This document shows positions 1 to 64,000 of a DNA stretch of 64,000 nt, piece after piece. This stretch comes from Candidatus Methanoperedens sp. GTDB lineage: Archaea > Halobacteriota > Methanosarcinia > Methanosarcinales > Methanoperedenaceae. Positions within the stretch are counted from its first letter, which is position 1. Every line of letters begins with the position of its first letter. Position numbers and translations under genes: made by a program. The notes under the pieces were generated by a model, which saw only the letters and a list, made by a program, of their open reading frames with translations, did not search any database and had not been told where the DNA came from. The DNA lies in the NCBI GenBank assembly GCA_012026795.1, contig VEPM01000014.1, positions 1 to 64,000 of the forward strand. The letters are read 5' to 3'.

Positions 1-1
1 A

Positions 2-340
2 ACCTATAACAATAAATATCTTGTAGAAGATGATTTTAAACTACTGAATGATGAACTTCTTGTGCCAATTGGCCCAATATATCACACAAAGGATTTCAAT
101 ATCAGGGTTCATGTTTTCCTTGCTGTCATGGGTTTACTTTTTTATAGATATCTGGCATGGAAGACAAAGAAGTATGGTCTTTCTTTGAAAGAAATTATTG
201 ATGTTTTATCCGGAATAAGGTTTGCTATTGTAAAGGATAACAAATCTGATAAATCCGATATTATTTTGGAAGAGATGAGTGTAAATCAAGGATCATTATT
301 TTCTTTTCTGAATCTTGGGAAGTTTATCCCGGAATTTTAA
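2..340 (+). mobile_element. IS1634-like transposase, C-terminal end (partial)
   Basis: The reading frame is open from the window edge and ends at 340, so only the last ~112 residues of a DDE transposase are present. The tail contains a YxxK..VEDDFK-type helix, then PIGPIYHTKDFNIRVHVFLA and an L(F/Y)RYLAWK segment. This order (late catalytic acidic helix, H-x(n)-R-x-H motif, hydrophobic helix) is typical of the end of IS1634/IS4-type transposases. Family assignment is by motif recall. The right terminal repeat should lie between 341 and about 420, but I could not define it without the left end. Confidence 0.7.
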
Positions 341-424
341 AAAACGATAAGCATAGGACTAACCGTTTGTTAGGCTAACACACATATGGGCAATAGATAG
401 CGGATTTTCGATCATCTTTGAAAG

Positions 425-1627
425 GTGAGTTCTATTTTCATATTGATCCCTCTTGCTCTTGTGGCATTGATACCTGCTGTAAGCATTGTTGGCGTAAGGA
501 TGGATACTGTAACCCTTGTATTGATCTACAATATCGGACTGCCTCTTTTTACTTTTCTTTATTCTGAATATATATTACTGCAGCGGCCTGCAACTTTTTC
601 ACCGCCGGATATTTCAGATGAACATCCTGAACTTTCTAATATAGGCTCGACCAGGAAAAGTATAATTATAGTCACATTGATAATCGGAACAATAGTTGGT
701 TTTTCAGGATATATTCTTCTTTATTCTGGCAATCCATTTAATATTATATCAAAAGAAGCCATGGCCGGATTGGTTTTACCCACATTCCCGATCATCTGGG
801 CAATAACTGCGATGATCACGGTATATTGCGTCGGGGTATATACCCCCTATAAAAAAATCCGGGATGGGATAAAACAGATCGAGAATGAATTTGCTGATGC
901 CATGTTCATCCTTGGTCGGAGGATCTCAGAAGGGCGGTCAGCAGAAGAAGCCTTTACGCATACATCAGAAACGATGAAAGGGGCAAAAATCGGCGAAGCT
1001 TTTGCAGATATTGCAAAAAACCTCACATGCATGCGGACTACATTGCATGGCGCTATTTTCAATGAGGAATATGGGGCATTCAAAGATATTTATTCGGACA
1101 GGGTGCATACGATGATGAAACTCCTAACCGAAAGCGTACATAGAAGCCATGAGGCAGCAGGCATGGCGATTATAAAGCTGGCAGACCACCTCAAGGAATT
1201 ACAGGATGTAGAGGCAAATATCAAGAGGGGTTTGTATGATGTCACCTCCACGATGAGGTCAACAGCTATAATATTTGCCCCTCTTATAGCAGGAGTTACG
1301 CTTGCTCTTTCCGAAGTGATCCAGAAAATTTTGCTCAATATTTCAAAAGAGACCAGCAATTTACCTGACGAATACAACATCGGGGATTTTATGAAAGAAG
1401 CAGGAACCGGAATGACCCAGACAGTCCCTCCTGATATTTTCGTGCTTGTGGTGGGAGTATATATGGTCTTGCTGGTGATGATCCTTACAAGGTTTGCAGG
1501 CGGGATCGAGTATGGCGATGACAGGCCTCAATTCATGTATGATCTGGGACAGACCCTGCCCATATCGATTATGGTGTTCACGGTTACGACAGTGGTTTCA
1601 AGGGTGATTTTCAGTTCAATGGTATGA
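425..1627 (+). CDS. FlaJ/TadC-type pilus or archaellum platform protein, probably 5'-truncated
   Basis: The 400-residue membrane protein has hydrophobic segments near residues 4-23, 28-47, 82-104 and 116-138. A cytoplasmic helical T2SSF domain follows (~140-285, with ISEGRSAEEAF and DVTSTMRSTAIIFAPLIAGV), then more membrane segments to the end. This is the C-terminal half of a FlaJ/TadC protein, the inner-membrane platform of type IV-like pili. Family members usually carry an additional N-terminal T2SSF domain and are clearly longer. The frame is closed by a TGA at 419-421, just before the GTG start, and an IS element ends about 85 bp upstream. I infer that the 5' half was removed or separated by IS insertion. 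No FlaI/TadA ATPase is adjacent. Confidence 0.65.
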   Translation: MSSIFILIPLALVALIPAVSIVGVRMDTVTLVLIYNIGLPLFTFLYSEYILLQRPATFSPPDISDEHPELSNIGSTRKSIIIVTLIIGTIVGFSGYILLYSGNPFNIISKEAMAGLVLPTFPIIWAITAMITVYCVGVYTPYKKIRDGIKQIENEFADAMFILGRRISEGRSAEEAFTHTSETMKGAKIGEAFADIAKNLTCMRTTLHGAIFNEEYGAFKDIYSDRVHTMMKLLTESVHRSHEAAGMAIIKLADHLKELQDVEANIKRGLYDVTSTMRSTAIIFAPLIAGVTLALSEVIQKILLNISKETSNLPDEYNIGDFMKEAGTGMTQTVPPDIFVLVVGVYMVLLVMILTRFAGGIEYGDDRPQFMYDLGQTLPISIMVFTVTTVVSRVIFSSMV

Positions 1628-1667
1628 AGTAGCGGTTTATTTTTCTTCGAAATGCAGAAGCCTGGGT

Positions 1668-1697
1668 AAACTATATATGCGCTAAGGTCAGACCTTA
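1668..1697 (+). promoter_or_regulatory. TATA box followed by a perfect palindromic operator
   Basis: An AT-rich TATA-like element (aaactatatatg, 1668-1679) is followed directly by TAAGGTC-A-GACCTTA (1683-1697), a perfect 7-bp inverted repeat with a 1-base spacer. A protein bound here would overlap the expected transcription start of the DUF2071-family gene. Operator function is inferred from position and symmetry. Confidence 0.5.
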
Positions 1698-1757
1698 TCT
1701 GGATAATTTAATCTGTTCCGCATATCGGCAGAGGGTTTGGACAATTGGGGGGGGTTA

Positions 1758-2423
1758 ATGAATTACGGACTGATGCTCTGGTATGATACATTCTTTATCC
1801 ACTGGCGTGTGCCTGGAGCTCAGCTTGAGATGCGCATCCCCGCAGGTCTTAGCCTTGATCTCTTTAATGGCGATGCGTACATAAGCCTTGTTGCGCTACG
1901 TGCAATAGGGCCTTCGCCGGGTTTACTTTTGCCTCTTAGCAGTATCTTTCTTTCATACAACCAGCTTAATGTGCGCACCTATGTGAAAACAGGTGCAGAA
2001 CGGGGAATTATTCTTCTGGATACTAAGGTTGATCACATACTTCCCGCAGTGGGGGCGCGTATATTCGGCATGCCCTATCATTTTGCCTGCGGTCTTGGTT
2101 ATAATGTGCGCGGCAACCATGTTGCCCTGAATACCCCGGATATTAAGGGGGATATCGATACTGCTGACCCATTCACGCCTCCGGAAGGAAGCCTTGAGAG
2201 CTTCCTGACCGATCGGTTCTGGGTATTTGTACGTGCACCCGTTGGCCCGGTCTATGGTGTAAAAATAAAGCATGCCCCCTGGAGGCTGCGCCCTGTGAAA
2301 CTATATAATATGTTATCCTCCTCGATCACTGGTTTTGGCGGTGCTTCCGAACCCGTATGCTCATATATTGCCGAAAAAGCGGATGTTTCTATGGTGAAAG
2401 TTTCTATGGTAAGAAATCCATGA
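1758..2423 (+). CDS. DUF2071 (YqjF-like) family protein
   Basis: The protein is about 221 residues from ATG 1758; an in-frame TTG at 1737 would add seven residues. It has the DUF2071/YqjF pattern: an early W-Y-D-T-x-F-I-H-W-R-V segment, then IPAGLSLDLFNGDAYISLVA, and a late GPVYGVKIKHAPWRLRP region. The family is soluble and widespread, and its biochemical role is unknown. The ATG is preferred because the conserved N-terminal segment begins just after it and a G-rich stretch sits upstream. It is monocistronic, behind a TATA box with a palindrome at 1683-1697, and so is probably regulated by a specific repressor or activator that cannot be identified here. Confidence 0.7.
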   Translation: MNYGLMLWYDTFFIHWRVPGAQLEMRIPAGLSLDLFNGDAYISLVALRAIGPSPGLLLPLSSIFLSYNQLNVRTYVKTGAERGIILLDTKVDHILPAVGARIFGMPYHFACGLGYNVRGNHVALNTPDIKGDIDTADPFTPPEGSLESFLTDRFWVFVRAPVGPVYGVKIKHAPWRLRPVKLYNMLSSSITGFGGASEPVCSYIAEKADVSMVKVSMVRNP

Positions 2424-2465
2424 TAATCTTTTTATCGCTTCATCTCTTTAATGTGTTAGATTTCA

Positions 2466-3293
2466 ATGACAACAAAAGGCATGGAAAATAAAAAAATTGG
2501 ATTTATCGGGACAGGTAAAATGGGCGAAGCCCTGATTAAAGGCATACTTCATGCCAGGCTCATTCCTTCCGGGAACATCTATGCCAGCGATATGGATTCA
2601 GTGAAATTAAAGGCTCTTGAAACCGAGCTTGGGATCAATACCTGCAAGGATAATTGTGACGCAGTGATCAATTCAGATATAATAATCATTGCGGTAAAAC
2701 CGCAGATAGTCCCCAAAATCATCAATGAGATCAAAAGCTCAATAAAGAACCAGTTGATAATTTCAATAGCCGCCGGGGTTACCATAGATACTTATGAGAA
2801 TAACCTGCCGCGCGGGACAAAGGTTGTCAGGGTGATGCCCAACATTGCGGCAACAGTAAAAGAAGCGGCTTCGGCAATCAGTCCGGGAAGCGCCGTATCA
2901 AAAGAGGATATGGCAATCGCAGGAAATATATTTAGTGCAATCGGAAAAACAGTAACAGTACAGGAAAACCTTATGGATGCCGTAACCGGATTGTCAGGAA
3001 GCGGCCCTGCATATATTTTCATGATAATCGAAGCACTTGCAGATGGCGGTGTGCATGAAGGACTTGACAGGAACACTGCAAAACTGCTTGCGGCGCAGAC
3101 CGTTCTTGGTTCTGCAAAAATGGCGCTTGATGGCGGGAGCCATACGGGAGAATTAAAGGATATGGTGACATCCCCGGGGGGCACAACTATTCGCGGGCTT
3201 CGGGTCATGGAAGAACAGGGTGTACGCATCGCGATGATGAATGCAGTTATTGCGGCCTGCGAGCGTTCAAAAGAACTGGGCAAGAAATCATAA
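2466..3293 (+). CDS. proC: pyrroline-5-carboxylate reductase
   Basis: This catalyses the last step of proline synthesis, NAD(P)H-dependent reduction of 1-pyrroline-5-carboxylate in the cytoplasm. The N-terminal Rossmann motif GFIGTGKMGEAL is present. The C-terminal dimerisation domain carries the family signature around SGSGPAYIFMIIEALADGGV and the region MVTSPGGTTIRGLRVMEEQG. Its length of 275 is normal. An ATG at 2484 (MENKKIGF) is an alternative start close to the Rossmann strand. It heads a compact run with mtxX 11 bp downstream and a methyltransferase 2 bp after that, suggesting co-transcription. Confidence 0.95.
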   Translation: MTTKGMENKKIGFIGTGKMGEALIKGILHARLIPSGNIYASDMDSVKLKALETELGINTCKDNCDAVINSDIIIIAVKPQIVPKIINEIKSSIKNQLIISIAAGVTIDTYENNLPRGTKVVRVMPNIAATVKEAASAISPGSAVSKEDMAIAGNIFSAIGKTVTVQENLMDAVTGLSGSGPAYIFMIIEALADGGVHEGLDRNTAKLLAAQTVLGSAKMALDGGSHTGELKDMVTSPGGTTIRGLRVMEEQGVRIAMMNAVIAACERSKELGKKS

Positions 3294-3304
3294 AGCAATC
3301 CAAT

Positions 3305-4114
3305 ATGTCTATCCTTTTCGATATCGAAGAAAAAGCAAGAAAGAATCATGCGCGTATTGGCCTCGGAATAGGCAAAGTCTCAGAAAAACTGATACGGAGC
3401 GCAGAGGCTGCCTGTGAATACGCTGATGTTGTGCTCGTTGGGGATGAAAATGGGATACAAGCAGTAGGTACCGACCTTGAGATAATCCATTCAAATGAGC
3501 CTCCGAAGAAATTGATCGAATTGCTGCTTTGTGGTAAAATAGACGGAGCAGTCAGGGGAACGCTCAGTGCGACAAAAACACTTTCTGAGCTTAAAAGATC
3601 GCTGAATATGAAAAAGCTATACAGGGTGGCATTATTAGAAACAGCAGATGGACGGCCGTTTTTCCTTGCGCCTGTTGGGATCGATGAAGGAAATTCCGTT
3701 GATGATAAAGTCGAGTTAATAAAGCGCGGCGCGGAGCATTTCAGGCGCCTCGATGTGGAAATGAAAGTGGGAATACTATCAGGCGGGCGTTTTGAGGATA
3801 TGGGGAGGGATAAGACCGTTGACAGGACTCTTGAAGATGCAGAACGTGTGACCGGAAAAGTACGTGAACTCGGAATCGAAGCAAAGAATTATTCAATACT
3901 CATCGAGGATGCGATCGAGGATGCGAATTTCATCATGGCGCCCGATGGGATATCCGGTAACCTTATTTTTAGGACTCTTGTGTTCCTCGGGGGAGGATAC
4001 GGCCATGGCGCGCCTGTTTTGATGGAGAAGGTGTTCGTGGATACTTCGCGCGTAGGGGGACATTACACGAGGGCGATAATGCTTGCAAGCGCGCTTAAAC
4101 GTATTGAATCCTGA
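3305..4114 (+). CDS. mtxX: methanogenesis marker protein 4 (MtxX)
   Basis: The 269-residue protein matches the methanogenesis-marker-4/MtxX family. It is related in fold to phosphate acetyl/butyryltransferases, as seen in the Rossmann-like [16 protein letters not shown] segment, the [13 protein letters not shown] loop, and the C-terminal [18 protein letters not shown] region. MtxX is found almost only in organisms with the methanogenic C1 pathway; its exact reaction is not established. Its presence is the main marker here for a methanogen or ANME lineage. It sits between proC and a Met10-like methyltransferase with almost no spacing. Confidence 0.85.
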
Positions 4115-4116
4115 AT

Positions 4117-4914
4117 ATGTCCCTCCATTCCCTTCTCCAGAATAAGCTCCCTCCCGAAAAACTCGCGCTCATCCCTAAAGGCTTTGAGGTAATCGGAGAT
4201 ATCGCAATAATAAACGTCCCTCCACCTCTTGATCCTGAAAAACATCTCATTGCAGAGGCGCTGTCAATTCACAGGAATGATTTAAAAACAGTCCTTCGAA
4301 AGCTCAATAAAATCGAAGGTGCTGCGCGTGTAGCGCATTTTGAACTGCTGCTCGGTGACAGGACGACCACGCTGCACAGGGAGAACGGCTGCGTCTTCCA
4401 GCTGGATGTAACAAAAACCTTTTTTTCAGGAAAAATGTATTATGAGCGGGGCAGGATCGCGCAAAAAGCAAATGATGGGGAGGAGGTCCTTGTTTTATTT
4501 GCAGGCGTCGGGCCATTTCTCATCCCGATAAAGAAACAACGGAACGTCAACATCACAGGACTTGATAACAACCGGGAAGCCTGCATTTTCCTGGGAAAAA
4601 ATATTAGACTGAACCGTATTGAAGCAAATATTGTTCTTGGCGATGCGCGAAATGTTAATAATCTTTTCAAAAACAGGTTTGACAGGATCGTGATGCCAGC
4701 GCCTTATGGCCAGGACTTCTTCCTGGATTTTGCCCAATCTATTTTGAAACCTGGAGGATATATCCACTTCTATACTTTCAAGAAGGACTTCGAGATACCT
4801 CATTTCAGGAGACTGCTTGAAGAAAAAGGATGGTTTATTGACTTCTCCAGGGATTGCGGGAATGTGGCGCCACGAGTGAAAAGATATGTTTTTGACTTGA
4901 TATTGAGGAAATAG
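4117..4914 (+). CDS. Met-10+/Trm5-Taw2 family methyltransferase-like protein
   Basis: This 265-residue class I SAM-dependent methyltransferase belongs to the Met-10+ family, whose members modify G37 of tRNA (Trm5) or build wybutosine (Taw2). It has the family motif DVTKTFFSGKMYYERGRIA (family form D-V-x-x-x-Y-F-S-x-x-x-x-x-E-R), SAM motif I VLVLFAGVGPFLIP, and acidic motif II GLDNNREAC. The Trm5 catalytic segment usually reads N-x-P/NPPY-like; here it is MPAPYGQDF, so precise activity is uncertain. It is shorter than typical Trm5b because the N-terminal D1 domain is missing. The start is 2 bp after the mtxX stop, implying translational coupling. Confidence 0.75.
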   Translation: MSLHSLLQNKLPPEKLALIPKGFEVIGDIAIINVPPPLDPEKHLIAEALSIHRNDLKTVLRKLNKIEGAARVAHFELLLGDRTTTLHRENGCVFQLDVTKTFFSGKMYYERGRIAQKANDGEEVLVLFAGVGPFLIPIKKQRNVNITGLDNNREACIFLGKNIRLNRIEANIVLGDARNVNNLFKNRFDRIVMPAPYGQDFFLDFAQSILKPGGYIHFYTFKKDFEIPHFRRLLEEKGWFIDFSRDCGNVAPRVKRYVFDLILRK

Positions 4915-4927
4915 CTTGCTGTAAAAG

Positions 4928-6193
4928 TTATTTCATAAAAGTTTGCTTCCTGCCCGGCCCCACGGAAATATATCCGATATCTGCCCCCATCAATTCTTCA
5001 AGTAATGCAACATAGAGCCTTGCGTTTTCCGGAAGGTCTACGAAACTTTCGGTATCTGTGATATCCTCATGCCATCCAGGAATGTCGATATAGACGGGTT
5101 TGCATCGGGCAACGTCATCGGAAAGTTCAGGCATGTAATCGATATTTTTTCCATCCATTTCATATTCAAGGCACAACTTTATCGATTTAAGCCCTGAAAG
5201 CACATCGAGTTTTGTGAGAGCCATGGATGTATATCCATTGAGGTTGATAGCTTTTCGCGCAAGGGGTATATCAAACCAGCCGCATCTCCTGGGTCGCCCG
5301 GTCGTTGTCCCGAATTCGCCGCCCTTTTCACGCAGGTGTTCTCCGACTTCATTCTTCTGCTCAGTCGGAAGCGGCCCTTCTCCAACGCGTGTAATATATG
5401 CCTTTATTACTCCTATCACTTCATTCACTTTTGTCGGGCCGACACCCAGCCCGGCGCATGCTGAACCTGCAACAGTGCTTGAAGAGGTGACGAATTTCTG
5501 GGTACCGTGAATAATATCAAGATGTGTTCCCTGTGCACCTTCTGCGAGGACTTTTTTACCGTCTTTCAAAGCCTGGTTTATTTCTTTTGAAACATCGGTG
5601 ATATATGGTTTTAATTTCTGTCCGATCTTAAGATATGCATCAATTCCTGACCTTGCGATCTTCGGGTCTCCTCCCATTTCTTTTATCGCTGCTTCTTTCT
5701 GGGGCGCTATTTCTTCAAGTTTGCGCATAAAACGGCTCTTATCAGCAATATCCGCCATCTGTATCTCTTCCCGCCCCACTTTATCAATATAGGCAAACCC
5801 GATACCCCTGTTCGTTGTCCCGATTTTTACGGCGCGTTTTTGTTCGCGAAGACCATCCAGCGCCACATGATAAGGCATTATGATGCTTGTCTTTGCGTCG
5901 ATGCCAAGCTTTGCCGGGGGAACTTCCACGCCATTTTCAGAAAGCATGGCGATCTCTTCCATCAGTATTCCCGGATTCATCACAGTACCCGGGCCGATAA
6001 GCAGGCGCGCATCGAAAAGCACACCCGATGGGATAAGATGCAGTTTATATGTTTTACCTTCTGCAACAACGGTGTGCCCTGCATTATCCCCGCCCTGGAA
6101 ACGGGCCACAATATCGTATTGCGAAGCCATCATATCCACGATCTTGCCTTTTCCTTCGTCCCCGAACTGTGCGCCTGTGATTATTGTGAACAT
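4928..6193 (-). CDS. purA: adenylosuccinate synthetase
   Basis: This catalyses GTP-dependent condensation of IMP and aspartate to adenylosuccinate, the first committed step to AMP. The N-terminal P-loop-like GAQFGDEGKGKIVD motif and the QGGDNAGHTVV signature are intact. The catalytic Asp and His sit in these two motifs. The IMP-site region LAEGAQGTHLDIIHG and the GTP/aspartate loop TTTGRPRRCGWFD are also present. Its length of 421 is normal. It converges on the Met10-like gene with a 13-bp gap. Confidence 0.95.
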   Translation of the reverse strand: MFTIITGAQFGDEGKGKIVDMMASQYDIVARFQGGDNAGHTVVAEGKTYKLHLIPSGVLFDARLLIGPGTVMNPGILMEEIAMLSENGVEVPPAKLGIDAKTSIIMPYHVALDGLREQKRAVKIGTTNRGIGFAYIDKVGREEIQMADIADKSRFMRKLEEIAPQKEAAIKEMGGDPKIARSGIDAYLKIGQKLKPYITDVSKEINQALKDGKKVLAEGAQGTHLDIIHGTQKFVTSSSTVAGSACAGLGVGPTKVNEVIGVIKAYITRVGEGPLPTEQKNEVGEHLREKGGEFGTTTGRPRRCGWFDIPLARKAINLNGYTSMALTKLDVLSGLKSIKLCLEYEMDGKNIDYMPELSDDVARCKPVYIDIPGWHEDITDTESFVDLPENARLYVALLEELMGADIGYISVGPGRKQTFMK

Positions 6194-6445
6194 ATCTTTT
6201 CTCTTCTTTTAAGGGCGGGAAATATGATAAGGTTTGCCTGATTTTGGTGTAATCGAATCCAATAGCTGGTGGAAAGAAGAGTATAATCTTCTGGAGAGAT
6301 TCTTATAAAAATGAGGCAGATGTGATCATTGCACAAAAACGGTAAAATCGTGGGGCGGAGGCATAACAGGCGCGTCCAGGAAAATGATCCTGTCATGCAT
6401 GCGGAGATAGATTGCCTGCGAAAAGCCGGAAGAATTGGAAATAGT

Positions 6446-6805
6446 TTAAAGAAGCTTCAGATTACCCGTTATCTTATCCAGTTCACCGACCTCGGCAGGC
6501 CCGATTCCAAGCACCGTAGTCGTTCCCGGGGGCACTTCGGTCAACCCTGCATCGGTGATGAGTACGGCTGGAAGACCATGTCTCCTTGCAAGCTCCTTTA
6601 ATTCAAAAAGTTCCTTCAGGCCCGGAACTCGTAAGACCACTTTCTTCTGGCCTCCTTCTTTCCATGCATCTCTGACTTTCTCGCTTGTAAATTCATATGT
6701 GGAAATAGCTGCATGAGCGACCTGGACCGCAAGTTTGCCTTTTGATAATTTCAGGTCATCGCGTACAATTATACATTGTTTATAATCAGTCATGAAAAAT
6801 ACCAT
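6446..6805 (-). CDS. pth2: peptidyl-tRNA hydrolase, archaeal type
   Basis: The 119-residue (or 115 from an internal ATG at 6793) Pth2 recycles peptidyl-tRNAs released prematurely from ribosomes. The family features KQCIIVRDDLKLSKGKLAVQVAHAA, the middle G-Q-K-K-V-V-L-R-V segment, the DAGLTEVPPGTTTVLGIGPA signature and the C-terminal VGELDKITGNLKLL are all present. The length is typical. No strong Shine-Dalgarno precedes either start. It lies 25 bp downstream of the small protein gene ending at 6831. Confidence 0.92.
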   Translation of the reverse strand: MVFFMTDYKQCIIVRDDLKLSKGKLAVQVAHAAISTYEFTSEKVRDAWKEGGQKKVVLRVPGLKELFELKELARRHGLPAVLITDAGLTEVPPGTTTVLGIGPAEVGELDKITGNLKLL

Positions 6806-6830
6806 ATGGTAACTGAAAAAGAGCGCCGGA

Positions 6831-7160
6831 TCACTGGATCATCATGCCTTTATCATCAAATTTCAATACATCTTTCTGGTCATTCCACTCTTTTCCCAGC
6901 CTCAGGGATTCTTCCATATTAAAATCTCCAACTCTTATATTATCACCGGTTTTTACGATAGCCTCAAAGGGGATAGACATTACACTCCCGGATTTTTTAA
7001 TTATTATTCTTCTTCCATCAATTGCTATGCTTTCCCCGATATCAATATAGTCCTGTTTTACATATTTACCTATATAAATATGAACATCCAGCTGTTCGTT
7101 TTTTTCTGAATCCTGAGTGCTTTTCTTAAAAAAACCGGTGATTTTAGCAATAATAGACAT
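6831..7160 (-). CDS. small beta-rich archaeal protein of unknown function (DUF5749-like?)
   Basis: The protein is about 109 residues from ATG 7160 (in-frame ATG 7166 and TTG 7169 are alternatives). A charged linker precedes an alternating beta-strand domain: VHIYIGKYVKQDYIDIGESI, DGRRIIIKKSGSVMSIPFEA, then VGDFNMEESLRLGKEW. I recall similar short beta-barrel proteins annotated DUF5749 in methanogens, but cannot confirm this. No catalytic motif is visible. The 5' end overlaps one arm of a 14-bp inverted repeat (7164-7214) shared with the divergent PAS regulator. Confidence 0.6.
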   Translation of the reverse strand: MSIIAKITGFFKKSTQDSEKNEQLDVHIYIGKYVKQDYIDIGESIAIDGRRIIIKKSGSVMSIPFEAIVKTGDNIRVGDFNMEESLRLGKEWNDQKDVLKFDDKGMMIQ

Positions 7161-7163
7161 TTG

Positions 7164-7214
7164 CATCAATTATTGTTTTTTCTTGAATAAATACTATTGG
7201 AACAATAATTGATG
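7164..7214. promoter_or_regulatory. 14-bp inverted repeat in a divergent promoter
   Basis: CATCAATTATTGTT (7164-7177) and AACAATAATTGATG (7201-7214) are exact reverse complements separated by 23 bases. They sit between a minus-strand gene and the PAS-winged-helix gene. The repeat lacks a T-run and is AT-rich, so it looks more like a dyad operator than a terminator. Autoregulation by the adjacent winged-helix protein is an inference. Confidence 0.45.
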
Positions 7215-7297
7215 AAAATCCCCCTATTAGACAAAAAGATTATATGTAACATGGGAAGTGTGAATCATTAGAATAAGAAAACTATATTGGTGATTAT

Positions 7298-8404
7298 TTG
7301 TCGACGCATTTTCGATCAATATATGAAAAATCTGATAAAAACAAGCTTGAAGAATTATTGTTAGAACAAGAAGAGAAATCCATTTTATCTGAGAAATATC
7401 TCTGGATGATAATCGAATCGTCATTGTATGGAATAGCTGTAGTGGATGAAAATGGCAAATTTGAGTTCGGAAACGATTCTTTTTTTAGAACAATCGACTG
7501 GCTAAAGGAAGAAATTATTGGCCAGGATTTCATGAAAGTAATCCCTGATGACTCGAAAGAATTTGTAACAGGGCACTGGCAAGGTGTTCAAAAAGACAGG
7601 GGAGGATTTCATGAGATCAAAATCAAAACGAGATGTGGCACAATAAAATATCTGAATGTGTCAAGCACTTTCGTAGAGATCAAAGGAAATAACAAAGTTG
7701 TTGCCATTATTCATGATATCACAGAAAATAAAAAACAGGAGATGAAGCTCAAAGAATCCGAGGAAAAATATCGTGACCTCTTTGAAAACGCCCAGGATGC
7801 CATGTACGTGGTCGATGATGAAGGTAATTTTTTGAAAATGAATAAGATTGGACTTCAAACACTCGGATGTGTTAAAGAAGAGGTAATTGGTACAAATATT
7901 TCTAAATGGATTACACAGGAGAGCTTAAAAACCGTTAATATGCGCCGGAAAAAGTTTCTTTCCGGAGAAAAGTTGGATCAGATAGATATCATCGAGATTG
8001 TTTGCAAGAATGGCGAACACAGATGGTGTGAGATAAAAATCAGGGAAATCAAAGAAGGTAATAAAACAATTGAAATTCATGGTATAGCCAGGGACATTAC
8101 TGAAAATAGATTATTAAAACAAGAAATCAAGAAATCCAATAAACAACAGAAGCTTCTTTGCTACCTGATTCAGGGTACGCGCGGAGGAAAGACAAGAGCA
8201 TTGATTCTGAAACATCTTAATGACAGATCTTATAATGCGCATCAATTATCAACAGTTATGAATATGGATTATAAAACTATCAGGCATCATCTTAATGTTT
8301 TAATCAAGAATGGAATAATAGGAAAAGGTAATAATGGATACTCTGATTTATATTCCATTTCAAAAAATATGGAAGCTGATTTAAACACATTTAATGAGCT
8401 TTGA
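7298..8404 (+). CDS. PAS-PAS-winged-helix transcriptional regulator
   Basis: This 368-residue cytoplasmic protein has two PAS domains. PAS1 is ~40-145 (SSLYGIAVVDENGKFEFGND, ending HDITENKKQEMKLKESEEKY). PAS2 is ~153-275 (FENAQDAMYVVDDEGNFLKMN, ending GIARDITENRLL). A helix follows, then a C-terminal ArsR-like winged helix (~290-355) with the recognition region MNMDYKTIRHHLNVLIKNGI. It has no kinase or receiver domain, so it is a one-component sensor-regulator; the PAS ligand is unknown. TTG 7298 is chosen because GGTGAT (7289-7294) is a good ribosome site just upstream and the frame is closed at 7274. Confidence 0.8.
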   Translation: MSTHFRSIYEKSDKNKLEELLLEQEEKSILSEKYLWMIIESSLYGIAVVDENGKFEFGNDSFFRTIDWLKEEIIGQDFMKVIPDDSKEFVTGHWQGVQKDRGGFHEIKIKTRCGTIKYLNVSSTFVEIKGNNKVVAIIHDITENKKQEMKLKESEEKYRDLFENAQDAMYVVDDEGNFLKMNKIGLQTLGCVKEEVIGTNISKWITQESLKTVNMRRKKFLSGEKLDQIDIIEIVCKNGEHRWCEIKIREIKEGNKTIEIHGIARDITENRLLKQEIKKSNKQQKLLCYLIQGTRGGKTRALILKHLNDRSYNAHQLSTVMNMDYKTIRHHLNVLIKNGIIGKGNNGYSDLYSISKNMEADLNTFNEL

Positions 8405-8432
8405 CCTGAGAATATCTTTGCTGGAAAAGATA

Positions 8433-8449
8433 CCACTGCCCCCCAACCC
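8433..8449 (-). other. GGGTTGGGG...AGTGG-like motif in an intergenic region
   Basis: On the minus strand this reads GGGTTGGGGGGCAGTGG and resembles the motif GGTTGGGGAGTGGRGGTT found at 21767, 21891 and 30989. A TATA-like gatttaaatac sits upstream on the minus strand (around 8488-8498). The remaining sequence of 8405-8555 is AT-rich and otherwise featureless. The match is looser than the other three copies. Confidence 0.25.
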
Positions 8450-8555
8450 GCCCATCTTTTTCTTATCTACAAATCTTACATTTTTTTATGTATTTAAATC
8501 TCTTTTCCCAAACTTTACCCCATCACTGGAATATTAATTTAATAAAAATATGAAG

Positions 8556-9890
8556 CTATTTCCAATATGGTTTCCTCAGTTCAACATATGCATTGTGAGC
8601 CACAGTTGCTCCATTCGCCACGGCCACTACAACGAGGGCAAGATCAGAAGCGATATCACCGACAGCATAAATCCCATCAATATTGGTCTTCTGGGCCTTA
8701 TCAGTCTTAAGATATCCTTTATCATCCATCTCAAGACCGATCTTCTTGAAAATCTCAGTGTTTGGGATCAGGCCTACAGCCAGCACGACAGAATCAACAA
8801 CCTGCTGGATGATTTCATCTTCCTTCAGGTCTTTCATTACCACTTTTTCGACTTTATCCGTGCCTGAAATCTCAACAACTTCGGTATTATAAAGCACCTT
8901 GATTTTATCGATCTCTTTAAGGCGCTCGATTTTATTCGGTACTGCCTTTAATTCACCACTCCTGCAGGCAATAGTAATAAGATCCGCTGTATCGGCAAGG
9001 CTTAAAGCTGCTTCTGCTGCTGAATTCCCGCTTCCTACTATTATGACGCGCTTCCCTTCGAAATTCTGGGGGTTTCTTACATAATAATATACTCCCCTTT
9101 CATCCTTGCTGAATTTCTCTTCACCCTTTATACCGCCTGTCGCGGGAGAACTGCCAGTTGCAAGAACCAGGATCTTACCTCTGTATTCCCCGCTTTCTGT
9201 AATGACCAACTTGTCTTGCGTGATCTCATTCACCCGCTCCTTTTTCATTTCAACCTTCAGTTTCTTTGCTTCATTCATCCAGCTATTGATAAGATCGGAA
9301 CATGTTGATTTTTCACAGAGCCCGGGGAAATTCTCGATCATCTTGTCCGGGCATAACCATGACAGGATACCGCCCCAGCTGGAAGCTTCAAATATCGCTG
9401 TCTTAAGTCCCCGGTATGCACACAGAATCCCTGTGGCCAGCCCGCCCGGGCCGCCGCCCACTATGATCACGTCAAAATCATATCTCTCAGCTTCAAGCTT
9501 TGCCTTCTCCTCTTTTTTAGACATATAATCCTTGATGGCTGCATGAAGAGCATCTGCTGCAAGGTTAGAGCAGTGCATCTTGATAAGGGGCAAACCTCCA
9601 AGTTCCTCAGCAACCTCACCCCGCGTTATCTTAAGGGCTTCCTCAAGAGTTTTTCCGATAGCCATTTCCGTAATCATACTGCTTGTTGCAATAGCAGACC
9701 CGCAGCCGAAAGTCTTGAATTTCACATCTTTCAGGATATTATTCTCGACTTTGATCTGCATCTCCATTAAGTCACCACACACCGGATTTCCAACTCTTCC
9801 TATACCATCTGCATCCTTTATCTGCCCCACATTTCTCGGATTCCTGAAATGATCCATTACCTTTTCTGAATATTCGAATTGTTCTTCCAT
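8556..9890 (-). CDS. IscU-type Fe-S scaffold fused to an FNR/thioredoxin-reductase-like flavoprotein
   Basis: This 444-residue protein joins two domains. Residues 1-125 are an IscU/NifU-N scaffold with the three cluster-binding cysteines: C38 in GNPVCGD (D40 also conserved), C63 in FGCGSAIATSS and C107 in KMHCSNLAADAL. Residues 137-444 form a two-dinucleotide-fold flavoprotein. They include FAD motif VIIVGGGPGGLATG, NAD(P)H motif VIIVGSGNSAAEAAL and the late FAD motif IYAVGDIASD. The thioredoxin-reductase CxxC expected just before the NAD(P)H motif is replaced by YYVR, as in YumC-type ferredoxin-NAD(P) reductases. The gene starts 1 bp after the IscS-like gene ends. I infer that the flavin domain supplies electrons for cluster assembly; direct evidence is lacking. 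Confidence 0.88.
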   Translation of the reverse strand: MEEQFEYSEKVMDHFRNPRNVGQIKDADGIGRVGNPVCGDLMEMQIKVENNILKDVKFKTFGCGSAIATSSMITEMAIGKTLEEALKITRGEVAEELGGLPLIKMHCSNLAADALHAAIKDYMSKKEEKAKLEAERYDFDVIIVGGGPGGLATGILCAYRGLKTAIFEASSWGGILSWLCPDKMIENFPGLCEKSTCSDLINSWMNEAKKLKVEMKKERVNEITQDKLVITESGEYRGKILVLATGSSPATGGIKGEEKFSKDERGVYYYVRNPQNFEGKRVIIVGSGNSAAEAALSLADTADLITIACRSGELKAVPNKIERLKEIDKIKVLYNTEVVEISGTDKVEKVVMKDLKEDEIIQQVVDSVVLAVGLIPNTEIFKKIGLEMDDKGYLKTDKAQKTNIDGIYAVGDIASDLALVVVAVANGATVAHNAYVELRKPYWK

Positions 9891-9891
9891 A

Positions 9892-11055
9892 TCATTTCCT
9901 CACATAAAGAGGTGACAATTCCCTCAATCTTGCAACGATCTTCGGGACTGACCCAATGACATAATCCACATCTTCTTCGGTGTTGCCGCGTCCAAGCGTA
10001 AGTAATAACGAGCCGTGAGCTTCCTCATGCCGCAGTCCCATCGCGATAAGAACATGCGACGGCTCAAGAGTTTTTGAAGAGCAGGCCGATCCTGTGCTTG
10101 CTGTTATCCCCATGTCATTAAGCTGTAGTATGATGCTTTCACCTTCTATGAAGCTGAACCTGAAACTTGCATTATTGGGAAGCCTTTTTGTCCTGTGGCC
10201 TGTAAGATAGGTATATTCCAATTTGAGGATATTATCGATAAGCTTGTCCCGCATTTTCATATTTCTTGAGCTTTGCTCAGACATCTCTTTTTGTACGATC
10301 CCGGCGGCTTTACCCATCCCGACGATACCCGGAATATTCTCTGAACCACTTCTCATCCCGAATTCCTGCCCTCCACCGAGCATGAAAGGAATAATTCTTA
10401 TGCCCTGCTTGATATAAAGTGCTCCCACACCTTTCGGACCGCCAAGGTCATTTGAGGAAATGGTCAAAAAATCGATATGTTCCTTTTCAACATCCACCGG
10501 AATCTTACCAACCGCGGCAGTCCCGTCAACATGGAACATTACCTTATGGTCAGAAGCGATCTGGCCAATTTCCCCTATCGGCTGGACCGTTCCAACTTCG
10601 CCGTTGGCATACATTATTGAAATCAGGATCGTTTTTCCTGTTATGGCATTTTTTACCTGTTCGGGATTCAGGAGCCCGTCCTTATCCACGGGAAGATATG
10701 TGACATCAAATCCATTTCTTTGCAGGTCTTTTAAGGTATTCATCACTGACATATGCTCTATCGAAGTTGTGATTATATGATTCCCTTTATCCTTATAACG
10801 TAAAGCTGCGCCCCGGATTGCAAGGTTGTTGGATTCTGTTGCACAGGAAGTGAATATAATGCTCTTTGGATTTGGTGCGCCAATCAATTTTGCCACGCTG
10901 ATCCGTGCGTTCTCCAGTTCTCTCTTTGCTTTACGCCCCTGCGAGTGAAGGGATGACGGATTCCCGATCTCTATCTGGAAAAACGGTATCATGGCTTCAA
11001 GCACGCGTTCGTCTATGGGTGAAGCTGAGCCGTAATCCATGTAAACCTGTTTCAT
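9892..11055 (-). CDS. IscS/NifS-like protein lacking the PLP-binding lysine
   Basis: The 387-residue class V aminotransferase-fold protein starts at ATG 11055. The frame extends to 11169, but that stretch overlaps the DsrE-like gene. AGGAGG lies at 11071-11076, and MKQVYMDYGSASPID is the usual IscS N-terminus. The active-site Cys is present (C325 in TGSACSS), as are His101 and Asp177 (FHVDG). The Schiff-base segment, usually S-x-H-K-x-x-G-P-K-G, reads S-S-N-D-L-G-G-P-K-G, so the lysine is Asp203. The family Gln near PLP is Ala. Archaeoglobus fulgidus IscS is known to have this Lys-to-Asp change and forms an IscS-IscU complex. Conventional PLP-dependent desulfuration is therefore doubtful here. 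Confidence 0.9.
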   Translation of the reverse strand: MKQVYMDYGSASPIDERVLEAMIPFFQIEIGNPSSLHSQGRKAKRELENARISVAKLIGAPNPKSIIFTSCATESNNLAIRGAALRYKDKGNHIITTSIEHMSVMNTLKDLQRNGFDVTYLPVDKDGLLNPEQVKNAITGKTILISIMYANGEVGTVQPIGEIGQIASDHKVMFHVDGTAAVGKIPVDVEKEHIDFLTISSNDLGGPKGVGALYIKQGIRIIPFMLGGGQEFGMRSGSENIPGIVGMGKAAGIVQKEMSEQSSRNMKMRDKLIDNILKLEYTYLTGHRTKRLPNNASFRFSFIEGESIILQLNDMGITASTGSACSSKTLEPSHVLIAMGLRHEEAHGSLLLTLGRGNTEEDVDYVIGSVPKIVARLRELSPLYVRK

Positions 11056-11074
11056 GTTGTTACTTGAAAACCTC

Positions 11075-11434
11075 CTAAAACCACATAGTGCCATCAGCTT
11101 CAAGGACAAGGTCGTTAAGCGTAGCAGCTCCCACGACCTCGGCTGAAGGAATAAAATCACCAGTCTCAAGATTGATGAGCTGGCAGCTCTGCTCGCAGAC
11201 CATGAGTTTTACACCTGCTTTTACGGTCTGGTCCATTACTTCCTTAAGAGTAGGAAAAGAACCCATCTTAATTTTTTCAGCGTTTCCTTTTTTCACAACC
11301 GTAACCCCCATCCCGAGGAAATAGATTATAGGATCAATTTCCATCGCCTTTGCAGTCTGCGCAAGGATAAAAGGGGAATAAAGTCGCTCAGGTCTATCGA
11401 TTCCGCTTGTCTGGACATATAATAGGTTTGTCAT
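11075..11434 (-). CDS. DsrE/DsrF-like family protein
   Basis: The protein is about 119 residues from ATG 11434, which is preceded by GGGAGAT. The longer frame to 11527 has no ribosome site. The DsrE-like alpha/beta fold is visible in TNLLYVQTSGIDRPERLYSP, then FILAQTAKAMEIDPIIYFLG and VKAGVKLMVCEQSCQL. The two cysteines in VCEQSC sit where sulfur-relay DsrE/TusD proteins carry their persulfide Cys, though the match is not decisive. Its stop codon overlaps the AGGAGG of the downstream IscS-like gene, implying coupling. Context suggests a sulfur-carrier or accessory role in Fe-S assembly. Confidence 0.75.
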   Translation of the reverse strand: MTNLLYVQTSGIDRPERLYSPFILAQTAKAMEIDPIIYFLGMGVTVVKKGNAEKIKMGSFPTLKEVMDQTVKAGVKLMVCEQSCQLINLETGDFIPSAEVVGAATLNDLVLEADGTMWF

Positions 11435-11528
11435 CGTATCTCCCAGTATGATATTATGTTTAATAATAGATACACTTTTGCATGTTATTTTATCGTGATA
11501 CCTCGCTGCTGCGATTGGGAGCTTCACT

Positions 11529-12779
11529 TTATGCGATCTTCATTTTACCATCAATCACAGATACATTATCCTGCAATTCACGCTTTTTCGATTCAATTTC
11601 GATTTTAAGTGAATCAAGCTGCTTTTTTGAAACATCAAGTTCTTTTTCAGATGCTATAAGCTTATCCTGCAAAGTGGATAACACATCGTTCAAATCTTTC
11701 TCATCCTTAATTATCTTCATCTTTGAAATTTCATCTTTTTTACGTTCGATATCCTTAACGATCGCATAATATTCCGTTTTCTTATCTCCAATAGATGATG
11801 ACGCCAGTTGAATCTGTGGAATGATTTTATCTGTTTTTGGAAGATTCAATACCCCGCTTTCAACGATTTTCTGTAATTCAACAAAGAACTCCGGAGGAAC
11901 ATCCACAGGACAGGATAAGCATAAATTCAATGCATCCCGGTCTTCGGGTTTAAGGACAAATCTGCCGCTATCACTTAATTGTTTCAGCCTGTTAATAACT
12001 TTATTCAGTGGTGATATTATGCTGTTAATTTCAGATATTTTCACTTTAGCATCATTTTCAAGCAAAACCAGTTCATCTTTTGACCTGGCATATTCTATCC
12101 AGGATTCACCCGTATACAGGAGGTTTTGTGCGTCCTGCTTTTCTCCGGTCTCTTTTTTCAATGAAACGATCTTTTTTTCGTTCTCTTTTATGGATCGTTC
12201 CATTTGCTCAATATCAAGAGTTATCTTCCTGATAACCTGTACAAGTTCCTGCGATTTATCCAGGGCGTCAAGCACTTGCTTTCTTGAATTAACAGGCTCA
12301 ATGAAATCATTAAGAAGCCTCCCAAGGGAATTAACATCAGCAATAACATTTTTTGATTCCTCAAGATACACAAGTTTCGTATATTGATAGCTTTTCATCA
12401 TATTCTCAAGGCATATCCCCAGGGTCTGGATTGCGCTTTCATGAAAAGCCGCTATTGATTTTACATCTTTTTCCCCGGGGACAGTTATGTTCTCAAGAAG
12501 CATCCTCACCTGCTTTGCCATATTATCCCTGTTGCTTGAAGCGACCTTGACTATCTTTAGATGGAATGTTCCTTCAGGCTTTGCGTTTTCAAGCTCGCCT
12601 GTGCTGTCTTTTATTTTCCTGAGTATTTTTTCGATCCGGGGATAAAAGGAAGACGTCTCCTTTTCTATTTTTTCAGAAATTTGCCGGGATCTCAATTCAA
12701 GCCATCCCGGAAGCTTATCCCCGGCTATTGTTTCTCCTTCATTATCTTTTTTTCCAAAGAGCCTTTCTATAAGTTTCAA
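11529..12779 (-). CDS. archaeal coiled-coil protein of unknown function
   Basis: The 416-residue soluble protein is largely helical, with long heptad-rich stretches (~185-270 and ~345-410, rich in K, E, L and I) and no signal peptide or membrane segment. A compact middle portion includes [17 protein letters not shown] recognise no enzymatic motif. The TTG start overlaps the TGA stop of the trpB2 gene (TTGA), so the two are probably translated together. A role as a structural or scaffold protein can only be guessed. Confidence 0.75.
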
Positions 12780-14083
12780 CTTGAGTCCTTCATATTCCCG
12801 CTGAAATAACTATCATATGCGCTCATATCAAAATGCCCGTGCCCGCTCAGGTTGAACAGGATCGTCTTTTTTTCACCGTTCTTCTTACATTCAAGTGCCT
12901 TATCTATTGCGCATTTAATTGCATGCGATGATTCAGGCGCAGGGACTATACCTTCACTTCTTGCGAACGTAACCGCGGCTTCAAATATCTCTTTCTGGTG
13001 ATATGCAACAGCATCTATAAGTTTATCGGTATATAACTGGCTCACAATCGGGGACATTCCATGGTACCGCAGCCCTCCTGCGTGGATAGATGGAGGTATA
13101 TATTCATGTCCCATCGTGTACATTTTCAAAAGGGGTGTAAGTTCGGCTGTATCTCCAAAGTCATACCTGAACTCTCCTTTTGTCAGGCTTGGACACGCGG
13201 TAGGTTCAACCCCTATCACTTTTACGTCATGTTTACCTGATATCTTATCACTGAGGAAAGGAAAACTAATGCCTGCAAAATTACTTCCGCCGCCAACACT
13301 TCCGATTATATAATCCGGATATTCTTCAACCCGGGCAAGCTGTTCTCTGGCTTCCAGGCCAATGACTGTCTGGTGAAGCATTACATGGTTCAAAACGCTC
13401 CCGAGTGAATAATGCGTATCCTCATGGCTTGCAGCATCCTCAATAGCTTCACTTATTGCAATCCCGAGACTGCCTGGTGATCCGGGATCTTTAGACAATA
13501 TCTTTTTTCCTGAATTTGTAAGGTTGCTTGGAGACGCGATAACATCAGCGCCCCACAGATGCATTAGTGACCTGCGGTATGGTTTTTGCGTAAAACTTAC
13601 TTTTACCATATACACAGTGCATTTAAGGCCGAAATACGAAGTTGCGAGTGCGAGTGCACATCCCCACTGTCCTGCTCCGGTTTCGGTCGCCAGCCTTTGT
13701 GTCCCTTCTTTCATATTATAATATGCCTGGGCTATTGCAGTATTGGGTTTATGGCTGCCTGCCGGGCTTATACCTTCATACTTATAATAGATCTTTGCCG
13801 GAGTTTTCAGGGCAGCTTCAAGACGATGAGCCCTGTAGAGGGGAGAAGGACGCCATAATGCATAGATATCCCTGACTTCATCAGGGATCGGAATGAACCT
13901 GTCCTGGCTGACTTCCTGCTTGATAAGTTCCATAGGAAATATTGGCGAAAGATCTTTCGGACCTATCGGTTCTTTAGTTCCCGGATTTAGAGGCGGAGAT
14001 ACCGGGGTAGGCATATCCGGGAGGATATTATACCATTTCCTGGGAATGTCATTTTCATCTAAAAGTATTTTTGTTTTTTGCAT
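12776..14083 (-). CDS. trpB2: TrpB2-type tryptophan synthase beta-like PLP enzyme
   Basis: The 435-residue PLP fold-II enzyme starts at ATG 14083, which is preceded by GGAG. The PLP lysine lies in GSHKPNTA, and the phosphate-binding glycines are in [11 protein letters not shown]. The extended N-terminal region ([20 protein letters not shown]) and greater length distinguish TrpB2 from TrpB1. TrpB2 proteins can make tryptophan from indole and serine without tight TrpA association; some may act as serine deaminases. No trpA is nearby, and the trp operon at 45.4-49.5 kb lacks trpB. The gene overlaps the following coiled-coil gene by 4 bp. Confidence 0.9.
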
Positions 14084-14173
14084 GGAAATAACTCCAGAAC
14101 TACTATTTACTTGGGGGTATATCAAACTTGATGAAAAAATCAGTGAAATATCATCATTATTATTTCATGATAC

Positions 14174-15301
14174 CTAATTCTTTGTCCACGTTATCCAATT
14201 ACTAAATTCCTCGTCCGATATGACATTATCTCCATATGCCCTGACATAAATTCTAAAGTTTCTCCCTGTAGGAGCATGAAGATTTTTGACATTATACGTA
14301 TAACTGCTCTCTGGCTCTATCTGAACGTATTGGCTTTCTATCTGACTCCAAACCTTTGAAGTGTCGGATGTTTGCAGAGCAACATAAATTTTGGTGTTTT
14401 TGGCAGTTTCTGATCCAAGGTTTTCAACTGTGACATCTACATCTGTATAAACATCTTTAGAATTGTATTCGTATTTTGAAGTAAATTTTACATCTAAAAC
14501 CGGCCTTGCATAAATAGTAATGATTTTGGCTTTTGAATTTTTATATTCATCTGGTAATTGTCCAACTGGCCAGTTTTCGCCTGTTGTTTCCAGATAGCAA
14601 TATCTTTGACCATTGAAATTATATGAATATCCCGATATATCAGGACTGCATTTAATTCCTACTGCCATATGTTTTGGCAATTCAATCAATACTACCCCAT
14701 ATCCCATTTCTTGAAGTATTGCTGTTGCCAAAATCGATGTGTCTTCGCAATCACCCCCGTCGTCGTAGAGAGTTTCGTAGGGAAATCTCGGATACTCATC
14801 AAAGCCTGTAGTAACTTTGTCTGAAGTGTATGGAAGAGATTGTATAAAAGAAATTGTCAGATAAGGAATCTCTGAATCAGTTAACCCGTTATCTTTTCCG
14901 ACTTTTTTGAGAGTAGTTGCTATGCTTTTAATTAGTACGTCATCGTAAGGATCAGACGCGAATAAATCGTAATCTCTTGAATGGCTTCTACTCTTGTATG
15001 CGTTATAAATTCCGTCATCAAAATTCATTGTTAAATACCATTCAGTTCCCCCATAATTCCAAGTAAACTTTCTCTGGAAAGTTTTATCTGGTTCAAAATC
15101 AGTTTCGCCTGTCGGAGTTATAATTACCGGTTCAGGCGTGGGTAAAGAAGAGGGCGTGTTAATCGGAGATAGTCTTGGAGTAGGAGTAGGAAAGTATGTA
15201 GTTGTAGCTATAATTTGTGTTTCTGGAGTTGGTCCATTAGAGTCAATACATCCTGATATTAAAAATATAATTAATATCAAAAATATTTGTTTAATAAACA
15301 T
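14174..15301 (-). CDS. secreted lipoprotein with a transglutaminase-like domain
   Basis: The 375-residue protein has a lipobox signal peptide (LIIFLISGC, lipidated Cys18) and a Pro/Thr-rich linker (~25-60). A transglutaminase-like papain-fold domain follows, with Cys in GGDCEDTSILATAIL, His in PKHMAVGI and the acidic third position in YLETTG. The C-terminal ~100 residues form a beta-sandwich of CARDB type (VDVTVENLGSETAKNTKIYV). It is probably an extracytoplasmic protease or peptidoglycan-independent cell-surface amidase-like enzyme; the substrate is unknown. A TTTAAATC-like element lies upstream. Confidence 0.8.
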   Translation of the reverse strand: MFIKQIFLILIIFLISGCIDSNGPTPETQIIATTTYFPTPTPRLSPINTPSSLPTPEPVIITPTGETDFEPDKTFQRKFTWNYGGTEWYLTMNFDDGIYNAYKSRSHSRDYDLFASDPYDDVLIKSIATTLKKVGKDNGLTDSEIPYLTISFIQSLPYTSDKVTTGFDEYPRFPYETLYDDGGDCEDTSILATAILQEMGYGVVLIELPKHMAVGIKCSPDISGYSYNFNGQRYCYLETTGENWPVGQLPDEYKNSKAKIITIYARPVLDVKFTSKYEYNSKDVYTDVDVTVENLGSETAKNTKIYVALQTSDTSKVWSQIESQYVQIEPESSYTYNVKNLHAPTGRNFRIYVRAYGDNVISDEEFSNWITWTKN

Positions 15302-15353
15302 TGCATATTTAAGTAATATTGGAATTTCACAAAATCACTATTTTTTTAAATCA

Positions 15354-15575
15354 CTATTTTTTTATAAGTCTTTCTTTTATGAAATAAATACTGATCGCCA
15401 GCACCGAAAGTGCATAAAACGCATCAAATATGGGCCTATATTTGTATTGAATGAAGTTCCCTATGAGCATATTTATGGCGTTATACAGATTGAAAATAGC
15501 TATCAAAGCGAATAACATTGCTATTAAAAATATTCCCAGATAAAAATAATCCTCGATTTTTTCCTTATTGACCAT
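15354..15575 (-). CDS. small two-helix membrane protein
   Basis: The 73-residue protein has two hydrophobic segments (~11-36 and ~47-66) and a basic tail. I do not recognise a family. It starts 1 bp after the stop of the upstream surface protein gene (15577), so it is almost certainly co-transcribed with it. It may be a partner or anchor of that protein. Confidence 0.6.
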   Translation of the reverse strand: MVNKEKIEDYFYLGIFLIAMLFALIAIFNLYNAINMLIGNFIQYKYRPIFDAFYALSVLAISIYFIKERLIKK

Positions 15576-15576
15576 T

Positions 15577-16578
15577 TCATGACCTCCTTCTTAATATAAA
15601 AACAACTAAAAGAGCTGATATTGCTGCAAATATTTCAAATCCCGGTTCTTTAGGCGCCTCTGAATATGCCGGAGCCGGAGTTGGATATGGTTTACCTTCT
15701 TCCCTTTGTCCATCTGCACTCTCACGCACGAACTTGGAAACCTCGATATTCGTTTTTTTCTCCACGCTTTCTTTGGGAACTGTCTTTGTTGGTGCAAGAA
15801 GCACAGGCTTTTCCCATGTGTTTATCATGGTATCTCCCCGCCACAGCTCCACAACTACCATATAATTATATTCATCAGGAACAACAAGCTGCACGCTTCT
15901 GACTGCGGTCGTCTCATTCACGATCGCGCCTGTCTCGGCATTTGTTTTATCTGCAATAAGGTTGGATGTTGCCTCTCTTGCTTTGACGGTCATTTTCAGG
16001 TTCTCGGAAATATCCGGGCCTCTATTCTCAAGGTAAATATCGGATTTTATTGAGACCTTTCCAGCCGACACACCGCCAACCGTGAAATCGATATTATTTA
16101 GTGTGACCCCGCTGCGCTTTGATTCAGGTGTCAGAGCATTCAATCCCCGGATGCTGACTGTGCCGCTATCGCGAATGGTTCCATTATCATAAAGAAGAAT
16201 ATTCAACTCATATCCGCCATTTCTCTCTACATTAAGGCTCGTTGAAACAGATAAGGTTTTTTCTATATCGGATTCTGTTTCGGGTATCGGGGCAGAAACC
16301 TGGGTCTCAAGTAGCCTTGTGTCACTGTTTATAGCCTTTATTAACATTGATGCATTCCGGGTCTTGCCTCCGTTATGATTTATGTATGCAGTGACATTCA
16401 ATTCTATCCGCGCACTTGTCACTTCGACTGGCTTGACATCAACATCGCGGATAGAGACAGATGAAGGAGGAATCCAGGGTGTATCTTTTTGAAGAACATC
16501 TTTATTAATCAGGACTATGGCAAATGATAAAATCAACATGGATGCCAATATTATTGAGAGAATATAACCAGGTTTCAT
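15577..16578 (-). CDS. secreted beta-sandwich surface protein with PGF-CTERM-like anchor
   Basis: The 333-residue protein has an N-terminal signal anchor (~5-25) and two beta-rich repeat domains (~45-150 and ~160-265), each built around DVDVKPVEVTSARIELNVTA-like strands. It has several N-x-S/T sites, a Pro-rich linker, and a C-terminal tripartite tail. That tail consists of PGFE, a hydrophobic stretch (IFAAISALLVVFIL) and RRRS. Such a tail marks archaeosortase A substrates, which are cleaved and lipid-anchored at the cell surface. The function of the domains is unknown. Confidence 0.75.
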   Translation of the reverse strand: MKPGYILSIILASMLILSFAIVLINKDVLQKDTPWIPPSSVSIRDVDVKPVEVTSARIELNVTAYINHNGGKTRNASMLIKAINSDTRLLETQVSAPIPETESDIEKTLSVSTSLNVERNGGYELNILLYDNGTIRDSGTVSIRGLNALTPESKRSGVTLNNIDFTVGGVSAGKVSIKSDIYLENRGPDISENLKMTVKAREATSNLIADKTNAETGAIVNETTAVRSVQLVVPDEYNYMVVVELWRGDTMINTWEKPVLLAPTKTVPKESVEKKTNIEVSKFVRESADGQREEGKPYPTPAPAYSEAPKEPGFEIFAAISALLVVFILRRRS

Positions 16579-16665
16579 AATCCCATCTCTTAAACAATCA
16601 CTTTTAATATAAACTTTGTCACAGAATATATTTAATATCCGGCAGATACTTCCGAAAATGTGGAT

Positions 16666-16809
16666 TTAATAGTTCCAAAAAGCCAGATCTATTAGAACAG
16701 GAGTTTTTATTATTTTTATGTTATTCCCTTCAATATAGAGCTTCTCTATTTCCTTGCCGGAAAAACCAGCTTTTAATAATTTCGCTCTATCCTGTGAAGT
16801 TTCTAACAT
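16666..16809 (-). CDS. 47-residue conserved-looking small protein
   Basis: An ATG at 16809 is preceded by GGTGAT with 5-base spacing, a strong archaeal ribosome site, and opens a 47-codon frame ending TAA. The product begins MLETSQDRAKLLKAGFSGKE, continues with an IEKLYIEGNNIKIIKTPVLI amphipathic region, and ends in FWNY. I recall short methanosarcinal proteins of this K-L-L-x-A-G-F-(S/T)-G-K-x-I-E pattern, but cannot name a family. It occupies most of the 358-bp gap between two other genes; the rest is AT-rich with no other signal. Confidence 0.55.
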   Translation of the reverse strand: MLETSQDRAKLLKAGFSGKEIEKLYIEGNNIKIIKTPVLIDLAFWNY

Positions 16810-16936
16810 TCCAATCACCTATCTAACAAATATTATATCTATCCATTATGTATTAATTAAAAATGTATTTTTCAGCATATATAGATGACTTGAAATTTTA
16901 TGCTCAATATAATTGTTATCATTATGTTGAGATTAC

Positions 16937-17425
16937 CTAAAACTGGAGAAGCGTTCTCTGGAAAGGATCTTCAACTACACCCGTTAGCACCTGGTAATGT
17001 TTCTTTATCCGCTTCATCAGGTGCGCCCTGAAATCAGGATTTGGAAAAAGATATGCAGGATTTTTAATAACCGTCATGGTATTAAGATCAAATAGGCCTA
17101 TATCTTTTATATCAAATATTGCTTTTGAGAAGTGTTTTGCAGCGAGATAAAAATATTCACAGGTATCACGATATGTTTCAAGGTATGAAAGCGCGAGTTT
17201 TGGATTAACCACACCATTCCATTCCTTGATCTCGATTCCTACAATATAATATCTTTCGGATTTTTTGTAGACTGCAATTATATCCGCGAGGTTACAGGTG
17301 CTTTTTCGGCAAATGAAGGGCTTGATGTGCATCTCAGGTGTGTGAAAAACAGGGATGCCCCTGTCTGTAATGGAATTGACGATCTCATGGGAGTTGATTG
17401 TCATACCGAAGTGAGAGAACATCAT
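16937..17425 (-). CDS. PD-(D/E)XK-like nuclease-fold protein
   Basis: The 162-residue protein has a restriction-endonuclease-like core: an N-terminal helix, then Asp48 in NLADIIAVYKK, and Glu65-x-Lys67 in YYIVGIEIKEWNG. A helix follows with a Q/Y-rich face (ALSYLETYRDTCEYFYLAA). This D...ExK spacing is that of the PD-(D/E)XK superfamily, which includes nucleases and non-catalytic relatives. No methyltransferase or helicase is adjacent. Cellular role is unknown. Confidence 0.6.
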   Translation of the reverse strand: MMFSHFGMTINSHEIVNSITDRGIPVFHTPEMHIKPFICRKSTCNLADIIAVYKKSERYYIVGIEIKEWNGVVNPKLALSYLETYRDTCEYFYLAAKHFSKAIFDIKDIGLFDLNTMTVIKNPAYLFPNPDFRAHLMKRIKKHYQVLTGVVEDPFQRTLLQF

Positions 17426-17580
17426 TATATTCCAGCATGGGCTTCTTAAATAAAAGTGTTGTGTGCAGGGAGTGAAGGTGATTCTGTTATTCAGTAAAAC
17501 ACTGCAAAGGAAGCAAAGAAGGGCAAATTATTATATCAAATAAAATTGATTTAACACAACTTTATTTAAGTTGATCACAT

Positions 17581-18111
17581 ATGCTCTATCCAGCCGGAAC
17601 CCCCACACAGCCCGAAATAATCGCAATTGCCCTATCTAAACTCAAGATTAAATCCACCGACGTATTTGTGGATATAGGCTGTGGCAGTGGCTCTGTTTCG
17701 ATAGCTGCTTCCGGATTGGCAAAACATGTATTTGCAATTGACAACAGGGATGATGCTATTAATGCAACATCAGAAAATATTAAAGAACGAAGCATAAAAA
17801 ATATCACATTATTAAAAGGGGAAGCGATTATACTGCTTCTCGATATTGATATGGATTGTGCGTTCATAGGAGGAAGCAAAAATATCAAACAGGTTTTAAA
17901 AATATTAATCGAAAAGAAAAAAGAGCCGAAAATGCGGTTCGTTATAAACGCCGTTAAGCTTGAAACAGTTGCTACTGCCATGGAAATTATGAAAAAGAAT
18001 AATGTTTTCAAGGAATTGTTACAGATACAAATATCAAGGGGAAATGAGCTTGCAGGAGGTACTATGTTCAAACCTGAAAATCCTATTTTCCTTTTAGTTG
18101 GTGGGTTATAA
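17581..18111 (+). CDS. cbiT: cobalt-precorrin-6B C15-methyltransferase (decarboxylating)
   Basis: The 176-residue class I methyltransferase adds the C15 methyl and decarboxylates the C12 acetate in anaerobic cobalamin synthesis. Its N-terminal signature YPAGTPTQPEI and SAM motif VFVDIGCGSGSVSIAAS are intact. A TATA-like tttatttaag lies ~15-25 bp upstream with no ribosome site, so the transcript may be leaderless. Its last base overlaps the next gene's start, beginning a tightly packed cbi operon (cbiT-L/F-G-H-C). Confidence 0.93.
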   Translation: MLYPAGTPTQPEIIAIALSKLKIKSTDVFVDIGCGSGSVSIAASGLAKHVFAIDNRDDAINATSENIKERSIKNITLLKGEAIILLLDIDMDCAFIGGSKNIKQVLKILIEKKKEPKMRFVINAVKLETVATAMEIMKKNNVFKELLQIQISRGNELAGGTMFKPENPIFLLVGGL

Positions 18112-19439
18112 TGTTGATCGGTATCGGTCTTGGTCCCGGAAATCCGGATCTGCTCACTCTTGCTGCCATAAAAGCCCTGAAAGAAAGCAGGAGCGTTTTC
18201 GTTCCCGGAAAACTCGCAGAGAAGCTTGTTTCGCCTTATGCTAAAGCCCGGATACTTGATTTTCCCATGATACAGGACAAGAAAGAACTGTCAAGGTTAT
18301 GGGAAAAAAATGCAGGGATCGTAGCAGTTGAGGCAAAAAATAAAATGGTCTCGTTTGCAGTCCTGGGCGATCCTAATGTGTTTTCAACATTCTCACATCT
18401 TAAAAGAACGATTGAGGAGAAATATCCTGATGTCGAAATTACAACAATCCCCGGCGTAAGCTCGATAACAGCCCAGGCAGCCCGTACAAATATTAGTATG
18501 GACAGCTCTTTCGTGGTAAGTGACGGTTCACCTGTCAATACAAAGATAATCCTGAAATCAAAGCATCCTGAAGATGTTAAGAAAAATTTGATAGAAGAGG
18601 GTTTTAACGAATTTATTTTTGCCCGGCGCCTGTTCATGGAAGATGAACTGGTCACTGGTGAAATCCCCGAAAAAGGTGACTATTTCAGCCTGGTGGTGGC
18701 AAAGCGGGGAAAAACCAGGGTAAATAATAGAAAAAAGATTGTTCATTTCGTGGGAGCAGGCCCCGGAAACCCCGGATACATCACAGTCAGGGGGCGCGAA
18801 CTTCTGGAATCAGCAGACTTTGTCATGTATGCGGGTTCGCTTGTCAATCCGGTTGTTCTAAATTACGTGCATGGTGAGAAGCTTGATAGCTTCGGGATGA
18901 AACTTGAAGATATCGCTGATGTACTTTCAAAGAAAGTGGATGAGGGAAAAAACGTTGTCAGGCTGCATAGCGGTGATCCTTCATTATATGGCGCGATCAT
19001 CGAACAGATGGACAGCCTGAAAAAACGCGGTATAGATGTGGAAATCGTTCCAGGAGTGACTTCACTTTTTGCCGCAGCAGCCACGCTAAAAACCCAGCTT
19101 ACGATAAATGGCATTACAGAGACGCTTATTATCACAAGACCCGCAGGAACAACACTTCAGAAAGATTCGATCAGGGAACTGTCGCGCCATAATGCCACGA
19201 TGGCAATTTATCTTGGGACTGATAAAATCAGGAAGGTCATGCAGGAAGTGGAATATCCTGAAGGTACGCCCGTTGCTGTTGTTTATCATGCCTCCTGGGA
19301 AGATGAATTAGTGATACTTGGTACAGTTGGCGATATTGCGGACAGGGTCGAGGCAGCAAGGATCAACAGGTCAGCAATGATAATTATCGGTAATGTCCTG
19401 ATACCGCACAATTTCAAGAGGTCTCATCTATATGGGTGA
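18111..19439 (+). CDS. cbiLF: CbiL-CbiF fusion: cobalt-factor II C20- and cobalt-precorrin-4 C11-methyltransferases
   Basis: The 442-residue protein contains two complete tetrapyrrole methylase domains in one frame. Residues 1-~205 are CbiL-like ([31 protein letters not shown]). Residues ~218-442 are CbiF-like ([47 protein letters not shown]). The join is a short basic linker ([10 protein letters not shown]). Usually cbiL and cbiF are separate neighbouring genes, so this is a fusion of consecutive-pathway enzymes. It overlaps cbiG by 8 bp. Confidence 0.88.
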
Positions 19440-20301
19440 GCTTGCAATAATCGCCTTTTCACGGAATCTTGATATTGCGAAAAAAATAAAAGACGCTACT
19501 GGCGGGGACATAATAGAGTACTCAAAAGATGCCTTCAAGATTGCTTTTGAGGAATACAGGTCTATAATAGCCATTATGGCGACAGGCATTGCTGTAAGAA
19601 ATATCGCCCCTCTTATTTCCGATAAATGGAAAGACCCGGCAGTTGTGGTCGTAGATTCGGGACTGAATTATGCAATTCCTGTCCTTGGTGGCCATCATGG
19701 CGGGAATGAACTGGCAGGAAAACTTGCAGTTATGGGTATGATCCCTGTGATAACGACAGCTACCGAAGTTATGGGGAAAGAATCTGTGGAGGGGATCGCA
19801 GATAGTCTTGGTTGCAGGATAATAAACAGGGATTCAACGAAAAAAGTCAATACTGCATTGCTTGATAGCGAGCTTGAAGTCCTGAGTATCAAAGGCCCAA
19901 AGATCGTAATTATTGGGGACGATGTCAGTGTCCTTAAAAGAAAGGGGCTTGTTGTGGGAATAGGGGCAAACAGGGGTGTCAGAATGTCAGAAGTGGTTGT
20001 TGCAATAAACGCAGCACTTCTGGAATTGGGTGCAGGAATAGAGGATGTGAATTGTTTTGCATCTGCAATGATAAAAGAAAATGAAAAAGGAATTATTGAT
20101 GCGGCGGCAGCATTCGGAAAAAAGCTGAGACTCGTCTCCAATGATGTCATTAATTCCATACATGCGCCAACTCCGTCCAGAGCAAAAAGCCTGGGGCTAA
20201 ACGGGGTATGCGAACCTGCTGCACTTGCGCTTTCACAGGAAAAGAAACTGTTACTAAAAAAGAGGATTTATGGGAATGTCACAATCGCGATCGCACGGTA
20301 A
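19432..20301 (+). CDS. cbiG: cobalt-precorrin-5A hydrolase
   Basis: The 289-residue CbiG opens the delta-lactone ring of cobalt-precorrin-5A and releases acetaldehyde. It contains the N-terminal domain (IAIMATGIAVRNIAPLISDKW), the mid domain (VDSGLNYAIPVLGGHHGGNELA) and the C-terminal domain (GLVVGIGANRGVRMSEV). The last 32 bp overlap the start of cbiH. It belongs to the same transcript as its neighbours. Confidence 0.93.
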   Translation: MGELAIIAFSRNLDIAKKIKDATGGDIIEYSKDAFKIAFEEYRSIIAIMATGIAVRNIAPLISDKWKDPAVVVVDSGLNYAIPVLGGHHGGNELAGKLAVMGMIPVITTATEVMGKESVEGIADSLGCRIINRDSTKKVNTALLDSELEVLSIKGPKIVIIGDDVSVLKRKGLVVGIGANRGVRMSEVVVAINAALLELGAGIEDVNCFASAMIKENEKGIIDAAAAFGKKLRLVSNDVINSIHAPTPSRAKSLGLNGVCEPAALALSQEKKLLLKKRIYGNVTIAIAR

Positions 20302-21037
20302 ATTATACATAGTAGGAATAGGGCCTGGTGGAATTGACCACCTTACGAAAAAGGCAGAAAGCGCCCTGCTTGAATCCGAATACATAATCGGGAATGGGAC
20401 TTATCTTGACCAGATTGCTCCAGTTATAAAAGATCAAAAGACCATACGAAGCGGAATGGGCGGTGAGGTTGAACGAGCAAGGTCGGCGGTAGAACTCGGA
20501 AAAAGCCATATTGTTTCAATAATCAGCGGCGGGGATGCAAACGTATACGGGATGGCCGGGCTTGTATTGGAGGTAGCCCAAAAGACCGAAGAGATCGAAA
20601 TTGAAGTCATACCCGGAGTAACTGCAATAACTGCCGCGGCTTCACTTCTTGGTGCGCCGCTGGTTAATGATTTTGCAGTAATAAGTTTAAGCGACCTCCT
20701 GACTCCCGTTGAGATGATCAATCGCCGCATAAACAGAGCAGCAGAAGCTGACTTTGTGATAGCCATATACAATCCGAAAAGCAGGAACCGCAAGGAGAAT
20801 TTCGCAAAGGCCATTGAGATCATCCGGAAATACAGGAATGAAAATACGCCTGTGGGGATCGTAAAAAGCGCTACGCGCCCCGGTCAGACTGTTCTTGCAA
20901 CGACACTTGGCAGGATAATGGAGTACAATGATATGATCGATATGAGTACGATCGTTCTTATCGGCAACAGTGAATCAAGATTATGGAAAAACATGATAAT
21001 AACACCCCGCGGATACCAGAGGAAATATGAGTATTGA
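20270..21037 (+). CDS. cbiH: cobalt-factor III C17-methyltransferase (ring contraction)
   Basis: The 255-residue tetrapyrrole methylase has the motifs KLYIVGIGPGGIDHLT, VSIISGGDANVYGMAG and EVIPGVTAITAAASLLGAPL, with the CbiH-specific DFAVISLSDLLTP segment. It carries out C17 methylation with ring contraction of the corrin macrocycle. ATG 20270 or 20276 are both possible; both lie inside cbiG. It overlaps cbiC by 11 bp. Confidence 0.93.
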   Translation: MGMSQSRSHGKLYIVGIGPGGIDHLTKKAESALLESEYIIGNGTYLDQIAPVIKDQKTIRSGMGGEVERARSAVELGKSHIVSIISGGDANVYGMAGLVLEVAQKTEEIEIEVIPGVTAITAAASLLGAPLVNDFAVISLSDLLTPVEMINRRINRAAEADFVIAIYNPKSRNRKENFAKAIEIIRKYRNENTPVGIVKSATRPGQTVLATTLGRIMEYNDMIDMSTIVLIGNSESRLWKNMIITPRGYQRKYEY

Positions 21038-21644
21038 ATTTGGCGCGCGGACAAGGGAAGCAAAAGAGATCAATGAAAAAAGTTGGAGAATTGTGGAAAG
21101 TTTCGTAAAAGGAGATACGCCGCATGACAGGATACGGAAGCGTTGCGTTATCGCAACAGGTGACCCGGCATTTGCAGAACTCATGAGGTTTAATAATGAC
21201 CCTGTAAATGCAGGAATAAATGCAATCAGGGAGGGTGCCCCAATATTTACAGATATCAGGATGGCCCAGGTTGGAATTACAAAGCAGGGGCATAAATGCG
21301 ACGTCAGGTGTGTCCTTGATCTTGATGAAGGGGCCGATATTGCCAGGAATACAGGAATAACAAGAACAAGCGCTGGCTTTTTGGCGCTTGGAAAAGAACT
21401 TGAAGGTGCTATCATCGTTATCGGGAACGCACCTTCAGCAGCACTCACTGTTTGCAGGATGATCGATGAGGGTGTTTCTCCGGCCATTCTTGTGGCGACC
21501 CCAGTGGGTTTTGTGAATGCTGCCGAATCGAAAGAACTTGTAAGAACGCTTATTGTGCCATCTATCACATGCGTCGGAACAAGAGGCGGAACACCGGTGG
21601 CTGTGGCTGTTGTTAATGAACTTGTGGAAATAGCATTTCGATAA
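21027..21644 (+). CDS. cbiC: precorrin-8X/cobalt-precorrin-8 methylmutase
   Basis: The 205-residue enzyme moves the C11 methyl to C12, giving cobyrinate. Family motifs present are RCVIATGDPAFAELMRF, GAPIFTDIRMAQVGI, IVIGNAPSAALTVCRM and the glycine-rich CVGTRGGTPVAVAVVNEL. It is the last gene of the cbi run. CbiD, CbiE, CbiJ, CbiA and CbiP are not in this window. Confidence 0.93.
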   Translation: MSIEFGARTREAKEINEKSWRIVESFVKGDTPHDRIRKRCVIATGDPAFAELMRFNNDPVNAGINAIREGAPIFTDIRMAQVGITKQGHKCDVRCVLDLDEGADIARNTGITRTSAGFLALGKELEGAIIVIGNAPSAALTVCRMIDEGVSPAILVATPVGFVNAAESKELVRTLIVPSITCVGTRGGTPVAVAVVNELVEIAFR

Positions 21645-21727
21645 AACCGATTGAACTATTTTCAAAAAATTACATGCTCATCATTCAGATAGTAAGAAAT
21701 CTGGAAAAGATTAAAATACTCCTTAGA

Positions 21728-21940
21728 CATATAGGATATATTGACGAGCGGGAACATTTTTTTACTAACCCCCACTCCCCAACCTGCTCGTCATTCTTGT
21801 TATGTTTTTTAGCAAAAATAGAAATCATAATAAATTTTAAGTATATCTTATGCATATAAGGAATTGACGAGCGGGTAACATTTTTTTACTAACCCCCACT
21901 CCCCAACCTGCTCGTCATTCTTGTTATGTTTTTTAGCAAA
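21728..21940. repeat. two near-identical ~80-bp direct repeats, each with an internal stem
   Basis: Copies at 21741-21816 and 21864-21940 differ by about one inserted base; flanking catata(a)gga is also shared from 21728 and 21853. The copies are 123 bp apart. Each holds an inverted repeat, GACGAGC (21743-21749; 21866-21872) with GCTCGTC (21786-21792; 21910-21916), enclosing the motif AACCCCCACTCCCCAACC (21767-21784; 21891-21908). They fill the 339-bp gap between cbiC and rtcA. On the minus strand they carry GGTTGGGGAGTGG, also seen at 30989. They could be small RNA genes or a miniature mobile repeat. Confidence 0.8.
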
Positions 21941-21983
21941 CCTCAATACAAACTTCAATATTATCTCCGGACAATAGCTATTC

Positions 21984-22979
21984 ATGAAACTTGACGGATC
22001 GTATGGTGAAGGGGGCGGCCAGATATTACGAACAGCTGTTGCGCTTTCTGCTGTTACGGGAAAGCATGTCGAAATAGAAAATATACGGAAGGGAAGGCTA
22101 AAACCCGGGCTTTCTGCACAGCATGTTAAGGCAGTGGAAGAGCTGGCCAGGATATGCGATGCACAGGTTTCAGGGTGCAGCCTCCAATCGACAAGGATCA
22201 GTTTCACACCCGGAAAGATAAATAGTGGAAATTATGACGTTGATATCGGTACAGCTGGCAGCATATCGCTTTTTCTCCAGTGCCTTATGCCTGCACTTAT
22301 GCATGCGGAAGGTGAAATAAGGATAAAGGTTAAAGGTGGAACTGATGTCCGGTGGTCCCCTTCTATCGATTATATGAGATTTGTAACACTTGCTGCCCTG
22401 GGAAAGATGGGATATAAATGTGAGATCAGTTTGACCAAAAGAGGTTATTATCCAAGGGGAGGAGGCTGTGTCTATGCCAATATCAATCCATCCAGCCTCA
22501 GGATTACAAATTTTGATACGAACAAGTGTTCTGTTATAGAAGGGATATCCCATTCATCCGGTCTTCCCTCCCACGTGGCACAAAGGCAGGCGGTTAGTGC
22601 TGAAAAACTTCTGCATGAGCAGGGCTACAAATCAAACATATCTGTAGAAGTTAACGATCATCCTTCAACAGGAAGCGGCATCACCCTGTGGTGCGGCACT
22701 ACTGGCAGCTCTGCCCTCGGAAAACCGGGTCTGAAAGCAGAAAAGGTTGGCGCCATTGCAGCCGGGGCGCTGGTCAATGAATTGGGACCGGGTGCGGGTG
22801 TTGATGAGTACCTTGCAGACCAGTTGATTCCCTATATTGCGCTGGCCAGAGGCGGTTCTTTAACCACGCGCATAATTACTATGCACACAAAGACCAATAT
22901 CTGGGTGACAGAGCAGTTCCTGCCTGTGAAATTCAAAATAGAAGAAATGAAAACGGGATTATTCAAAGTCCGGATTTAA
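21984..22979 (+). CDS. rtcA: RNA 3'-terminal phosphate cyclase
   Basis: This converts RNA 3'-phosphates to 2',3'-cyclic phosphates using ATP. The N-terminal DGSYGEGGGQILRTAVALS signature, KGGTDVRWSPSIDY, the ELGPGAGVDEYLADQLIPY segment and the C-terminal MHTKTNIWVTEQFL (nucleophilic His) are present. Its length of 331 is normal. It converges on the kptA gene with a 4-bp overlap of the 3' ends; the two enzymes act on RNA-end phosphates. Confidence 0.95.
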   Translation: MKLDGSYGEGGGQILRTAVALSAVTGKHVEIENIRKGRLKPGLSAQHVKAVEELARICDAQVSGCSLQSTRISFTPGKINSGNYDVDIGTAGSISLFLQCLMPALMHAEGEIRIKVKGGTDVRWSPSIDYMRFVTLAALGKMGYKCEISLTKRGYYPRGGGCVYANINPSSLRITNFDTNKCSVIEGISHSSGLPSHVAQRQAVSAEKLLHEQGYKSNISVEVNDHPSTGSGITLWCGTTGSSALGKPGLKAEKVGAIAAGALVNELGPGAGVDEYLADQLIPYIALARGGSLTTRIITMHTKTNIWVTEQFLPVKFKIEEMKTGLFKVRI

Positions 22980-23596
22980 TCCTGCATCATACGCAGATAC
23001 CGGGGCGGGATCTCATCAGCAAGCACAATATTCTCAGTAGCAGAAAGCATGGTGACTCCTTCTTCCTGTGCCAATTGTGCATTTACAACGAGCAAAACCG
23101 GGTCTTCCGTATGGATCTTTGCTACTTCTCTTGCTTTTTCAGCGGTTGTACTGAGATGAATATATCTCTGCCTCATTGGCCTTATTCCTTTTTCAAGCAG
23201 TATATCCACCTCTTCCCTGCTTGCGCCGTAGTACAATTCAGGAAGGAGATTTTCATCATAATCAAGGTCAACATCCACGGAATGACCATATCGCGCCCTG
23301 ATCTTTGTTCCTTTTATTTCATACCTTCCTTTCTCATCAGATTCGATTATCGAAAAAAGCTTTTCCTTGTTTGCCCATTTATACCGCGTTACCATGGCAT
23401 CCACAAGTACATCAACACCTACCCAGCCGTGCTGGTTCATTGCAAGCCCCAGGTCATCCGGAAAATGCCGCAGCGCACCTGAGATGAAACGGCCAAGACG
23501 TTCGGTCTGTTCATCATTAAGCATGAGCGTACCTGCTTCACCGCATACGCAAGTTTCGCCTCTGAAGAATCCATGATTCTGGCATTTCTTAATCAT
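22976..23596 (-). CDS. kptA: RNA 2'-phosphotransferase (KptA/Tpt1)
   Basis: The 206-residue enzyme transfers a 2'-phosphate from RNA to NAD+. Conserved elements are LGRFISGALRHFPDDLGL, the RARYGHSVDVDL motif (GHS), and YYGASREEVDILLEKGIRPM with RQRYIHLST. An N-terminal zinc-ribbon-like pair (KCQNHGFFRGETCVCGEAG) precedes the catalytic core, as in several archaeal homologs. In archaea its substrate is uncertain because tRNA splicing does not leave a 2'-phosphate. Confidence 0.92.
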   Translation of the reverse strand: MIKKCQNHGFFRGETCVCGEAGTLMLNDEQTERLGRFISGALRHFPDDLGLAMNQHGWVGVDVLVDAMVTRYKWANKEKLFSIIESDEKGRYEIKGTKIRARYGHSVDVDLDYDENLLPELYYGASREEVDILLEKGIRPMRQRYIHLSTTAEKAREVAKIHTEDPVLLVVNAQLAQEEGVTMLSATENIVLADEIPPRYLRMMQD

Positions 23597-23656
23597 TTAT
23601 AGTGTGTATAGAATCACTTTGTTATATATTTTGCCAAACAATGGTTATTTTTCATC

Positions 23657-24106
23657 TTATCTTCTGACCTCTACAATCTTCATTGAATAACCTTTCCTGC
23701 ATGATTCTAAGATATCACTTTCAACGTCAGTAATTACAAATTTTTCACCGGCCTGTAGTCCGGATGGCCTGCAAATGAGATAATTTTCGCAATCCTGGTA
23801 ATTGCACGGAGGCTGCTCAAAAACTATCTTTGAACCTTTTATCGCTTTTCTTGATTCAATTGCCATCCTGATAGGAGCTTCTATTACTTCCACTGCAGAT
23901 ACACCGGAATCATGCACGAAACACTCAAGCTTTGACGGATTCCGGATGTTCACGATTTTATATTTGCTTCCAGGATTAAGGCTCAGGCAGGTTTTATTGA
24001 GTTTACACGGTTGGCATTCTTTTGCTGCATTTTTAAAAACAAATTCATTCCCTACTTTTGCAAGCCTTGTTCCTATCAATGTTATTATTGTATCCGATTC
24101 TTCCAT
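23657..24106 (-). CDS. UPF0179 family Cys-rich protein
   Basis: The 149-residue protein has seven or more cysteines, in ECQPCKLNKTCLSL, LECFVHDSG, PPCNYQDCENYLICRP and ESCRKGYS, arranged in a duplicated pattern that may bind metal or Fe-S clusters. The pattern and length match archaeal UPF0179. Function is unknown. It starts 27 bp downstream of egsA and may share its transcript. Confidence 0.82.
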   Translation of the reverse strand: MEESDTIITLIGTRLAKVGNEFVFKNAAKECQPCKLNKTCLSLNPGSKYKIVNIRNPSKLECFVHDSGVSAVEVIEAPIRMAIESRKAIKGSKIVFEQPPCNYQDCENYLICRPSGLQAGEKFVITDVESDILESCRKGYSMKIVEVRR

Positions 24107-24133
24107 AAAATTTCACCTGATTTATATTAATTA

Positions 24134-25207
24134 TTATTGCTGAATTACTTTTGTAATTTTTGCAGCCTTTTCTGCTGCTTCCCGGGTTAATCCTGTGCCA
24201 AGTATTGTGTATCTCTCAGGACGGATATTATGGGCATGAAGGAGTGCTTTTATAATATACTCTTCCTCTATCCCTAATTCGGAAGCATTTGTGGGTGCTC
24301 CGATTGTCTTAAGAGATGTCCTGATCTCCTGCCAGTTCCCGCCGTGAAGGTACATCATTATAATAGTTCCAACCCCGCACTGTTCGCCATGAAGTGCGGG
24401 TTTTGGAACAAGTTCATCAAGCGCATGGCTGAACTTATGTTCAGAACCGCTTGCGGGACGCGAAGAGCCGGCTATACTCATAGCCACACCACTTGCCACA
24501 AGCGCTTTCATTACAGTCCATGCTGATTCTTCAAGACCGGGTCTTATCAGTTCCGCTGATTCAATAAGTATTTTTGCCGTAAGTTTTGATATGATGGATG
24601 CATATTCACTGAATGATTCGTCCCGAAGCCTGTGGGCGAGCTCCCAATCACGTACTGCCGTATAGTTGGAAATGATATCGGCACATCCCGATGCAAGTAA
24701 TCGGTAAGGAGCCCGGGCGATAATAGACGTATCCGCAATGACCGCAAGAGGGGTTTGTGCTGATTCGGAAACGGTTTTGTTATCCCGGATTATAGATGCT
24801 CTCGATGAGACGATGCCATCATGGGATGCCGCAGTCGGAACACTGACAAAAGGGATATCAAGATGCATGGAAGCAAGCTTGGCAATGTCTATGGATTTTC
24901 CCCCGCCAACGCCCAATAAAAAAGAAGCTTTGACCTCGCCGGCAAGTCGTTCTACTTTTTGTACCTCAACAAGCGTGGGTTTTTCGATTATTGTTGTATC
25001 GACATTAAACCCTGAATCTTCAAGTGAGACTGCAACTGTTTTTCCTGCTGTATTGCGCGTTGTGGCTCCGGTAACTATCAGCGCGCTCCCATTAAGCTTA
25101 AGGTCTTTACAAACCTTACCTGTGTCATTGATCACACCATGACCTACAACCACATTCCTGGGCAGCTGCATCCATTTATTCTTATAACTTTCTTTTGTTT
25201 CTTTCAT
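24134..25207 (-). CDS. egsA: glycerol-1-phosphate dehydrogenase [NAD(P)+]
   Basis: This makes sn-glycerol-1-phosphate, the archaeal membrane lipid backbone. Motifs present are [32 protein letters not shown] (metal and substrate region), [14 protein letters not shown] and [19 protein letters not shown] (zinc ligands). The archaeal N-terminus usually begins near [13 protein letters not shown] 25171 would give 345 residues and ATG 25207 gives 357. The gene on the other strand starts only 11 bp away, so the promoters must overlap coding sequence whichever start is used. Confidence 0.93.
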
Positions 25208-25218
25208 AAGGATTCAAT

Positions 25219-26079
25219 ATGAGTATAATAGATAGCGTCTGGCATTATATAGATAAGTATTACTTAAGCGGCATAATCAACGATACTTCTTATAATCCTG
25301 TGGATACGCTCACTTATGCAATCGTGCTTGGTATAAGCCTTTTTTGGGTCTTAAAGTTATTGGAAAAACTTAGCGTGAAGGTCGACAGCCGGTTCATGAT
25401 CTCAGTAACGCCCTATATTATTGCAGGTTGCGCTCTTCGCGTGCTGGAAGATTCAAAAGTATTCACTCCCCCATTGAAGTATCTCTTTGTAACGCCTATA
25501 ATCTATTTTTTCATGTTCGCGGTGACTGTAAGCATCCTTGCGATCGCAATCTACCTTGAGCGAAAAGGAAAAATCAGGGATTACCATACGTTTTTCGGAT
25601 ATACGGGTGCAGTATGGGCATTTTTAAATATCAGCGCGCTGCTGGCAGTCGGCAGAATTGAGAATCCGTACCCTGCTGCTGTTATATTTATATTAGCCAT
25701 ATCATTGACAGGAATTGTATATTTCATATCCCGCCAGCTCAATTTCACGCTTCTTACGGATAAAGTCAATATATCGATCCTGTTTACCCATCTTCTTGAT
25801 GCGTCATCAACATTTATTGGCATGGACTGGCTCAATTATTATGAAAAGCATGTTGCTCCAACATTTTTTATTGATATCGCGAGCAATTTTACAGATCATC
25901 CTGCCCTGGTTATGTTCCCGCTTAAATTGCTGGTGTTCATACCAGTTTTATATATGCTTGATAACAAATTAGAAGATGAAAAAGAAAAAAAGCTTATTGG
26001 TATTATGAAACTTGCAATATTGGTTCTCGGACTTTCACCTGCTGTCCGGAACACGCTCAGGATCCTTATGGGGGTATAA
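25219..26079 (+). CDS. DUF63 family membrane protein
   Basis: The 286-residue protein has about eight membrane segments. It opens with SGIINDTSYNPVDTLTYAIV and contains the DSRFMISVTPYIIAGCALRV signature of archaeal DUF63 proteins, which are conserved in euryarchaea and of unknown function. The weak site AAGGATT precedes the ATG. The SpoIIM-like gene begins 1 bp after its stop, so they form a two-gene operon. Confidence 0.82.
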   Translation: MSIIDSVWHYIDKYYLSGIINDTSYNPVDTLTYAIVLGISLFWVLKLLEKLSVKVDSRFMISVTPYIIAGCALRVLEDSKVFTPPLKYLFVTPIIYFFMFAVTVSILAIAIYLERKGKIRDYHTFFGYTGAVWAFLNISALLAVGRIENPYPAAVIFILAISLTGIVYFISRQLNFTLLTDKVNISILFTHLLDASSTFIGMDWLNYYEKHVAPTFFIDIASNFTDHPALVMFPLKLLVFIPVLYMLDNKLEDEKEKKLIGIMKLAILVLGLSPAVRNTLRILMGV

Positions 26080-26080
26080 A

Positions 26081-26671
26081 ATGAAAATAGAAACAGAATT
26101 AAAGTATATCAGATCTTCATGGAAATTTGTATTAATAGTCACCGGTGTCTTCATATTTTCACTAATTGCAGGATCGCTGGTATCTTTGAAGAACCTCGGA
26201 TTGCCGGAAAATTACCTTGAAATTTTAAAGAATTCTTTTGGCTGGATAAAATCTTTTTCTCCAATCGAAATAATGCTTATTATTTTCCTGAACAATGCAG
26301 TAAAGAGCCTGCTCTCGATGGTTCTTGGCACAGGTTTAGGGATTATCCCTATAATTTTCATAGGTGGAAATGGGATTATAGTAGGTTTGATCGTAAATGA
26401 AGTATTAAAGGAAGAGGGGATTGTTTATGTACTTGCTGCGCTCCTGCCCCACGGTATTATAGAAGTTCCCATGGTATTGATCAGTGCCGGCCTGGGGCTT
26501 CGCCTTGGATATTCTATGTATATTTCCATGAGAGGAGAAAAGAAAGACATGAGATATGAGTTAACTGAGAGTTTACATGTATTCATGAAAATAATCATGC
26601 CTCTTTTGTTCGTTGCTGCAATGATCGAGACTTTTGTGACACCGTTAGTTGTTTTAATGGTCTTGCCTTAA
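26081..26671 (+). CDS. SpoIIM-like (stage II sporulation protein M family) membrane protein
   Basis: The protein is about 196 residues from ATG 26081, preceded by GGGGGT; the longer frame to 26012 overlaps the DUF63 gene. Five or so membrane segments are visible. Family features are the ILKNSFGWIKSFSPIEIMLIIF loop, FLNNAVKSLLSMVLGTGLGI and the LLPHGIIEVPMVLISAGLGL motif (P-H-G-x-x-E). In non-sporulating archaea the family is of unknown function, probably a membrane-remodelling or transport accessory. Confidence 0.82.
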   Translation: MKIETELKYIRSSWKFVLIVTGVFIFSLIAGSLVSLKNLGLPENYLEILKNSFGWIKSFSPIEIMLIIFLNNAVKSLLSMVLGTGLGIIPIIFIGGNGIIVGLIVNEVLKEEGIVYVLAALLPHGIIEVPMVLISAGLGLRLGYSMYISMRGEKKDMRYELTESLHVFMKIIMPLLFVAAMIETFVTPLVVLMVLP

Positions 26672-26867
26672 TCCTGTCCGAAGTCGCTGGAAGTGAAAAA
26701 AATAAGCTCGATAAAGGTTTTAGACCAGGTGTAAATGATGCATGGGTTAAACCGGGATTGTTGGACGAAAGTAATAAGACTTTAAGCCTACCCTTCTCAG
26801 CTTATGGTCAACAATTATATGCTGAAGCACCTTTTAAATATTGGTGAAGCTATCCCATACGAAGATT

Positions 26868-26894
26868 CCAGCCAGGTCAAATTACCCTGGCTGG
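26868..26894 (-). terminator. 9-bp perfect hairpin 3' of tRNA-Asp
   Basis: CCAGCCAGG (26868-26876) and CCTGGCTGG (26886-26894) form a perfect stem with a 9-base loop, 25 bp downstream of the tRNA 3' end on the minus strand. No T-run follows, so it may be a processing or termination structure. The rest of 26672-26919 shows no gene. Confidence 0.35.
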
Positions 26895-26919
26895 ATAAGA
26901 CTTCATACTTACCTTTGAC

Positions 26920-26991
26920 GTCCGGGCCGGGATTTGAACCCGGGTCGGAGACTCGACAGGCCTCCATGATAGGCCGCTACACTATCCGGAC
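26920..26991 (-). tRNA. tRNA-Asp (GTC)
   Basis: The minus strand folds as a 72-base cloverleaf. The acceptor GTCCGGA pairs with CCCGGAC, the D-arm is GTGTAGCGGCCTATCAT, and the anticodon stem GAGGC/GTCTC surrounds the loop CTGTCGA with anticodon GTC. The T-arm is CCGGG-TTCAAAT-CCCGG. No intron is present and CCA is not encoded. Base pair 7-66 is A-C, a mismatch in an otherwise perfect acceptor stem. A TATA-like gcttaaatgc lies upstream near 27017-27027. Confidence 0.93.
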
Positions 26992-27063
26992 TTTGGGGGG
27001 ATTTCCCTTTATGGTTTAGATGCATTTAAGCCTTTTGATAAGTAAATCTAAAATGGGATAATA

Positions 27064-28122
27064 TCATTGCGTCTTTATCTCATACCCATCAAACATCTTT
27101 CTCATAATAGTATCCTGGCATGTGCCAAATCCCGGCGTTGCGATCTTTTGGCCGTCCAGGTCATCAATCGAATTAATATCAGAATCCGCCCTGACGACAA
27201 GGGAAGTCCCTCCTGAATTCACACCACTTACAATATGTATCCGCCCATTGTCATTTATTTTATATCTTAAAAGCACGGAGGTTCCCACTACTGCAGCATC
27301 AACTTCCCTGTGATTTAATGCTTCTGTTACTGCCCTGCCGCTCCTGTAACCCGTTAATTGCAGATTCTTCCCTGTAATAAGACCGACCTTCTCAAAATAA
27401 CCTCGTTTCTGAGCTACATATATTGCAAAGTAATGTGAATTTCCTTCTATATATCCAAACCTGAGGCTCCCATTAACACGGGGCGGAATCCAGTTTGGGT
27501 CTTCATCCAGTTTTTTTCTTACTTCATCATAATATTTATTAATATATAATTTAGAGAGAAAATCATCAACATCTCTATATCCCAGAGAAGTTATATTGTT
27601 CTTTAAGACATCGGCTTTACTCATAATGTCAATGGCTTTTTTTGTTTCGTTAAGATCGGGATATTCTATATAAACAGTATTATTGATGACTGCTGATGTC
27701 ATATTTTCATTAATTCCTGAGAATTCCTGCCCATATTCCAGGACTATTTCCCGGTTTATCGGATTATTAATGAATCTTGTTCCTTTAACTTCTGCCCAGA
27801 CCAGGGCTTTTATCATATCTTCATCCTTCAGGTCTTCTGATATAGCCAGCACGCATGATGGGTGGTTCTCCCAGATATCCCTGGAATTTACAAGATACCT
27901 GCCATAACCCTCGGAAACTGCTCTTGAAGGGTTTGGCTCCCATGAAATAAAACCCGCAATGGAATTATTCACAAGCGCCTTTGACATCTCATCTGCTGTC
28001 ATCGACACAACAAAAATTGATTTTTGGTTATTGTGTATGGCAGTTTTTCCGGATATTCCATAGAGAATGAATCCTGAGGCTACTACCAATACGATCGCAC
28101 CTAATACAATATAATTCTTCAT
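27064..28122 (-). CDS. apparently circularly permuted NMT1/SsuA-type solute-binding protein
   Basis: The 352-residue protein has an N-terminal signal anchor (~4-24). Residues ~35-200 look like the C-terminal lobe of a NitT/TauT-family binding protein (MSKALVNNSIAGFISWEPNP, then the mixed helical tail). Residues ~218-352 look like the N-terminal lobe (SLRFGYIEGNSHYFAIYVAQ, GRAVTEALNHREVDAAVVGT, DDLDGQKIATPGFGTCQDTI). Normal proteins run N-lobe then C-lobe; here the order is swapped. No permease or ATPase is adjacent. It follows a histidine kinase by 7 bp, so it is more likely a sensor partner than a transporter subunit. Confidence 0.72.
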   Translation of the reverse strand: MKNYIVLGAIVLVVASGFILYGISGKTAIHNNQKSIFVVSMTADEMSKALVNNSIAGFISWEPNPSRAVSEGYGRYLVNSRDIWENHPSCVLAISEDLKDEDMIKALVWAEVKGTRFINNPINREIVLEYGQEFSGINENMTSAVINNTVYIEYPDLNETKKAIDIMSKADVLKNNITSLGYRDVDDFLSKLYINKYYDEVRKKLDEDPNWIPPRVNGSLRFGYIEGNSHYFAIYVAQKRGYFEKVGLITGKNLQLTGYRSGRAVTEALNHREVDAAVVGTSVLLRYKINDNGRIHIVSGVNSGGTSLVVRADSDINSIDDLDGQKIATPGFGTCQDTIMRKMFDGYEIKTQ

Positions 28123-28129
28123 ATCATTA

Positions 28130-29935
28130 TCAACCTTTCTTTAATTTGAAACTGAAAGTACTGCCCTTCCCGGGTTCACTTTCTACATGAATTACGCTTC
28201 CATGAGCCCTGATAATTCCGCTTGATATAGAAAGCCCGAGTCCACATCCGCCCGTTTTTCTCCTTGAAGAACTGTCAACCTGATAAAACTTATCAAATAC
28301 CTTTCCAATTTTTTCTTTCTCAATCCCGATACCTGTGTCTTTCATACTGACTTCTATCCCGTCAGCATCTTCTTTTGCGCTAAGGGTAATACTTCCACCA
28401 TCCGGAGTAAATTTTAATGCGTTCTCAAACAAATTATTCACCACAATTATAAGCTTTTCCATATCAGCCATAACAGGGGAAAGATTATCCGGAACGTCCA
28501 TGATTATGGATATATTTTTTTTAAGGGCAACCTGTTTTATGTTCTCAAACGATGCATCTGCTACATTCCTTATCCCGATAATATCCAGCTTGAGTTCTGT
28601 CTTGCCTGCTTCGATCTTTGACAGGTCAAGAATATCATTTATGAGCCTGGTCTGGCGGTCAATATTTCTCAGGATTATCTGAAGTATCTCTTTCCGGTCA
28701 GCAGGAGCGATATTTGCATCAGATTCGAGATACTCAGCTGAGATCTTCATGGACGAAAGAGGTGTTTTCAACTCATGGGAAACAAGAGAAATAAAATCAG
28801 ATTTCAGTTCATCTAATTTTTTCAATTCTTGATTTGCGGCGATCAGTTCTTTATTCTTTATTTCAAGATCTTTATTTGCTACATCAATTTTTACTTCAAG
28901 CTTTTTCCTTATATCCAGGAGTTCACTTGCGGTCGAATTAAATATCTCAGTGAGTCTTCCTATCTCATTCATGGAAGTGATTGGTATTGACTTGAAATTT
29001 CCGTGAAGCAATCCAAGAGCACCATCTTCAAGAGATTTGACGGGTCTCGTGATGTTGTTGGAAACAACTAAAGCAAGAAGGATCACCCCCATTACTGCCA
29101 GAATTGAGATGCCGACCATCTCCTGCCCCAGTATAAGTGTGCCTGCATAGGCTTCATCAATATTCTTTTCTGTAATGAGTCCCCATCTGTAAAGGGGAAG
29201 CCAGTAATAGGAACCAAGCACATCTTCTCCTTTATAATTTACATATTCCTTGATACCGTTTTTTTCATATGTGACTTCCCTGACTGCGAAATTATTATTT
29301 ATGTTATTAAGCAGGATAAGCGACTGGTTCTTGTGGAATATTATGTCTCCTTTCTGGTTGACAATAAATACCTCGCCTGATTTCCCGATATCGATCTGTT
29401 CTATTATCCTGTACAGGTTCTCAAGGCTTATTCGTGCTGCAAAGACTCCTGCTATTTCCTCATTCTTACGTATGGGATTGGTTATTATTATTTCAGGGGC
29501 ATCCGTAGTATTGAATTTATAAACATTCGATACAGACATTTTTCCCTTTGAAGCCTCGATAAAATAAGTTTCTGTTCTTTCATTTCCTGTCCGATAAATA
29601 TTAGAGAAGATTATATTCCCATCCAGGTCAAGTGTATAGAACTCCCTGTATACACCCCTGTGTTCACGTTCAAAAGTGTCCAGGAACTCTTTGAAGTTTT
29701 CTTTTTCAGTTGTTAAGATGACCCTGGACTGGGATATAACACGAATATCATCTTTTCTTGCATCCATCCAGTTGTCGATCACATTTCCGGTATTTTCGGT
29801 TGCTCCAAGCAGGTTGGACATCACCGATTGGCGGATAGCTGACTTACTGTATTCATAGGATATATAAACGACCGCGGATAAAGGTATTACTGATATGATC
29901 AAAAAAAAGATAATCAGTTCTGACCGTAATCTCAC
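28130..29935 (-). CDS. Cache-HAMP sensor histidine kinase
   Basis: The 601-residue membrane kinase has TM1 ~7-27, an extracytoplasmic double-Cache domain ~40-260 (FYTLDLDGNIIFSNIYRT, GKSGEVFIVNQKGDIIFHK) and TM2 ~268-292. HAMP ~293-345 and a coiled coil ~345-378 follow. The HisKA domain carries His387 in SLVSHELKTPLSS, and the HATPase carries the N box NNLFENALKFTPDGG, DTGIGI and GLGLSISSGI. It autophosphorylates and should pass phosphate to the response regulator immediately upstream (22 bp). The Cache ligand is unknown; the adjacent binding protein may contribute to recognition. Confidence 0.92.
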   Translation of the reverse strand: MRLRSELIIFFLIISVIPLSAVVYISYEYSKSAIRQSVMSNLLGATENTGNVIDNWMDARKDDIRVISQSRVILTTEKENFKEFLDTFEREHRGVYREFYTLDLDGNIIFSNIYRTGNERTETYFIEASKGKMSVSNVYKFNTTDAPEIIITNPIRKNEEIAGVFAARISLENLYRIIEQIDIGKSGEVFIVNQKGDIIFHKNQSLILLNNINNNFAVREVTYEKNGIKEYVNYKGEDVLGSYYWLPLYRWGLITEKNIDEAYAGTLILGQEMVGISILAVMGVILLALVVSNNITRPVKSLEDGALGLLHGNFKSIPITSMNEIGRLTEIFNSTASELLDIRKKLEVKIDVANKDLEIKNKELIAANQELKKLDELKSDFISLVSHELKTPLSSMKISAEYLESDANIAPADRKEILQIILRNIDRQTRLINDILDLSKIEAGKTELKLDIIGIRNVADASFENIKQVALKKNISIIMDVPDNLSPVMADMEKLIIVVNNLFENALKFTPDGGSITLSAKEDADGIEVSMKDTGIGIEKEKIGKVFDKFYQVDSSSRRKTGGCGLGLSISSGIIRAHGSVIHVESEPGKGSTFSFKLKKG

Positions 29936-29956
29936 ATATCCCTCGCAATCTCATTT

Positions 29957-30466
29957 TTAATTTTTTGCCCTTCGAAGAACACTTTTTATGCGGGCTTTCA
30001 ATTCATTAAGGTTGAAAGGTTTTGTCACATAATCATCTGCGCCAATATCCAGACCTTTAACTTTATCCCTGACTGCATCTTTCGCAGTAAGTATAATAAC
30101 CGGGATATTTTTTGTCATGGGATCTTTTTTTAATTTTTCGCACACTTCATAGCCATCCATTTCAGGCATCATGAGGTCAAGAAGTATAATGTCGGGAATT
30201 TCGGCTTTGGCTTTAATGAGCGCTTCTTTGCCATCACCTGCTCCAATGACAATGTAATCCTCGGTTTCAAGAGATCTCTTTAAAGGTAGAAGTGTATCGA
30301 TCTCATCGTCAACTAACAGGATTTTTGCTCTTTTATCTGAAAAACTTTCTATCCTTTGTGCCACTTCATCTTCAGGAATTCCAAGTATTATGGAAATCTC
30401 GGAATTAGATATTTTCTCATTTTTCTTTATTAATTCAATTATTTTATTATCTATATCCCCATTCAT
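29957..30466 (-). CDS. response regulator with N-terminal HTH and C-terminal receiver
   Basis: The 169-residue protein has a short helix-turn-helix of AsnC/Lrp type at ~5-42 (IIELIKKNEKISNSEISIIL). A full receiver domain follows at ~47-166, with acidic pocket D53/D54, phospho-acceptor Asp97 (DIILLDLMMPEMDG), Thr127 and Lys149. The common architecture is receiver first, DNA-binding second; here it is inverted. Its ATG overlaps the TGA of the winged-helix gene upstream (ATGA). It is the probable partner of the Cache kinase. Confidence 0.88.
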   Translation of the reverse strand: MNGDIDNKIIELIKKNEKISNSEISIILGIPEDEVAQRIESFSDKRAKILLVDDEIDTLLPLKRSLETEDYIVIGAGDGKEALIKAKAEIPDIILLDLMMPEMDGYEVCEKLKKDPMTKNIPVIILTAKDAVRDKVKGLDIGADDYVTKPFNLNELKARIKSVLRRAKN

Positions 30467-30768
30467 TGTTTTTCACCACCATTCATCAGGTTTTTCAGAT
30501 CATCATTGATCTTTAGCAGGTATTTAGTCAGTTCGCTATCCATATTCAGCCTGAAAACCCGGATCTGTTTTCCAAGCGGTTTTTCTGTAATTAAATTCAG
30601 TTCAAGGAGCGGCTCTATAACTCTTGATACAGTGGAATGGGAAAGGCCCGTAACTGCAGCGATCCCTGACAGGTATGTGTCATTATCCTTATTATCAAGC
30701 AAATGTTCAAGGACTACCAGCTGAGCTGTTTTGCCAAAGATTTTTTCAAGAAAATTGGGATTTTGCAT
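30463..30768 (-). CDS. winged-helix DNA-binding protein
   Basis: The protein is about 101 residues from ATG 30768 (MQNPNFLEKIFGKTAQLVVL). It has a MarR/ArsR-like winged helix: LEHLLDNKDNDTYLSGIAAV, recognition helix TGLSHSTVSRVIEPLLELNL, then a wing with LITEKPLGKQIRVFRLN, and a C-terminal helix. It leads the four-gene signalling operon and shares an ATGA overlap with the response regulator gene. It may regulate this operon or be the transcriptional output. Confidence 0.8.
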   Translation of the reverse strand: MQNPNFLEKIFGKTAQLVVLEHLLDNKDNDTYLSGIAAVTGLSHSTVSRVIEPLLELNLITEKPLGKQIRVFRLNMDSELTKYLLKINDDLKNLMNGGEKQ

Positions 30769-30917
30769 AAATAAGATTAAGATTACCCTATTGTTATATA
30801 ATAATATCCTTTTTTTAGCATCCCTATATATCAAAGTTTAATCCGTAGCTAATACTTAAATGAATCACTATATTTTCAAAAACTTGAATTTGAATATGAA
30901 GGGCTTAACCGTAAATG

Positions 30918-31007
30918 TTATATACTATATAATATATGTATAGACTTGTCGATGAATAGTCCAGAATGAAATTGGGTGGCTATCGACGGGTTGGGGAGTG
31001 GAGGTTT
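30918..31007 (+). ncRNA. candidate structured leader or small RNA with GGTTGGGGAGTGG motif
   Basis: A strong TATA-rich stretch (ttatatactatataatatat, ~30920-30939) is followed by a region with a GTCGAT/ATCGAC stem (~30949-30954 with ~30982-30987). Right after it comes GGTTGGGGAGTGGAGGTT (30989-31006), matching the minus-strand motif of the 21.8-kb repeats. It lies in the ~430-bp gap between the signalling operon and uvrC. A 30-codon frame starts immediately after. RNA status is inferred from structure and repetition only. Confidence 0.35.
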
Positions 31008-31011
31008 GAAA

Positions 31012-31104
31012 ATGCCCAAATTAAAAAGATTACGGGATTCATTAAATCTGCTAATTAACAATGAGCAGGTAACTTTTTATTTATTCAGATTAATTGTATC
31101 TTGA
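31012..31104 (+). CDS. possible 30-residue basic peptide
   Basis: ATG 31012 follows GGAGGT (31000-31005) at good spacing and opens a 30-codon frame beginning MPKLKRLRDSLNLLINNEQV and ending in a hydrophobic tail. The good ribosome site is its only support. The upstream GGAGGT is part of a motif repeated elsewhere, so the frame may be accidental. Confidence 0.25.
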   Translation: MPKLKRLRDSLNLLINNEQVTFYLFRLIVS

Positions 31105-31115
31105 ATAAGAAAATC

Positions 31116-31186
31116 AACCACAGAGGACACAGAGTTCACAGAGATGAGTTTTTTTCTTCTCTGTGTCCTCTGTGCTCTCTGTGGTT
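31116..31186. repeat. CACAGAGGACACAGAG-type inverted repeat
   Basis: AACCACAGAGGACACAGAG is matched downstream by CTCTGTGTCCTCTGTG and a final CTCTGTGGTT, forming a long imperfect hairpin with a T-rich loop. It ends 9 bp before the uvrC ATG. Similar sequences are scattered in many anaerobe genomes as short palindromic repeats; origin and function are unclear. Confidence 0.7.
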
Positions 31187-31195
31187 TTTACAGAT

Positions 31196-32962
31196 ATGAC
31201 AAAAAATATTAACGATGTAAAGAAACTCCCTGTTTCCCCTGGTGTGTATATCATGAAAGACAGGGAAAACAAGGTGATCTATGTCGGAAAAGCAAATTCG
31301 CTTCGAGGCAGGGTAAGTCACTATTTCAGGGAGCAGGAATCACCCAAAAACTGCCTCCTCATGAAAAATTTTTGGGATCTGGAATATATTACAACCGGAA
31401 ACGAGATAGAGGCACTGGTTCTTGAATCAAATCTAATTAAAGAACACAGGCCACGCTATAACGTAAAACTCAGGGATGATAAAAATTATCCTTTTATCAA
31501 GATAACCAATGAGAAATTTCCGCGCATATGCGTTTCCAGGAGGCGGGAAAGGGATGGGGCGCAATATTTCGGGCCTTATCCGGGATCCAGGGCGGTGAGG
31601 GAAGTGATAAAAATGGCTTCAGGTCTTGGTATCAGGAGATGCAAGAAGAAATTACCCTGTCCCCCGTGTCTTAATTATCATATTAAACAATGTGCTGCCC
31701 CCTGTCTTGGTAATATCACGAAAGAGGAGTATCTTGAAATAATAAATAATGTCACAACTTTCCTTAAAGGAAAACAAAACCAGCTGATCCTGTCACTCAA
31801 TATGGAAATGGAAAGGCTTTCGCAAATTCAGGATTATGAAAAGGCTGCCCGGGTACGGGACCAGATCAATGCCTTACTTGAGCTTTCCGAAAAGCAGCGG
31901 GTGAATCTTCCCGGCAGGAAAGAACAGGACATTATTGCATATGCTGTTATTGGAAGTTCTGGCAGCGCACAGGTATTCCATGTAAGTGGGGGGATACTCA
32001 AAGGGAGGGAGACTTTTTCACTTGACACTGCTGGATCAGAAGAAAAAGAGATCCTTCCAAGCATTATTAAACAATATTACCAGGATGTGGAACCGCCTGA
32101 AGAAATAATAACCCAGGATGAAATTATAGATGAGACAATATCCCTGTGGCTTTCAGGAAAAGGTTCAAAGGTCAAGACGCCAAAAAATAAAGTTGAGAAA
32201 GGATTGATGGATCTTGCCGCGGAAAATGCCGGAATGCTACTTAAACAGGAAATACTTTCACACAGCCAGGGGGCAAATGAGGCACTTTCAGGCCTTAAGG
32301 ATGCATTATTACTTCCCATTATTCCTTCATTAATAGAAGCCTTTGATATTTCAAACATCAGCGGAACGAATGCAACAGGCTCTCTCGTTTCATTTGAAAA
32401 CGGGGTGCCGGATAAAAAGAATTACCGCAGGTTCAGGATAAAGACAATTGAAGGTGCGGATGATTATGCCATGATCGGGGAAGTTGTGGGAAGAGCATAT
32501 TCGAGGCGAAAAGAGGAAGGAAAGCGGATGCCTGACCTGGTCCTGATAGATGGGGGAAAAGGGCAGTTAAATTCTGCTCTTGATGCTATTTCAAGAATTG
32601 GGCTGAAATTGAATATTGCATCCCTGGCAAAGGAATTTGAATATATTTTTACTCCGTATAAGGAATCCCCGGTTATCTTGCCTCGTGATTCGCCGGGACT
32701 TAAGTTGCTGCAAAGTATCAGGGATGAAGCCCACAGGTTCGCGCTTTCGTATCACAGGAAACTGCGTGGTAAAAAACTCAGCGAGTCTTTGCTTGACAGG
32801 ATACCAGGAATTGGTATCAGGAAGAAGCAGGCGCTTTTGAAGTACTTCGGGTCAGTCGGTGAATTAAGGAGAGCGGATATTTCTGAAATTGGAAAAGTCC
32901 CGGGCTTAAAGGGAAAAGATGCGGAAAATATTCTGAAGTTTTTACAATCGGGGGATTTGTAG
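31196..32962 (+). CDS. uvrC: excinuclease ABC subunit C
   Basis: The protein is about 588 residues from ATG 31196; the upstream in-frame GTG lies in a repeat. It makes the dual incisions of nucleotide-excision repair. The domains are GIY-YIG (GVYIMKDRENKVIYVGKANS), a Cys-rich patch (CKKKLPCPPCLNYHIKQCAAPC, typical of Fe-S-containing UvrC), and a UVR motif (MERLSQIQDYEKAARVRDQI). The RNase H-like nuclease (AFDISNISGTNATGS...VLIDGGKGQL) and tandem helix-hairpin-helix (DRIPGIGIRKKQALLKYFGS) complete it. UvrABC in archaea is of bacterial origin; uvrA and uvrB are not in the window. Confidence 0.94.
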   Translation: MTKNINDVKKLPVSPGVYIMKDRENKVIYVGKANSLRGRVSHYFREQESPKNCLLMKNFWDLEYITTGNEIEALVLESNLIKEHRPRYNVKLRDDKNYPFIKITNEKFPRICVSRRRERDGAQYFGPYPGSRAVREVIKMASGLGIRRCKKKLPCPPCLNYHIKQCAAPCLGNITKEEYLEIINNVTTFLKGKQNQLILSLNMEMERLSQIQDYEKAARVRDQINALLELSEKQRVNLPGRKEQDIIAYAVIGSSGSAQVFHVSGGILKGRETFSLDTAGSEEKEILPSIIKQYYQDVEPPEEIITQDEIIDETISLWLSGKGSKVKTPKNKVEKGLMDLAAENAGMLLKQEILSHSQGANEALSGLKDALLLPIIPSLIEAFDISNISGTNATGSLVSFENGVPDKKNYRRFRIKTIEGADDYAMIGEVVGRAYSRRKEEGKRMPDLVLIDGGKGQLNSALDAISRIGLKLNIASLAKEFEYIFTPYKESPVILPRDSPGLKLLQSIRDEAHRFALSYHRKLRGKKLSESLLDRIPGIGIRKKQALLKYFGSVGELRRADISEIGKVPGLKGKDAENILKFLQSGDL

Positions 32963-32996
32963 TCACTAAGCTCTAAATAACCCGGCGTATGAATTA

Positions 32997-33018
32997 TTAT
33001 CACGAATAATCGTGATAA
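32997..33018. promoter_or_regulatory. perfect 9-bp palindrome upstream of small Cys-rich gene
   Basis: TTATCACGA-ATAA-TCGTGATAA (32997-33018) is a perfect inverted repeat immediately before a TATA-like ttttaaatag (33020-33029), about 42 bp from ATG 33061. No T-run follows, so an operator is more likely than a terminator for uvrC. A binding factor is not identified. Confidence 0.45.
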
Positions 33019-33060
33019 GTTTTAAATAGAATGAATAATCATTATATACTGGTGATTAAA

Positions 33061-33195
33061 ATGGAGACTTTAATACAACCAGACCTTGTAATGAAGAGAA
33101 AGATATGCGAGAATTGCGGTGAAGGTACTTTTGAATTTTGTGAAGATACGAGGTTGGGCGCATATATCTGCACGGAATGCTCAGTACCGGGATAA
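33061..33195 (+). CDS. 44-residue zinc-ribbon-like protein
   Basis: ATG 33061 is preceded by GGTGATTAAA. The product has two Cys pairs, KRKICENCGEG and YICTECS, plus a middle Cys in EFCEDTR, resembling a rubredoxin-like zinc knuckle. No family name is recognised. It is followed 57 bp on by another Cys-rich small gene, and both lie behind the 32997 palindrome. Confidence 0.55.
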   Translation: METLIQPDLVMKRKICENCGEGTFEFCEDTRLGAYICTECSVPG

Positions 33196-33252
33196 GATTT
33201 CTATCGTCAGGTTTAATAGATATTCCTGCAATAAATGCTGTGGAGGTATTCT

Positions 33253-33411
33253 ATGGGATGCCAGCACTTTAAAAATACACGTTGCATGCTTGACCCGAAG
33301 TTTCATAAACCATCACAGACCGAGATTACCAGCTTCTGTGAAACTGAAAACTATTCCGACTGTCCGGTTGTCAATAAATTCAGCGGTCTTGAATGCATGT
33401 CTTGCAGTTAA
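33253..33411 (+). CDS. 52-residue Cys-rich small protein
   Basis: ATG 33253 is preceded by GGAGGT at 6-base spacing, an excellent ribosome site. The product begins MGCQHFKNTRCMLDPKFHKP and ends CMSCS, with Cys at residues 3, 11, 29, 37, 48 and 51. Six Cys in 52 residues suggest metal or Fe-S binding. It converges on the V4R regulator gene with a 7-bp gap. Function unknown. Confidence 0.6.
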   Translation: MGCQHFKNTRCMLDPKFHKPSQTEITSFCETENYSDCPVVNKFSGLECMSCS

Positions 33412-33418
33412 ATGATTA

Positions 33419-34156
33419 TTAAACTTCTACTTTTTCAATGACGAATTTGCAATTATCATGCCCGGTACCATAACATTCTATTTCTTTTACCCTGAATTCC
33501 GATTTTAATTTACTGGATAAGACCCCTTCAATGATCCCCTCATCCATGGAACACAATGTTTTTCCCACATCTGGCATTTTGCCGCAATTATAACAACCAG
33601 TAACCGAAATTCCTGTCTGGTCGCCTTTTAATAAGTTCATTTTCCCCAATTCATGTTCCGCCCAGAAAACAGATAGTTCTTCAAGTATGCCTCCAAAACT
33701 ACGGGATTTCAATCCAGGACCGATTCTTTCGCCGATATTGTTCCCAAGCGTTTTTAAAATAGGTGTCGGGTCTATCCCGTACGCTTCCATTCCATATCGA
33801 AGTGTGTAAAAAAGTTTTTCTTTAAATGAATTCCCGTTCGATGCTGAAATGCAATCCATTTGTATTTTATAATGGTTATTCACTGGTGTCTGTGAATACG
33901 CAAGATATATAGAATTTAAAACAAAAAATTTTTTCCGTTTATCATTCGGGAATGTTTGTTCCCGGATAAGATCTAATTCTTTTAAATCGTCGAGGTGTAC
34001 CGAAATCGTGGATTTTGCCTTCGTAGATTTTTCCACAAGTTCATCAAATGATGCAGTCCCGTTTTCAAGGATTTCCAGGATCTTTAATTTTACCGGACTG
34101 TCCAGCGCTATCATACCATGATCGGTATATAAAATTGCTGTAGTCCTGTTCTCCAT
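33419..34156 (-). CDS. ArsR-type winged helix fused to a V4R domain
   Basis: The 245-residue regulator has an N-terminal winged helix (~15-85; ALDSPVKLKILEILENGTAS, KAKSTISVHLDDLKELDLIR). The C-terminal V4R (4-vinyl-reductase-like) domain spans ~115-245, with FYTLRYGMEAYGIDP. Cys-containing SVTGCYNCGKMPDVGKTLC and ECYGTGHDNCKF also lie there. V4R domains bind small hydrocarbon or tetrapyrrole-like ligands or metals, and in archaea often appear in transcription factors. A TTCGT-n6-ACGAA dyad at 34190-34205 lies upstream, in the region divergent to the methyltransferase gene. Confidence 0.85.
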   Translation of the reverse strand: MENRTTAILYTDHGMIALDSPVKLKILEILENGTASFDELVEKSTKAKSTISVHLDDLKELDLIREQTFPNDKRKKFFVLNSIYLAYSQTPVNNHYKIQMDCISASNGNSFKEKLFYTLRYGMEAYGIDPTPILKTLGNNIGERIGPGLKSRSFGGILEELSVFWAEHELGKMNLLKGDQTGISVTGCYNCGKMPDVGKTLCSMDEGIIEGVLSSKLKSEFRVKEIECYGTGHDNCKFVIEKVEV

Positions 34157-34269
34157 AGGGTCTAAATTGTTTTAGTAATATAAATACTGTTCGTTTATGT
34201 ACGAAATTATATTTTTGGATAATGTAAAACTGATTTTCTACATTGTTACAAAAACGAGATAACATAAAT

Positions 34270-35316
34270 ATGAAACTACGGACATTATGGCATGTTATGA
34301 CACGTGATAAACACACTATTAAATTCACAAAACCCATTTATTCGAATTCAGAAGGTTTGCAGCTTTCAACGCCCGAAATAGTCGCAAAATATATCGCACG
34401 AAGGCTAAAGACAGATATAATCGCAGACCTGGGTTGCGGGATCGGGGGACAGGTTATTTTTTTTGCAAAAGAGTGCAGGAAAGTCTATGCAGTTGAAAGA
34501 AATCCTGAAAAGCTTGAGTATGCAAAACAAAATTGCAGGTTATATGGTATTGATAACGTTGAATTCATACTTGGCGATGCGTTATCTCCTGAAACAAAAG
34601 AAAAAGTATCTGATGCTAATATCATTTTTTCCGATCCTGCAAGGCCCCTTACAGAGAAAGAAAGGACTCTTGAGAATCTTGAGCCACCAATTCCTGAAAT
34701 ATTAAAAATATATTCTGATGTCACACCCGACCTGGCATTCCATGTGCCGCCCCGGATTTCACCTTCGCGAATCGTTCTTGATTGCGAGCGGGAATACCTT
34801 TCGTTGAACGGGCAATTGAACAGGCTGACATTATATCTGGGCTCGCTGAAATCCTGTGATAGAAGTGCAGTTGCGCTACCAGGGGGTGAAAGGCTGGGTT
34901 CTTCCGATGCTCCCCGGATCGGGAAAAGTACGGTTTGCAATTATGTTTATGAACCTGAGCCTTCTGTTGTTAAAGCAAAGCTGCTGAATGAATTAGCCGG
35001 GATCCTGGCAAAAGAAAAGAAAGATGTATATTTCTATAAAGGTGATGAGCGGCGTACACTTTTGACTTCATCAAAGCTTATTGGCTCCGGTTTTTTTAAG
35101 GATAGTTACCGGTTTTTGGCCAGTGCAGGAAAAGATATGTCAAAATTAAAAGACATATTAAAATCCCTGGAAGCAAAAAATGTTGTCCTACGATTTGATA
35201 TTGATCCTGAAAACTACTGGGGGATAAGGACCGGGCTTGAGGAAGGATTGGCCGGGACAAGGACGCTTCATGTATTCGGATTCGGGAATGAGCTGGTTGT
35301 GTGCGAAAAAATATGA
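34270..35316 (+). CDS. class I SAM methyltransferase with THUMP-like C-terminus
   Basis: The protein is about 348 residues (ATG 34270; a TTG at 34243 is possible). It has a TGS1-like methyltransferase core with SAM motif IIADLGCGIGGQVIFFAKEC, acidic motif VYAVERNPEKLEYAK, and a catalytic-region SDPARPLTEKERTL (D-P-A-R, as in a family of methyltransferases with a THUMP-like tail). The C-terminal ~100 residues (KDVYFYKGDERRTLLTSSKL...) form the predicted RNA-binding tail. It probably acts on RNA; the target is unknown. Confidence 0.78.
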   Translation: MKLRTLWHVMTRDKHTIKFTKPIYSNSEGLQLSTPEIVAKYIARRLKTDIIADLGCGIGGQVIFFAKECRKVYAVERNPEKLEYAKQNCRLYGIDNVEFILGDALSPETKEKVSDANIIFSDPARPLTEKERTLENLEPPIPEILKIYSDVTPDLAFHVPPRISPSRIVLDCEREYLSLNGQLNRLTLYLGSLKSCDRSAVALPGGERLGSSDAPRIGKSTVCNYVYEPEPSVVKAKLLNELAGILAKEKKDVYFYKGDERRTLLTSSKLIGSGFFKDSYRFLASAGKDMSKLKDILKSLEAKNVVLRFDIDPENYWGIRTGLEEGLAGTRTLHVFGFGNELVVCEKI

Positions 35317-35351
35317 GCATCAGACAATTCGGAGAGTGGATATTATATAGA

Positions 35352-36062
35352 TCAAAAATATCTGGCAATTACCAGACTGAATTCAAACAACATTACAAGA
35401 ACTAACGCCACTATCAGTTCTGAAATAGCTGTGGGGTCAGGAGTTATAAAAAATGCAAATGCAATAAGAGCCCCGTAAATAAATTTACGTTTTCCCTTAA
35501 TGAAATCACGCTTCAATAGACCCATCTTGATTGCAGATACCAGGAGTAAAGGAAACTGGAATACGAGTCCGAATCCAAGTATCAGTGTAATTATCGTGTC
35601 AATTGTTTTTATGACTGAAACCTGCGGGTCTGCAACATCATTTGAATAAAATATCGTATATTTGAACAGGATGGGCAATACAACAAAATAAGCAAGAATT
35701 GCCCCAAACAAGAACAGTATAAATGAAAATGGTACGATCTTGATGAAAAACATTTTTTCATTTTTATAAAGTCCTTTTGCAGTAAACATGAATCCCTCAT
35801 AAACAAGAAGTGGTATCCCTATAAAAAGCGCTGCAACCAGAGAGAGTTTGAATCGTGTAAGTATCAATTCCATCGGGGAATATACCGTCATTGGAACCGG
35901 GATTGCATTGTTCCATATGAGTTTTAAGAGTATTCCGGAATAAATGAAAACAACAGCAGTAATCAGAGTGATCGGGATAACCACTACCAGCATCCTTGAA
36001 CGCAGTTCCTTGATGTGTTCCTCAAGAGGCAGTTCCTGATCGCCGGGTACAGAATTCATCAT
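35352..36062 (-). CDS. tatC: Sec-independent translocase TatC
   Basis: The protein is about 236 residues from ATG 36062 or 36059; the longer frame overlaps thiL. Six membrane segments are present, with conserved PLEEHIKELRSR at the N-terminus (Glu and Arg needed for signal recognition), the FKLSLVAALFIGIPLLVYEG region and the last-loop FFITPDPTAISEL motif. It is the Tat receptor core in the membrane. No tatA is adjacent. It diverges from thiL with a 97-bp shared promoter region. Confidence 0.93.
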   Translation of the reverse strand: MMNSVPGDQELPLEEHIKELRSRMLVVVIPITLITAVVFIYSGILLKLIWNNAIPVPMTVYSPMELILTRFKLSLVAALFIGIPLLVYEGFMFTAKGLYKNEKMFFIKIVPFSFILFLFGAILAYFVVLPILFKYTIFYSNDVADPQVSVIKTIDTIITLILGFGLVFQFPLLLVSAIKMGLLKRDFIKGKRKFIYGALIAFAFFITPDPTAISELIVALVLVMLFEFSLVIARYF

Positions 36063-36159
36063 GATGTATTGATTCTTTTTCTTAATAAAGTTGAGGAGAC
36101 ATATGCAAATGATGCAATTGATAGAAAAGTTATAACGTATATAAACCAGATTATCACCA

Positions 36160-37116
36160 ATGAAAATCCGTGAACTCAACGAGCGTATCTTAATTGAACG
36201 TATTGCGCGGTTACTTACAAAACCCGGGAAAAATATCATCGCTGGCGCAGGAGATGATGATTGCGCGGTTCTTGACACAGGAGGAGACGATTACCTTCTT
36301 GTAACAACTGATATGCTTCATAGAAAGACGGATTTTCCGCAGCAGATGTCAGGCTGGCAGATAGGATGGATGTCGGTGGCTGTAAACCTGAGCGATCTTG
36401 CTTCAAAGGGAGCCAGACCACTTGGCGTTTTAATGGCAATTGGTGTTCCTCCCGATACAGAGCTTGATTTTTTTGATGATATCATAAAAGGTATGGATAC
36501 TTGCGCGCGAAGTTCCGGGACACAGGTCATAGGGGGTGATATGGATTCACACGAGGAACTAACGATGACAGGAACTGCGCTTGGACTTGTAAATAAGGAT
36601 TTACTTATAAGGAGAAGCGGGGCAAATCCCGGTGACATTGTATGCGTAACAGGAAATCCTGGTACAGCAGGAGCTGCATTGATTTTATTGAAGAAAAATA
36701 TTAGTGTAGACCGGAAGATACTAAAAGCCCTCTTTGAACCGATACCAAGAATAAATGAAGGAATGGCACTTGCAAGAACACGCGCAGTAACATCGATGAT
36801 GGATATAAGCGACGGGCTTGCGTTATCACTTCACGATCTTGCAAAAGCAAGTGGTGTGGGATTTAAAATATATGAAGATAAGCTTCCGGTTCTCATGAAT
36901 GTAAAAAAACTATTAGAAGACGATGAATTATTTGAGGCCATTGTTTATACTGGCGGGGATTTTGAGTTATTGTTCACAGTTGCGCCTGATAAGATCGATG
37001 AAGCCAGGAATGGCTGTTCATTTACCATAATAGGGAAGGTCATAGAAGAAGGCATTTTCATTAAAAGACCGAATGGGATTGAAGCGCTTAAGGGGCGCGG
37101 GTTTGAACACTTCTGA
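36160..37116 (+). CDS. thiL: thiamine-monophosphate kinase
   Basis: The 318-residue kinase converts thiamine phosphate to thiamine diphosphate. Motifs include GAGDDDCAVLD, VTTDMLHRKTDF, the QIGWMSVAVNLSDLASKGA signature (Mg/ATP site), VTGNPGTAGAALIL and MMDISDGLALSLHDL. The length is normal. No ribosome site is obvious, so the message may be leaderless from a promoter shared with divergent tatC. Confidence 0.94.
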   Translation: MKIRELNERILIERIARLLTKPGKNIIAGAGDDDCAVLDTGGDDYLLVTTDMLHRKTDFPQQMSGWQIGWMSVAVNLSDLASKGARPLGVLMAIGVPPDTELDFFDDIIKGMDTCARSSGTQVIGGDMDSHEELTMTGTALGLVNKDLLIRRSGANPGDIVCVTGNPGTAGAALILLKKNISVDRKILKALFEPIPRINEGMALARTRAVTSMMDISDGLALSLHDLAKASGVGFKIYEDKLPVLMNVKKLLEDDELFEAIVYTGGDFELLFTVAPDKIDEARNGCSFTIIGKVIEEGIFIKRPNGIEALKGRGFEHF

Positions 37117-37215
37117 TATAAACAAGCATTTTACCTGGATTTTCTTTCTCATTTTCAGAAACGGATAATTTTTATATTCCAAACCCACTTAGTGACTTCC
37201 TATAGAGATGAAAAA

Positions 37216-38061
37216 ATGCCATTTAAGATCTTAAAGAAACAGGAACTTGTTCCTACGATCCATTTGATGGATATAAGCGCCACACGTATTGCCAGGAAAG
37301 CACAACCCGGACAGTTCATCATGCTGAGAATTGATGAAACCGGCGAAAGGATACCTCTTACGATCGCTGATTTTGACCGGGAAAAAGGAACTATTACGAT
37401 GATCTTCCAGGCAGTGGGGAAAACGACAACACAATTGTCAACACTAAAAGAAGGAAATGACCTTCTGGATTTCATAGGGCCACTTGGGAACCCGGCCCAT
37501 ATTGAAAATGAAGGAACAGTAATTCTCGTGGGAGGAGGCGTGGGAGTCGCGCCTGTTTTTCCGCAGGCCAGGGCTTTTAAGGAAGCCGGGAATAAAGTAA
37601 TCTCCATCATCGGCGCACGAAGCGCAAATCTCCTGTTATGGGAAGATAAAATGAGAGAGTTCAGCGATGAACTATATATTACAACGGATGATGGTTCAAA
37701 AGGTCACCATGGTTTTGTGACAGATATTGTTAAAAAAATACTCGAAAACGGAACAAAAGTAGATAGGGTGATCGCCATAGGTCCGCCGGTAATGATGCGG
37801 GCTGTAGCAGGTGTTACAAAGCCATTTAATGTTAAGACCATAGTCAGTCTTAATTCCATAATGGTGGATGGGACAGGTATGTGCGGCGCCTGCAGGGTGC
37901 TTGTCGGCAATGAGACAAAATTTGCCTGTGTGGATGGCCCTGAGTTTGATGCGCATCTTGTGGATTTTACGTTACTCATGAACAGGCTTGCTATTTACCA
38001 GCCCGAGGAAAAGCTTGCATTTGAGAAATATAAATGTGAGAGGGAGGGATGTAAATGTTAG
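37216..38061 (+). CDS. NfnA/SudB-type FAD/NAD-binding subunit
   Basis: The protein is about 281 residues from ATG 37216 (GTG 37192 possible). It is a ferredoxin-reductase-like subunit with FAD domain (QFIMLRIDETGERIPLTIAD), NAD domain (VILVGGGVGVAPVFPQARAF) and a [2Fe-2S] site (GTGMCGACRVLVG...KFACVDGPEF). Together with the next gene it forms the NfnAB/SudAB-like pair. Such pairs either bifurcate electrons between ferredoxin, NADH and NADPH, or reduce sulfur; which applies cannot be decided here. The C-terminus is Cys-rich (CEREGCKC). The next gene's start overlaps its stop by 7 bp. Confidence 0.88.
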   Translation: MPFKILKKQELVPTIHLMDISATRIARKAQPGQFIMLRIDETGERIPLTIADFDREKGTITMIFQAVGKTTTQLSTLKEGNDLLDFIGPLGNPAHIENEGTVILVGGGVGVAPVFPQARAFKEAGNKVISIIGARSANLLLWEDKMREFSDELYITTDDGSKGHHGFVTDIVKKILENGTKVDRVIAIGPPVMMRAVAGVTKPFNVKTIVSLNSIMVDGTGMCGACRVLVGNETKFACVDGPEFDAHLVDFTLLMNRLAIYQPEEKLAFEKYKCEREGCKC

Positions 38062-39422
38062 ATCGCCAGAAAATGCCGGAACAGGACCCGAAGGTACGCC
38101 GCTCTAATTTCAACGAAGTTGCACTGGGTTTTACCAGGGAGCAGGCAATAGAAGAAGCAAAAAGATGTCTCCAGTGCAAAAAACCAAAATGCATCGAAGG
38201 CTGTCCCGTTGAAGTCAGGATCCCGGATTTTGTCAGGTATGTGTCAATAGGTGATTTTGACAGCGCGATAAAAGAGATTAAGAGCGTAAACGCACTTCCT
38301 GCGATCTGCGGGCGTGTATGCCCCCAGGAAAGCCAGTGTGAAGCATTATGTATTCTTGGCAAGAAGGGAGGACCGGTCTCTATAGGAAGGCTTGAACGCT
38401 TTGTCGCGGATTATGAGAGTAAATTGGAAGCGGAAATACCCAAAAAGCCAGGGCCAACAGGGAAGAAAGTCGCGGTCGTTGGTTCTGGACCTGCGGGGCT
38501 AACAGCAGCCGCAGACCTTGCAAGAGTTGGCCATTCGGTTACGATCTTTGAGGCGCTTCACGCGGCAGGGGGTGTTCTCACGTACGGGATCCCGGAATTC
38601 CGTCTTCCGAAAGATATCGTTCTTGCCGAGGTGGAGTATGTTAAAAAACTCGGAGTTACGCTTCATCTTGATTCTGTGATCGGGAAAATCGATACTGTCG
38701 ATGAATTACTATCCGGTTTCGATGCAGTGTTCCTCGGAACCGGCGCAGGATTACCCATGTTTCTTAATATTGATGGAGAGAACTTAAATGGCGTATATTC
38801 AGCCAACGAATTCCTGACGCGTGTAAATCTTATGAAATCCTACAAATTCCCGGATTACGATACACCGATCAAGAAAGGCAAACGTGTGGTCGTTGTGGGC
38901 GGCGGCAACGTGGCAATGGATTCAGCAAGATGCGCCCTGCGGCTCGGGGCTTCGGAGGTCACGATCGTTTACAGGCGGGGAGAAGAAGAAATGCCGGCGC
39001 GGGCTGAGGAGATAGAGCATGCAAAAGAAGAAGGTGTCAAATTCAGGCTCCTCACAAATCCCGTAAGGCTCAATGGCGATGCCAAAAACTGGGTCACTGA
39101 TATTGAATGCATCAATATGTACCTGTGTGAGCCTGATGAGTCGGGAAGATGCAAACCAATGCCTCTTGCAGGGTCGGAACATAAAATCGAGGCGGATGTT
39201 GTGATAATCGCTATCGGAACTTCTCCGAATCCTCTTGTGCCGCGCACCACGAAAGGGCTTGAGATGTCAAAACACGGGACGATCATCGCGAAAGAAAACG
39301 GCGCAACCACAAAAAAAGGAGTTTTCGCAGGAGGCGACGCGGTCACGGGCTCAGCGACCGTGATAAGCGCTATGGGCGCAGGGAAGATTGCGGCAAGGGC
39401 GATTGATGAGTATCTGAAATGA
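38055..39422 (+). CDS. gltA: GltA/NfnB-type NADPH-dependent oxidoreductase subunit
   Basis: The 455-residue protein is the glutamate-synthase small-subunit family. N-terminal Fe-S cysteines are in CLQCKKPKCIEGCP and CGRVCPQESQCEALC. Two dinucleotide folds are present: FAD (VAVVGSGPAGLTAAADLARV) and NADP (RVVVVGGGNVAMDSARCALR). The terminal GVFAGGDAVTGSATVISAMG also matches. In databases such proteins are called homotetrameric glutamate synthase, but pairing with the NfnA-like subunit favours the NfnB/SudA role. The ATG lies within the previous stop region. Confidence 0.92.
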   Translation: MLDRQKMPEQDPKVRRSNFNEVALGFTREQAIEEAKRCLQCKKPKCIEGCPVEVRIPDFVRYVSIGDFDSAIKEIKSVNALPAICGRVCPQESQCEALCILGKKGGPVSIGRLERFVADYESKLEAEIPKKPGPTGKKVAVVGSGPAGLTAAADLARVGHSVTIFEALHAAGGVLTYGIPEFRLPKDIVLAEVEYVKKLGVTLHLDSVIGKIDTVDELLSGFDAVFLGTGAGLPMFLNIDGENLNGVYSANEFLTRVNLMKSYKFPDYDTPIKKGKRVVVVGGGNVAMDSARCALRLGASEVTIVYRRGEEEMPARAEEIEHAKEEGVKFRLLTNPVRLNGDAKNWVTDIECINMYLCEPDESGRCKPMPLAGSEHKIEADVVIIAIGTSPNPLVPRTTKGLEMSKHGTIIAKENGATTKKGVFAGGDAVTGSATVISAMGAGKIAARAIDEYLK

Positions 39423-39424
39423 TT

Positions 39425-40780
39425 ATGTGCGGAATTGCGGGCGCTTCAGGAAAAGATGCGCAAAATGCAGTCCGGAAAATGCTTGAGGTGATAAGGCACA
39501 GGGGACCCGATGACAGTGGGATATTTTCGCAAGGGGATATTTCTATTGGTAATGTTCTCCTTAAAATAACGGGAGTGAAAAAGCAACCCATCTCAAATGG
39601 GGGTGCGATCACATATAACGGCGAAATATACAACTTCAGGGAAATTGCAAAAGCCCTTGATCTTAAAACCGATTCTGATAGCGAGACTCTTTTTGAGCTT
39701 ATCAAATCCAGGGGTGTAAAAGCCGCAGTTGGCGAATCAGATGGCGATTATGCCTTTGCGTATATCGAAAATGGAAAAATATCCCTTGTACGTGATCCTG
39801 CCGGTGTAAAACCACTTTATTATTCTACTGGTAGCGGATTTGCTTTTGCATCCGAGAAAAAAGCATTATCTGCAATAGGTGAATCTGAAATTAAAACTCT
39901 TAAGCCGGGTCACATGCTGACTTTTTGCGTCGGGAATATAATTGAAAAAAAAGTATCCGGTTTTTCCCATGATAAAATATTGGCCGAAGAATTTGCCGCG
40001 AAAGATTTGCTTTTTGAGGCGATTGAACAATCTGTGAAGAAAAGACAGTTTGTGCCATGCGCAATCGCATTTTCCGGCGGCCTTGACAGTGCGCTCCTTG
40101 CTGCGCTATTCAGGGATGCAAAGTTATATTCAGTTGGCATGGCTGGATCGCATGATATTGGCCAGACAAAAAAAGCTGCCCGACTCCTCGGACTTTCGGA
40201 TAATCTGCATCTTCATGAACTTACCATTGATGAAATAGAGATTGCCACTCCTGATGTGATCCGGGCGATCGAATCGTGCGATCCGATGAAAGTAAGTATC
40301 GCTTTACCTTTATTTTTTGCATCAAGAGATGCTCGCCGTGATGGAATTCGTGTCATGCTTTCAGGCCAGGGCGCTGATGAATTATTTGCGGGATATAAGC
40401 GGTATGAGTCTATGAAACCGCCGGAACTTGGGATTGCACTAAATAAAGATTTTGACAATATCGCAGAAAATAATCTTGAGCGTGATGATGCTGTGACTAT
40501 GGCAAATTCAGTCGAACTCAGGGTACCCTACCTTGATAAGAACTTTGTGGAACTTGCTCTGCGGATCGCTCCTGAACTCAAAATACATAACGGGATACGC
40601 AAATATATTTTGAGGCTGGCGGCAAGCAAAATCTTACCGGATGAACTTGTATGGAAAGAGAAGAAGGCGGCGCAGTACAGTAGCGGGATTTATGCGGCGA
40701 TGGAAAAAATTGCCAGGAAAAACGGGTATAGGGGAGAGAGAGCTTTGGGGAGATATCTGGAGAATTTGGAGCGAGTATAG
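39425..40780 (+). CDS. asnB: asparagine synthetase (glutamine-hydrolysing)
   Basis: The Ntn-type glutaminase nucleophile must be residue 2, so ATG 39425 (MCGIAGASG) is chosen over ATG 39419, which would leave the Cys at position 4. The glutaminase domain (~1-190) contains VIRHRGPDDSGIFS and YNGEIYNFREI. The synthetase domain contains the PP-loop FSGGLDSALLAAL and MLSGQGADELFAGYKRYESM. The length (451) is that of the short archaeal form. It overlaps the end of the upstream gltA-like gene region and probably belongs to that operon. Confidence 0.9.
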   Translation: MCGIAGASGKDAQNAVRKMLEVIRHRGPDDSGIFSQGDISIGNVLLKITGVKKQPISNGGAITYNGEIYNFREIAKALDLKTDSDSETLFELIKSRGVKAAVGESDGDYAFAYIENGKISLVRDPAGVKPLYYSTGSGFAFASEKKALSAIGESEIKTLKPGHMLTFCVGNIIEKKVSGFSHDKILAEEFAAKDLLFEAIEQSVKKRQFVPCAIAFSGGLDSALLAALFRDAKLYSVGMAGSHDIGQTKKAARLLGLSDNLHLHELTIDEIEIATPDVIRAIESCDPMKVSIALPLFFASRDARRDGIRVMLSGQGADELFAGYKRYESMKPPELGIALNKDFDNIAENNLERDDAVTMANSVELRVPYLDKNFVELALRIAPELKIHNGIRKYILRLAASKILPDELVWKEKKAAQYSSGIYAAMEKIARKNGYRGERALGRYLENLERV

Positions 40781-40931
40781 CAAAAATGAATATCACACGT
40801 CAATGGTAATATTTTTATTACCCCTGCAAGAATTGAAATTTTTTGATAAAAAAACAGAAGCTATATATAGTAACAGGAAAGAAAATATTAATGGGAGCAT
40901 AGTAGATAAATTAAACTTAAAGGAGGTAATT

Positions 40932-41249
40932 ATGGCTCTATTAGAAACTCTGGCATTTGTATTAGGAATAATCTACGGTTACGTGAGCCCTGGAAAGGAA
41001 AATCGTAGCACATTACTCTGGAAAGGATTAATAGGCGGTATACTACTTGCCATTATCCTCGTAGGAGTAGGATTATTTGTGGGAGGTACAACAATTACAA
41101 TCATGACGCTTAGCGGCGTGGCTGTATTTATTGAAGTATTGCTCCTTACGATACTCTTTATCATAGGCACATGGATCGGGGACTGGATTGAAGGGAGAAG
41201 CAGAACCAAGGGCAGAGTAACTAAAGTATCGACTGAAAGGCATATATAA
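40932..41249 (+). CDS. small three-helix membrane protein
   Basis: The 105-residue protein starts at ATG 40932 behind AGGAGGT (40921-40927). Hydrophobic segments are at ~3-20, ~33-55 and ~60-85. A positively charged tail (GRSRTKGRVTKVSTERH) follows. No family is recognised. It is followed by a strong hairpin terminator at 41285-41309. Confidence 0.65.
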   Translation: MALLETLAFVLGIIYGYVSPGKENRSTLLWKGLIGGILLAIILVGVGLFVGGTTITIMTLSGVAVFIEVLLLTILFIIGTWIGDWIEGRSRTKGRVTKVSTERHI

Positions 41250-41277
41250 GGTTAACATGTATTTCTCTTTCAACAGG

Positions 41278-41352
41278 TAACATAAAAGCTGCCCTGGCAG
41301 GGCGGCTTTACTGCTTTTTTTTATAGATATAGTGGGAGTATTCTCAATCTTA
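41278..41352 (+). repeat. terminator-containing direct repeat, copy A
   Basis: Runs from taacataaaagc to gtattctcaatctta and matches 43464-43546 with small differences, including the loop. The two copies bracket the glycine-rich protein gene. Confidence 0.75.
41285..41322 (+). terminator. hairpin terminator with T-run
   Basis: AAAGCTGCCC (41285-41294) pairs with GGGCGGCTTT (41300-41309) around TGGCA, followed by a T-rich run at 41314-41322. The stem and flanks recur at 43464-43546. The rest of 41323-41585 is AT-rich with no recognisable gene. Confidence 0.65.
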
Positions 41353-41583
41353 TTATCTGATCATTGCTTATTGTAACTTTTTGCTTTTGATTATTATCAT
41401 GATCGTAATTTATTGGCATATATAGATATATATTATTGGATAACATTGTTTGTTACAGTACTGAGTGGGATTGGTGGCTTTACCTCCAAATTAATAAGAA
41501 AGATTTTTACCTCGCTACCTCTATTGCACCTGCTTATTATACAAAAAGTGATATGAAATAACAAAAACATCTTTCAACCGCAA

Positions 41584-41607
41584 CCTTTAAATGTTGTGGT
41601 ACAACAT
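41584..41607 (+). promoter_or_regulatory. TATA box overlapping a TGTTGT/ACAACA operator
   Basis: TTTAAA (41586-41591) abuts the dyad ATGTTGT-ggt-ACAACAT (41591-41607). The arrangement, 47 bp before ATG 41654, suggests a regulator blocking the start of the glycine-rich protein gene. Confidence 0.45.
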
Positions 41608-41653
41608 ATTATATTTAAGAAAAAATGTAATATATCTTAGGAGTGGGATTTAA

Positions 41654-43405
41654 ATGAGAATTAGATTAAGAGATGTACAACTATATGATAGACTAACTTA
41701 TTGTATCGATACTGAACTAATAAAACCACTGGCTACAACAACAATTGTAATTATTTTCTTGCTGTTTGCAGGAGCCTTAACTGTATCTGCTGCGACGCTC
41801 CCCATCACAAGTAATGGTTCTCTGGGAGTTTTTAATCCTACGGAGAATGCAGTGTTCAATACCAGTGCTGGTACCTTTCAGATAGGATCCAATGTATCTA
41901 CGGGCGGACGGACGGTAATTGTTAATTCCAACGATACTCCCGTAAATGTTACGGTTTTCGATTTCACAAGCATAAATATACCGGATGGAGTGACCGTAAG
42001 AGCTGTGGGAGATATACCTCTAATCCTGCTTGCGCAAAACAATGCTACTGTTAATGGAACGATCAACATATCAGGTGAACAAGGGGGAGATGCAGGATTG
42101 CTTGGTGGAGGAGGTGGAGGAGCTGGCGGCGGCGCAGTAGCTATATTCGCGGATAGCATAATCGTGGGCCAGACAGGTCAAATTCTTGCAAGGGGTGGCG
42201 ATGGTGGTTTGTCTGTTGCTGGTGGTAATATTATTCAAGGGGGATCTGAGGGTCTTGGGGAAGCTGGTGGAGAATCTGGAGGTTCAGGCGGGAGTTCCAT
42301 AGCTGGTGGAAACGGCGGAAAAGGCGGTAGGGGCAACATACATAGTGGAGGCGGTGGTGGTGGTGGAGGTGGCGGAGCTTACGCTGGTCCAGCAGGAGTC
42401 GGGGGGTTGGGTTGGCAGCCTGGAAATCCTGGAGATCCTGGTGTCGCTGGTAAGTGCGATGAAATAAAGAACGGAGGCGGAGGTGGAGATGGCGGCAATG
42501 GAAAGATAGGAAATGGAGGTATTGGGGGAGTCGGTGGAGAACCAGGGATAGGCCAGAGAAAATCAGGCCGATCAGGAACAGGGACCAGCGGTGGCGGTGG
42601 TGGCGGTGGCGGTAGCACACTTGGCAACAACGGTGGTGCTGGTGGAAATGGTGCTCGTTACGGTGGTGGCGGTGGTGGCGGTGGCGGAGCAGATTCTTGC
42701 AAAGATGGATCACCGCCGGGAACTGGTGGGAAAGCTGGTCCTGGTGGTGGTGGCGGAGTTTCATCAAAGCCAGGTGGTAATGGGATAATGATTAATTCGT
42801 CAAATAATCAAACGGGTGGCGCAGGTGGTGGTGGAATTATCAATCTCGGCGCTGCATCAGATTCAATACAGAACCTTGGTCTTCTATCAGTCAGCGGTGG
42901 CCTCGCTCCCGGCCAGCAGGGAGGCTCGGGAGTTGTTGCGATTTTCGGCATACTGAATAACTCTGGAACTATTAATGGCACAGAGAATGGCACTATATAT
43001 AATTCATCAGGCCAAACAGTCGATCAATGGGCGATAGCCGGAGGTGGCGGAGGCGGCGGTGGCGGAGGAAATGGGTTAATAGTGGCAGCAAGACCTACGG
43101 AAATAACCGATAATATAACCGGAATTCTACTGGTAAACCAATCAACATCGAATATCTTAGCACAGGATTACATGAATTTCAACGCTAGTAACCCATACAA
43201 TATAACTATCACACGACTTGAAGATGATCAGATCGTTTATACAACCAATGGTACATTAACAGGAGACACCAAACAAACCATATCCATCAATTGGACCCCA
43301 ACTACAATGGGAGATTATCTCTTACGATCAGAGAGCAATACAACCGCGGGTATAGGGGTAGTGACAGTAATCAACCAGAAAATCATCTTCATCTCTGGGT
43401 ACTGA
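41654..43405 (+). CDS. secreted glycine-rich surface protein
   Basis: The 583-residue protein has a basic N-terminus, a hydrophobic export segment (~26-46, cleavage possible after VSAA) and a beta-helix-like N-terminal domain (~47-135) with several N-x-S/T sites. A very Gly-rich region (~140-485) follows, with repeated G(G)GGxGG blocks separated by short spacers (A-G-G, G-N-G-G, G-S-G-G). A C-terminal ~95-residue beta-sandwich (IAGGGG then ITDNITGILLVNQSTSN...) has no membrane anchor. The ribosome site is AGGAGTG. It is probably an extracellular structural or adhesive protein. The Gly block is encoded by GGT/GGA/GGC, producing a long antisense shadow frame. Confidence 0.75.
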   Translation: MRIRLRDVQLYDRLTYCIDTELIKPLATTTIVIIFLLFAGALTVSAATLPITSNGSLGVFNPTENAVFNTSAGTFQIGSNVSTGGRTVIVNSNDTPVNVTVFDFTSINIPDGVTVRAVGDIPLILLAQNNATVNGTINISGEQGGDAGLLGGGGGGAGGGAVAIFADSIIVGQTGQILARGGDGGLSVAGGNIIQGGSEGLGEAGGESGGSGGSSIAGGNGGKGGRGNIHSGGGGGGGGGGAYAGPAGVGGLGWQPGNPGDPGVAGKCDEIKNGGGGGDGGNGKIGNGGIGGVGGEPGIGQRKSGRSGTGTSGGGGGGGGSTLGNNGGAGGNGARYGGGGGGGGGADSCKDGSPPGTGGKAGPGGGGGVSSKPGGNGIMINSSNNQTGGAGGGGIINLGAASDSIQNLGLLSVSGGLAPGQQGGSGVVAIFGILNNSGTINGTENGTIYNSSGQTVDQWAIAGGGGGGGGGGNGLIVAARPTEITDNITGILLVNQSTSNILAQDYMNFNASNPYNITITRLEDDQIVYTTNGTLTGDTKQTISINWTPTTMGDYLLRSESNTTAGIGVVTVINQKIIFISGY

Positions 43406-43463
43406 ATGCTTTGATAGCTCAAGGATTAGAAACTATGAAATAACAGAGGATTATACTCCTGTT

Positions 43464-43546
43464 TAACATAAAAGCCGCTCTGGCAGATTCGGACAGGGCG
43501 GCTTTACTGCTTTTTTATAGATATAGTGGAAGTATTCTCAATCTTA
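43464..43546 (+). repeat. terminator-containing direct repeat, copy B
   Basis: Contains AAAGCCGCTCTG (43471-43482) paired with CAGGGCGGCTTT (43494-43505), then a T-run, and the shared tail gtattctcaatctta. It is the second copy of the 41278-41352 element, and serves as the likely terminator of the glycine-rich gene. The remainder of 43406-43700 shows nothing else. Confidence 0.75.
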
Positions 43547-43700
43547 CTTCTTCACCTATCCATTGAAATTCCGAAACCGTTACTTTTTCCTGCCACATAA
43601 TCTGTAATTATATGATTTCCTGTGCATCAATAATTACAATAAGCACCAATCTCATCCATATCCGGATATATGGGCTGTCGCCAGAGGTGTCTGGTTACAA

Positions 43701-44609
43701 TTATGCAGCATATTTCAGCACATCATCCAGATTATTAATGTACTCAACATTTATTCCAATATTTTTTTCAATATAGTCTTTTGCATCTATAGTTTCAGGC
43801 ACCCTCTCTATAACAGTAATCCCATAATAATTTCTTGTCTTTTCAGTATATTGAATGAGCCTGCTGTTCTCCCTGGGGAGTAAGATTAAGTTTTTCCCGC
43901 TATCTTTTGAAGCTTTTGCTTTCTCGATTACTCCTCCTATCTCACCAACATGTCCGTCCTTGTCAATCGTGCCAGTCATAGTCATATCCTTTCGAAGCTC
44001 AAGGTTGTTGAGACTTCCTACAACAAGCAAAGTCATAAGCGCTCCAGCACTGGGTCCATCAACTGATGGAACTTCATATGTGGCATCGATACTAAAAATT
44101 ATATCACTTCCGGAGAGATCTTTCGCTGTTTTTTTCTGGGCTACATAAGCCGCTGTGTTTGCTGCATCCTGGAACACTACACCCATAAGAGGTTTTGTAT
44201 CGACAAGTATCCTTCCCCTTCCTGGTTTTATTTCCACTGAAATATTCATCATGGAACCAATCTCAGTGATTTGCTGCCTCACAAACGGGTAATCTTCGAT
44301 GTACTCCACCTTCTGCATGACAGCAGGTGCCTCAAGTTTTGCGGCTCCGGATAAACCGGTTGGAGTGTTGTTAAGATTTTCTTCAAAACCTGCTATTTTT
44401 TCCCTATAAAGATCAAGTTGCGAAGCATAATTCTGTATGGTAAGATTATCTCTGTATATCTGTTTACTCATCTCGGAATTGGTTATTTCAAGTTGATTTA
44501 TTTTATCTTTCATCTCAAGAAGATCTTTTGATGAAGGCTGATTCTGGATTAGATATATATTCATTAAAACCGATATTAAAAGTAACACTGCCAGAATCTT
44601 GCTTTTCAT
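43701..44609 (-). CDS. membrane-anchored Lon-type (S16) serine protease
   Basis: The protein is about 302 residues from ATG 44609; a GTG at 44693 overlapping the rubrerythrin stop would add 28 basic residues. It has a signal anchor (~3-22) and a coiled-coil stalk (~27-80). The S16 proteolytic domain carries Ser187 in VPSVDGPSAGALM and Lys230 in GEIGGVIEKAKAS, with the 43-residue Ser-Lys spacing seen in Lon. It lacks an ATPase domain. It may act outside the membrane on exported proteins. Confidence 0.82.
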   Translation of the reverse strand: MKSKILAVLLLISVLMNIYLIQNQPSSKDLLEMKDKINQLEITNSEMSKQIYRDNLTIQNYASQLDLYREKIAGFEENLNNTPTGLSGAAKLEAPAVMQKVEYIEDYPFVRQQITEIGSMMNISVEIKPGRGRILVDTKPLMGVVFQDAANTAAYVAQKKTAKDLSGSDIIFSIDATYEVPSVDGPSAGALMTLLVVGSLNNLELRKDMTMTGTIDKDGHVGEIGGVIEKAKASKDSGKNLILLPRENSRLIQYTEKTRNYYGITVIERVPETIDAKDYIEKNIGINVEYINNLDDVLKYAA

Positions 44610-44689
44610 ATCTAATGTATTAATGCATTTATTTGTAATTAATTCTTTTCTCTTCTTTTTTCGATTGCCGAGAAATGTTTGTTTTTCAC

Positions 44690-45274
44690 TCACCAGTTCT
44701 GCGCAAGTACCTCATAATATGATTGCGCATGCTTGCATGCAGGGCATACTTCAGGAGCTTCTGTGCCTTCATGAATATAACCGCAGTTCCTGCAATGCCA
44801 TTTTACAGTTTTATTTTTCTTAAAGACAGAACCTTCTTTTAGGTTATTTATCAGATGCCTGTATCGCATTTCATGGAACTGTTCCACTTCGGAAATCTCC
44901 GTAAAAGACTCAGCTACTTCCGGGAATCCTTCTTTTTCTGCGATCTTTGCAAATGCGGGATACAGGGTTCCCCATTCAAGCTTTTCCCCTTCTGCTGCTG
45001 CAAACAGGTTTTCCGCCGTGTTCCCGATAACTCCTGCGGGGTACATTGCAGTTATCTCCACGTCCCCGCCCCGGAGGTGCTTGAAGAAAACCTTGGCATG
45101 TTCTTTTTCATTGTCCGCAGTCTCAAGAAAAATCGCAGATATTTGTTCAAAACCTTCATTTCTCGCCGCGCTGGCAAAGTAGGTGTAACGGTTCCTTGCC
45201 TGGGATTCTCCTGCAAAAGCTGCAAGAAGGTTTTTTTCAGTCTGGCTTCCTTTAAAATTTTTGTATGATGTCAT
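44690..45274 (-). CDS. rbr: rubrerythrin
   Basis: The 194-residue protein has an N-terminal diiron four-helix domain (GESQARNRYTYFASAA, ADNEKEHAKVFFKHL, EISEVEQFHEMRYRHLI). The C-terminal rubredoxin-like Fe(SCys)4 site is in WHCRNCGYIHEG and EVCPACKHAQSYYE. It reduces hydrogen peroxide and protects anaerobes from oxidative stress. It ends where the S16 protease frame may begin, so the two may be co-transcribed. Confidence 0.94.
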   Translation of the reverse strand: MTSYKNFKGSQTEKNLLAAFAGESQARNRYTYFASAARNEGFEQISAIFLETADNEKEHAKVFFKHLRGGDVEITAMYPAGVIGNTAENLFAAAEGEKLEWGTLYPAFAKIAEKEGFPEVAESFTEISEVEQFHEMRYRHLINNLKEGSVFKKNKTVKWHCRNCGYIHEGTEAPEVCPACKHAQSYYEVLAQNW

Positions 45275-45366
45275 GTTTTTGACTTCCTGTCTTTTTTTGA
45301 CTTCTTGTCTTTAGTATGTTTTTTTAACTTATAAGCTTATAAATATTGAATATACATCAAGGACAA

Positions 45367-46017
45367 TCATATCCTGTGCCTCGCAGCAGCTCTTATTTTC
45401 CTGCAATCGTCTTCTATTTCATCAAGTGTTTTGCTATCTTTCAGAGCCCCAAAACTTTGTGACAGAAAATTCTCCACTATCTTCAATCCCTGCGGCGTAA
45501 GCACAGACTCAGGATGGAACTGCAACCCAAATATCGGTCTCTCCTTATGCTTGATTCCCATGATGATGCCGTCTTCCGTTCGTGCTGTAACCTCAAGCTC
45601 CTCTGGTAATCCTGTTATCGCCAGTGAGTGATACCTCCCACCAACAAGTGGAACGGACAATCCCTGGAATATTCCTTTTCCGTTATGATTGATGGGACTT
45701 GTTTTCCCATGCAGCGGCCCTGAAGGGGAATGACTCACCTCGCCGCCAAACGCCACTGCTATCGCCTGGTGGCCGAGGCATACGCCAAGGACAGGTACGG
45801 TTGATTCCCTGATAATATCAAGGCAATTCCCTATATCCCTGGGATTTGCAGGATGACCTGGACCTGGTGAGATCACAATAGCATCAGGGTTTATATCCCT
45901 GACTTCTTTCAGTGAAATTATGTTGGGAACGACAACGGTATCAGGCTCGAAAATGGAGACATAATCCACAAGATTCCAGACAAAAGAATCCTTGTTGTTT
46001 ACAAATAATACTTTCAT
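45367..46017 (-). CDS. trpG: anthranilate synthase component II (glutamine amidotransferase)
   Basis: The 216-residue class I amidotransferase provides ammonia from glutamine for anthranilate synthesis. Motifs present are NNKDSFVWNLVDY, VISPGPGHP, the nucleophile elbow VLGVCLGHQAI, and FGLQFHPESVLTP (His-Glu). It is the last gene of the trpD-F-E-G run but is separated from trpE by 232 bp containing repeats. Confidence 0.94.
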   Translation of the reverse strand: MKVLFVNNKDSFVWNLVDYVSIFEPDTVVVPNIISLKEVRDINPDAIVISPGPGHPANPRDIGNCLDIIRESTVPVLGVCLGHQAIAVAFGGEVSHSPSGPLHGKTSPINHNGKGIFQGLSVPLVGGRYHSLAITGLPEELEVTARTEDGIIMGIKHKERPIFGLQFHPESVLTPQGLKIVENFLSQSFGALKDSKTLDEIEDDCRKIRAAARHRI

Positions 46018-46078
46018 GTTCCTCCAATAACCGATTTTAGCCGCAGATGTACGCAGATAAACGCAGATGAATTACGAT

Positions 46079-46226
46079 AGAACACGGATTGCGCGGATGA
46101 CACGGATACGCATATATCCGTGACTATCCGTCCGATCCGTGTCATCCGTGTTCTTAGCTGCTTTACCTTTCCATACGATGCCGCCATGATTACTGATCTT
46201 TGCGTCCTTTGCGTTCTTTGCGGTGA
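46079..46226. repeat. cluster of palindromic repeat elements between trpE and trpG
   Basis: A hairpin (46081-46152) pairs AACACGGAT...GACACGGAT with ATCCGTGTCATCCGTGTT. A second block (46198-46225) reads ctttgcgtcctttgcgttctttgcgg, the same family as the hairpin at 60937-60994. A cgcag(a)t(g/a)-type run near 46040-46070 belongs to this kind of repeat. Such 'acacggat' and 'aaagaacgcaaag' repeats are scattered in many archaeal and bacterial genomes. Confidence 0.75.
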
Positions 46227-46249
46227 ATTATTATAACTTCTCGAAACTA

Positions 46250-47773
46250 TCATGTTCCTCCAATCGCCTTTATCATCGCAGCCATCTTGCGCTCTGTCTC
46301 ATTATACTCATATTCGGGGTCGGAATCTGCAACTATCCCTGCGCCTGCCTGCACTATTGCTTTCCTTCCATTTTTGATGATCGTCCTTATTACGATAGCA
46401 AAATCAGCATCCCCGTTCCATGAATAATAACCCACGCCTCCCCCGTATATCCCGCGGGCATCCTTTTCAAGGTCATGTATTATCTCCATCGCACGGATCT
46501 TTGGAGCGCCTGACAGCGTCCCTGCCGGGAATATGGCGCGTGTGGCATCGAACTGGTCGCATTCATCGCGAAGTTCCCCTGACACTGTGCTTTCGATATG
46601 CTGGACATGGGAATATTTGATAACAGACATGAAATCATCGACTTTCACGGTGCCACCTTTTGAAACCATCCGCACATCGTTTCGCCCCAGGTCAACAAGC
46701 ATTACATGTTCAGCCCTCTCTTTCTCGCTGCCAAGCATTTCTTTAGCAAATTCTTCATCTTCTGCCCGGGTTTTGCCGCGAGGGCAGGTGCCTGCAATTG
46801 GGTTGATAATGACTTTTCTATTGTGGACAGACATTAAAGTCTCAGGGCTTGCGCCTATGATTGCAGTACCGTTAAACTCAAACAGGTACATATAAGGGCT
46901 CGGATTAACGCTTCGAAGGGATGTATATAATTCAAGCGGGGTCTGGTCAGTGATCACTTCATATTTTCGTGAAAGCACCACCTGGAAGATATCCCCGTCA
47001 ATTATGTGTTGTTTTGCTTTCCTGACGATTTCTTCGTATTCGCTCTTTTCCATATTGCCATTGATCTCTAAAGGTTTATTTTTTTCAAGGGCAAAAGGCC
47101 GGGCAGCTTTGATCGTGGAAGCAAGTTCGTTCGCATCTTCAAGCGCCTGGTTGTAAATTTCTTTTGCATCACCCGCGCCAGGGATAAACGGTGTAATGAC
47201 AATAAATGTCTCATTGGTAAGATGGTCAAATACAATGGTTTTTGTAGTAAGCGCAAACTGCGCATCAGGTGTGGGGCTTTTCCCTGGAGAGATATCCAGC
47301 CAGCAGTCATACACCATATCATAAGCGCAAAAACCGATTGCACCTCCAAGAAATGTTTGCCTGTCAAAACCCGCACCCTTGAATTTAACATCGGTTGCCG
47401 AAAAAGAAGCCCTGAGAGCATCCATTGTATCAAGATCGGCTTTAATCCTGCCTTTTTTTTCTTTGTAAGATTCACAAACTTTTGAAATCGAGGATTCTAT
47501 TAATCCTATAAAATCGGTCTTGTGCGGGTAGTCAAGTGATACCATGCGATTCTTAACCGTAACTATGGCATCAGGCCTGGCACCCACAAATGAAAACCTG
47601 GCATGCTTTTTTTCTTTCTCGACTGATTCAAGAAGATACGCGCATTTTTTATCAAGCGAGGCATAAAGTTCAAGCGGTGAACAATCTGCATCCACCTTTG
47701 CTTTAAGTTGGATTATCGCTGGTCTATCTTCTGCAAGGCGGATGAATTCCGCTTCACCAATGTCAAATCTCAT
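46250..47773 (-). CDS. trpE: anthranilate synthase component I
   Basis: The 507-residue chorismate-utilising enzyme carries the tryptophan feedback motif LLESVEKEKKHARFSF (L-L-E-S) near the N-terminus. Catalytic regions are NPSPYMYLFEFNGTAIIGAS, PIAGTCPRGKTRAEDEEF, and FPAGTLSGAPKIRAMEII. It converts chorismate and ammonia to anthranilate. Its start overlaps the stop of trpF (ATGA, 47770-47773). Confidence 0.95.
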   Translation of the reverse strand: MRFDIGEAEFIRLAEDRPAIIQLKAKVDADCSPLELYASLDKKCAYLLESVEKEKKHARFSFVGARPDAIVTVKNRMVSLDYPHKTDFIGLIESSISKVCESYKEKKGRIKADLDTMDALRASFSATDVKFKGAGFDRQTFLGGAIGFCAYDMVYDCWLDISPGKSPTPDAQFALTTKTIVFDHLTNETFIVITPFIPGAGDAKEIYNQALEDANELASTIKAARPFALEKNKPLEINGNMEKSEYEEIVRKAKQHIIDGDIFQVVLSRKYEVITDQTPLELYTSLRSVNPSPYMYLFEFNGTAIIGASPETLMSVHNRKVIINPIAGTCPRGKTRAEDEEFAKEMLGSEKERAEHVMLVDLGRNDVRMVSKGGTVKVDDFMSVIKYSHVQHIESTVSGELRDECDQFDATRAIFPAGTLSGAPKIRAMEIIHDLEKDARGIYGGGVGYYSWNGDADFAIVIRTIIKNGRKAIVQAGAGIVADSDPEYEYNETERKMAAMIKAIGGT

Positions 47774-48417
47774 AGTCCCCTCGCGTTATTGATAAAATCG
47801 ATCACTTTCATTTCATCTTTTCTTCCATCGGTCTCAACGCCTGATGCCGTATCGACCGCATGTGGCCGGACACATTGGACCGCAGCTTTTACATTCTGCG
47901 GATTCAGGCCGCCTGCCAATATCACAGGAAGACCGGCATTGAGAACGACTTTTGAACTTAATTCCCAGTTGTGCGTAACACCTGTTCCCCCGGTCTTCCC
48001 GTCAAGAACAGTATCAAGCAGCACGGCATCAGCTATTCCCGAAAGGTCTTTTACAAGATCAATCAGCATGTCTGCATCAGCATGTGCTGAAACGGAAATT
48101 GTTTTAATGAGTTTCACTCCTGTTTCTTTTATCTTCTCAAGTTCTTCAAGGGGGAGTGAATTATGGATCTGGACCGCGGTGGGCTTTGATGCATGGATCA
48201 TATCGATGGCCTCATCCGCACTTCCTGGCATGATGACAAGCACGGAGGTCACAAAAAGCGGCACACGGGCTATTAATCCTGATGCTTCGGAAAGAGTGAT
48301 CTTCCTTGGGGAGTCAACAGGCACTTCGGTAATAAATCCCACTGCGTCCGCACCTGCATTAATTGCTATGGCAAGGTCGCGTTCACTCTTTATACCGCAA
48401 ATCTTTACTTTCATCAT
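47770..48417 (-). CDS. trpF: phosphoribosylanthranilate isomerase
   Basis: The 215-residue TIM-barrel enzyme has VKICGIKSERDLAIA (catalytic Cys and N-terminal signature), ADAVGFITEVPVDSPRKIT, TAVQIHN and ILAGGLNPQNV, followed by a late AVDTASGVETDGRKD. The catalytic Cys and Asp are present. It lies between trpD (9-bp gap) and trpE (4-bp overlap). Confidence 0.94.
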   Translation of the reverse strand: MMKVKICGIKSERDLAIAINAGADAVGFITEVPVDSPRKITLSEASGLIARVPLFVTSVLVIMPGSADEAIDMIHASKPTAVQIHNSLPLEELEKIKETGVKLIKTISVSAHADADMLIDLVKDLSGIADAVLLDTVLDGKTGGTGVTHNWELSSKVVLNAGLPVILAGGLNPQNVKAAVQCVRPHAVDTASGVETDGRKDEMKVIDFINNARGL

Positions 48418-48426
48418 CCAGCCCTT

Positions 48427-49455
48427 TTATAAGAACCTTGCAAGTTTTTCAGGTTCGCCTGCCGCGTTTACGAGTTCTTTCAGTTTGTTTAGAGCTGCGC
48501 CGCTATCTATTACCTTGTTTGCCAGGTTTATTCCGGCAGTAAGATTTTCCGCATGTGCGCTAACAAAAAGCGCTGCGCCCGCATTTACAGCGATTATATC
48601 CCGTTTTGCTCCTTTTTTGCCTTTAAGGACATCCACAATATCCCTTGCATTTTCTTCCGGTGTGCCTCCGGCAATGTCCTCCATTGAAGCGCGTTTAACA
48701 CCAAGTTTCTCAGGTGTCGTAGTGTATTTTGTAAGCTTTCCGCCGTTCAGTTCCACAATTTGTGTTTCACCGGCTGTCGATATCTCATCCATGCCGCTGC
48801 CGTGGACCACAAGCGCCCTTTTTGTTCCCAGGATATTGAGTACGTTTGCCATTGGCTCACATAAGGAACTGTCAAATACACCTATCACCTGTGCCTTTGC
48901 ATTAGCGGGATTCGTTAGGGGCCCCAGGATATTAAAAACAGTCCGGAAACCCAGGTCGCGCCTTATCTGCCCCACACGCTTCATCGAAGGATGAAATACC
49001 GGGGCAAGCATGAATCCGATGCCAACCGTCTCAATTGTCTTTTCCACCTGTCCGGGAGGCGCATCTATCTTTACACCAAGCTCTTTTAGCACATCAGCAC
49101 TTCCCGATCTTGAAGTGATAGAGTAATTCCCGTGCTTTGCAACAGGAATGCCTGCACCTGCTGTCACAAGCGCCGCGCCTGTGCTTACATTAATCGTTCC
49201 CATTGAGTCGCCGCCTGTGCCGCAAGTGTCGATAAGTGTCCCGTTGATTTGCGGATTTATGATGTTGGCGGCTTTCTTCATTCCCAGTGCAAGTCCTGCG
49301 ATCTCGGCAGGGGTCTCACCTTTCATCTTCATGGCCGTCAAAAACGCTACTATCTGGGTATCGGTTGCATCGGTAAATATTTTAGATATCGCAAGCTGTG
49401 CCTCTTCTGTCGTGAGACTCTGTTTCTGGATAAGTTTATTGATATAGTCTTTCAT
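48427..49455 (-). CDS. trpD: anthranilate phosphoribosyltransferase
   Basis: The protein is about 342 residues from ATG 49455 (MKDYINKLIQ); ATG 49464 is also possible. Motifs present are TCGTGGDSMGTINVSTGAAL, GNYSITSRSGSADVLKELGV, VGFMLAPVFHPSMKRV and FNILGPLTNPA. It transfers phosphoribose to anthranilate. It is the first gene of trpDFEG and lies directly behind the TGTACA boxes at 49465-49500, the nearest of which is 10 bp from this ATG. Confidence 0.94.
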   Translation of the reverse strand: MKDYINKLIQKQSLTTEEAQLAISKIFTDATDTQIVAFLTAMKMKGETPAEIAGLALGMKKAANIINPQINGTLIDTCGTGGDSMGTINVSTGAALVTAGAGIPVAKHGNYSITSRSGSADVLKELGVKIDAPPGQVEKTIETVGIGFMLAPVFHPSMKRVGQIRRDLGFRTVFNILGPLTNPANAKAQVIGVFDSSLCEPMANVLNILGTKRALVVHGSGMDEISTAGETQIVELNGGKLTKYTTTPEKLGVKRASMEDIAGGTPEENARDIVDVLKGKKGAKRDIIAVNAGAALFVSAHAENLTAGINLANKVIDSGAALNKLKELVNAAGEPEKLARFL

Positions 49456-49464
49456 AAAGATCAT

Positions 49465-49500
49465 TGTACATTCCTGTACATCAATGTATAAGTACGTACA
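49465..49500 (-). promoter_or_regulatory. four TGTACA-like TRP boxes at 10-bp spacing
   Basis: TGTACA occurs at 49465-49470 and 49475-49480, followed by TGTATA at 49485-49490 and CGTACA at 49495-49500. All four are in register at exactly 10 bp, one helical turn. In Methanothermobacter thermautotrophicus, TrpY represses trp transcription through TGTACA 'TRP boxes'. These are placed in the leader of trpD and in the region divergent to the gene at 49526. No trpY is visible here. Confidence 0.7.
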
Positions 49501-49525
49501 TCGTATATAAAAGTTATCCTTTAAT

Positions 49526-50440
49526 ATGAGAAAAGTAATTATGGGAAGCATGAATCAGCAGTTGGCATATAAATTACTGGCAGCCTTTCTCGTATTAACC
49601 ATGTTAGGCTCGGTATTTGCCTTTTTTTTCACAGGGGCAAGAGACGAAACCACGCAGGAAACCAATACTCCGGATACGGATCTGGGCAAATACGACCCGG
49701 GTTTATGGACGGTCAACGAGCCTTTCTATTCAATTTCTGATTCTCTCAAAATGACACCGCCGGGGGCTGAAGTAGCATATTATGCGGATCTTGAAGGCAT
49801 GACCCCGCAACTGGCACAATGGACAAGATCGGAAAATACAATGATCGGTGGATTAATTCAGGAAGTGGACACAAAGCTCTATAAATCAAATACTACAAAA
49901 TTATATTATGCAGGGATCCGGGAAGGAAATAACAATTCACTTCTTCTTTTAAATACAATGGCGACTCCGAATAATGATTTTGAATATATAGTCATACCTG
50001 ATACCAACATTCTGGTGCGTCAGGAACAGGATTTTTATGGGATGTATAACATAATGGGAACACCTACTATTTTTGCCCAACCCCAGACTGCTGTAAATGT
50101 CCTGGAAATTATTTACGGGCAAAATAAAACAAATACATCATATGATCAGTACGAAGGACTTATAAGTAAAGTGGAACCAGCGCCATTCCAGATTGTTAAT
50201 TCAAATATAACATTTGCCAAACAGTTTTATTTTGGTATCGGAATTGTCAATGGAAGTTATGAACGGACCACAGCCTACCTTGATGCAAACTCAACTGTTT
50301 TGGGAAAACTTAACGAGTCAAAATCCAACAGCACACAAAAAGGTTTCGAACAGTATAATGTCAACCAGAGTGGAAATTATACTGTTGTTAAAATAGTATC
50401 ACCAGAACTGTTCACAGTTTTGAATGAGGAGACCACATAG
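49526..50440 (+). CDS. membrane-anchored extracytoplasmic protein of unknown function
   Basis: The 304-residue protein (starts at 49526, 49541 or 49550) has a signal anchor ~14-36 (MNQQLAYKLLAAFLVLTMLG), then an extracytoplasmic domain. Many N-x-S/T sites lie in its C-terminal half (NTTKLY, NKTNTSY, NSNITF, NGSYERT, NSTVLG). I do not recognise a family. It starts 26 bp from the last TRP box of the divergent trp operon, so its transcription could be affected by the same regulator. Confidence 0.65.
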   Translation: MRKVIMGSMNQQLAYKLLAAFLVLTMLGSVFAFFFTGARDETTQETNTPDTDLGKYDPGLWTVNEPFYSISDSLKMTPPGAEVAYYADLEGMTPQLAQWTRSENTMIGGLIQEVDTKLYKSNTTKLYYAGIREGNNNSLLLLNTMATPNNDFEYIVIPDTNILVRQEQDFYGMYNIMGTPTIFAQPQTAVNVLEIIYGQNKTNTSYDQYEGLISKVEPAPFQIVNSNITFAKQFYFGIGIVNGSYERTTAYLDANSTVLGKLNESKSNSTQKGFEQYNVNQSGNYTVVKIVSPELFTVLNEETT

Positions 50441-50533
50441 GCGCAAAATATATAGCATATCATGCTGTAGAAAGCGCCGATACTTTTATTCAAATGAATG
50501 ATGAAGGATAAAATCCTGAAGGAAGTAATTAAA

Positions 50534-50905
50534 ATGGCACAACCAACCTATATAAAATTTGAAGTTCCCGCTGAACTGTCCAATAAAGCATTAGAAGCTC
50601 TTGAGATGGCACGGGATACTGGAAAGATCAAGAAGGGAACAAACGAAGCCACAAAAGCGATAGAACGCGGTATCGCAAAACTTGTAATAATAGGCGAAGA
50701 CGTAAATCCGCCTGAAATTGTCATGCATCTTCCCGCACTTTGCGAGGAAAAGAATACACCTTATATATATGTGAAAAAACAGGTGGAACTTGGTGCAGCA
50801 AGCGGGTTAAGTGTGGGCAGCGGCGCGGCGGCAATTGTTGAACCGGGAAAAGGTAAAGAACTGGTAGATGAAGTGGCACAGAAAGTCCAGTCATTAAAGA
50901 AGTGA
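50534..50905 (+). CDS. rpl7ae: ribosomal protein L7Ae
   Basis: The 123-residue protein starts at ATG 50534 ([15 protein letters not shown]). Signature segments are [20 protein letters not shown] (K-turn binding) and [17 protein letters not shown]. In archaea it serves in the 50S subunit, in box C/D and H/ACA snoRNPs, and in RNase P. It is followed by S28e (4 bp), L24e (4 bp), Ndk (9 bp) and aIF5B, the conserved archaeal cluster. Confidence 0.95.
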
Positions 50906-50909
50906 GATC

Positions 50910-51125
50910 ATGGCTGATGAAGATGCAGGATATCCTGCAGAAATAGTTGAAATCGTGGGTAAGACCGGCATGCACGGCGAAGCCATGCAGATACAGTGCC
51001 GGGTACTGGATGGAAGGGATAAAGGCAGGATCATTACCAGGAATGTCGTAGGACCGGTAAAACTTGGTGATACCCTGATACTGCTTGAAACCTCACGGGA
51101 AGCAAAGAAATTAATGTCAAGGTGA
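50910..51125 (+). CDS. rps28e: ribosomal protein S28e
   Basis: The 71-residue protein has an OB-like fold: [40 protein letters not shown], and the C-terminal [15 protein letters not shown]. The TGAGATC ribosome site lies 4 bp after the L7Ae stop. Length is normal. Confidence 0.95.
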
Positions 51126-51129
51126 GACC

Positions 51130-51324
51130 ATGGAAAAAAGGAAATGCTCATTCTGCGGAGGTGCAATTGAACCCGGTACAGGCAAGCTTTATGCAAGGAA
51201 AGATGGAACAGTGTTCTATTTCTGCTCCTCTAAATGCCAGAGTAATTTAAACCTCGGCAGGATACCCAGAAGAGTCGCATGGACCGAAGCGGGAAGGAAA
51301 GCCAGGGGAAAAACAGCAACATAA
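51130..51324 (+). CDS. rpl24e: ribosomal protein L24e
   Basis: The 64-residue zinc-binding ribosomal protein has the [20 protein letters not shown] motif and the second pair [16 protein letters not shown], then a basic tail [15 protein letters not shown]. The start is 4 bp after the S28e stop, behind GGTGAG. Length is normal. Confidence 0.95.
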
Positions 51325-51333
51325 GGTGAGATA

Positions 51334-51786
51334 TTGGAGCGTACATACGTAATGGTAAAACCCGATGGGGTGCAGCGTGGCATTATCGGTGAAGTTATAA
51401 GCAGGATCGAGCGGCGTGGACTAAAAATAGTGGCTATGCGTATGAATACGATGTCACTTGATTCTGCAAAGAAACATTATGCTGAGCATGCACAAAAACC
51501 GTTCTTCAATTCCCTGGTAAGTTTCATAACATCAGGGCCATCGGTTTCGATGGTTGTTGAAGGAAAAAATGCAATATCAGTGATGCGTGCAGTTAACGGC
51601 GCTACAAATCCTGTTAACGCTGCCACGGGAAGCATTCGCGGCGATCTGGCACTGGACACAGGACGCAATATCGTCCATGCAAGCGACTCTCCTGAATCTG
51701 CAACCAGGGAAATAACCATCCATTTTAAGGAATCCGAAATATCAGGATATACAAGGGCTGACGAAGCCTGTATATACGAAAATTAA
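51334..51786 (+). CDS. ndk: nucleoside diphosphate kinase
   Basis: The 150-residue kinase transfers phosphate between NTPs and NDPs. The active-site His lies in [16 protein letters not shown]; the N-terminal [19 protein letters not shown] and [15 protein letters not shown] are typical. The start is TTG 51334, supported by GGTGAGAT (51325-51332) upstream. Confidence 0.95.
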
Positions 51787-51841
51787 GGTTTCATTTTTAA
51801 AAACGCTCTTTATTATATACTTTTAACATAATCTATAGAAT

Positions 51842-53605
51842 ATGGGCGAAAACCTGCGCACCCCCATCGTATGCGTTATGGGGCATGTGGACCACGGTAA
51901 AACATCTCTTCTTGATAAGATAAGAGGAACCACAATAGCAGAGCGTGAAGCAGGGCTTATAACCCAGCATATCGGTGCGACAGAAGTGCCGCTTGAAATT
52001 ATAAAGCGTGTATGCGGCCCTATATTTAAGGGAGATACAAAGGTCCCCGGGCTTCTTTTTATCGACACTCCCGGCCACAGGGCATTTACCACCCTGAGGG
52101 CTCGCGGCGGGGCGCTTGCCGATCTTGCCGTTCTTGTTGTGGATGTAAATGAGGGATTCCAGCCCCAGACGCTTGAAGCTGTGGAAATCCTCAAGAGATT
52201 CAAAACCCCATTTATTGTGGCAGGAAATAAGATCGATAAAGTACCCGGATGGAATCCGCAGCCAGGAAAGCCGTTCATATTATCTTTTCCAGAACAGACC
52301 GGGTTTGCAAAAAGCGGGCTTGATGAAAAAATATACGTGATCATAGGCAAACTTTATGAAATGGGCTTAAGCTCTGACAGGTATGACAGGGTACGGGATT
52401 TCCAGCGAAACATCGGTATTGTGCCCGTAAGCGCGAAAACAGGAGAGGGCATACCTGATCTTCTTATGATATTGATGGGACTTGCCCAGAAATTCCTTGA
52501 AAAAGATCTTGAGTACAGGGCTGTTGGCCCTGGCGTCGGGACTGTTCTTGAAGTAAAAGAAGAGACTGGTCTTGGAACAACTCTTGATGTGATATTATAT
52601 GATGGGGAATTAAACGTAGGCGACACGATCGTTGTGGGAAGTAGAAACGCCCCTATTTCAACGAAAATACGGGCCCTGTTAAAACCAAGACCGCTTTCCG
52701 AGATGCGCTCCGAAGAGAAATTCAAACAGGTAAAGAAAGTCGTGGCAGCTTCAGGTATCAAGATCGCAGCTCCATCTCTGGAAGGAGCGCTTGCAGGCTC
52801 CCAGGTCCGCGTAGCTACAGGAAATATTGATGAAGTAGGAGCCGCCATAAAATCTGAAATAGACTCGGTACGGATCGAAACAGAATCTAACGGCGTATTG
52901 ATAAAATCAGATACGATCGGCTCACTTGAAGCCCTTGTGAATGAATTAAAAAAAGAAAATATCCCGATCCGGAAGGCCGATATAGGAGACATTTCAAAAC
53001 GTGATGTGGCTGAAGTAAAAACAATCAGGGAACCGCTATTTGCAGTAATCCTGGGATTTGAAGTAGATGTTTTGCCGGATGCAAAAGAAGAACTATCCGG
53101 TTCAGATATTAAATTATTTACAAATAATGTCATCTATCGCATAATAGAGGATTATAAGAAATGGGTAGTGGAACAAAAGCAACTCCTTGAGAGAAAACGT
53201 TATGAGACAATTATCAAACCAGGAAGATTCATCATCATGCCAGACTGTACATTCAGGCAAAGCAAGCCTGCGGTTGTTGGTGTACGTGTCCTGGGCGGTA
53301 TCATTAAAACAAATCTTGAAGTAATGAAAGAGGACGGCACCATTGTCGGAGTAATAAAAGGAATACAGGAGAACAACGAGAATATAAGCGAGGCTAAGGC
53401 CGGGAAAGAAGTGGCTATGGCTATTGATGGGCCTATAGTTGGCCGCCAGATAAAAGAAGGGGATACGCTTTATATTGATATTCCCGAAAAACATGCGAAA
53501 ATCGCAGAACAGGAATTATTCGAAGCCATGAAAATTGAGGACAAAGAGACTCTCATGGCATTCATGGAGATCAAACGCAGAAGTAATCCTTTCTGGGGAA
53601 AGTGA
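51842..53605 (+). CDS. infB: translation initiation factor aIF5B
   Basis: The 587-residue GTPase promotes subunit joining and Met-tRNAi placement. G-domain motifs are GHVDHGKTSLLDKI (G1), DTPGHRAF (G3) and AGNKIDKVPGW (G4). The beta-barrel domains II-IV follow, and the C-terminus (AFMEIKRRSNPFWGK) is the archaeal/eukaryal form. A TATA-like tttattatatacttttaa lies ~25-45 bp upstream; ATG has no clear ribosome site. Confidence 0.96.
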   Translation: MGENLRTPIVCVMGHVDHGKTSLLDKIRGTTIAEREAGLITQHIGATEVPLEIIKRVCGPIFKGDTKVPGLLFIDTPGHRAFTTLRARGGALADLAVLVVDVNEGFQPQTLEAVEILKRFKTPFIVAGNKIDKVPGWNPQPGKPFILSFPEQTGFAKSGLDEKIYVIIGKLYEMGLSSDRYDRVRDFQRNIGIVPVSAKTGEGIPDLLMILMGLAQKFLEKDLEYRAVGPGVGTVLEVKEETGLGTTLDVILYDGELNVGDTIVVGSRNAPISTKIRALLKPRPLSEMRSEEKFKQVKKVVAASGIKIAAPSLEGALAGSQVRVATGNIDEVGAAIKSEIDSVRIETESNGVLIKSDTIGSLEALVNELKKENIPIRKADIGDISKRDVAEVKTIREPLFAVILGFEVDVLPDAKEELSGSDIKLFTNNVIYRIIEDYKKWVVEQKQLLERKRYETIIKPGRFIIMPDCTFRQSKPAVVGVRVLGGIIKTNLEVMKEDGTIVGVIKGIQENNENISEAKAGKEVAMAIDGPIVGRQIKEGDTLYIDIPEKHAKIAEQELFEAMKIEDKETLMAFMEIKRRSNPFWGK

Positions 53606-53716
53606 AATAACCGGTGGGTTTGGGAAAAATCAGAAGGCAATGAGATTATTTCACACATGCTACACAATAACTATTATATAACTGTATAACATAATAAATA
53701 CGTAAGAGGGTACAAA

Positions 53717-54079
53717 ATGTCGATACTTGATGTAACGGAAGATCAGATCTTCCAGACTTTAGGCAAAGGGAGAGACCCTAATTTCAAGCCTATTGAAAAG
53801 GCCAGGCCCCCAATATTAAAACCTAAAAAAACCATCAATCAGAATGTAAGGGCTGCACCTGTAGCAAAAGTTACACAACCCCCGGAACAGGTTGTTAAAC
53901 CTGAAATAGCAATTCTTTCAAAACAAAATGATGATTCGGTTAAGAAGCTTACAGAAGATTTGAATGAACTGAACAACCGCGTTAATGGGATACAGAAAAT
54001 GGTAAAATGGTATGTAATACCCCAATCCGTAGTAGTTGTGGTTCTGATCGTTGCTATTGTGGTAAAAGCTTATTCTTGA
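53717..54079 (+). CDS. small protein with coiled coil and C-terminal membrane anchor
   Basis: The 120-residue protein has an acidic N-terminal segment, a Pro/Lys-rich linker (~30-70), a short coiled coil (SVKKLTEDLNELNNRVNGIQ) and a C-terminal hydrophobic tail (VVVVVLIVAIVV). It resembles a tail-anchored protein. No family is recognised. GAGGGTAC precedes the ATG. Confidence 0.6.
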   Translation: MSILDVTEDQIFQTLGKGRDPNFKPIEKARPPILKPKKTINQNVRAAPVAKVTQPPEQVVKPEIAILSKQNDDSVKKLTEDLNELNNRVNGIQKMVKWYVIPQSVVVVVLIVAIVVKAYS

Positions 54080-54122
54080 ACCAACCGATATTTTATTGTA
54101 TTAGCAATTCTTCTTGGAGGAC

Positions 54123-55316
54123 ATGAAATATATTGTTCTCGTTGGCGATGGGATGGCCGATTATCCTGTTCCTGAACTTGGGGGTCTGACCCCGCTTCAG
54201 GCAGCAGATACTCCTAATATGGATTTTATTGCAAAGCATGGAAAATGCGGGATTGCAAAAACCGTACCTGATAATAAGCCGCCAGGCAGCGATGTTGCGA
54301 ATCTTTCCATAATGGGATATGATCCTGATAAATATTATTCAGGCCGCGGTCCGCTTGAAGCCGCAAGTATAGGAATAAATCTTGAGAAAGACGATATCGC
54401 TTTTCGGTGCAATCTTATTACGGAAAAAAACGGGTTGATCGCCGACTACAGTTCAGGTCATATTTCAAGTGAGGAAGCCGGTATCCTGATAAAAGCCGTA
54501 GATAAGGAACTTGGCAAATCGTGCAGGTTCCATGCAGGCGTAAGTTACAGGCATCTGCTCGTAATGAAACGCGCGGAGTTTGCACAGTGTACCCCGCCCC
54601 ATGACGTAGTAGGCCAGCCTGTTGAAGATGTATTGCCGCGAGGTGAGGATTCGCAATACCTGGTTTCACTTATAAAAGCATCACGACCTGTTCTTGAAAA
54701 CCATGAAATCAATAACAAAAGAAAAAAAGCAGGAAAGAACATAGCCAACCTTATCTGGCCATGGGGACAGGGAAAAGCGCCTGAAATGCCTCTGTTTAAA
54801 GATATGTTCGGGGCTTCGGGTTCTATCATCTCGGCGGTTGATCTTTTAAAAGGGATCGGGAAATATGCAGGCCTGAATGTCATAGATGTTCCGGGAGCCA
54901 CAGGGTATCTTGATACTAATTTCTCCGGAAAAGCACAATACGCGCTTGATTCGTTAAAAGAACGGGATTTTGTCCTTGTGCATGTCGAAGCGCCTGATGA
55001 GGCAGGACATATGGGAAATATAGAAGCAAAAATAAAAGCGATTTCTGATTTCGATGAGAAAGTAGTAGGCGGTATGCTTAATGAACTTGGCGGATTCGGG
55101 GATTATAAAATACTTATTTTACCTGACCACCCAACCCCCATATCCATAAAAACGCATACAAGAGAACCAGTTCCCTTTGCAATTTATTCTTCTGTGGAAA
55201 GCGCTGATTATGTGGACAGGTATGATGAATTCGCGGCAAAAGAAGGGATTTTCGGGCTTGTGGAAGGATACAGGCTGATGAATTTACTGATTGAGGATAA
55301 GAGAAACGGAAAATGA
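54123..55316 (+). CDS. apgM: cofactor-independent phosphoglycerate mutase
   Basis: The protein is about 397 residues from ATG 54123; an in-frame TTG at 54114 lies within the GGAGG and is unlikely. It isomerises 3- and 2-phosphoglycerate. Alkaline-phosphatase-type metal residues are in [40 protein letters not shown] (Ser nucleophile) and [18 protein letters not shown] late [20 protein letters not shown] completes the site. Length matches archaeal aPGM. Confidence 0.94.
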
Positions 55317-55323
55317 GGCTGTT

Positions 55324-55593
55324 TTGGATCCGGAGACGTACTGGTATTTAATAGGAATTATTGCTGCATTGCTGACTACATTTGGTTTTGTGCCCCAGAT
55401 AATCAAAATGCATAGAACCAGATCTTCAAAGGATGTGAGCCTTGTAACTTTATTCCAGTTCAGCGCAGGCGTTTTCCTGTGGACGTTGTATGGGATACAT
55501 CTTGGGGATGTTATTATCGTTATGGCGAATGTTACCAGTTTCTTAATTCTTATAACAGCGATCTGCGTGTATTACTATTATTCTAAAAAATAG
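55324..55593 (+). CDS. SemiSWEET-type PQ-loop transporter
   Basis: The protein is about 89 residues from TTG 55324 (MDPETYWYLIG), with TGAGG at 55312-55316; ATG 55291 is also in frame but overlaps apgM. Three membrane segments form the SemiSWEET half-transporter, with the PQ motif GFVPQIIKMHRTRSSKDVSL and the conserved WTLYGIHLGD. It dimerises to form a small-sugar channel. It overlaps or abuts the end of apgM. Confidence 0.82.
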   Translation: MDPETYWYLIGIIAALLTTFGFVPQIIKMHRTRSSKDVSLVTLFQFSAGVFLWTLYGIHLGDVIIVMANVTSFLILITAICVYYYYSKK

Positions 55594-55701
55594 TTACTTT
55601 TCCCTGTCGTAAATTTTAGCATCTTATGAGGTGTAAGAGCTTATCTGAAAATTTGACCTACATTTGTTTTTCACACCGATTCGATGCACATAATTGGTTA
55701 T

Positions 55702-56094
55702 CTAATATAAAAATACCAGTGCCAGGATCATAAGCGCTATAGTCAATAAAATAGAAATAATCGCATATCGTTTGTCAGAACCAAAAACAATCGGTATCGG
55801 TCCGATCAATATTACACCTCCGCCTTTTACTTCTGTCTCAGGTTCCGTGTCTGAAATGCTTTTTTTTCCGGGAATTTCATTCTTCCTCCCGAGGAAAAAC
55901 ATCAATAGCATCAGGATAACACCGATAAGCATCGCTATCACTGTGATCTCAGGGGATGTCCCGAACGCTATGGGGATAGGGCCTATCATAATAAGACCGC
56001 CGATATTTGTATTTTGCGAGGAAACTATAGTCCCTATGAAAACCATTGCAAAACCAATAAGTATGAGGGCAATACCCGATTTTATCAATTTCAT
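55702..56094 (-). CDS. TIGR00304/DUF131-like membrane protein with internal duplication
   Basis: The 130-residue protein contains four hydrophobic segments arranged as two repeats. Each repeat carries GG(L/V)I(M/L)IGPIPI(A/V)FG (GGLIMIGPIPIAFG and GGVILIGPIPIVFG), the hallmark of this archaeal family of unknown function. The linker is charged (GRKNEIPGKKSISDTEPETE). It begins 4 bp inside the DUF366 gene. Confidence 0.78.
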   Translation of the reverse strand: MKLIKSGIALILIGFAMVFIGTIVSSQNTNIGGLIMIGPIPIAFGTSPEITVIAMLIGVILMLLMFFLGRKNEIPGKKSISDTEPETEVKGGGVILIGPIPIVFGSDKRYAIISILLTIALMILALVFLY

Positions 56095-56651
56095 AAGCTT
56101 TTTGTTTTAACGATATCGCCTTCAATATCCTCAATTTCACGGACAAAATTATCTGCAATATCTTTTGCGACTGCTTCCCAGTCTTTTATTCCAATTTCAG
56201 TTAGTGCTGCGGTCCTGACATCGTGAGGTGTTCCCTGTGTCGTGATATTGATCCCGCAATGGATTTTTTCACTCGTTACACCCGCACTTGCAATGCTTAC
56301 AGTAAGTTTCCCGTTATCCACAAAAAGATCATCGCCGTTGCGGGTTGTTTTTATGCCGTATTTTCCAAGCACATCCCTTATGCTTACGATAAGAAGGCGC
56401 TGCATGTAATATGCAAGCCGCATACTTGCAGGTGAATCAAATCTCTCTACAATAAAATGGATCAGGTCATCGCCCATAATGGTTTTCCCTGCTTTTTCAT
56501 CTTCAAGATCCTTCATGTTTTCAAACGTCACATCCATGGGGCCATGGAAAACCACTATGGAATCGCCTTTTATCCCCATACTATAAGCCCATAATGGTGC
56601 TATCTGGGAGCCGTCATATTTTATTGCATCTGGAAGGATTATTGAGTTCAT
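56091..56651 (-). CDS. DUF366 family protein
   Basis: The 186-residue soluble protein matches archaeal DUF366: PDAIKYDGSQIAPLWAYSMG, VVFHGPMDVTFENMKDLEDE, FDSPASMRLAYYMQRLLIVS and IHCGINITTQGTPHDVRTAA. Function is unknown; a structural link to nucleic-acid-processing proteins has been suggested, but I cannot support it. The start codon overlaps the iscB stop (ATGA), so its ribosome site (GGAG) lies inside the iscB 3' end. Confidence 0.82.
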   Translation of the reverse strand: MNSIILPDAIKYDGSQIAPLWAYSMGIKGDSIVVFHGPMDVTFENMKDLEDEKAGKTIMGDDLIHFIVERFDSPASMRLAYYMQRLLIVSIRDVLGKYGIKTTRNGDDLFVDNGKLTVSIASAGVTSEKIHCGINITTQGTPHDVRTAALTEIGIKDWEAVAKDIADNFVREIEDIEGDIVKTKSL

Positions 56652-58186
56652 AATACTCCGTGGGGTGTAGCGGTAGCGGAAACCACACTCTTTAGAGTGT
56701 GGGGGAGCGTACCCCGCCTCAAATTCGAGATCAAAAACGTATTAGCAGTTTCTAATAGCGTGAGTTCTTTCGCCTTTGCTGAGGCATGGATTTTTGTACC
56801 ATCAAGTTGTCTCAATTCAAAATAACCGGTTTTTCTTCTCCCGAATACGAAACATTCAATATTATTCCATAGAACTTTATCGAATCTTTGGAATCCGTGA
56901 ATGAATCGGGCAGCCGTGTTCTTGATATGGCTTCTATCGCCTTTGAATAATTTACGATTACATTTTCTGACCTGTTGGATTAAATGGCTTACTGGACTTC
57001 TTTCTTGTATAGTTCCACCTGCGATTACAAAAGCATCGGTATTATGGGATTTATCAAGATCCAATGCAATTCTATTAAATTTTGTGATATATCCATAAGT
57101 GTGATTTACAATATTTCCTGCAGCCCTTAACATATTGACCATTTTCCATCTTACTATTGACATAAAAGTTTCCGGTTTGAAACTTGTGGGTAATTTTATA
57201 TCCAGTTTCAGTTTTCCTTTTGAAACTTTTGTATGACAGGTCTGGCAAAGGGTCAATAGATTATCAGGGGCATTTCCACCGATTTGTCTTGAAATAATAT
57301 GATGTATTTCAAGTATCGGGTCTTTTGATTTACCTTTACATGCCTGACATGTATGATCGTCCCGGTGAAGCACATATTCCCTGACATTCCAGCTATCTTT
57401 CTGTACTCCGTTCTGATATCCAGCTCCGGATATTTTAGGATTCTTGATTTTCTGGATATCAAATGCAGCTACTTCAATAACGATCTTCGTAATCGGAAGC
57501 AATCTTTTTATGTTGTCAATTAACTTGATATGGCTTTCAAGTTTATGCTGGATTGAAGGAGCAAGCCATCCATCTGGTTTTTTTCGGTTAAGGAATCTTG
57601 GTGGTCTGTACCATGTTTTTCTGCTGCGTCTTGCTCTGCGATACTGCTTTCTTTCCGAATTGAGTTTTACCGTATCTGAGCGAAGTATTACCTTGGCGGA
57701 ATACACTTCTTTCCTGTCTGTTATTGCAGATAATCCCACATTCAAGAATCCGCTATCCACTCCAAGAATTATCGGTTGTTTTGTTTCTCCTGTTGCATAT
57801 TTTAGTTGAATCGTGAATGGTGTTCTCCTGATTACTTTCGCTTTATCCTCCTTTAATAACTTTTTTGCTTTTTGTGGTGTTGTAGGCATGAGTGTTTTTC
57901 CTCTCATGTTTAGAACATAAACAGCAGATACACTCGTGTTCTGCTTTGCGTGTTCTGTCGCAATTAGAGCCGCATCGGAGTTGTTAGGAGATGTTTTTAA
58001 ACCTATTACACTGAGAGTTTCCTCTAAACCGTTGCGCCAGTTTACGTCGCACACACGTATGGCTTTGCCATACCTGGATACAGCGTGAACCGATGTTTCG
58101 GTTCTGTTTAATAATAGATCACAGTTGCCACTAACGTGCGGAATATCGGTGGGTGTGTATGTATTTCTTTCTTCTAACTTCTGCAT
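56648..58186 (-). CDS. iscB: IscB RNA-guided nuclease (RRXRR/HNH) with N-terminal extension
   Basis: The 512-residue protein has a PLMP domain at ~89-130 (YVLNMRGKTLMPTTPQKAKK). The split RuvC residues are Asp143 (ILGVDSGFLNVG), Glu238 (IVIEVAAFD), and His381/Asp384 (HNTDAFVIAGG). A basic bridge helix lies at ~180-198 (QYRRARRSRKTWYRPPRF). The HNH at ~278-320 has His295/His296 (LEIHHIISRQIGG) and zinc-like Cys pairs. All catalytic residues are intact. Known IscBs start near the PLMP domain; here an ~88-residue extension precedes it, coding through hairpins that could be omegaRNA. No TnpA is nearby. A CCACACTCT/AGAGTGTGG hairpin (56686-56705) near the 3' end resembles an IS200/IS605 right end. 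Confidence 0.88.
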   Translation of the reverse strand: MQKLEERNTYTPTDIPHVSGNCDLLLNRTETSVHAVSRYGKAIRVCDVNWRNGLEETLSVIGLKTSPNNSDAALIATEHAKQNTSVSAVYVLNMRGKTLMPTTPQKAKKLLKEDKAKVIRRTPFTIQLKYATGETKQPIILGVDSGFLNVGLSAITDRKEVYSAKVILRSDTVKLNSERKQYRRARRSRKTWYRPPRFLNRKKPDGWLAPSIQHKLESHIKLIDNIKRLLPITKIVIEVAAFDIQKIKNPKISGAGYQNGVQKDSWNVREYVLHRDDHTCQACKGKSKDPILEIHHIISRQIGGNAPDNLLTLCQTCHTKVSKGKLKLDIKLPTSFKPETFMSIVRWKMVNMLRAAGNIVNHTYGYITKFNRIALDLDKSHNTDAFVIAGGTIQERSPVSHLIQQVRKCNRKLFKGDRSHIKNTAARFIHGFQRFDKVLWNNIECFVFGRRKTGYFELRQLDGTKIHASAKAKELTLLETANTFLISNLRRGTLPHTLKSVVSATATPHGVL

Positions 58187-58264
58187 AATTTATGCCTCCT
58201 TGTCAACCTGTTACCCATGCTCCTCACAGAACATGCCCACAGCCTTCAGGTGTGGGTGATTGAC
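57923..58264 (-). ncRNA. candidate omegaRNA scaffold overlapping iscB 5' end
   Basis: IscB omegaRNAs are encoded immediately 5' of the PLMP domain, with the guide at the outer end. On the minus strand this region holds several strong hairpins: GTATGGC-AAA-GCCATAC (58057-58073), AACCGA/TCGGTT (58088-58103), and CCCACA/TGTGGG (58236-58256). The last is enclosed by an outer GTCAA/TTGAC pairing (58202-58206 with 58260-58264). The first two lie in the extension 57923-58186. The guide would be the sequence just beyond 58264. Boundaries are approximate. Confidence 0.4.
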
Positions 58265-58368
58265 GATTGTTGGATCCTTATTGTTTCTGTATCTATAATA
58301 AGTGAAACTATTTGAGGATATTTCTAATTCAAAAATCTTATTTAGTAGAAAGTAGAAAGTAGACTAAT

Positions 58369-58632
58369 ATGGCCGAGAATACAAGTGTCAAAATAAGTTC
58401 GGATGCGAAAATAATTCTTGATAACCTATTCCAGCAATTACGCAGCAGTGGAATTAAAATTACAGAGAAAAAAATCCTCGATATACTTATCTCAAATTCA
58501 GATGTCGCAACAATAAAAAAACTCCTGAAAAAAGAAGATAATACTGCCCTCATTATGCTGAAAAAGCCTGTGCATTGGGGAGTTGCAGATTCTTCAGAAG
58601 ATATAGACCGATATCTTTACGGGGACTCATGA
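58369..58632 (+). CDS. antitoxin of a PIN-type toxin-antitoxin pair
   Basis: The 87-residue protein begins MAENTSVKISSDAKIILDNL, with a helical N-terminal DNA-binding-like segment, and ends in a toxin-binding tail (HWGVADSSEDIDRYLYGDS). It is charged and short, and its stop overlaps the PIN gene start (ATGA). This order and overlap are typical of VapBC-like modules. Its DNA-binding fold cannot be assigned by eye. Confidence 0.75.
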   Translation: MAENTSVKISSDAKIILDNLFQQLRSSGIKITEKKILDILISNSDVATIKKLLKKEDNTALIMLKKPVHWGVADSSEDIDRYLYGDS

Positions 58633-59033
58633 GCCTTCTTATTGACACTTCTGCGCTTATAGCTGCAAGAAATGCTGATGATAAAAATCATGATAAAGCT
58701 CTTGTTATCATGACCGGGGCTTTAAAGGGGGAATATGGAAAATTGTATGTCAGCGATTATATCTTTGATGAAGCAGTAACCATTGCTTACCTTCGGACTG
58801 GCAATAAAAATTTTGCGAAAGATATAGGCAGGTTCTCAAGAGCCAGGCCAATTATATTCAGGTTCCTTGAGCCTGTCGACTTTGAGAGGGCATGGGATCT
58901 TTATCTAAAATTTAAAGATAAGAATTTTAGTTTCACGGATTGCACCAATATTGCAATGATGGATAGACATAATATTGACACACTTTTCACTTATGATTCT
59001 GAATTTAACGGGATCGTGAGTGTAATAAGTTGA
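58629..59033 (+). CDS. vapC: PIN-domain ribonuclease toxin (VapC-like)
   Basis: The protein is about 134 residues from ATG 58629. The acidic triad is visible: Asp6 (LLIDTSALIAARNADD), a middle Glu (SDYIFDEAVTIAYL), and the late Asp pair (FSFTDCTNIAMMDRHNIDTL, with DSEFNG). VapC toxins cleave tRNA or rRNA when free of antitoxin. The module lies directly upstream of the multiheme cytochrome gene. Confidence 0.85.
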   Translation: MSLLIDTSALIAARNADDKNHDKALVIMTGALKGEYGKLYVSDYIFDEAVTIAYLRTGNKNFAKDIGRFSRARPIIFRFLEPVDFERAWDLYLKFKDKNFSFTDCTNIAMMDRHNIDTLFTYDSEFNGIVSVIS

Positions 59034-59113
59034 AATATCGTGATCAAATCGAAAACATAATATACATGCCCAACACGATTCATACAAAAACGGGTATTGG
59101 TTGATGATTTGAT

Positions 59114-60073
59114 ATGAAGATAGGAAGATTTATTATTTTATTGATTTTCATACCTGTCGTATTTTCGACAGCGGCATATGCAGCAGAAGCAAACTTTACA
59201 GCATCTTTACTGACGGCAAATGATGTTAATTGTAAAAAATGCCATACTGATACCCCGCATATCATCCATGCCAATAAGCCGGTGGAATGCGTGAACTGTC
59301 ATGGTGACAAGCTGAATGTATCAGTACCCCAGTGCACAAAATGCCATAATGGGCCAATCCATCAGGTACATGCAGGGAAAGTGGCCACACAGACCTGCGC
59401 ATATTGCCATAAAACCATAACTGATGTACATAATAATCTTCTGAAAGATGCAGTATGCTCCCATTGTCACCAGGACCTGATACAGGTGCATGGAAACAAT
59501 GAAGCATGCGTAAAATGTCATAAATCACCTCCGGCTATTGTTAAACCACTACAATCAGAAGGAATGACTCTCATTTGCCAGAACTGTCATTCGGCTTCCA
59601 GCGTTGCAACTATCCACGGGGGAGTCGATGAAAAGAAAGGTTGTTACGGATGCCACAAAGGTACTTCCAAAGCCAGCGGCAGCGAGATACCACATGCGAT
59701 CCATGCTTCAAAGGTGGATTGTCAAAACTGCCACCAGGAAAATGGGCAGGTTGTAGTACCTAAATGCACAAGATGCCATGATATTGATACACTGCATGCC
59801 TTTAATAAGATTGGGAAATTAACGTCGCAAAGTGGATTGCAGTGCTCTGCCTGCCATACGGAAGAGACAAAATTGTCAGCGCCGCAAGCAGTTCCATCGC
59901 AGCCTGCAATTACGGTCACAACTGTATCAGCTGTGGAAACAGCCAAACCTGGAAACACCCCGGATAATACCATTCCCCAGGCTTCACCAGTGAAATCTCC
60001 GGGATTTACCGGAATACTCGCAATAGGACTTGTGATCGCAGGATATATTATCAGGAAACGGGGCTTGAATTAA
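59114..60073 (+). CDS. 11-heme multiheme cytochrome c with PGF-CTERM-like anchor
   Basis: The 319-residue exported protein has a signal peptide (~4-24, cleavage after AYAA) and eleven CXXCH motifs: CKKCH, CVNCH, CTKCH, CAYCH, CSHCH, CVKCH, CQNCH, CYGCH, CQNCH, CTRCH and CSACH. Many additional His residues could serve as distal ligands (PHIIHANK, GPIHQVHAGK, IPHAIHASK). After the last heme comes a Pro/Thr-rich stalk. A C-terminal PGFTG-hydrophobic-RKRG tail suggests archaeosortase-type anchoring. It probably moves electrons at the cell surface, as ANME cytochromes do. No maturation gene is nearby. Confidence 0.9.
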   Translation: MKIGRFIILLIFIPVVFSTAAYAAEANFTASLLTANDVNCKKCHTDTPHIIHANKPVECVNCHGDKLNVSVPQCTKCHNGPIHQVHAGKVATQTCAYCHKTITDVHNNLLKDAVCSHCHQDLIQVHGNNEACVKCHKSPPAIVKPLQSEGMTLICQNCHSASSVATIHGGVDEKKGCYGCHKGTSKASGSEIPHAIHASKVDCQNCHQENGQVVVPKCTRCHDIDTLHAFNKIGKLTSQSGLQCSACHTEETKLSAPQAVPSQPAITVTTVSAVETAKPGNTPDNTIPQASPVKSPGFTGILAIGLVIAGYIIRKRGLN

Positions 60074-60145
60074 GAGCATGTCTCAATATTTATTCTGGAA
60101 AGGATTTACAGGATCGAATAAATAATCCAGAAACCAGAGGCAACT

Positions 60146-60856
60146 TCAGGCTGCCTTTAGCGTGATCACGGGTTTACTTGCCCCGATCTTGCACGAATCA
60201 GAACATTTCATGCAGGCGAGACAATCCGTTGATTCTATATTTTTGCTTTTTCCCGTATAATCCTTGCACAGGTCAAGATTACATGATGAGTGACATTTTT
60301 TGCAATTCCTGCAATCTCCTATCGATATATTGAGGATTTTATTCTTCGCGATAAGTGATTGAGCGTATCCAACAGGACAAAAACTGCACCATGTCCTTGG
60401 CATGTAAATAATACCCAGAGGTATGGAAATCAAGAGTGTAGTCATGATACACATGAATACAATGAAACCTCCGATCGAGGCAAGCTCATCATCCGATGTC
60501 AGCAGCGGATTTTTATCAAGAAGTACCATAATAAACATTATTGTTAGTATTGAAGCAATGAACAATTTGAACGCTTTTGACCTCAAAAAATCCGGTATTC
60601 TGGACTTGTTCGATATTTTCTCAACAAAATATTCAAGGAATGTGCCACGAGGACAGAGCCACCCGCACCAGAACCTTCCCAGTATAGGTGCCATGAGAAT
60701 TCCTCCGGCAATTATAAATCCGATCAGAAGAAGTCCTATCTCGAAATAAAGGTCATTGTGGATTATCAGGCCATATACTGCTATTGTAAATATTATCAAA
60801 CTTATGGCAAGTGACGTGAATTGTGTCGTTTTTCTTATTTTTTGGAATTTATCCAT
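60146..60856 (-). CDS. NapH-like membrane ferredoxin
   Basis: The 236-residue protein starts at ATG 60856 behind GGAGATAT; the frame to 60889 has no site. Four or five membrane segments are present. Loop cysteines are in GRFWCGWLCPRGTFLEYF and TWCSFCPVGYAQSLI. Two C-terminal [4Fe-4S] sites are in IGDCRNCKKCHSSCNLDLCK and TDCLACMKCSDSCK. NapH/CcoG-type proteins link the quinone pool to periplasmic electron acceptors or donors. It converges on the multiheme cytochrome gene (72-bp gap), a plausible electron partner. Confidence 0.85.
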   Translation of the reverse strand: MDKFQKIRKTTQFTSLAISLIIFTIAVYGLIIHNDLYFEIGLLLIGFIIAGGILMAPILGRFWCGWLCPRGTFLEYFVEKISNKSRIPDFLRSKAFKLFIASILTIMFIMVLLDKNPLLTSDDELASIGGFIVFMCIMTTLLISIPLGIIYMPRTWCSFCPVGYAQSLIAKNKILNISIGDCRNCKKCHSSCNLDLCKDYTGKSKNIESTDCLACMKCSDSCKIGASKPVITLKAA

Positions 60857-60936
60857 ATATCTCCTTTTCGAAAGTGGCGTTATAGTCAATCAGTATTAAA
60901 TAAGCCGATAGGAATTCAAAGATTAATTGAACGCTC

Positions 60937-60994
60937 ACCGCAAAGAACGCAAAGGGAGCAAAGATTTGCTTCTATGCTTTGCGTTTTTTGCGGT
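60937..60994. repeat. ACCGCAAAGAACGCAAAG-type inverted repeat
   Basis: ACCGCAAAGAACGCAAAG is followed by GGAGCAAAG, a short loop, and CTTTGCGTTTTTTGCGGT, forming a long hairpin. The same family appears as a half-element at 46198-46225. The rest of the 60857-61173 gap is AT-rich and shows no gene. Confidence 0.7.
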
Positions 60995-61173
60995 TTATTG
61001 TATCTTTTTCCTTTTGGGCGAAATATGCATGACTGACCATACCAATCGTGTTACCAACTTTCAGAATATTACCTTACTTATGCACAATTGTATATATTGG
61101 TTTTGTCAAAACTATACAGAACTTAAAGTCAATGAATCTGATTTATTACTACGCTGTCTGAAAAATGCCACAA

Positions 61174-62751
61174 TCACTGTATAGCCGCTTTCACAAATGC
61201 CAGAAACGGCGGCGACGGCTTTCCGGGGCGTGACTTGAACTCGGGATGGAACTGGGAACTAAAGAAGAACTTGTGATCAGGTATTTCTGCTATCTCCATC
61301 CTGTGGTCATTCATGCCAGTGAATTTCATACCCTTTGCCTCGATCTGCTTTATGTATTTCGGGTTTACCTCATACCTGTGGCGATGGCGTTCGATAAGAT
61401 TGATGCCTCCATACAATTTACAGGCAAGGGAACCTTCCACAAGAACCGCTTCGCAATTACCCAGGCGCATTGTACCGCCCATATTCCTGATGTTCTCCTG
61501 CTCGGGTAAAATATCGATAACAGGATGCTGTGTCTTTGCAAGCTCGGAGCTGTTCGCATCTGTTAATCCCAGTACATCCCTGGCAAATTCAATCACAGCA
61601 AGCTGCATGCCAAGGCACAGGCCAAGATACGGGATATTGTTCTCGCGTGCATATTTTATGGCAAGGATTTTCCCTTCGGTCCCGCGCACACCGAAACCTC
61701 CGGGAACAAGGATACCATTATATTTCCTGAGAATATCAATATCTGATGGATTCCTCTCAAATTCCTCAGCATCAAGCCAGTCTGCTTTTACACGGCAGCC
61801 GCATTCTATTCCTGCGTGTTTTAGCGCTTCGTTGATACTGATATAAGAGTCGCCAAGATGCGCATATTTTCCCACCACCGCTATACGGATCTCCTTATCA
61901 ATGGAAGCCATCTTCTTCATTAACGTTTCCCAGACATGAGAGATTTCTTTTTCCGTAATATTAAGCTTCTTCATTAAATAATCTGAAAGACCCTCTTTTT
62001 CCATAAGTGCAGGAACATAATATATATCGCTTGCATCATGGGCGCTTACGACCGCACTTACGGGAACGTCGCAAAAGAGCGCTATTTTTGATTTTGTGTC
62101 AAGAAGTACGGGTTCTTTGCACCTTGCCACTATTGCATCAGGCTGGAGGCCGAGGCTCCTGAGTTCTTTAACAGAATGCTGTGTGGGTTTTGTTTTTTGT
62201 TCACCCTGCGTGTCAAGAGGAACAAGCGTCACATGCACAAAAATAATATCCTCTTCCATTTCCTCACTGTGCATTTGCCTTACCGCTTCAAGGAAAGGCA
62301 TGCTTTCGATGTCGCCGACCGTGCCGCCCACTTCGATTATACAAATTTCCGCGCCGCTCTTTTTTGAAACTTTCCTGATCCGTTCTTTTATCTCATTTGT
62401 CACATGAGGGATGATCTGTACGGTTTTCCCAAGATAATCCCCGCGTCTTTCCTTTTCTATGACTGTCTGGTACACCTGCCCCGTAGTTATATTATGCTCC
62501 CGTGTTAGTTCAATATCAAGAAAACGTTCATAGTTACCAAGATCAAGGTCGACTTCTCCCCCGTCTTTAAGGACAAAGACCTCACCATGCTGGTATGGAC
62601 TCATGGTCCCGGCATCGATATTAATGTAAGGATCGATCTTGATGGCCGTAACATTGAATCCTTTGTTTTTCAAAATCCGCCCGATAGATGCTGCCGTTAT
62701 TCCTTTTCCAAGTCCGCTCATCACACCGCCGGTGACTATGATGTACTTCAT
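61174..62751 (-). CDS. pyrG: CTP synthase
   Basis: The 525-residue bifunctional enzyme makes CTP from UTP, ATP and glutamine. The N-terminal amidoligase carries [19 protein letters not shown] and the [20 protein letters not shown] signature. The C-terminal class I amidotransferase carries the nucleophile elbow [15 protein letters not shown] and [15 protein letters not shown]. Length is typical. Confidence 0.96.
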
Positions 62752-62795
62752 GACCGCTTTTTACGATAGCATAGGGGATATAATTAATGGATTGG

Positions 62796-64000
62796 TTATT
62801 TCCTGATTTTTTTATTTTTATTATATAATCTTCTTGCCGCCAGCAATATAGATACAGCCATAACTGCTTCAAAACCCGGAACTTCTATTTTTGTTTTTGA
62901 TCTTTTTACGGTAGCATCAGGAGCAGGCATCAGAGGCTCAAATGGCTCTGACACATAAGGGGTAATGACAGGTTTAACAGGTGTTTGATTTGAGGGAATG
63001 GAATGGGATTTAAGTACGATTGAGGTCTTTGCGATTGTCCTGGCATAAAAATACTGGGAAATTTGTTCATATGGATTGGTCATAGTTTCCCCGTATTCAT
63101 AAGCGCTCACTGCAAGCGTGGGTTCGATCCCCGCAAGACGGGCTTCGTTTATCGCAACTTTCGCAGCTTCGTAACTCTCATCGACTTTCTTTTGTGTATC
63201 TTTTTTACCCATTAACCCGATCATGGTACTGGATTTTGTTGTGGCCTGGAGTGAATCAAAAATCGCACCTGCATAGTAGCCGCGCTCCATTTCCTTCTGC
63301 GCGTGGTCCAGGTCCTCGCCTGCACCGCCTGTTATCTCAGGATGCGACCCGGTTTCTGAGACCAGTGCGAACATATAGGTATTGATGGATTGGGCCTGGC
63401 TCAGGTACCATCCTGCGCGGTCTTTCAGGACTTTTTCAGGCACGATTTTCCCATCAGGCGTCGCAAGCGTAAGCCACCACTGCGCTGTACGCGCTCTCTC
63501 ATGGGCAAATGCAAGTGAAGTAATCTTCTCCTGCGCATCAGTAAGTTTTTTCGCATCATCAAGTTTCACCCTGGCAGCAGTAATCCTTGATTCGGCAGCA
63601 CCTACTGCTTCCGCATCACTTATTCCGTATAATGTGAAATTACTAAGATCATTTTCGGAGAGATTAATCTGTTTTTCAACTCTCCTTATGATTTCTGTAA
63701 GATATTGTTCCTTATCAGACGATTTATCATATCCGTCATTCCACTGTGCAAATCGCATTGTATACATTGAATTGAAATATAAGGAAGTCGCAGCATAGTA
63801 TTTATTATCATCATACATCTTATCTGCCCTGTCCAGGATATCCTTTGCAGTCCCCAGGAACTGGTTTTTAGGTAATGTTGATTCCATTTCTTTATACATA
63901 TACCCGGATTCGTTTTTCAGATCCCGGGCAAGAGGTTTCAGGAGGTCCATGTATTGAGTTGTCAGTATAGTCCCTTTATATGTTGGTTTTGTAATCTCAT
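62796..64000 (-). CDS. large exported protein with PGF-CTERM-like anchor (5' end outside window)
   Basis: The frame is open to the window edge: before the in-frame ATG at 63950 it still reads EITKPTYKGTILTTQY, so the N-terminus is missing. The visible ~400 residues are mostly alpha-helical, with alanine- and glutamate-rich TPR-like stretches. They end in a PTPV-rich linker and PGFEAVMAVSILLAARRLYN, a PGF-CTERM-like tail. I recall this helical region in archaeal exported S16-like (Lon-type) proteases, whose catalytic domain would lie upstream; that is unconfirmed here. Confidence 0.7.
   Translation of the reverse strand, partial: EITKPTYKGTILTTQYMDLLKPLARDLKNESGYMYKEMESTLPKNQFLGTAKDILDRADKMYDDNKYYAATSLYFNSMYTMRFAQWNDGYDKSSDKEQYLTEIIRRVEKQINLSENDLSNFTLYGISDAEAVGAAESRITAARVKLDDAKKLTDAQEKITSLAFAHERARTAQWWLTLATPDGKIVPEKVLKDRAGWYLSQAQSINTYMFALVSETGSHPEITGGAGEDLDHAQKEMERGYYAGAIFDSLQATTKSSTMIGLMGKKDTQKKVDESYEAAKVAINEARLAGIEPTLAVSAYEYGETMTNPYEQISQYFYARTIAKTSIVLKSHSIPSNQTPVKPVITPYVSEPFEPLMPAPDATVKRSKTKIEVPGFEAVMAVSILLAARRLYNKNKKIRK

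Follow-up and report, generated by a model that had tools for sequence, protein, structure and literature searches.

The window analysed here, a stretch of 64,000 nucleotides from a genome of Candidatus Methanoperedens, encodes a solute-binding protein (SBP) whose two parts stand in reverse order. The sequence evidence supports the view that this protein is one circularly permuted NMT1/SsuA-type domain. A preliminary description of the sequence had proposed a circular permutation of a NitT/TauT-type binding protein, and this proposal is upheld by the order of the Pfam matches, by the alignment of the rotated sequence and by more than 70 distinct relatives that keep this arrangement. Comparison with these relatives established the permutation, its conservation, the existence of two branches and the gene partnership of the branch to which the window protein belongs, here called type A. 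The protein is probably a permuted, membrane-anchored SBP that, when loaded with ligand, serves as a co-sensor of the dCache histidine kinase encoded with it. The gene, the parts of its product and the neighboring genes are listed in Table 1.

Table 1. The permuted SBP gene and its neighbors, with positions in the window
Feature	Position	Strand	Basis
Permuted NMT1/SsuA-type solute-binding protein (type A), 352 aa	27064..28122	-	ORF, Pfam, conserved order
Predicted N-terminal transmembrane anchor, aa ~2-24, without lipobox	28051..28119	-	Sequence
Canonical C-terminal part, placed first, aa 33-208	27499..28026	-	NMT1_2 profile 151-247; C-part HMM
Linker from canonical C-terminus to canonical N-terminus, aa 209-215	27478..27498	-	Linker median, 74 permuted proteins
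Canonical N-terminal part, placed last, aa 216-351	27070..27477	-	NMT1, TIGR01728, N-part HMM
Histidine kinase: dCache, HAMP, HisKA, HATPase	28130..29935	-	Pfam
Response regulator: winged HTH, then receiver domain	29957..30466	-	Pfam
MarR-like winged-HTH protein	30463..30834	-	ORF; weak MarR_2 match

Order of the parts and position of the break

The SBP reading frame begins with ATG and contains no internal stops. In its product, NQKSIFVVS (aa 32-40) and AGFISWEPNP (aa 56-65) come before SLRFGYIEGNSHYFAIYVAQ (aa 219-238), ATPGFGTCQD (aa 328-337) and EIKTQ (aa 348-352). The preliminary description had recognized here a C-lobe motif in first place and the start of the N lobe in last place, the reverse of the family order, and the motifs and Pfam agree on this. 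Positions 151-247 of the NMT1_2 profile (PF13379) match aa 33-127 (E 3e-21), and positions 3-117 of the NMT1 profile (PF09084) match aa 230-349 (E 2.5e-12). This order, with the profile tail before the head, was obtained independently of our own alignments. Similarly, positions 1-120 of the NCBIfam model SsuA_fam (TIGR01728) fall on aa 220-341. An HMM of the C-part, built from an alignment that included the window protein itself, covers aa 33-208 (E 2e-84), and an HMM of the N-part covers aa 216-351. In PDB searches, the first part of the protein resembles the C-part of CmpA, CmpC, NrtC and NrtA, and the last part resembles the start of SsuA, TauA and THI5. By both Pfam and HMM matches, the order of the parts is thus the reverse of the canonical order of NMT1/SsuA-type SBPs.

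The profile of the window family (A1) was compared by hhalign with ten normal-order archaeal SBPs in its native and in a rotated form. In the native order, two separate local matches were obtained, with scores of 202 and 183, in which columns 186-314 align with template columns 2-125 and columns 3-179 with template columns 132-301. The gap between the two template stretches is six columns, indicating that no portion of the domain is missing. The rotated sequence gave a single match of 293 columns, which extends the homology across the whole NMT1/SsuA domain. Its score of 378 (E 5.7e-55) is near the sum of the two native-order scores, and the results for four alternative cut points were below that of the chosen rotation. 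Together, the Pfam order and the rotated and native alignments place the permuted order far beyond chance.

The new termini map to a stretch that is 5-17 aa long in normal-order proteins, and the linker that joins the old termini has a median length of 8 aa in 74 permuted proteins. The join had been thought to fall at the connection between the lobes, but what is known of SsuA-type folds does not bear this out. We take the GTCQD region to be the start of the second lobe in the SsuA fold, so the break would fall within that lobe, past its first helix.

Structure prediction added little to this picture. With ten alignment rows, AlphaFold models of the full-length and anchor-free protein had pLDDT values of 50 and 42 and pTM values of 0.37 and 0.33, respectively, and a Foldseek search with the first of these low-confidence models (pLDDT 50) returned noise matches only. 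A low-confidence model of the window protein has a helix at aa 2-24. In both models, the terminal segments alone were fairly confident, which is suggestive at most of their being neighbors in the lobe-2 sheet. Because the alignments behind both models were too shallow, the closed two-lobed fold is argued from the sequence.

Distribution, conservation and descent

A search for homologs with the same order, as the preliminary description had suggested, found at least 75 distinct permuted relatives. The genome of the window itself has three permuted copies, namely the window gene, L002 (60%) and L003 (28%). Full-length permuted matches occur in many of 100 close genomes, and profile searches at the level of class and phylum found more of them in several families. 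Besides the Methanoperedenaceae and the Archaeoglobaceae, further families of the phylum have the permuted order. The assignment of one of these families (f10) to the Archaeoglobaceae is based on an isocitrate dehydrogenase encoded near a permuted copy in genome G336. This enzyme is identical to PDB 2iv0, which is presumably the isocitrate dehydrogenase of Archaeoglobus fulgidus. The viral contigs that were scanned contained no relative of the permuted protein, and the plasmids contained no site covering 80% of it.

Among the distinct ORFs of the fetched loci, 75 have the order C-then-N, 10 have the order N-then-C and one (L117) was scored C-N-N, its N-part being split into two matches; because these loci were fetched by their matches to permuted proteins, the ratio is no estimate of natural frequencies. 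No tandem C-N-C or N-C-N forms were present among these ORFs. Pfam also gives the reversed order in L113, L003, L135 and L117. The tree built from rotated sequences unites 39 permuted rows in a single group with a support of 100/100; these rows take in type A, the transporter-linked type B, the Archaeoglobaceae and others. The permuted proteins of L117 and L135 were placed among the normal-order rows in the free tree, and a single clade of all permuted rows including this pair was not rejected (p-AU 0.29). These two proteins (L135:6082-7287:+ and L117:4093-5364:-) are far more divergent, have the same order of parts and are accompanied by an ABC permease.

Trees of each half alone, built without L117 and L135, also split the permuted from the normal-order rows. 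Between the window gene and relatives of 64-93% identity, dN/dS for the whole protein is 0.10-0.17. For three near relatives, it is 0.09-0.15 in the C-part and 0.08-0.18 in the N-part, indicating purifying selection on both. It is very improbable that the ORF joins partial domains of two different proteins or is a gene in decay, as the low confidence of the AlphaFold models might otherwise suggest. After rotation, the profile matches single normal-order proteins from end to end, the order is the same in 75 proteins, and the separation of the permuted set by each half, together with similar purifying selection on both, argues against two unrelated fragments. Unrelated fragments and gene decay were both rejected on the rotated alignment, the half-wise separation and the dN/dS values.

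Elsewhere in the family, decay remnants of type A with stops or in fragments were seen at L119:998-2379, G018:C43:123116-123505, G004:C12:38751-39047 and G017:C19:36519-36725. In genome G014, the C-part of an SBP is fused to a kinase remnant lacking most of the sensor and catalytic part.

Kinase-linked and transporter-linked branches

The 75 permuted ORFs comprise 31 of type A and 44 others. None of the 31 type A proteins has a lipobox; they possess a predicted N-terminal transmembrane segment instead. Among the other proteins, a simple pattern detects a lipobox in 37 of 44. Type A genes lie directly downstream of a dCache-HAMP-HisKA-HATPase kinase gene at 30 of 31 loci, and their loci contain no permease, while a same-strand downstream permease was found by tblastn for 41 of the 44 others. 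The type A and transporter branches separate cleanly. Most permuted archaeal relatives are therefore tied to ABC importers, and the branch of the window protein is tied to a sensor kinase. The window protein has neither the form of a secreted lipoprotein nor the operon with permease and ATPase that characterize the SBP of an ABC importer, and type A has the conserved adjacency to a membrane sensor kinase that is expected of a co-sensor.

No permease or ATPase genes were seen near the window SBP gene among the ORFs and Pfam matches of the locus. The genes for the response regulator and the MarR-like protein overlap by 4 bases, and a tRNA-Asp (GTC) gene lies just downstream of the SBP gene on the - strand (window 26919-26991). 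The kinase operon without transporter genes noted in the preliminary description is thus real at this locus, but it does not characterize the permuted proteins at large. Permuted relatives with a transporter exist, and one of them is encoded in the same genome, where the SBP, permease and ATPase genes of the type B operon (L003/L076) overlap or abut.

The first 250 residues of the kinase, its sensor region, were searched in 34 genomes. This yielded 21 near full-length matches with 60-100% identity, and all 21 lie beside type A. Other long matches have at most 26% identity, except for short kinase gene ends in G014 and G046, which likewise adjoin type A. Genomes G001, G002, G011 and G013 possess neither the kinase sensor nor type A. 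In L077 and L084, the kinase and SBP genes overlap by four bases, stop on start. The type A and kinase genes form a firm partnership.

The partnership bears on what type A does. If type A were an orphan importer SBP for a permease encoded elsewhere, for example in the type B operon, the kinase would sense something else. The type B protein is likewise permuted and has a complete operon in the same genome, and motifs are common to the two branches, but the identity of type A to type B is ~28%, type A has no lipobox, and its gene accompanies a single kinase type at nearly all loci and stands beside every near full-length kinase sensor, which makes an orphan importer unlikely. Constant association with a kinase would also be expected of a structural or inhibitory membrane-anchored accessory that has lost ligand binding. 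This is distinctly unlikely, given that both halves are under purifying selection and that the motifs of the transporter branch are retained: across the two branches, each of the 75 permuted proteins has WEP/WQP and WxxHP, and 68 also have a GxGTxQ-like motif. Ligand binding by type A is inferred from the same motifs.

Several neighboring genes deserve mention. In the genome of the window (contig C24), a normal-order NMT1 SBP without a transporter is flanked by a pair of large PAS hybrid kinases (L078:2498-9681), an independent instance of an NMT1-type SBP associated with kinases. A gene for an XRE-type HTH protein of 160-180 aa is found close to SBP operons of permuted as well as normal order (L075:2457-2975, L082:4971-5489, L122:4764-5297, L128:3006-3527, L138:5333-5875 and L141:7270-7761), which suggests one regulon common to both kinds of operon. 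Additionally, an IF-2B family gene (mtnA-like, similar to methylthioribose-1-phosphate isomerase) adjoins four permuted transporter operons (L123:8760-9794, L124:2140-3189, L127:1396-2442 and L128:9438-10463). As a lead only, this neighbor is a possible clue to a sulfur-containing ligand. Family resemblance is likewise a lead to the ligand class and appears closest to the sulfonate-type binders.

Proposed function and comparison with known systems

The ancestor was presumably an archaeal ABC importer SBP, which was probably permuted when its gene was duplicated in tandem and the outer half of each copy was lost. The new termini would then have come to lie within the second lobe. Most lineages would have kept the permuted protein as an importer lipoprotein. 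In the paralogous branch of the window protein, the permease partner may have been lost, with a transmembrane anchor taking the place of the lipobox. As a co-sensor, the window protein would be anchored in the membrane by its N-terminal hydrophobic stretch, and ligand would close it outside the membrane. It may then act on the dCache domain of the kinase, from which phosphate would pass to the adjacent HTH-receiver regulator. Two points stand against the co-sensor reading. The dCache domain of the kinase could bind ligand unaided, and an intact type A copy in genome G008 (L072:1462-2553:-) has no adjacent kinase. A broader proposal, possible but doubtful, is that an old and widespread permutation of the archaeal SsuA/NMT1 SBPs shifted the anchor out of the first lobe and onto the second, after which one branch became a dedicated co-receptor of a dCache kinase. 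The permutation would then set which lobe faces the partner in the membrane and may have opened the way from import to signalling.

In Methanoperedens, which oxidises methane, the window protein is a candidate for an extracellular sensor. It belongs to a large archaeal family with the same new ends, in which import and kinase forms exist beside normal-order relatives. In such a family, the effects of permutation on lobe closure, anchoring and the choice of partner can be tested. Because of their permuted order, such proteins are annotated as two partial NMT1 matches. No earlier description of a permuted NMT1/SsuA SBP was found in the open literature, which is not proof of absence.

The window protein is homologous to the SsuA/TauA/NMT1 SBPs over its whole mature length. 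These SBPs are encoded in SBP-permease-ATPase operons, as is the permuted type B. In contrast, the parts of the window protein are reversed, and type A has no lipobox or transporter and is paired with a kinase. The best matches of its first part among solved structures, including the W/E-P and HP region, are CmpA, NrtA and the regulatory domains of CmpC and NrtC. The bicarbonate and nitrate binders CmpA and NrtA have the canonical order and match strongly only the C-part of the window protein.

Bacterial SBP genes located beside the sensor kinases that the SBPs activate have been documented, including the systems near AgtS and AruS of P. aeruginosa (PMC11113362). The window locus resembles these systems in that genes for an SBP and a sensor histidine kinase lie close together. 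However, the window SBP is archaeal, is permuted, carries a predicted transmembrane anchor of its own and is a candidate activator of its kinase.

ABC binding proteins that are circularly permuted in nature have rarely been described, and the single precedent found is of type I. TpMglB-2 (Tp0684) of Treponema pallidum is a natural circularly permuted ABC glucose-binding protein (PMC4990184). It is membrane-tethered and has relatives of the same topology in treponemes and Gram-positives, and its authors remarked that tethering to the membrane may be what this topology is adapted to (PMC4990184). The window protein has in common with TpMglB-2 that an ABC binding protein was permuted in nature, that related proteins share its topology and, as predicted, that it is held at the membrane. 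TpMglB-2 is a bacterial sugar binder of type I/cluster B (class type Ic) that is permuted within the N lobe, whereas the window family is NMT1/SsuA-like and archaeal. Pfam, NCBIfam and PDB searches with the window protein gave no MglB-like matches, and its matches are NMT1/SsuA/Cmp/Nrt-like, outside the type Ic class. Overall, the window family is of a different lineage from TpMglB-2, is archaeal and includes a kinase-linked branch.
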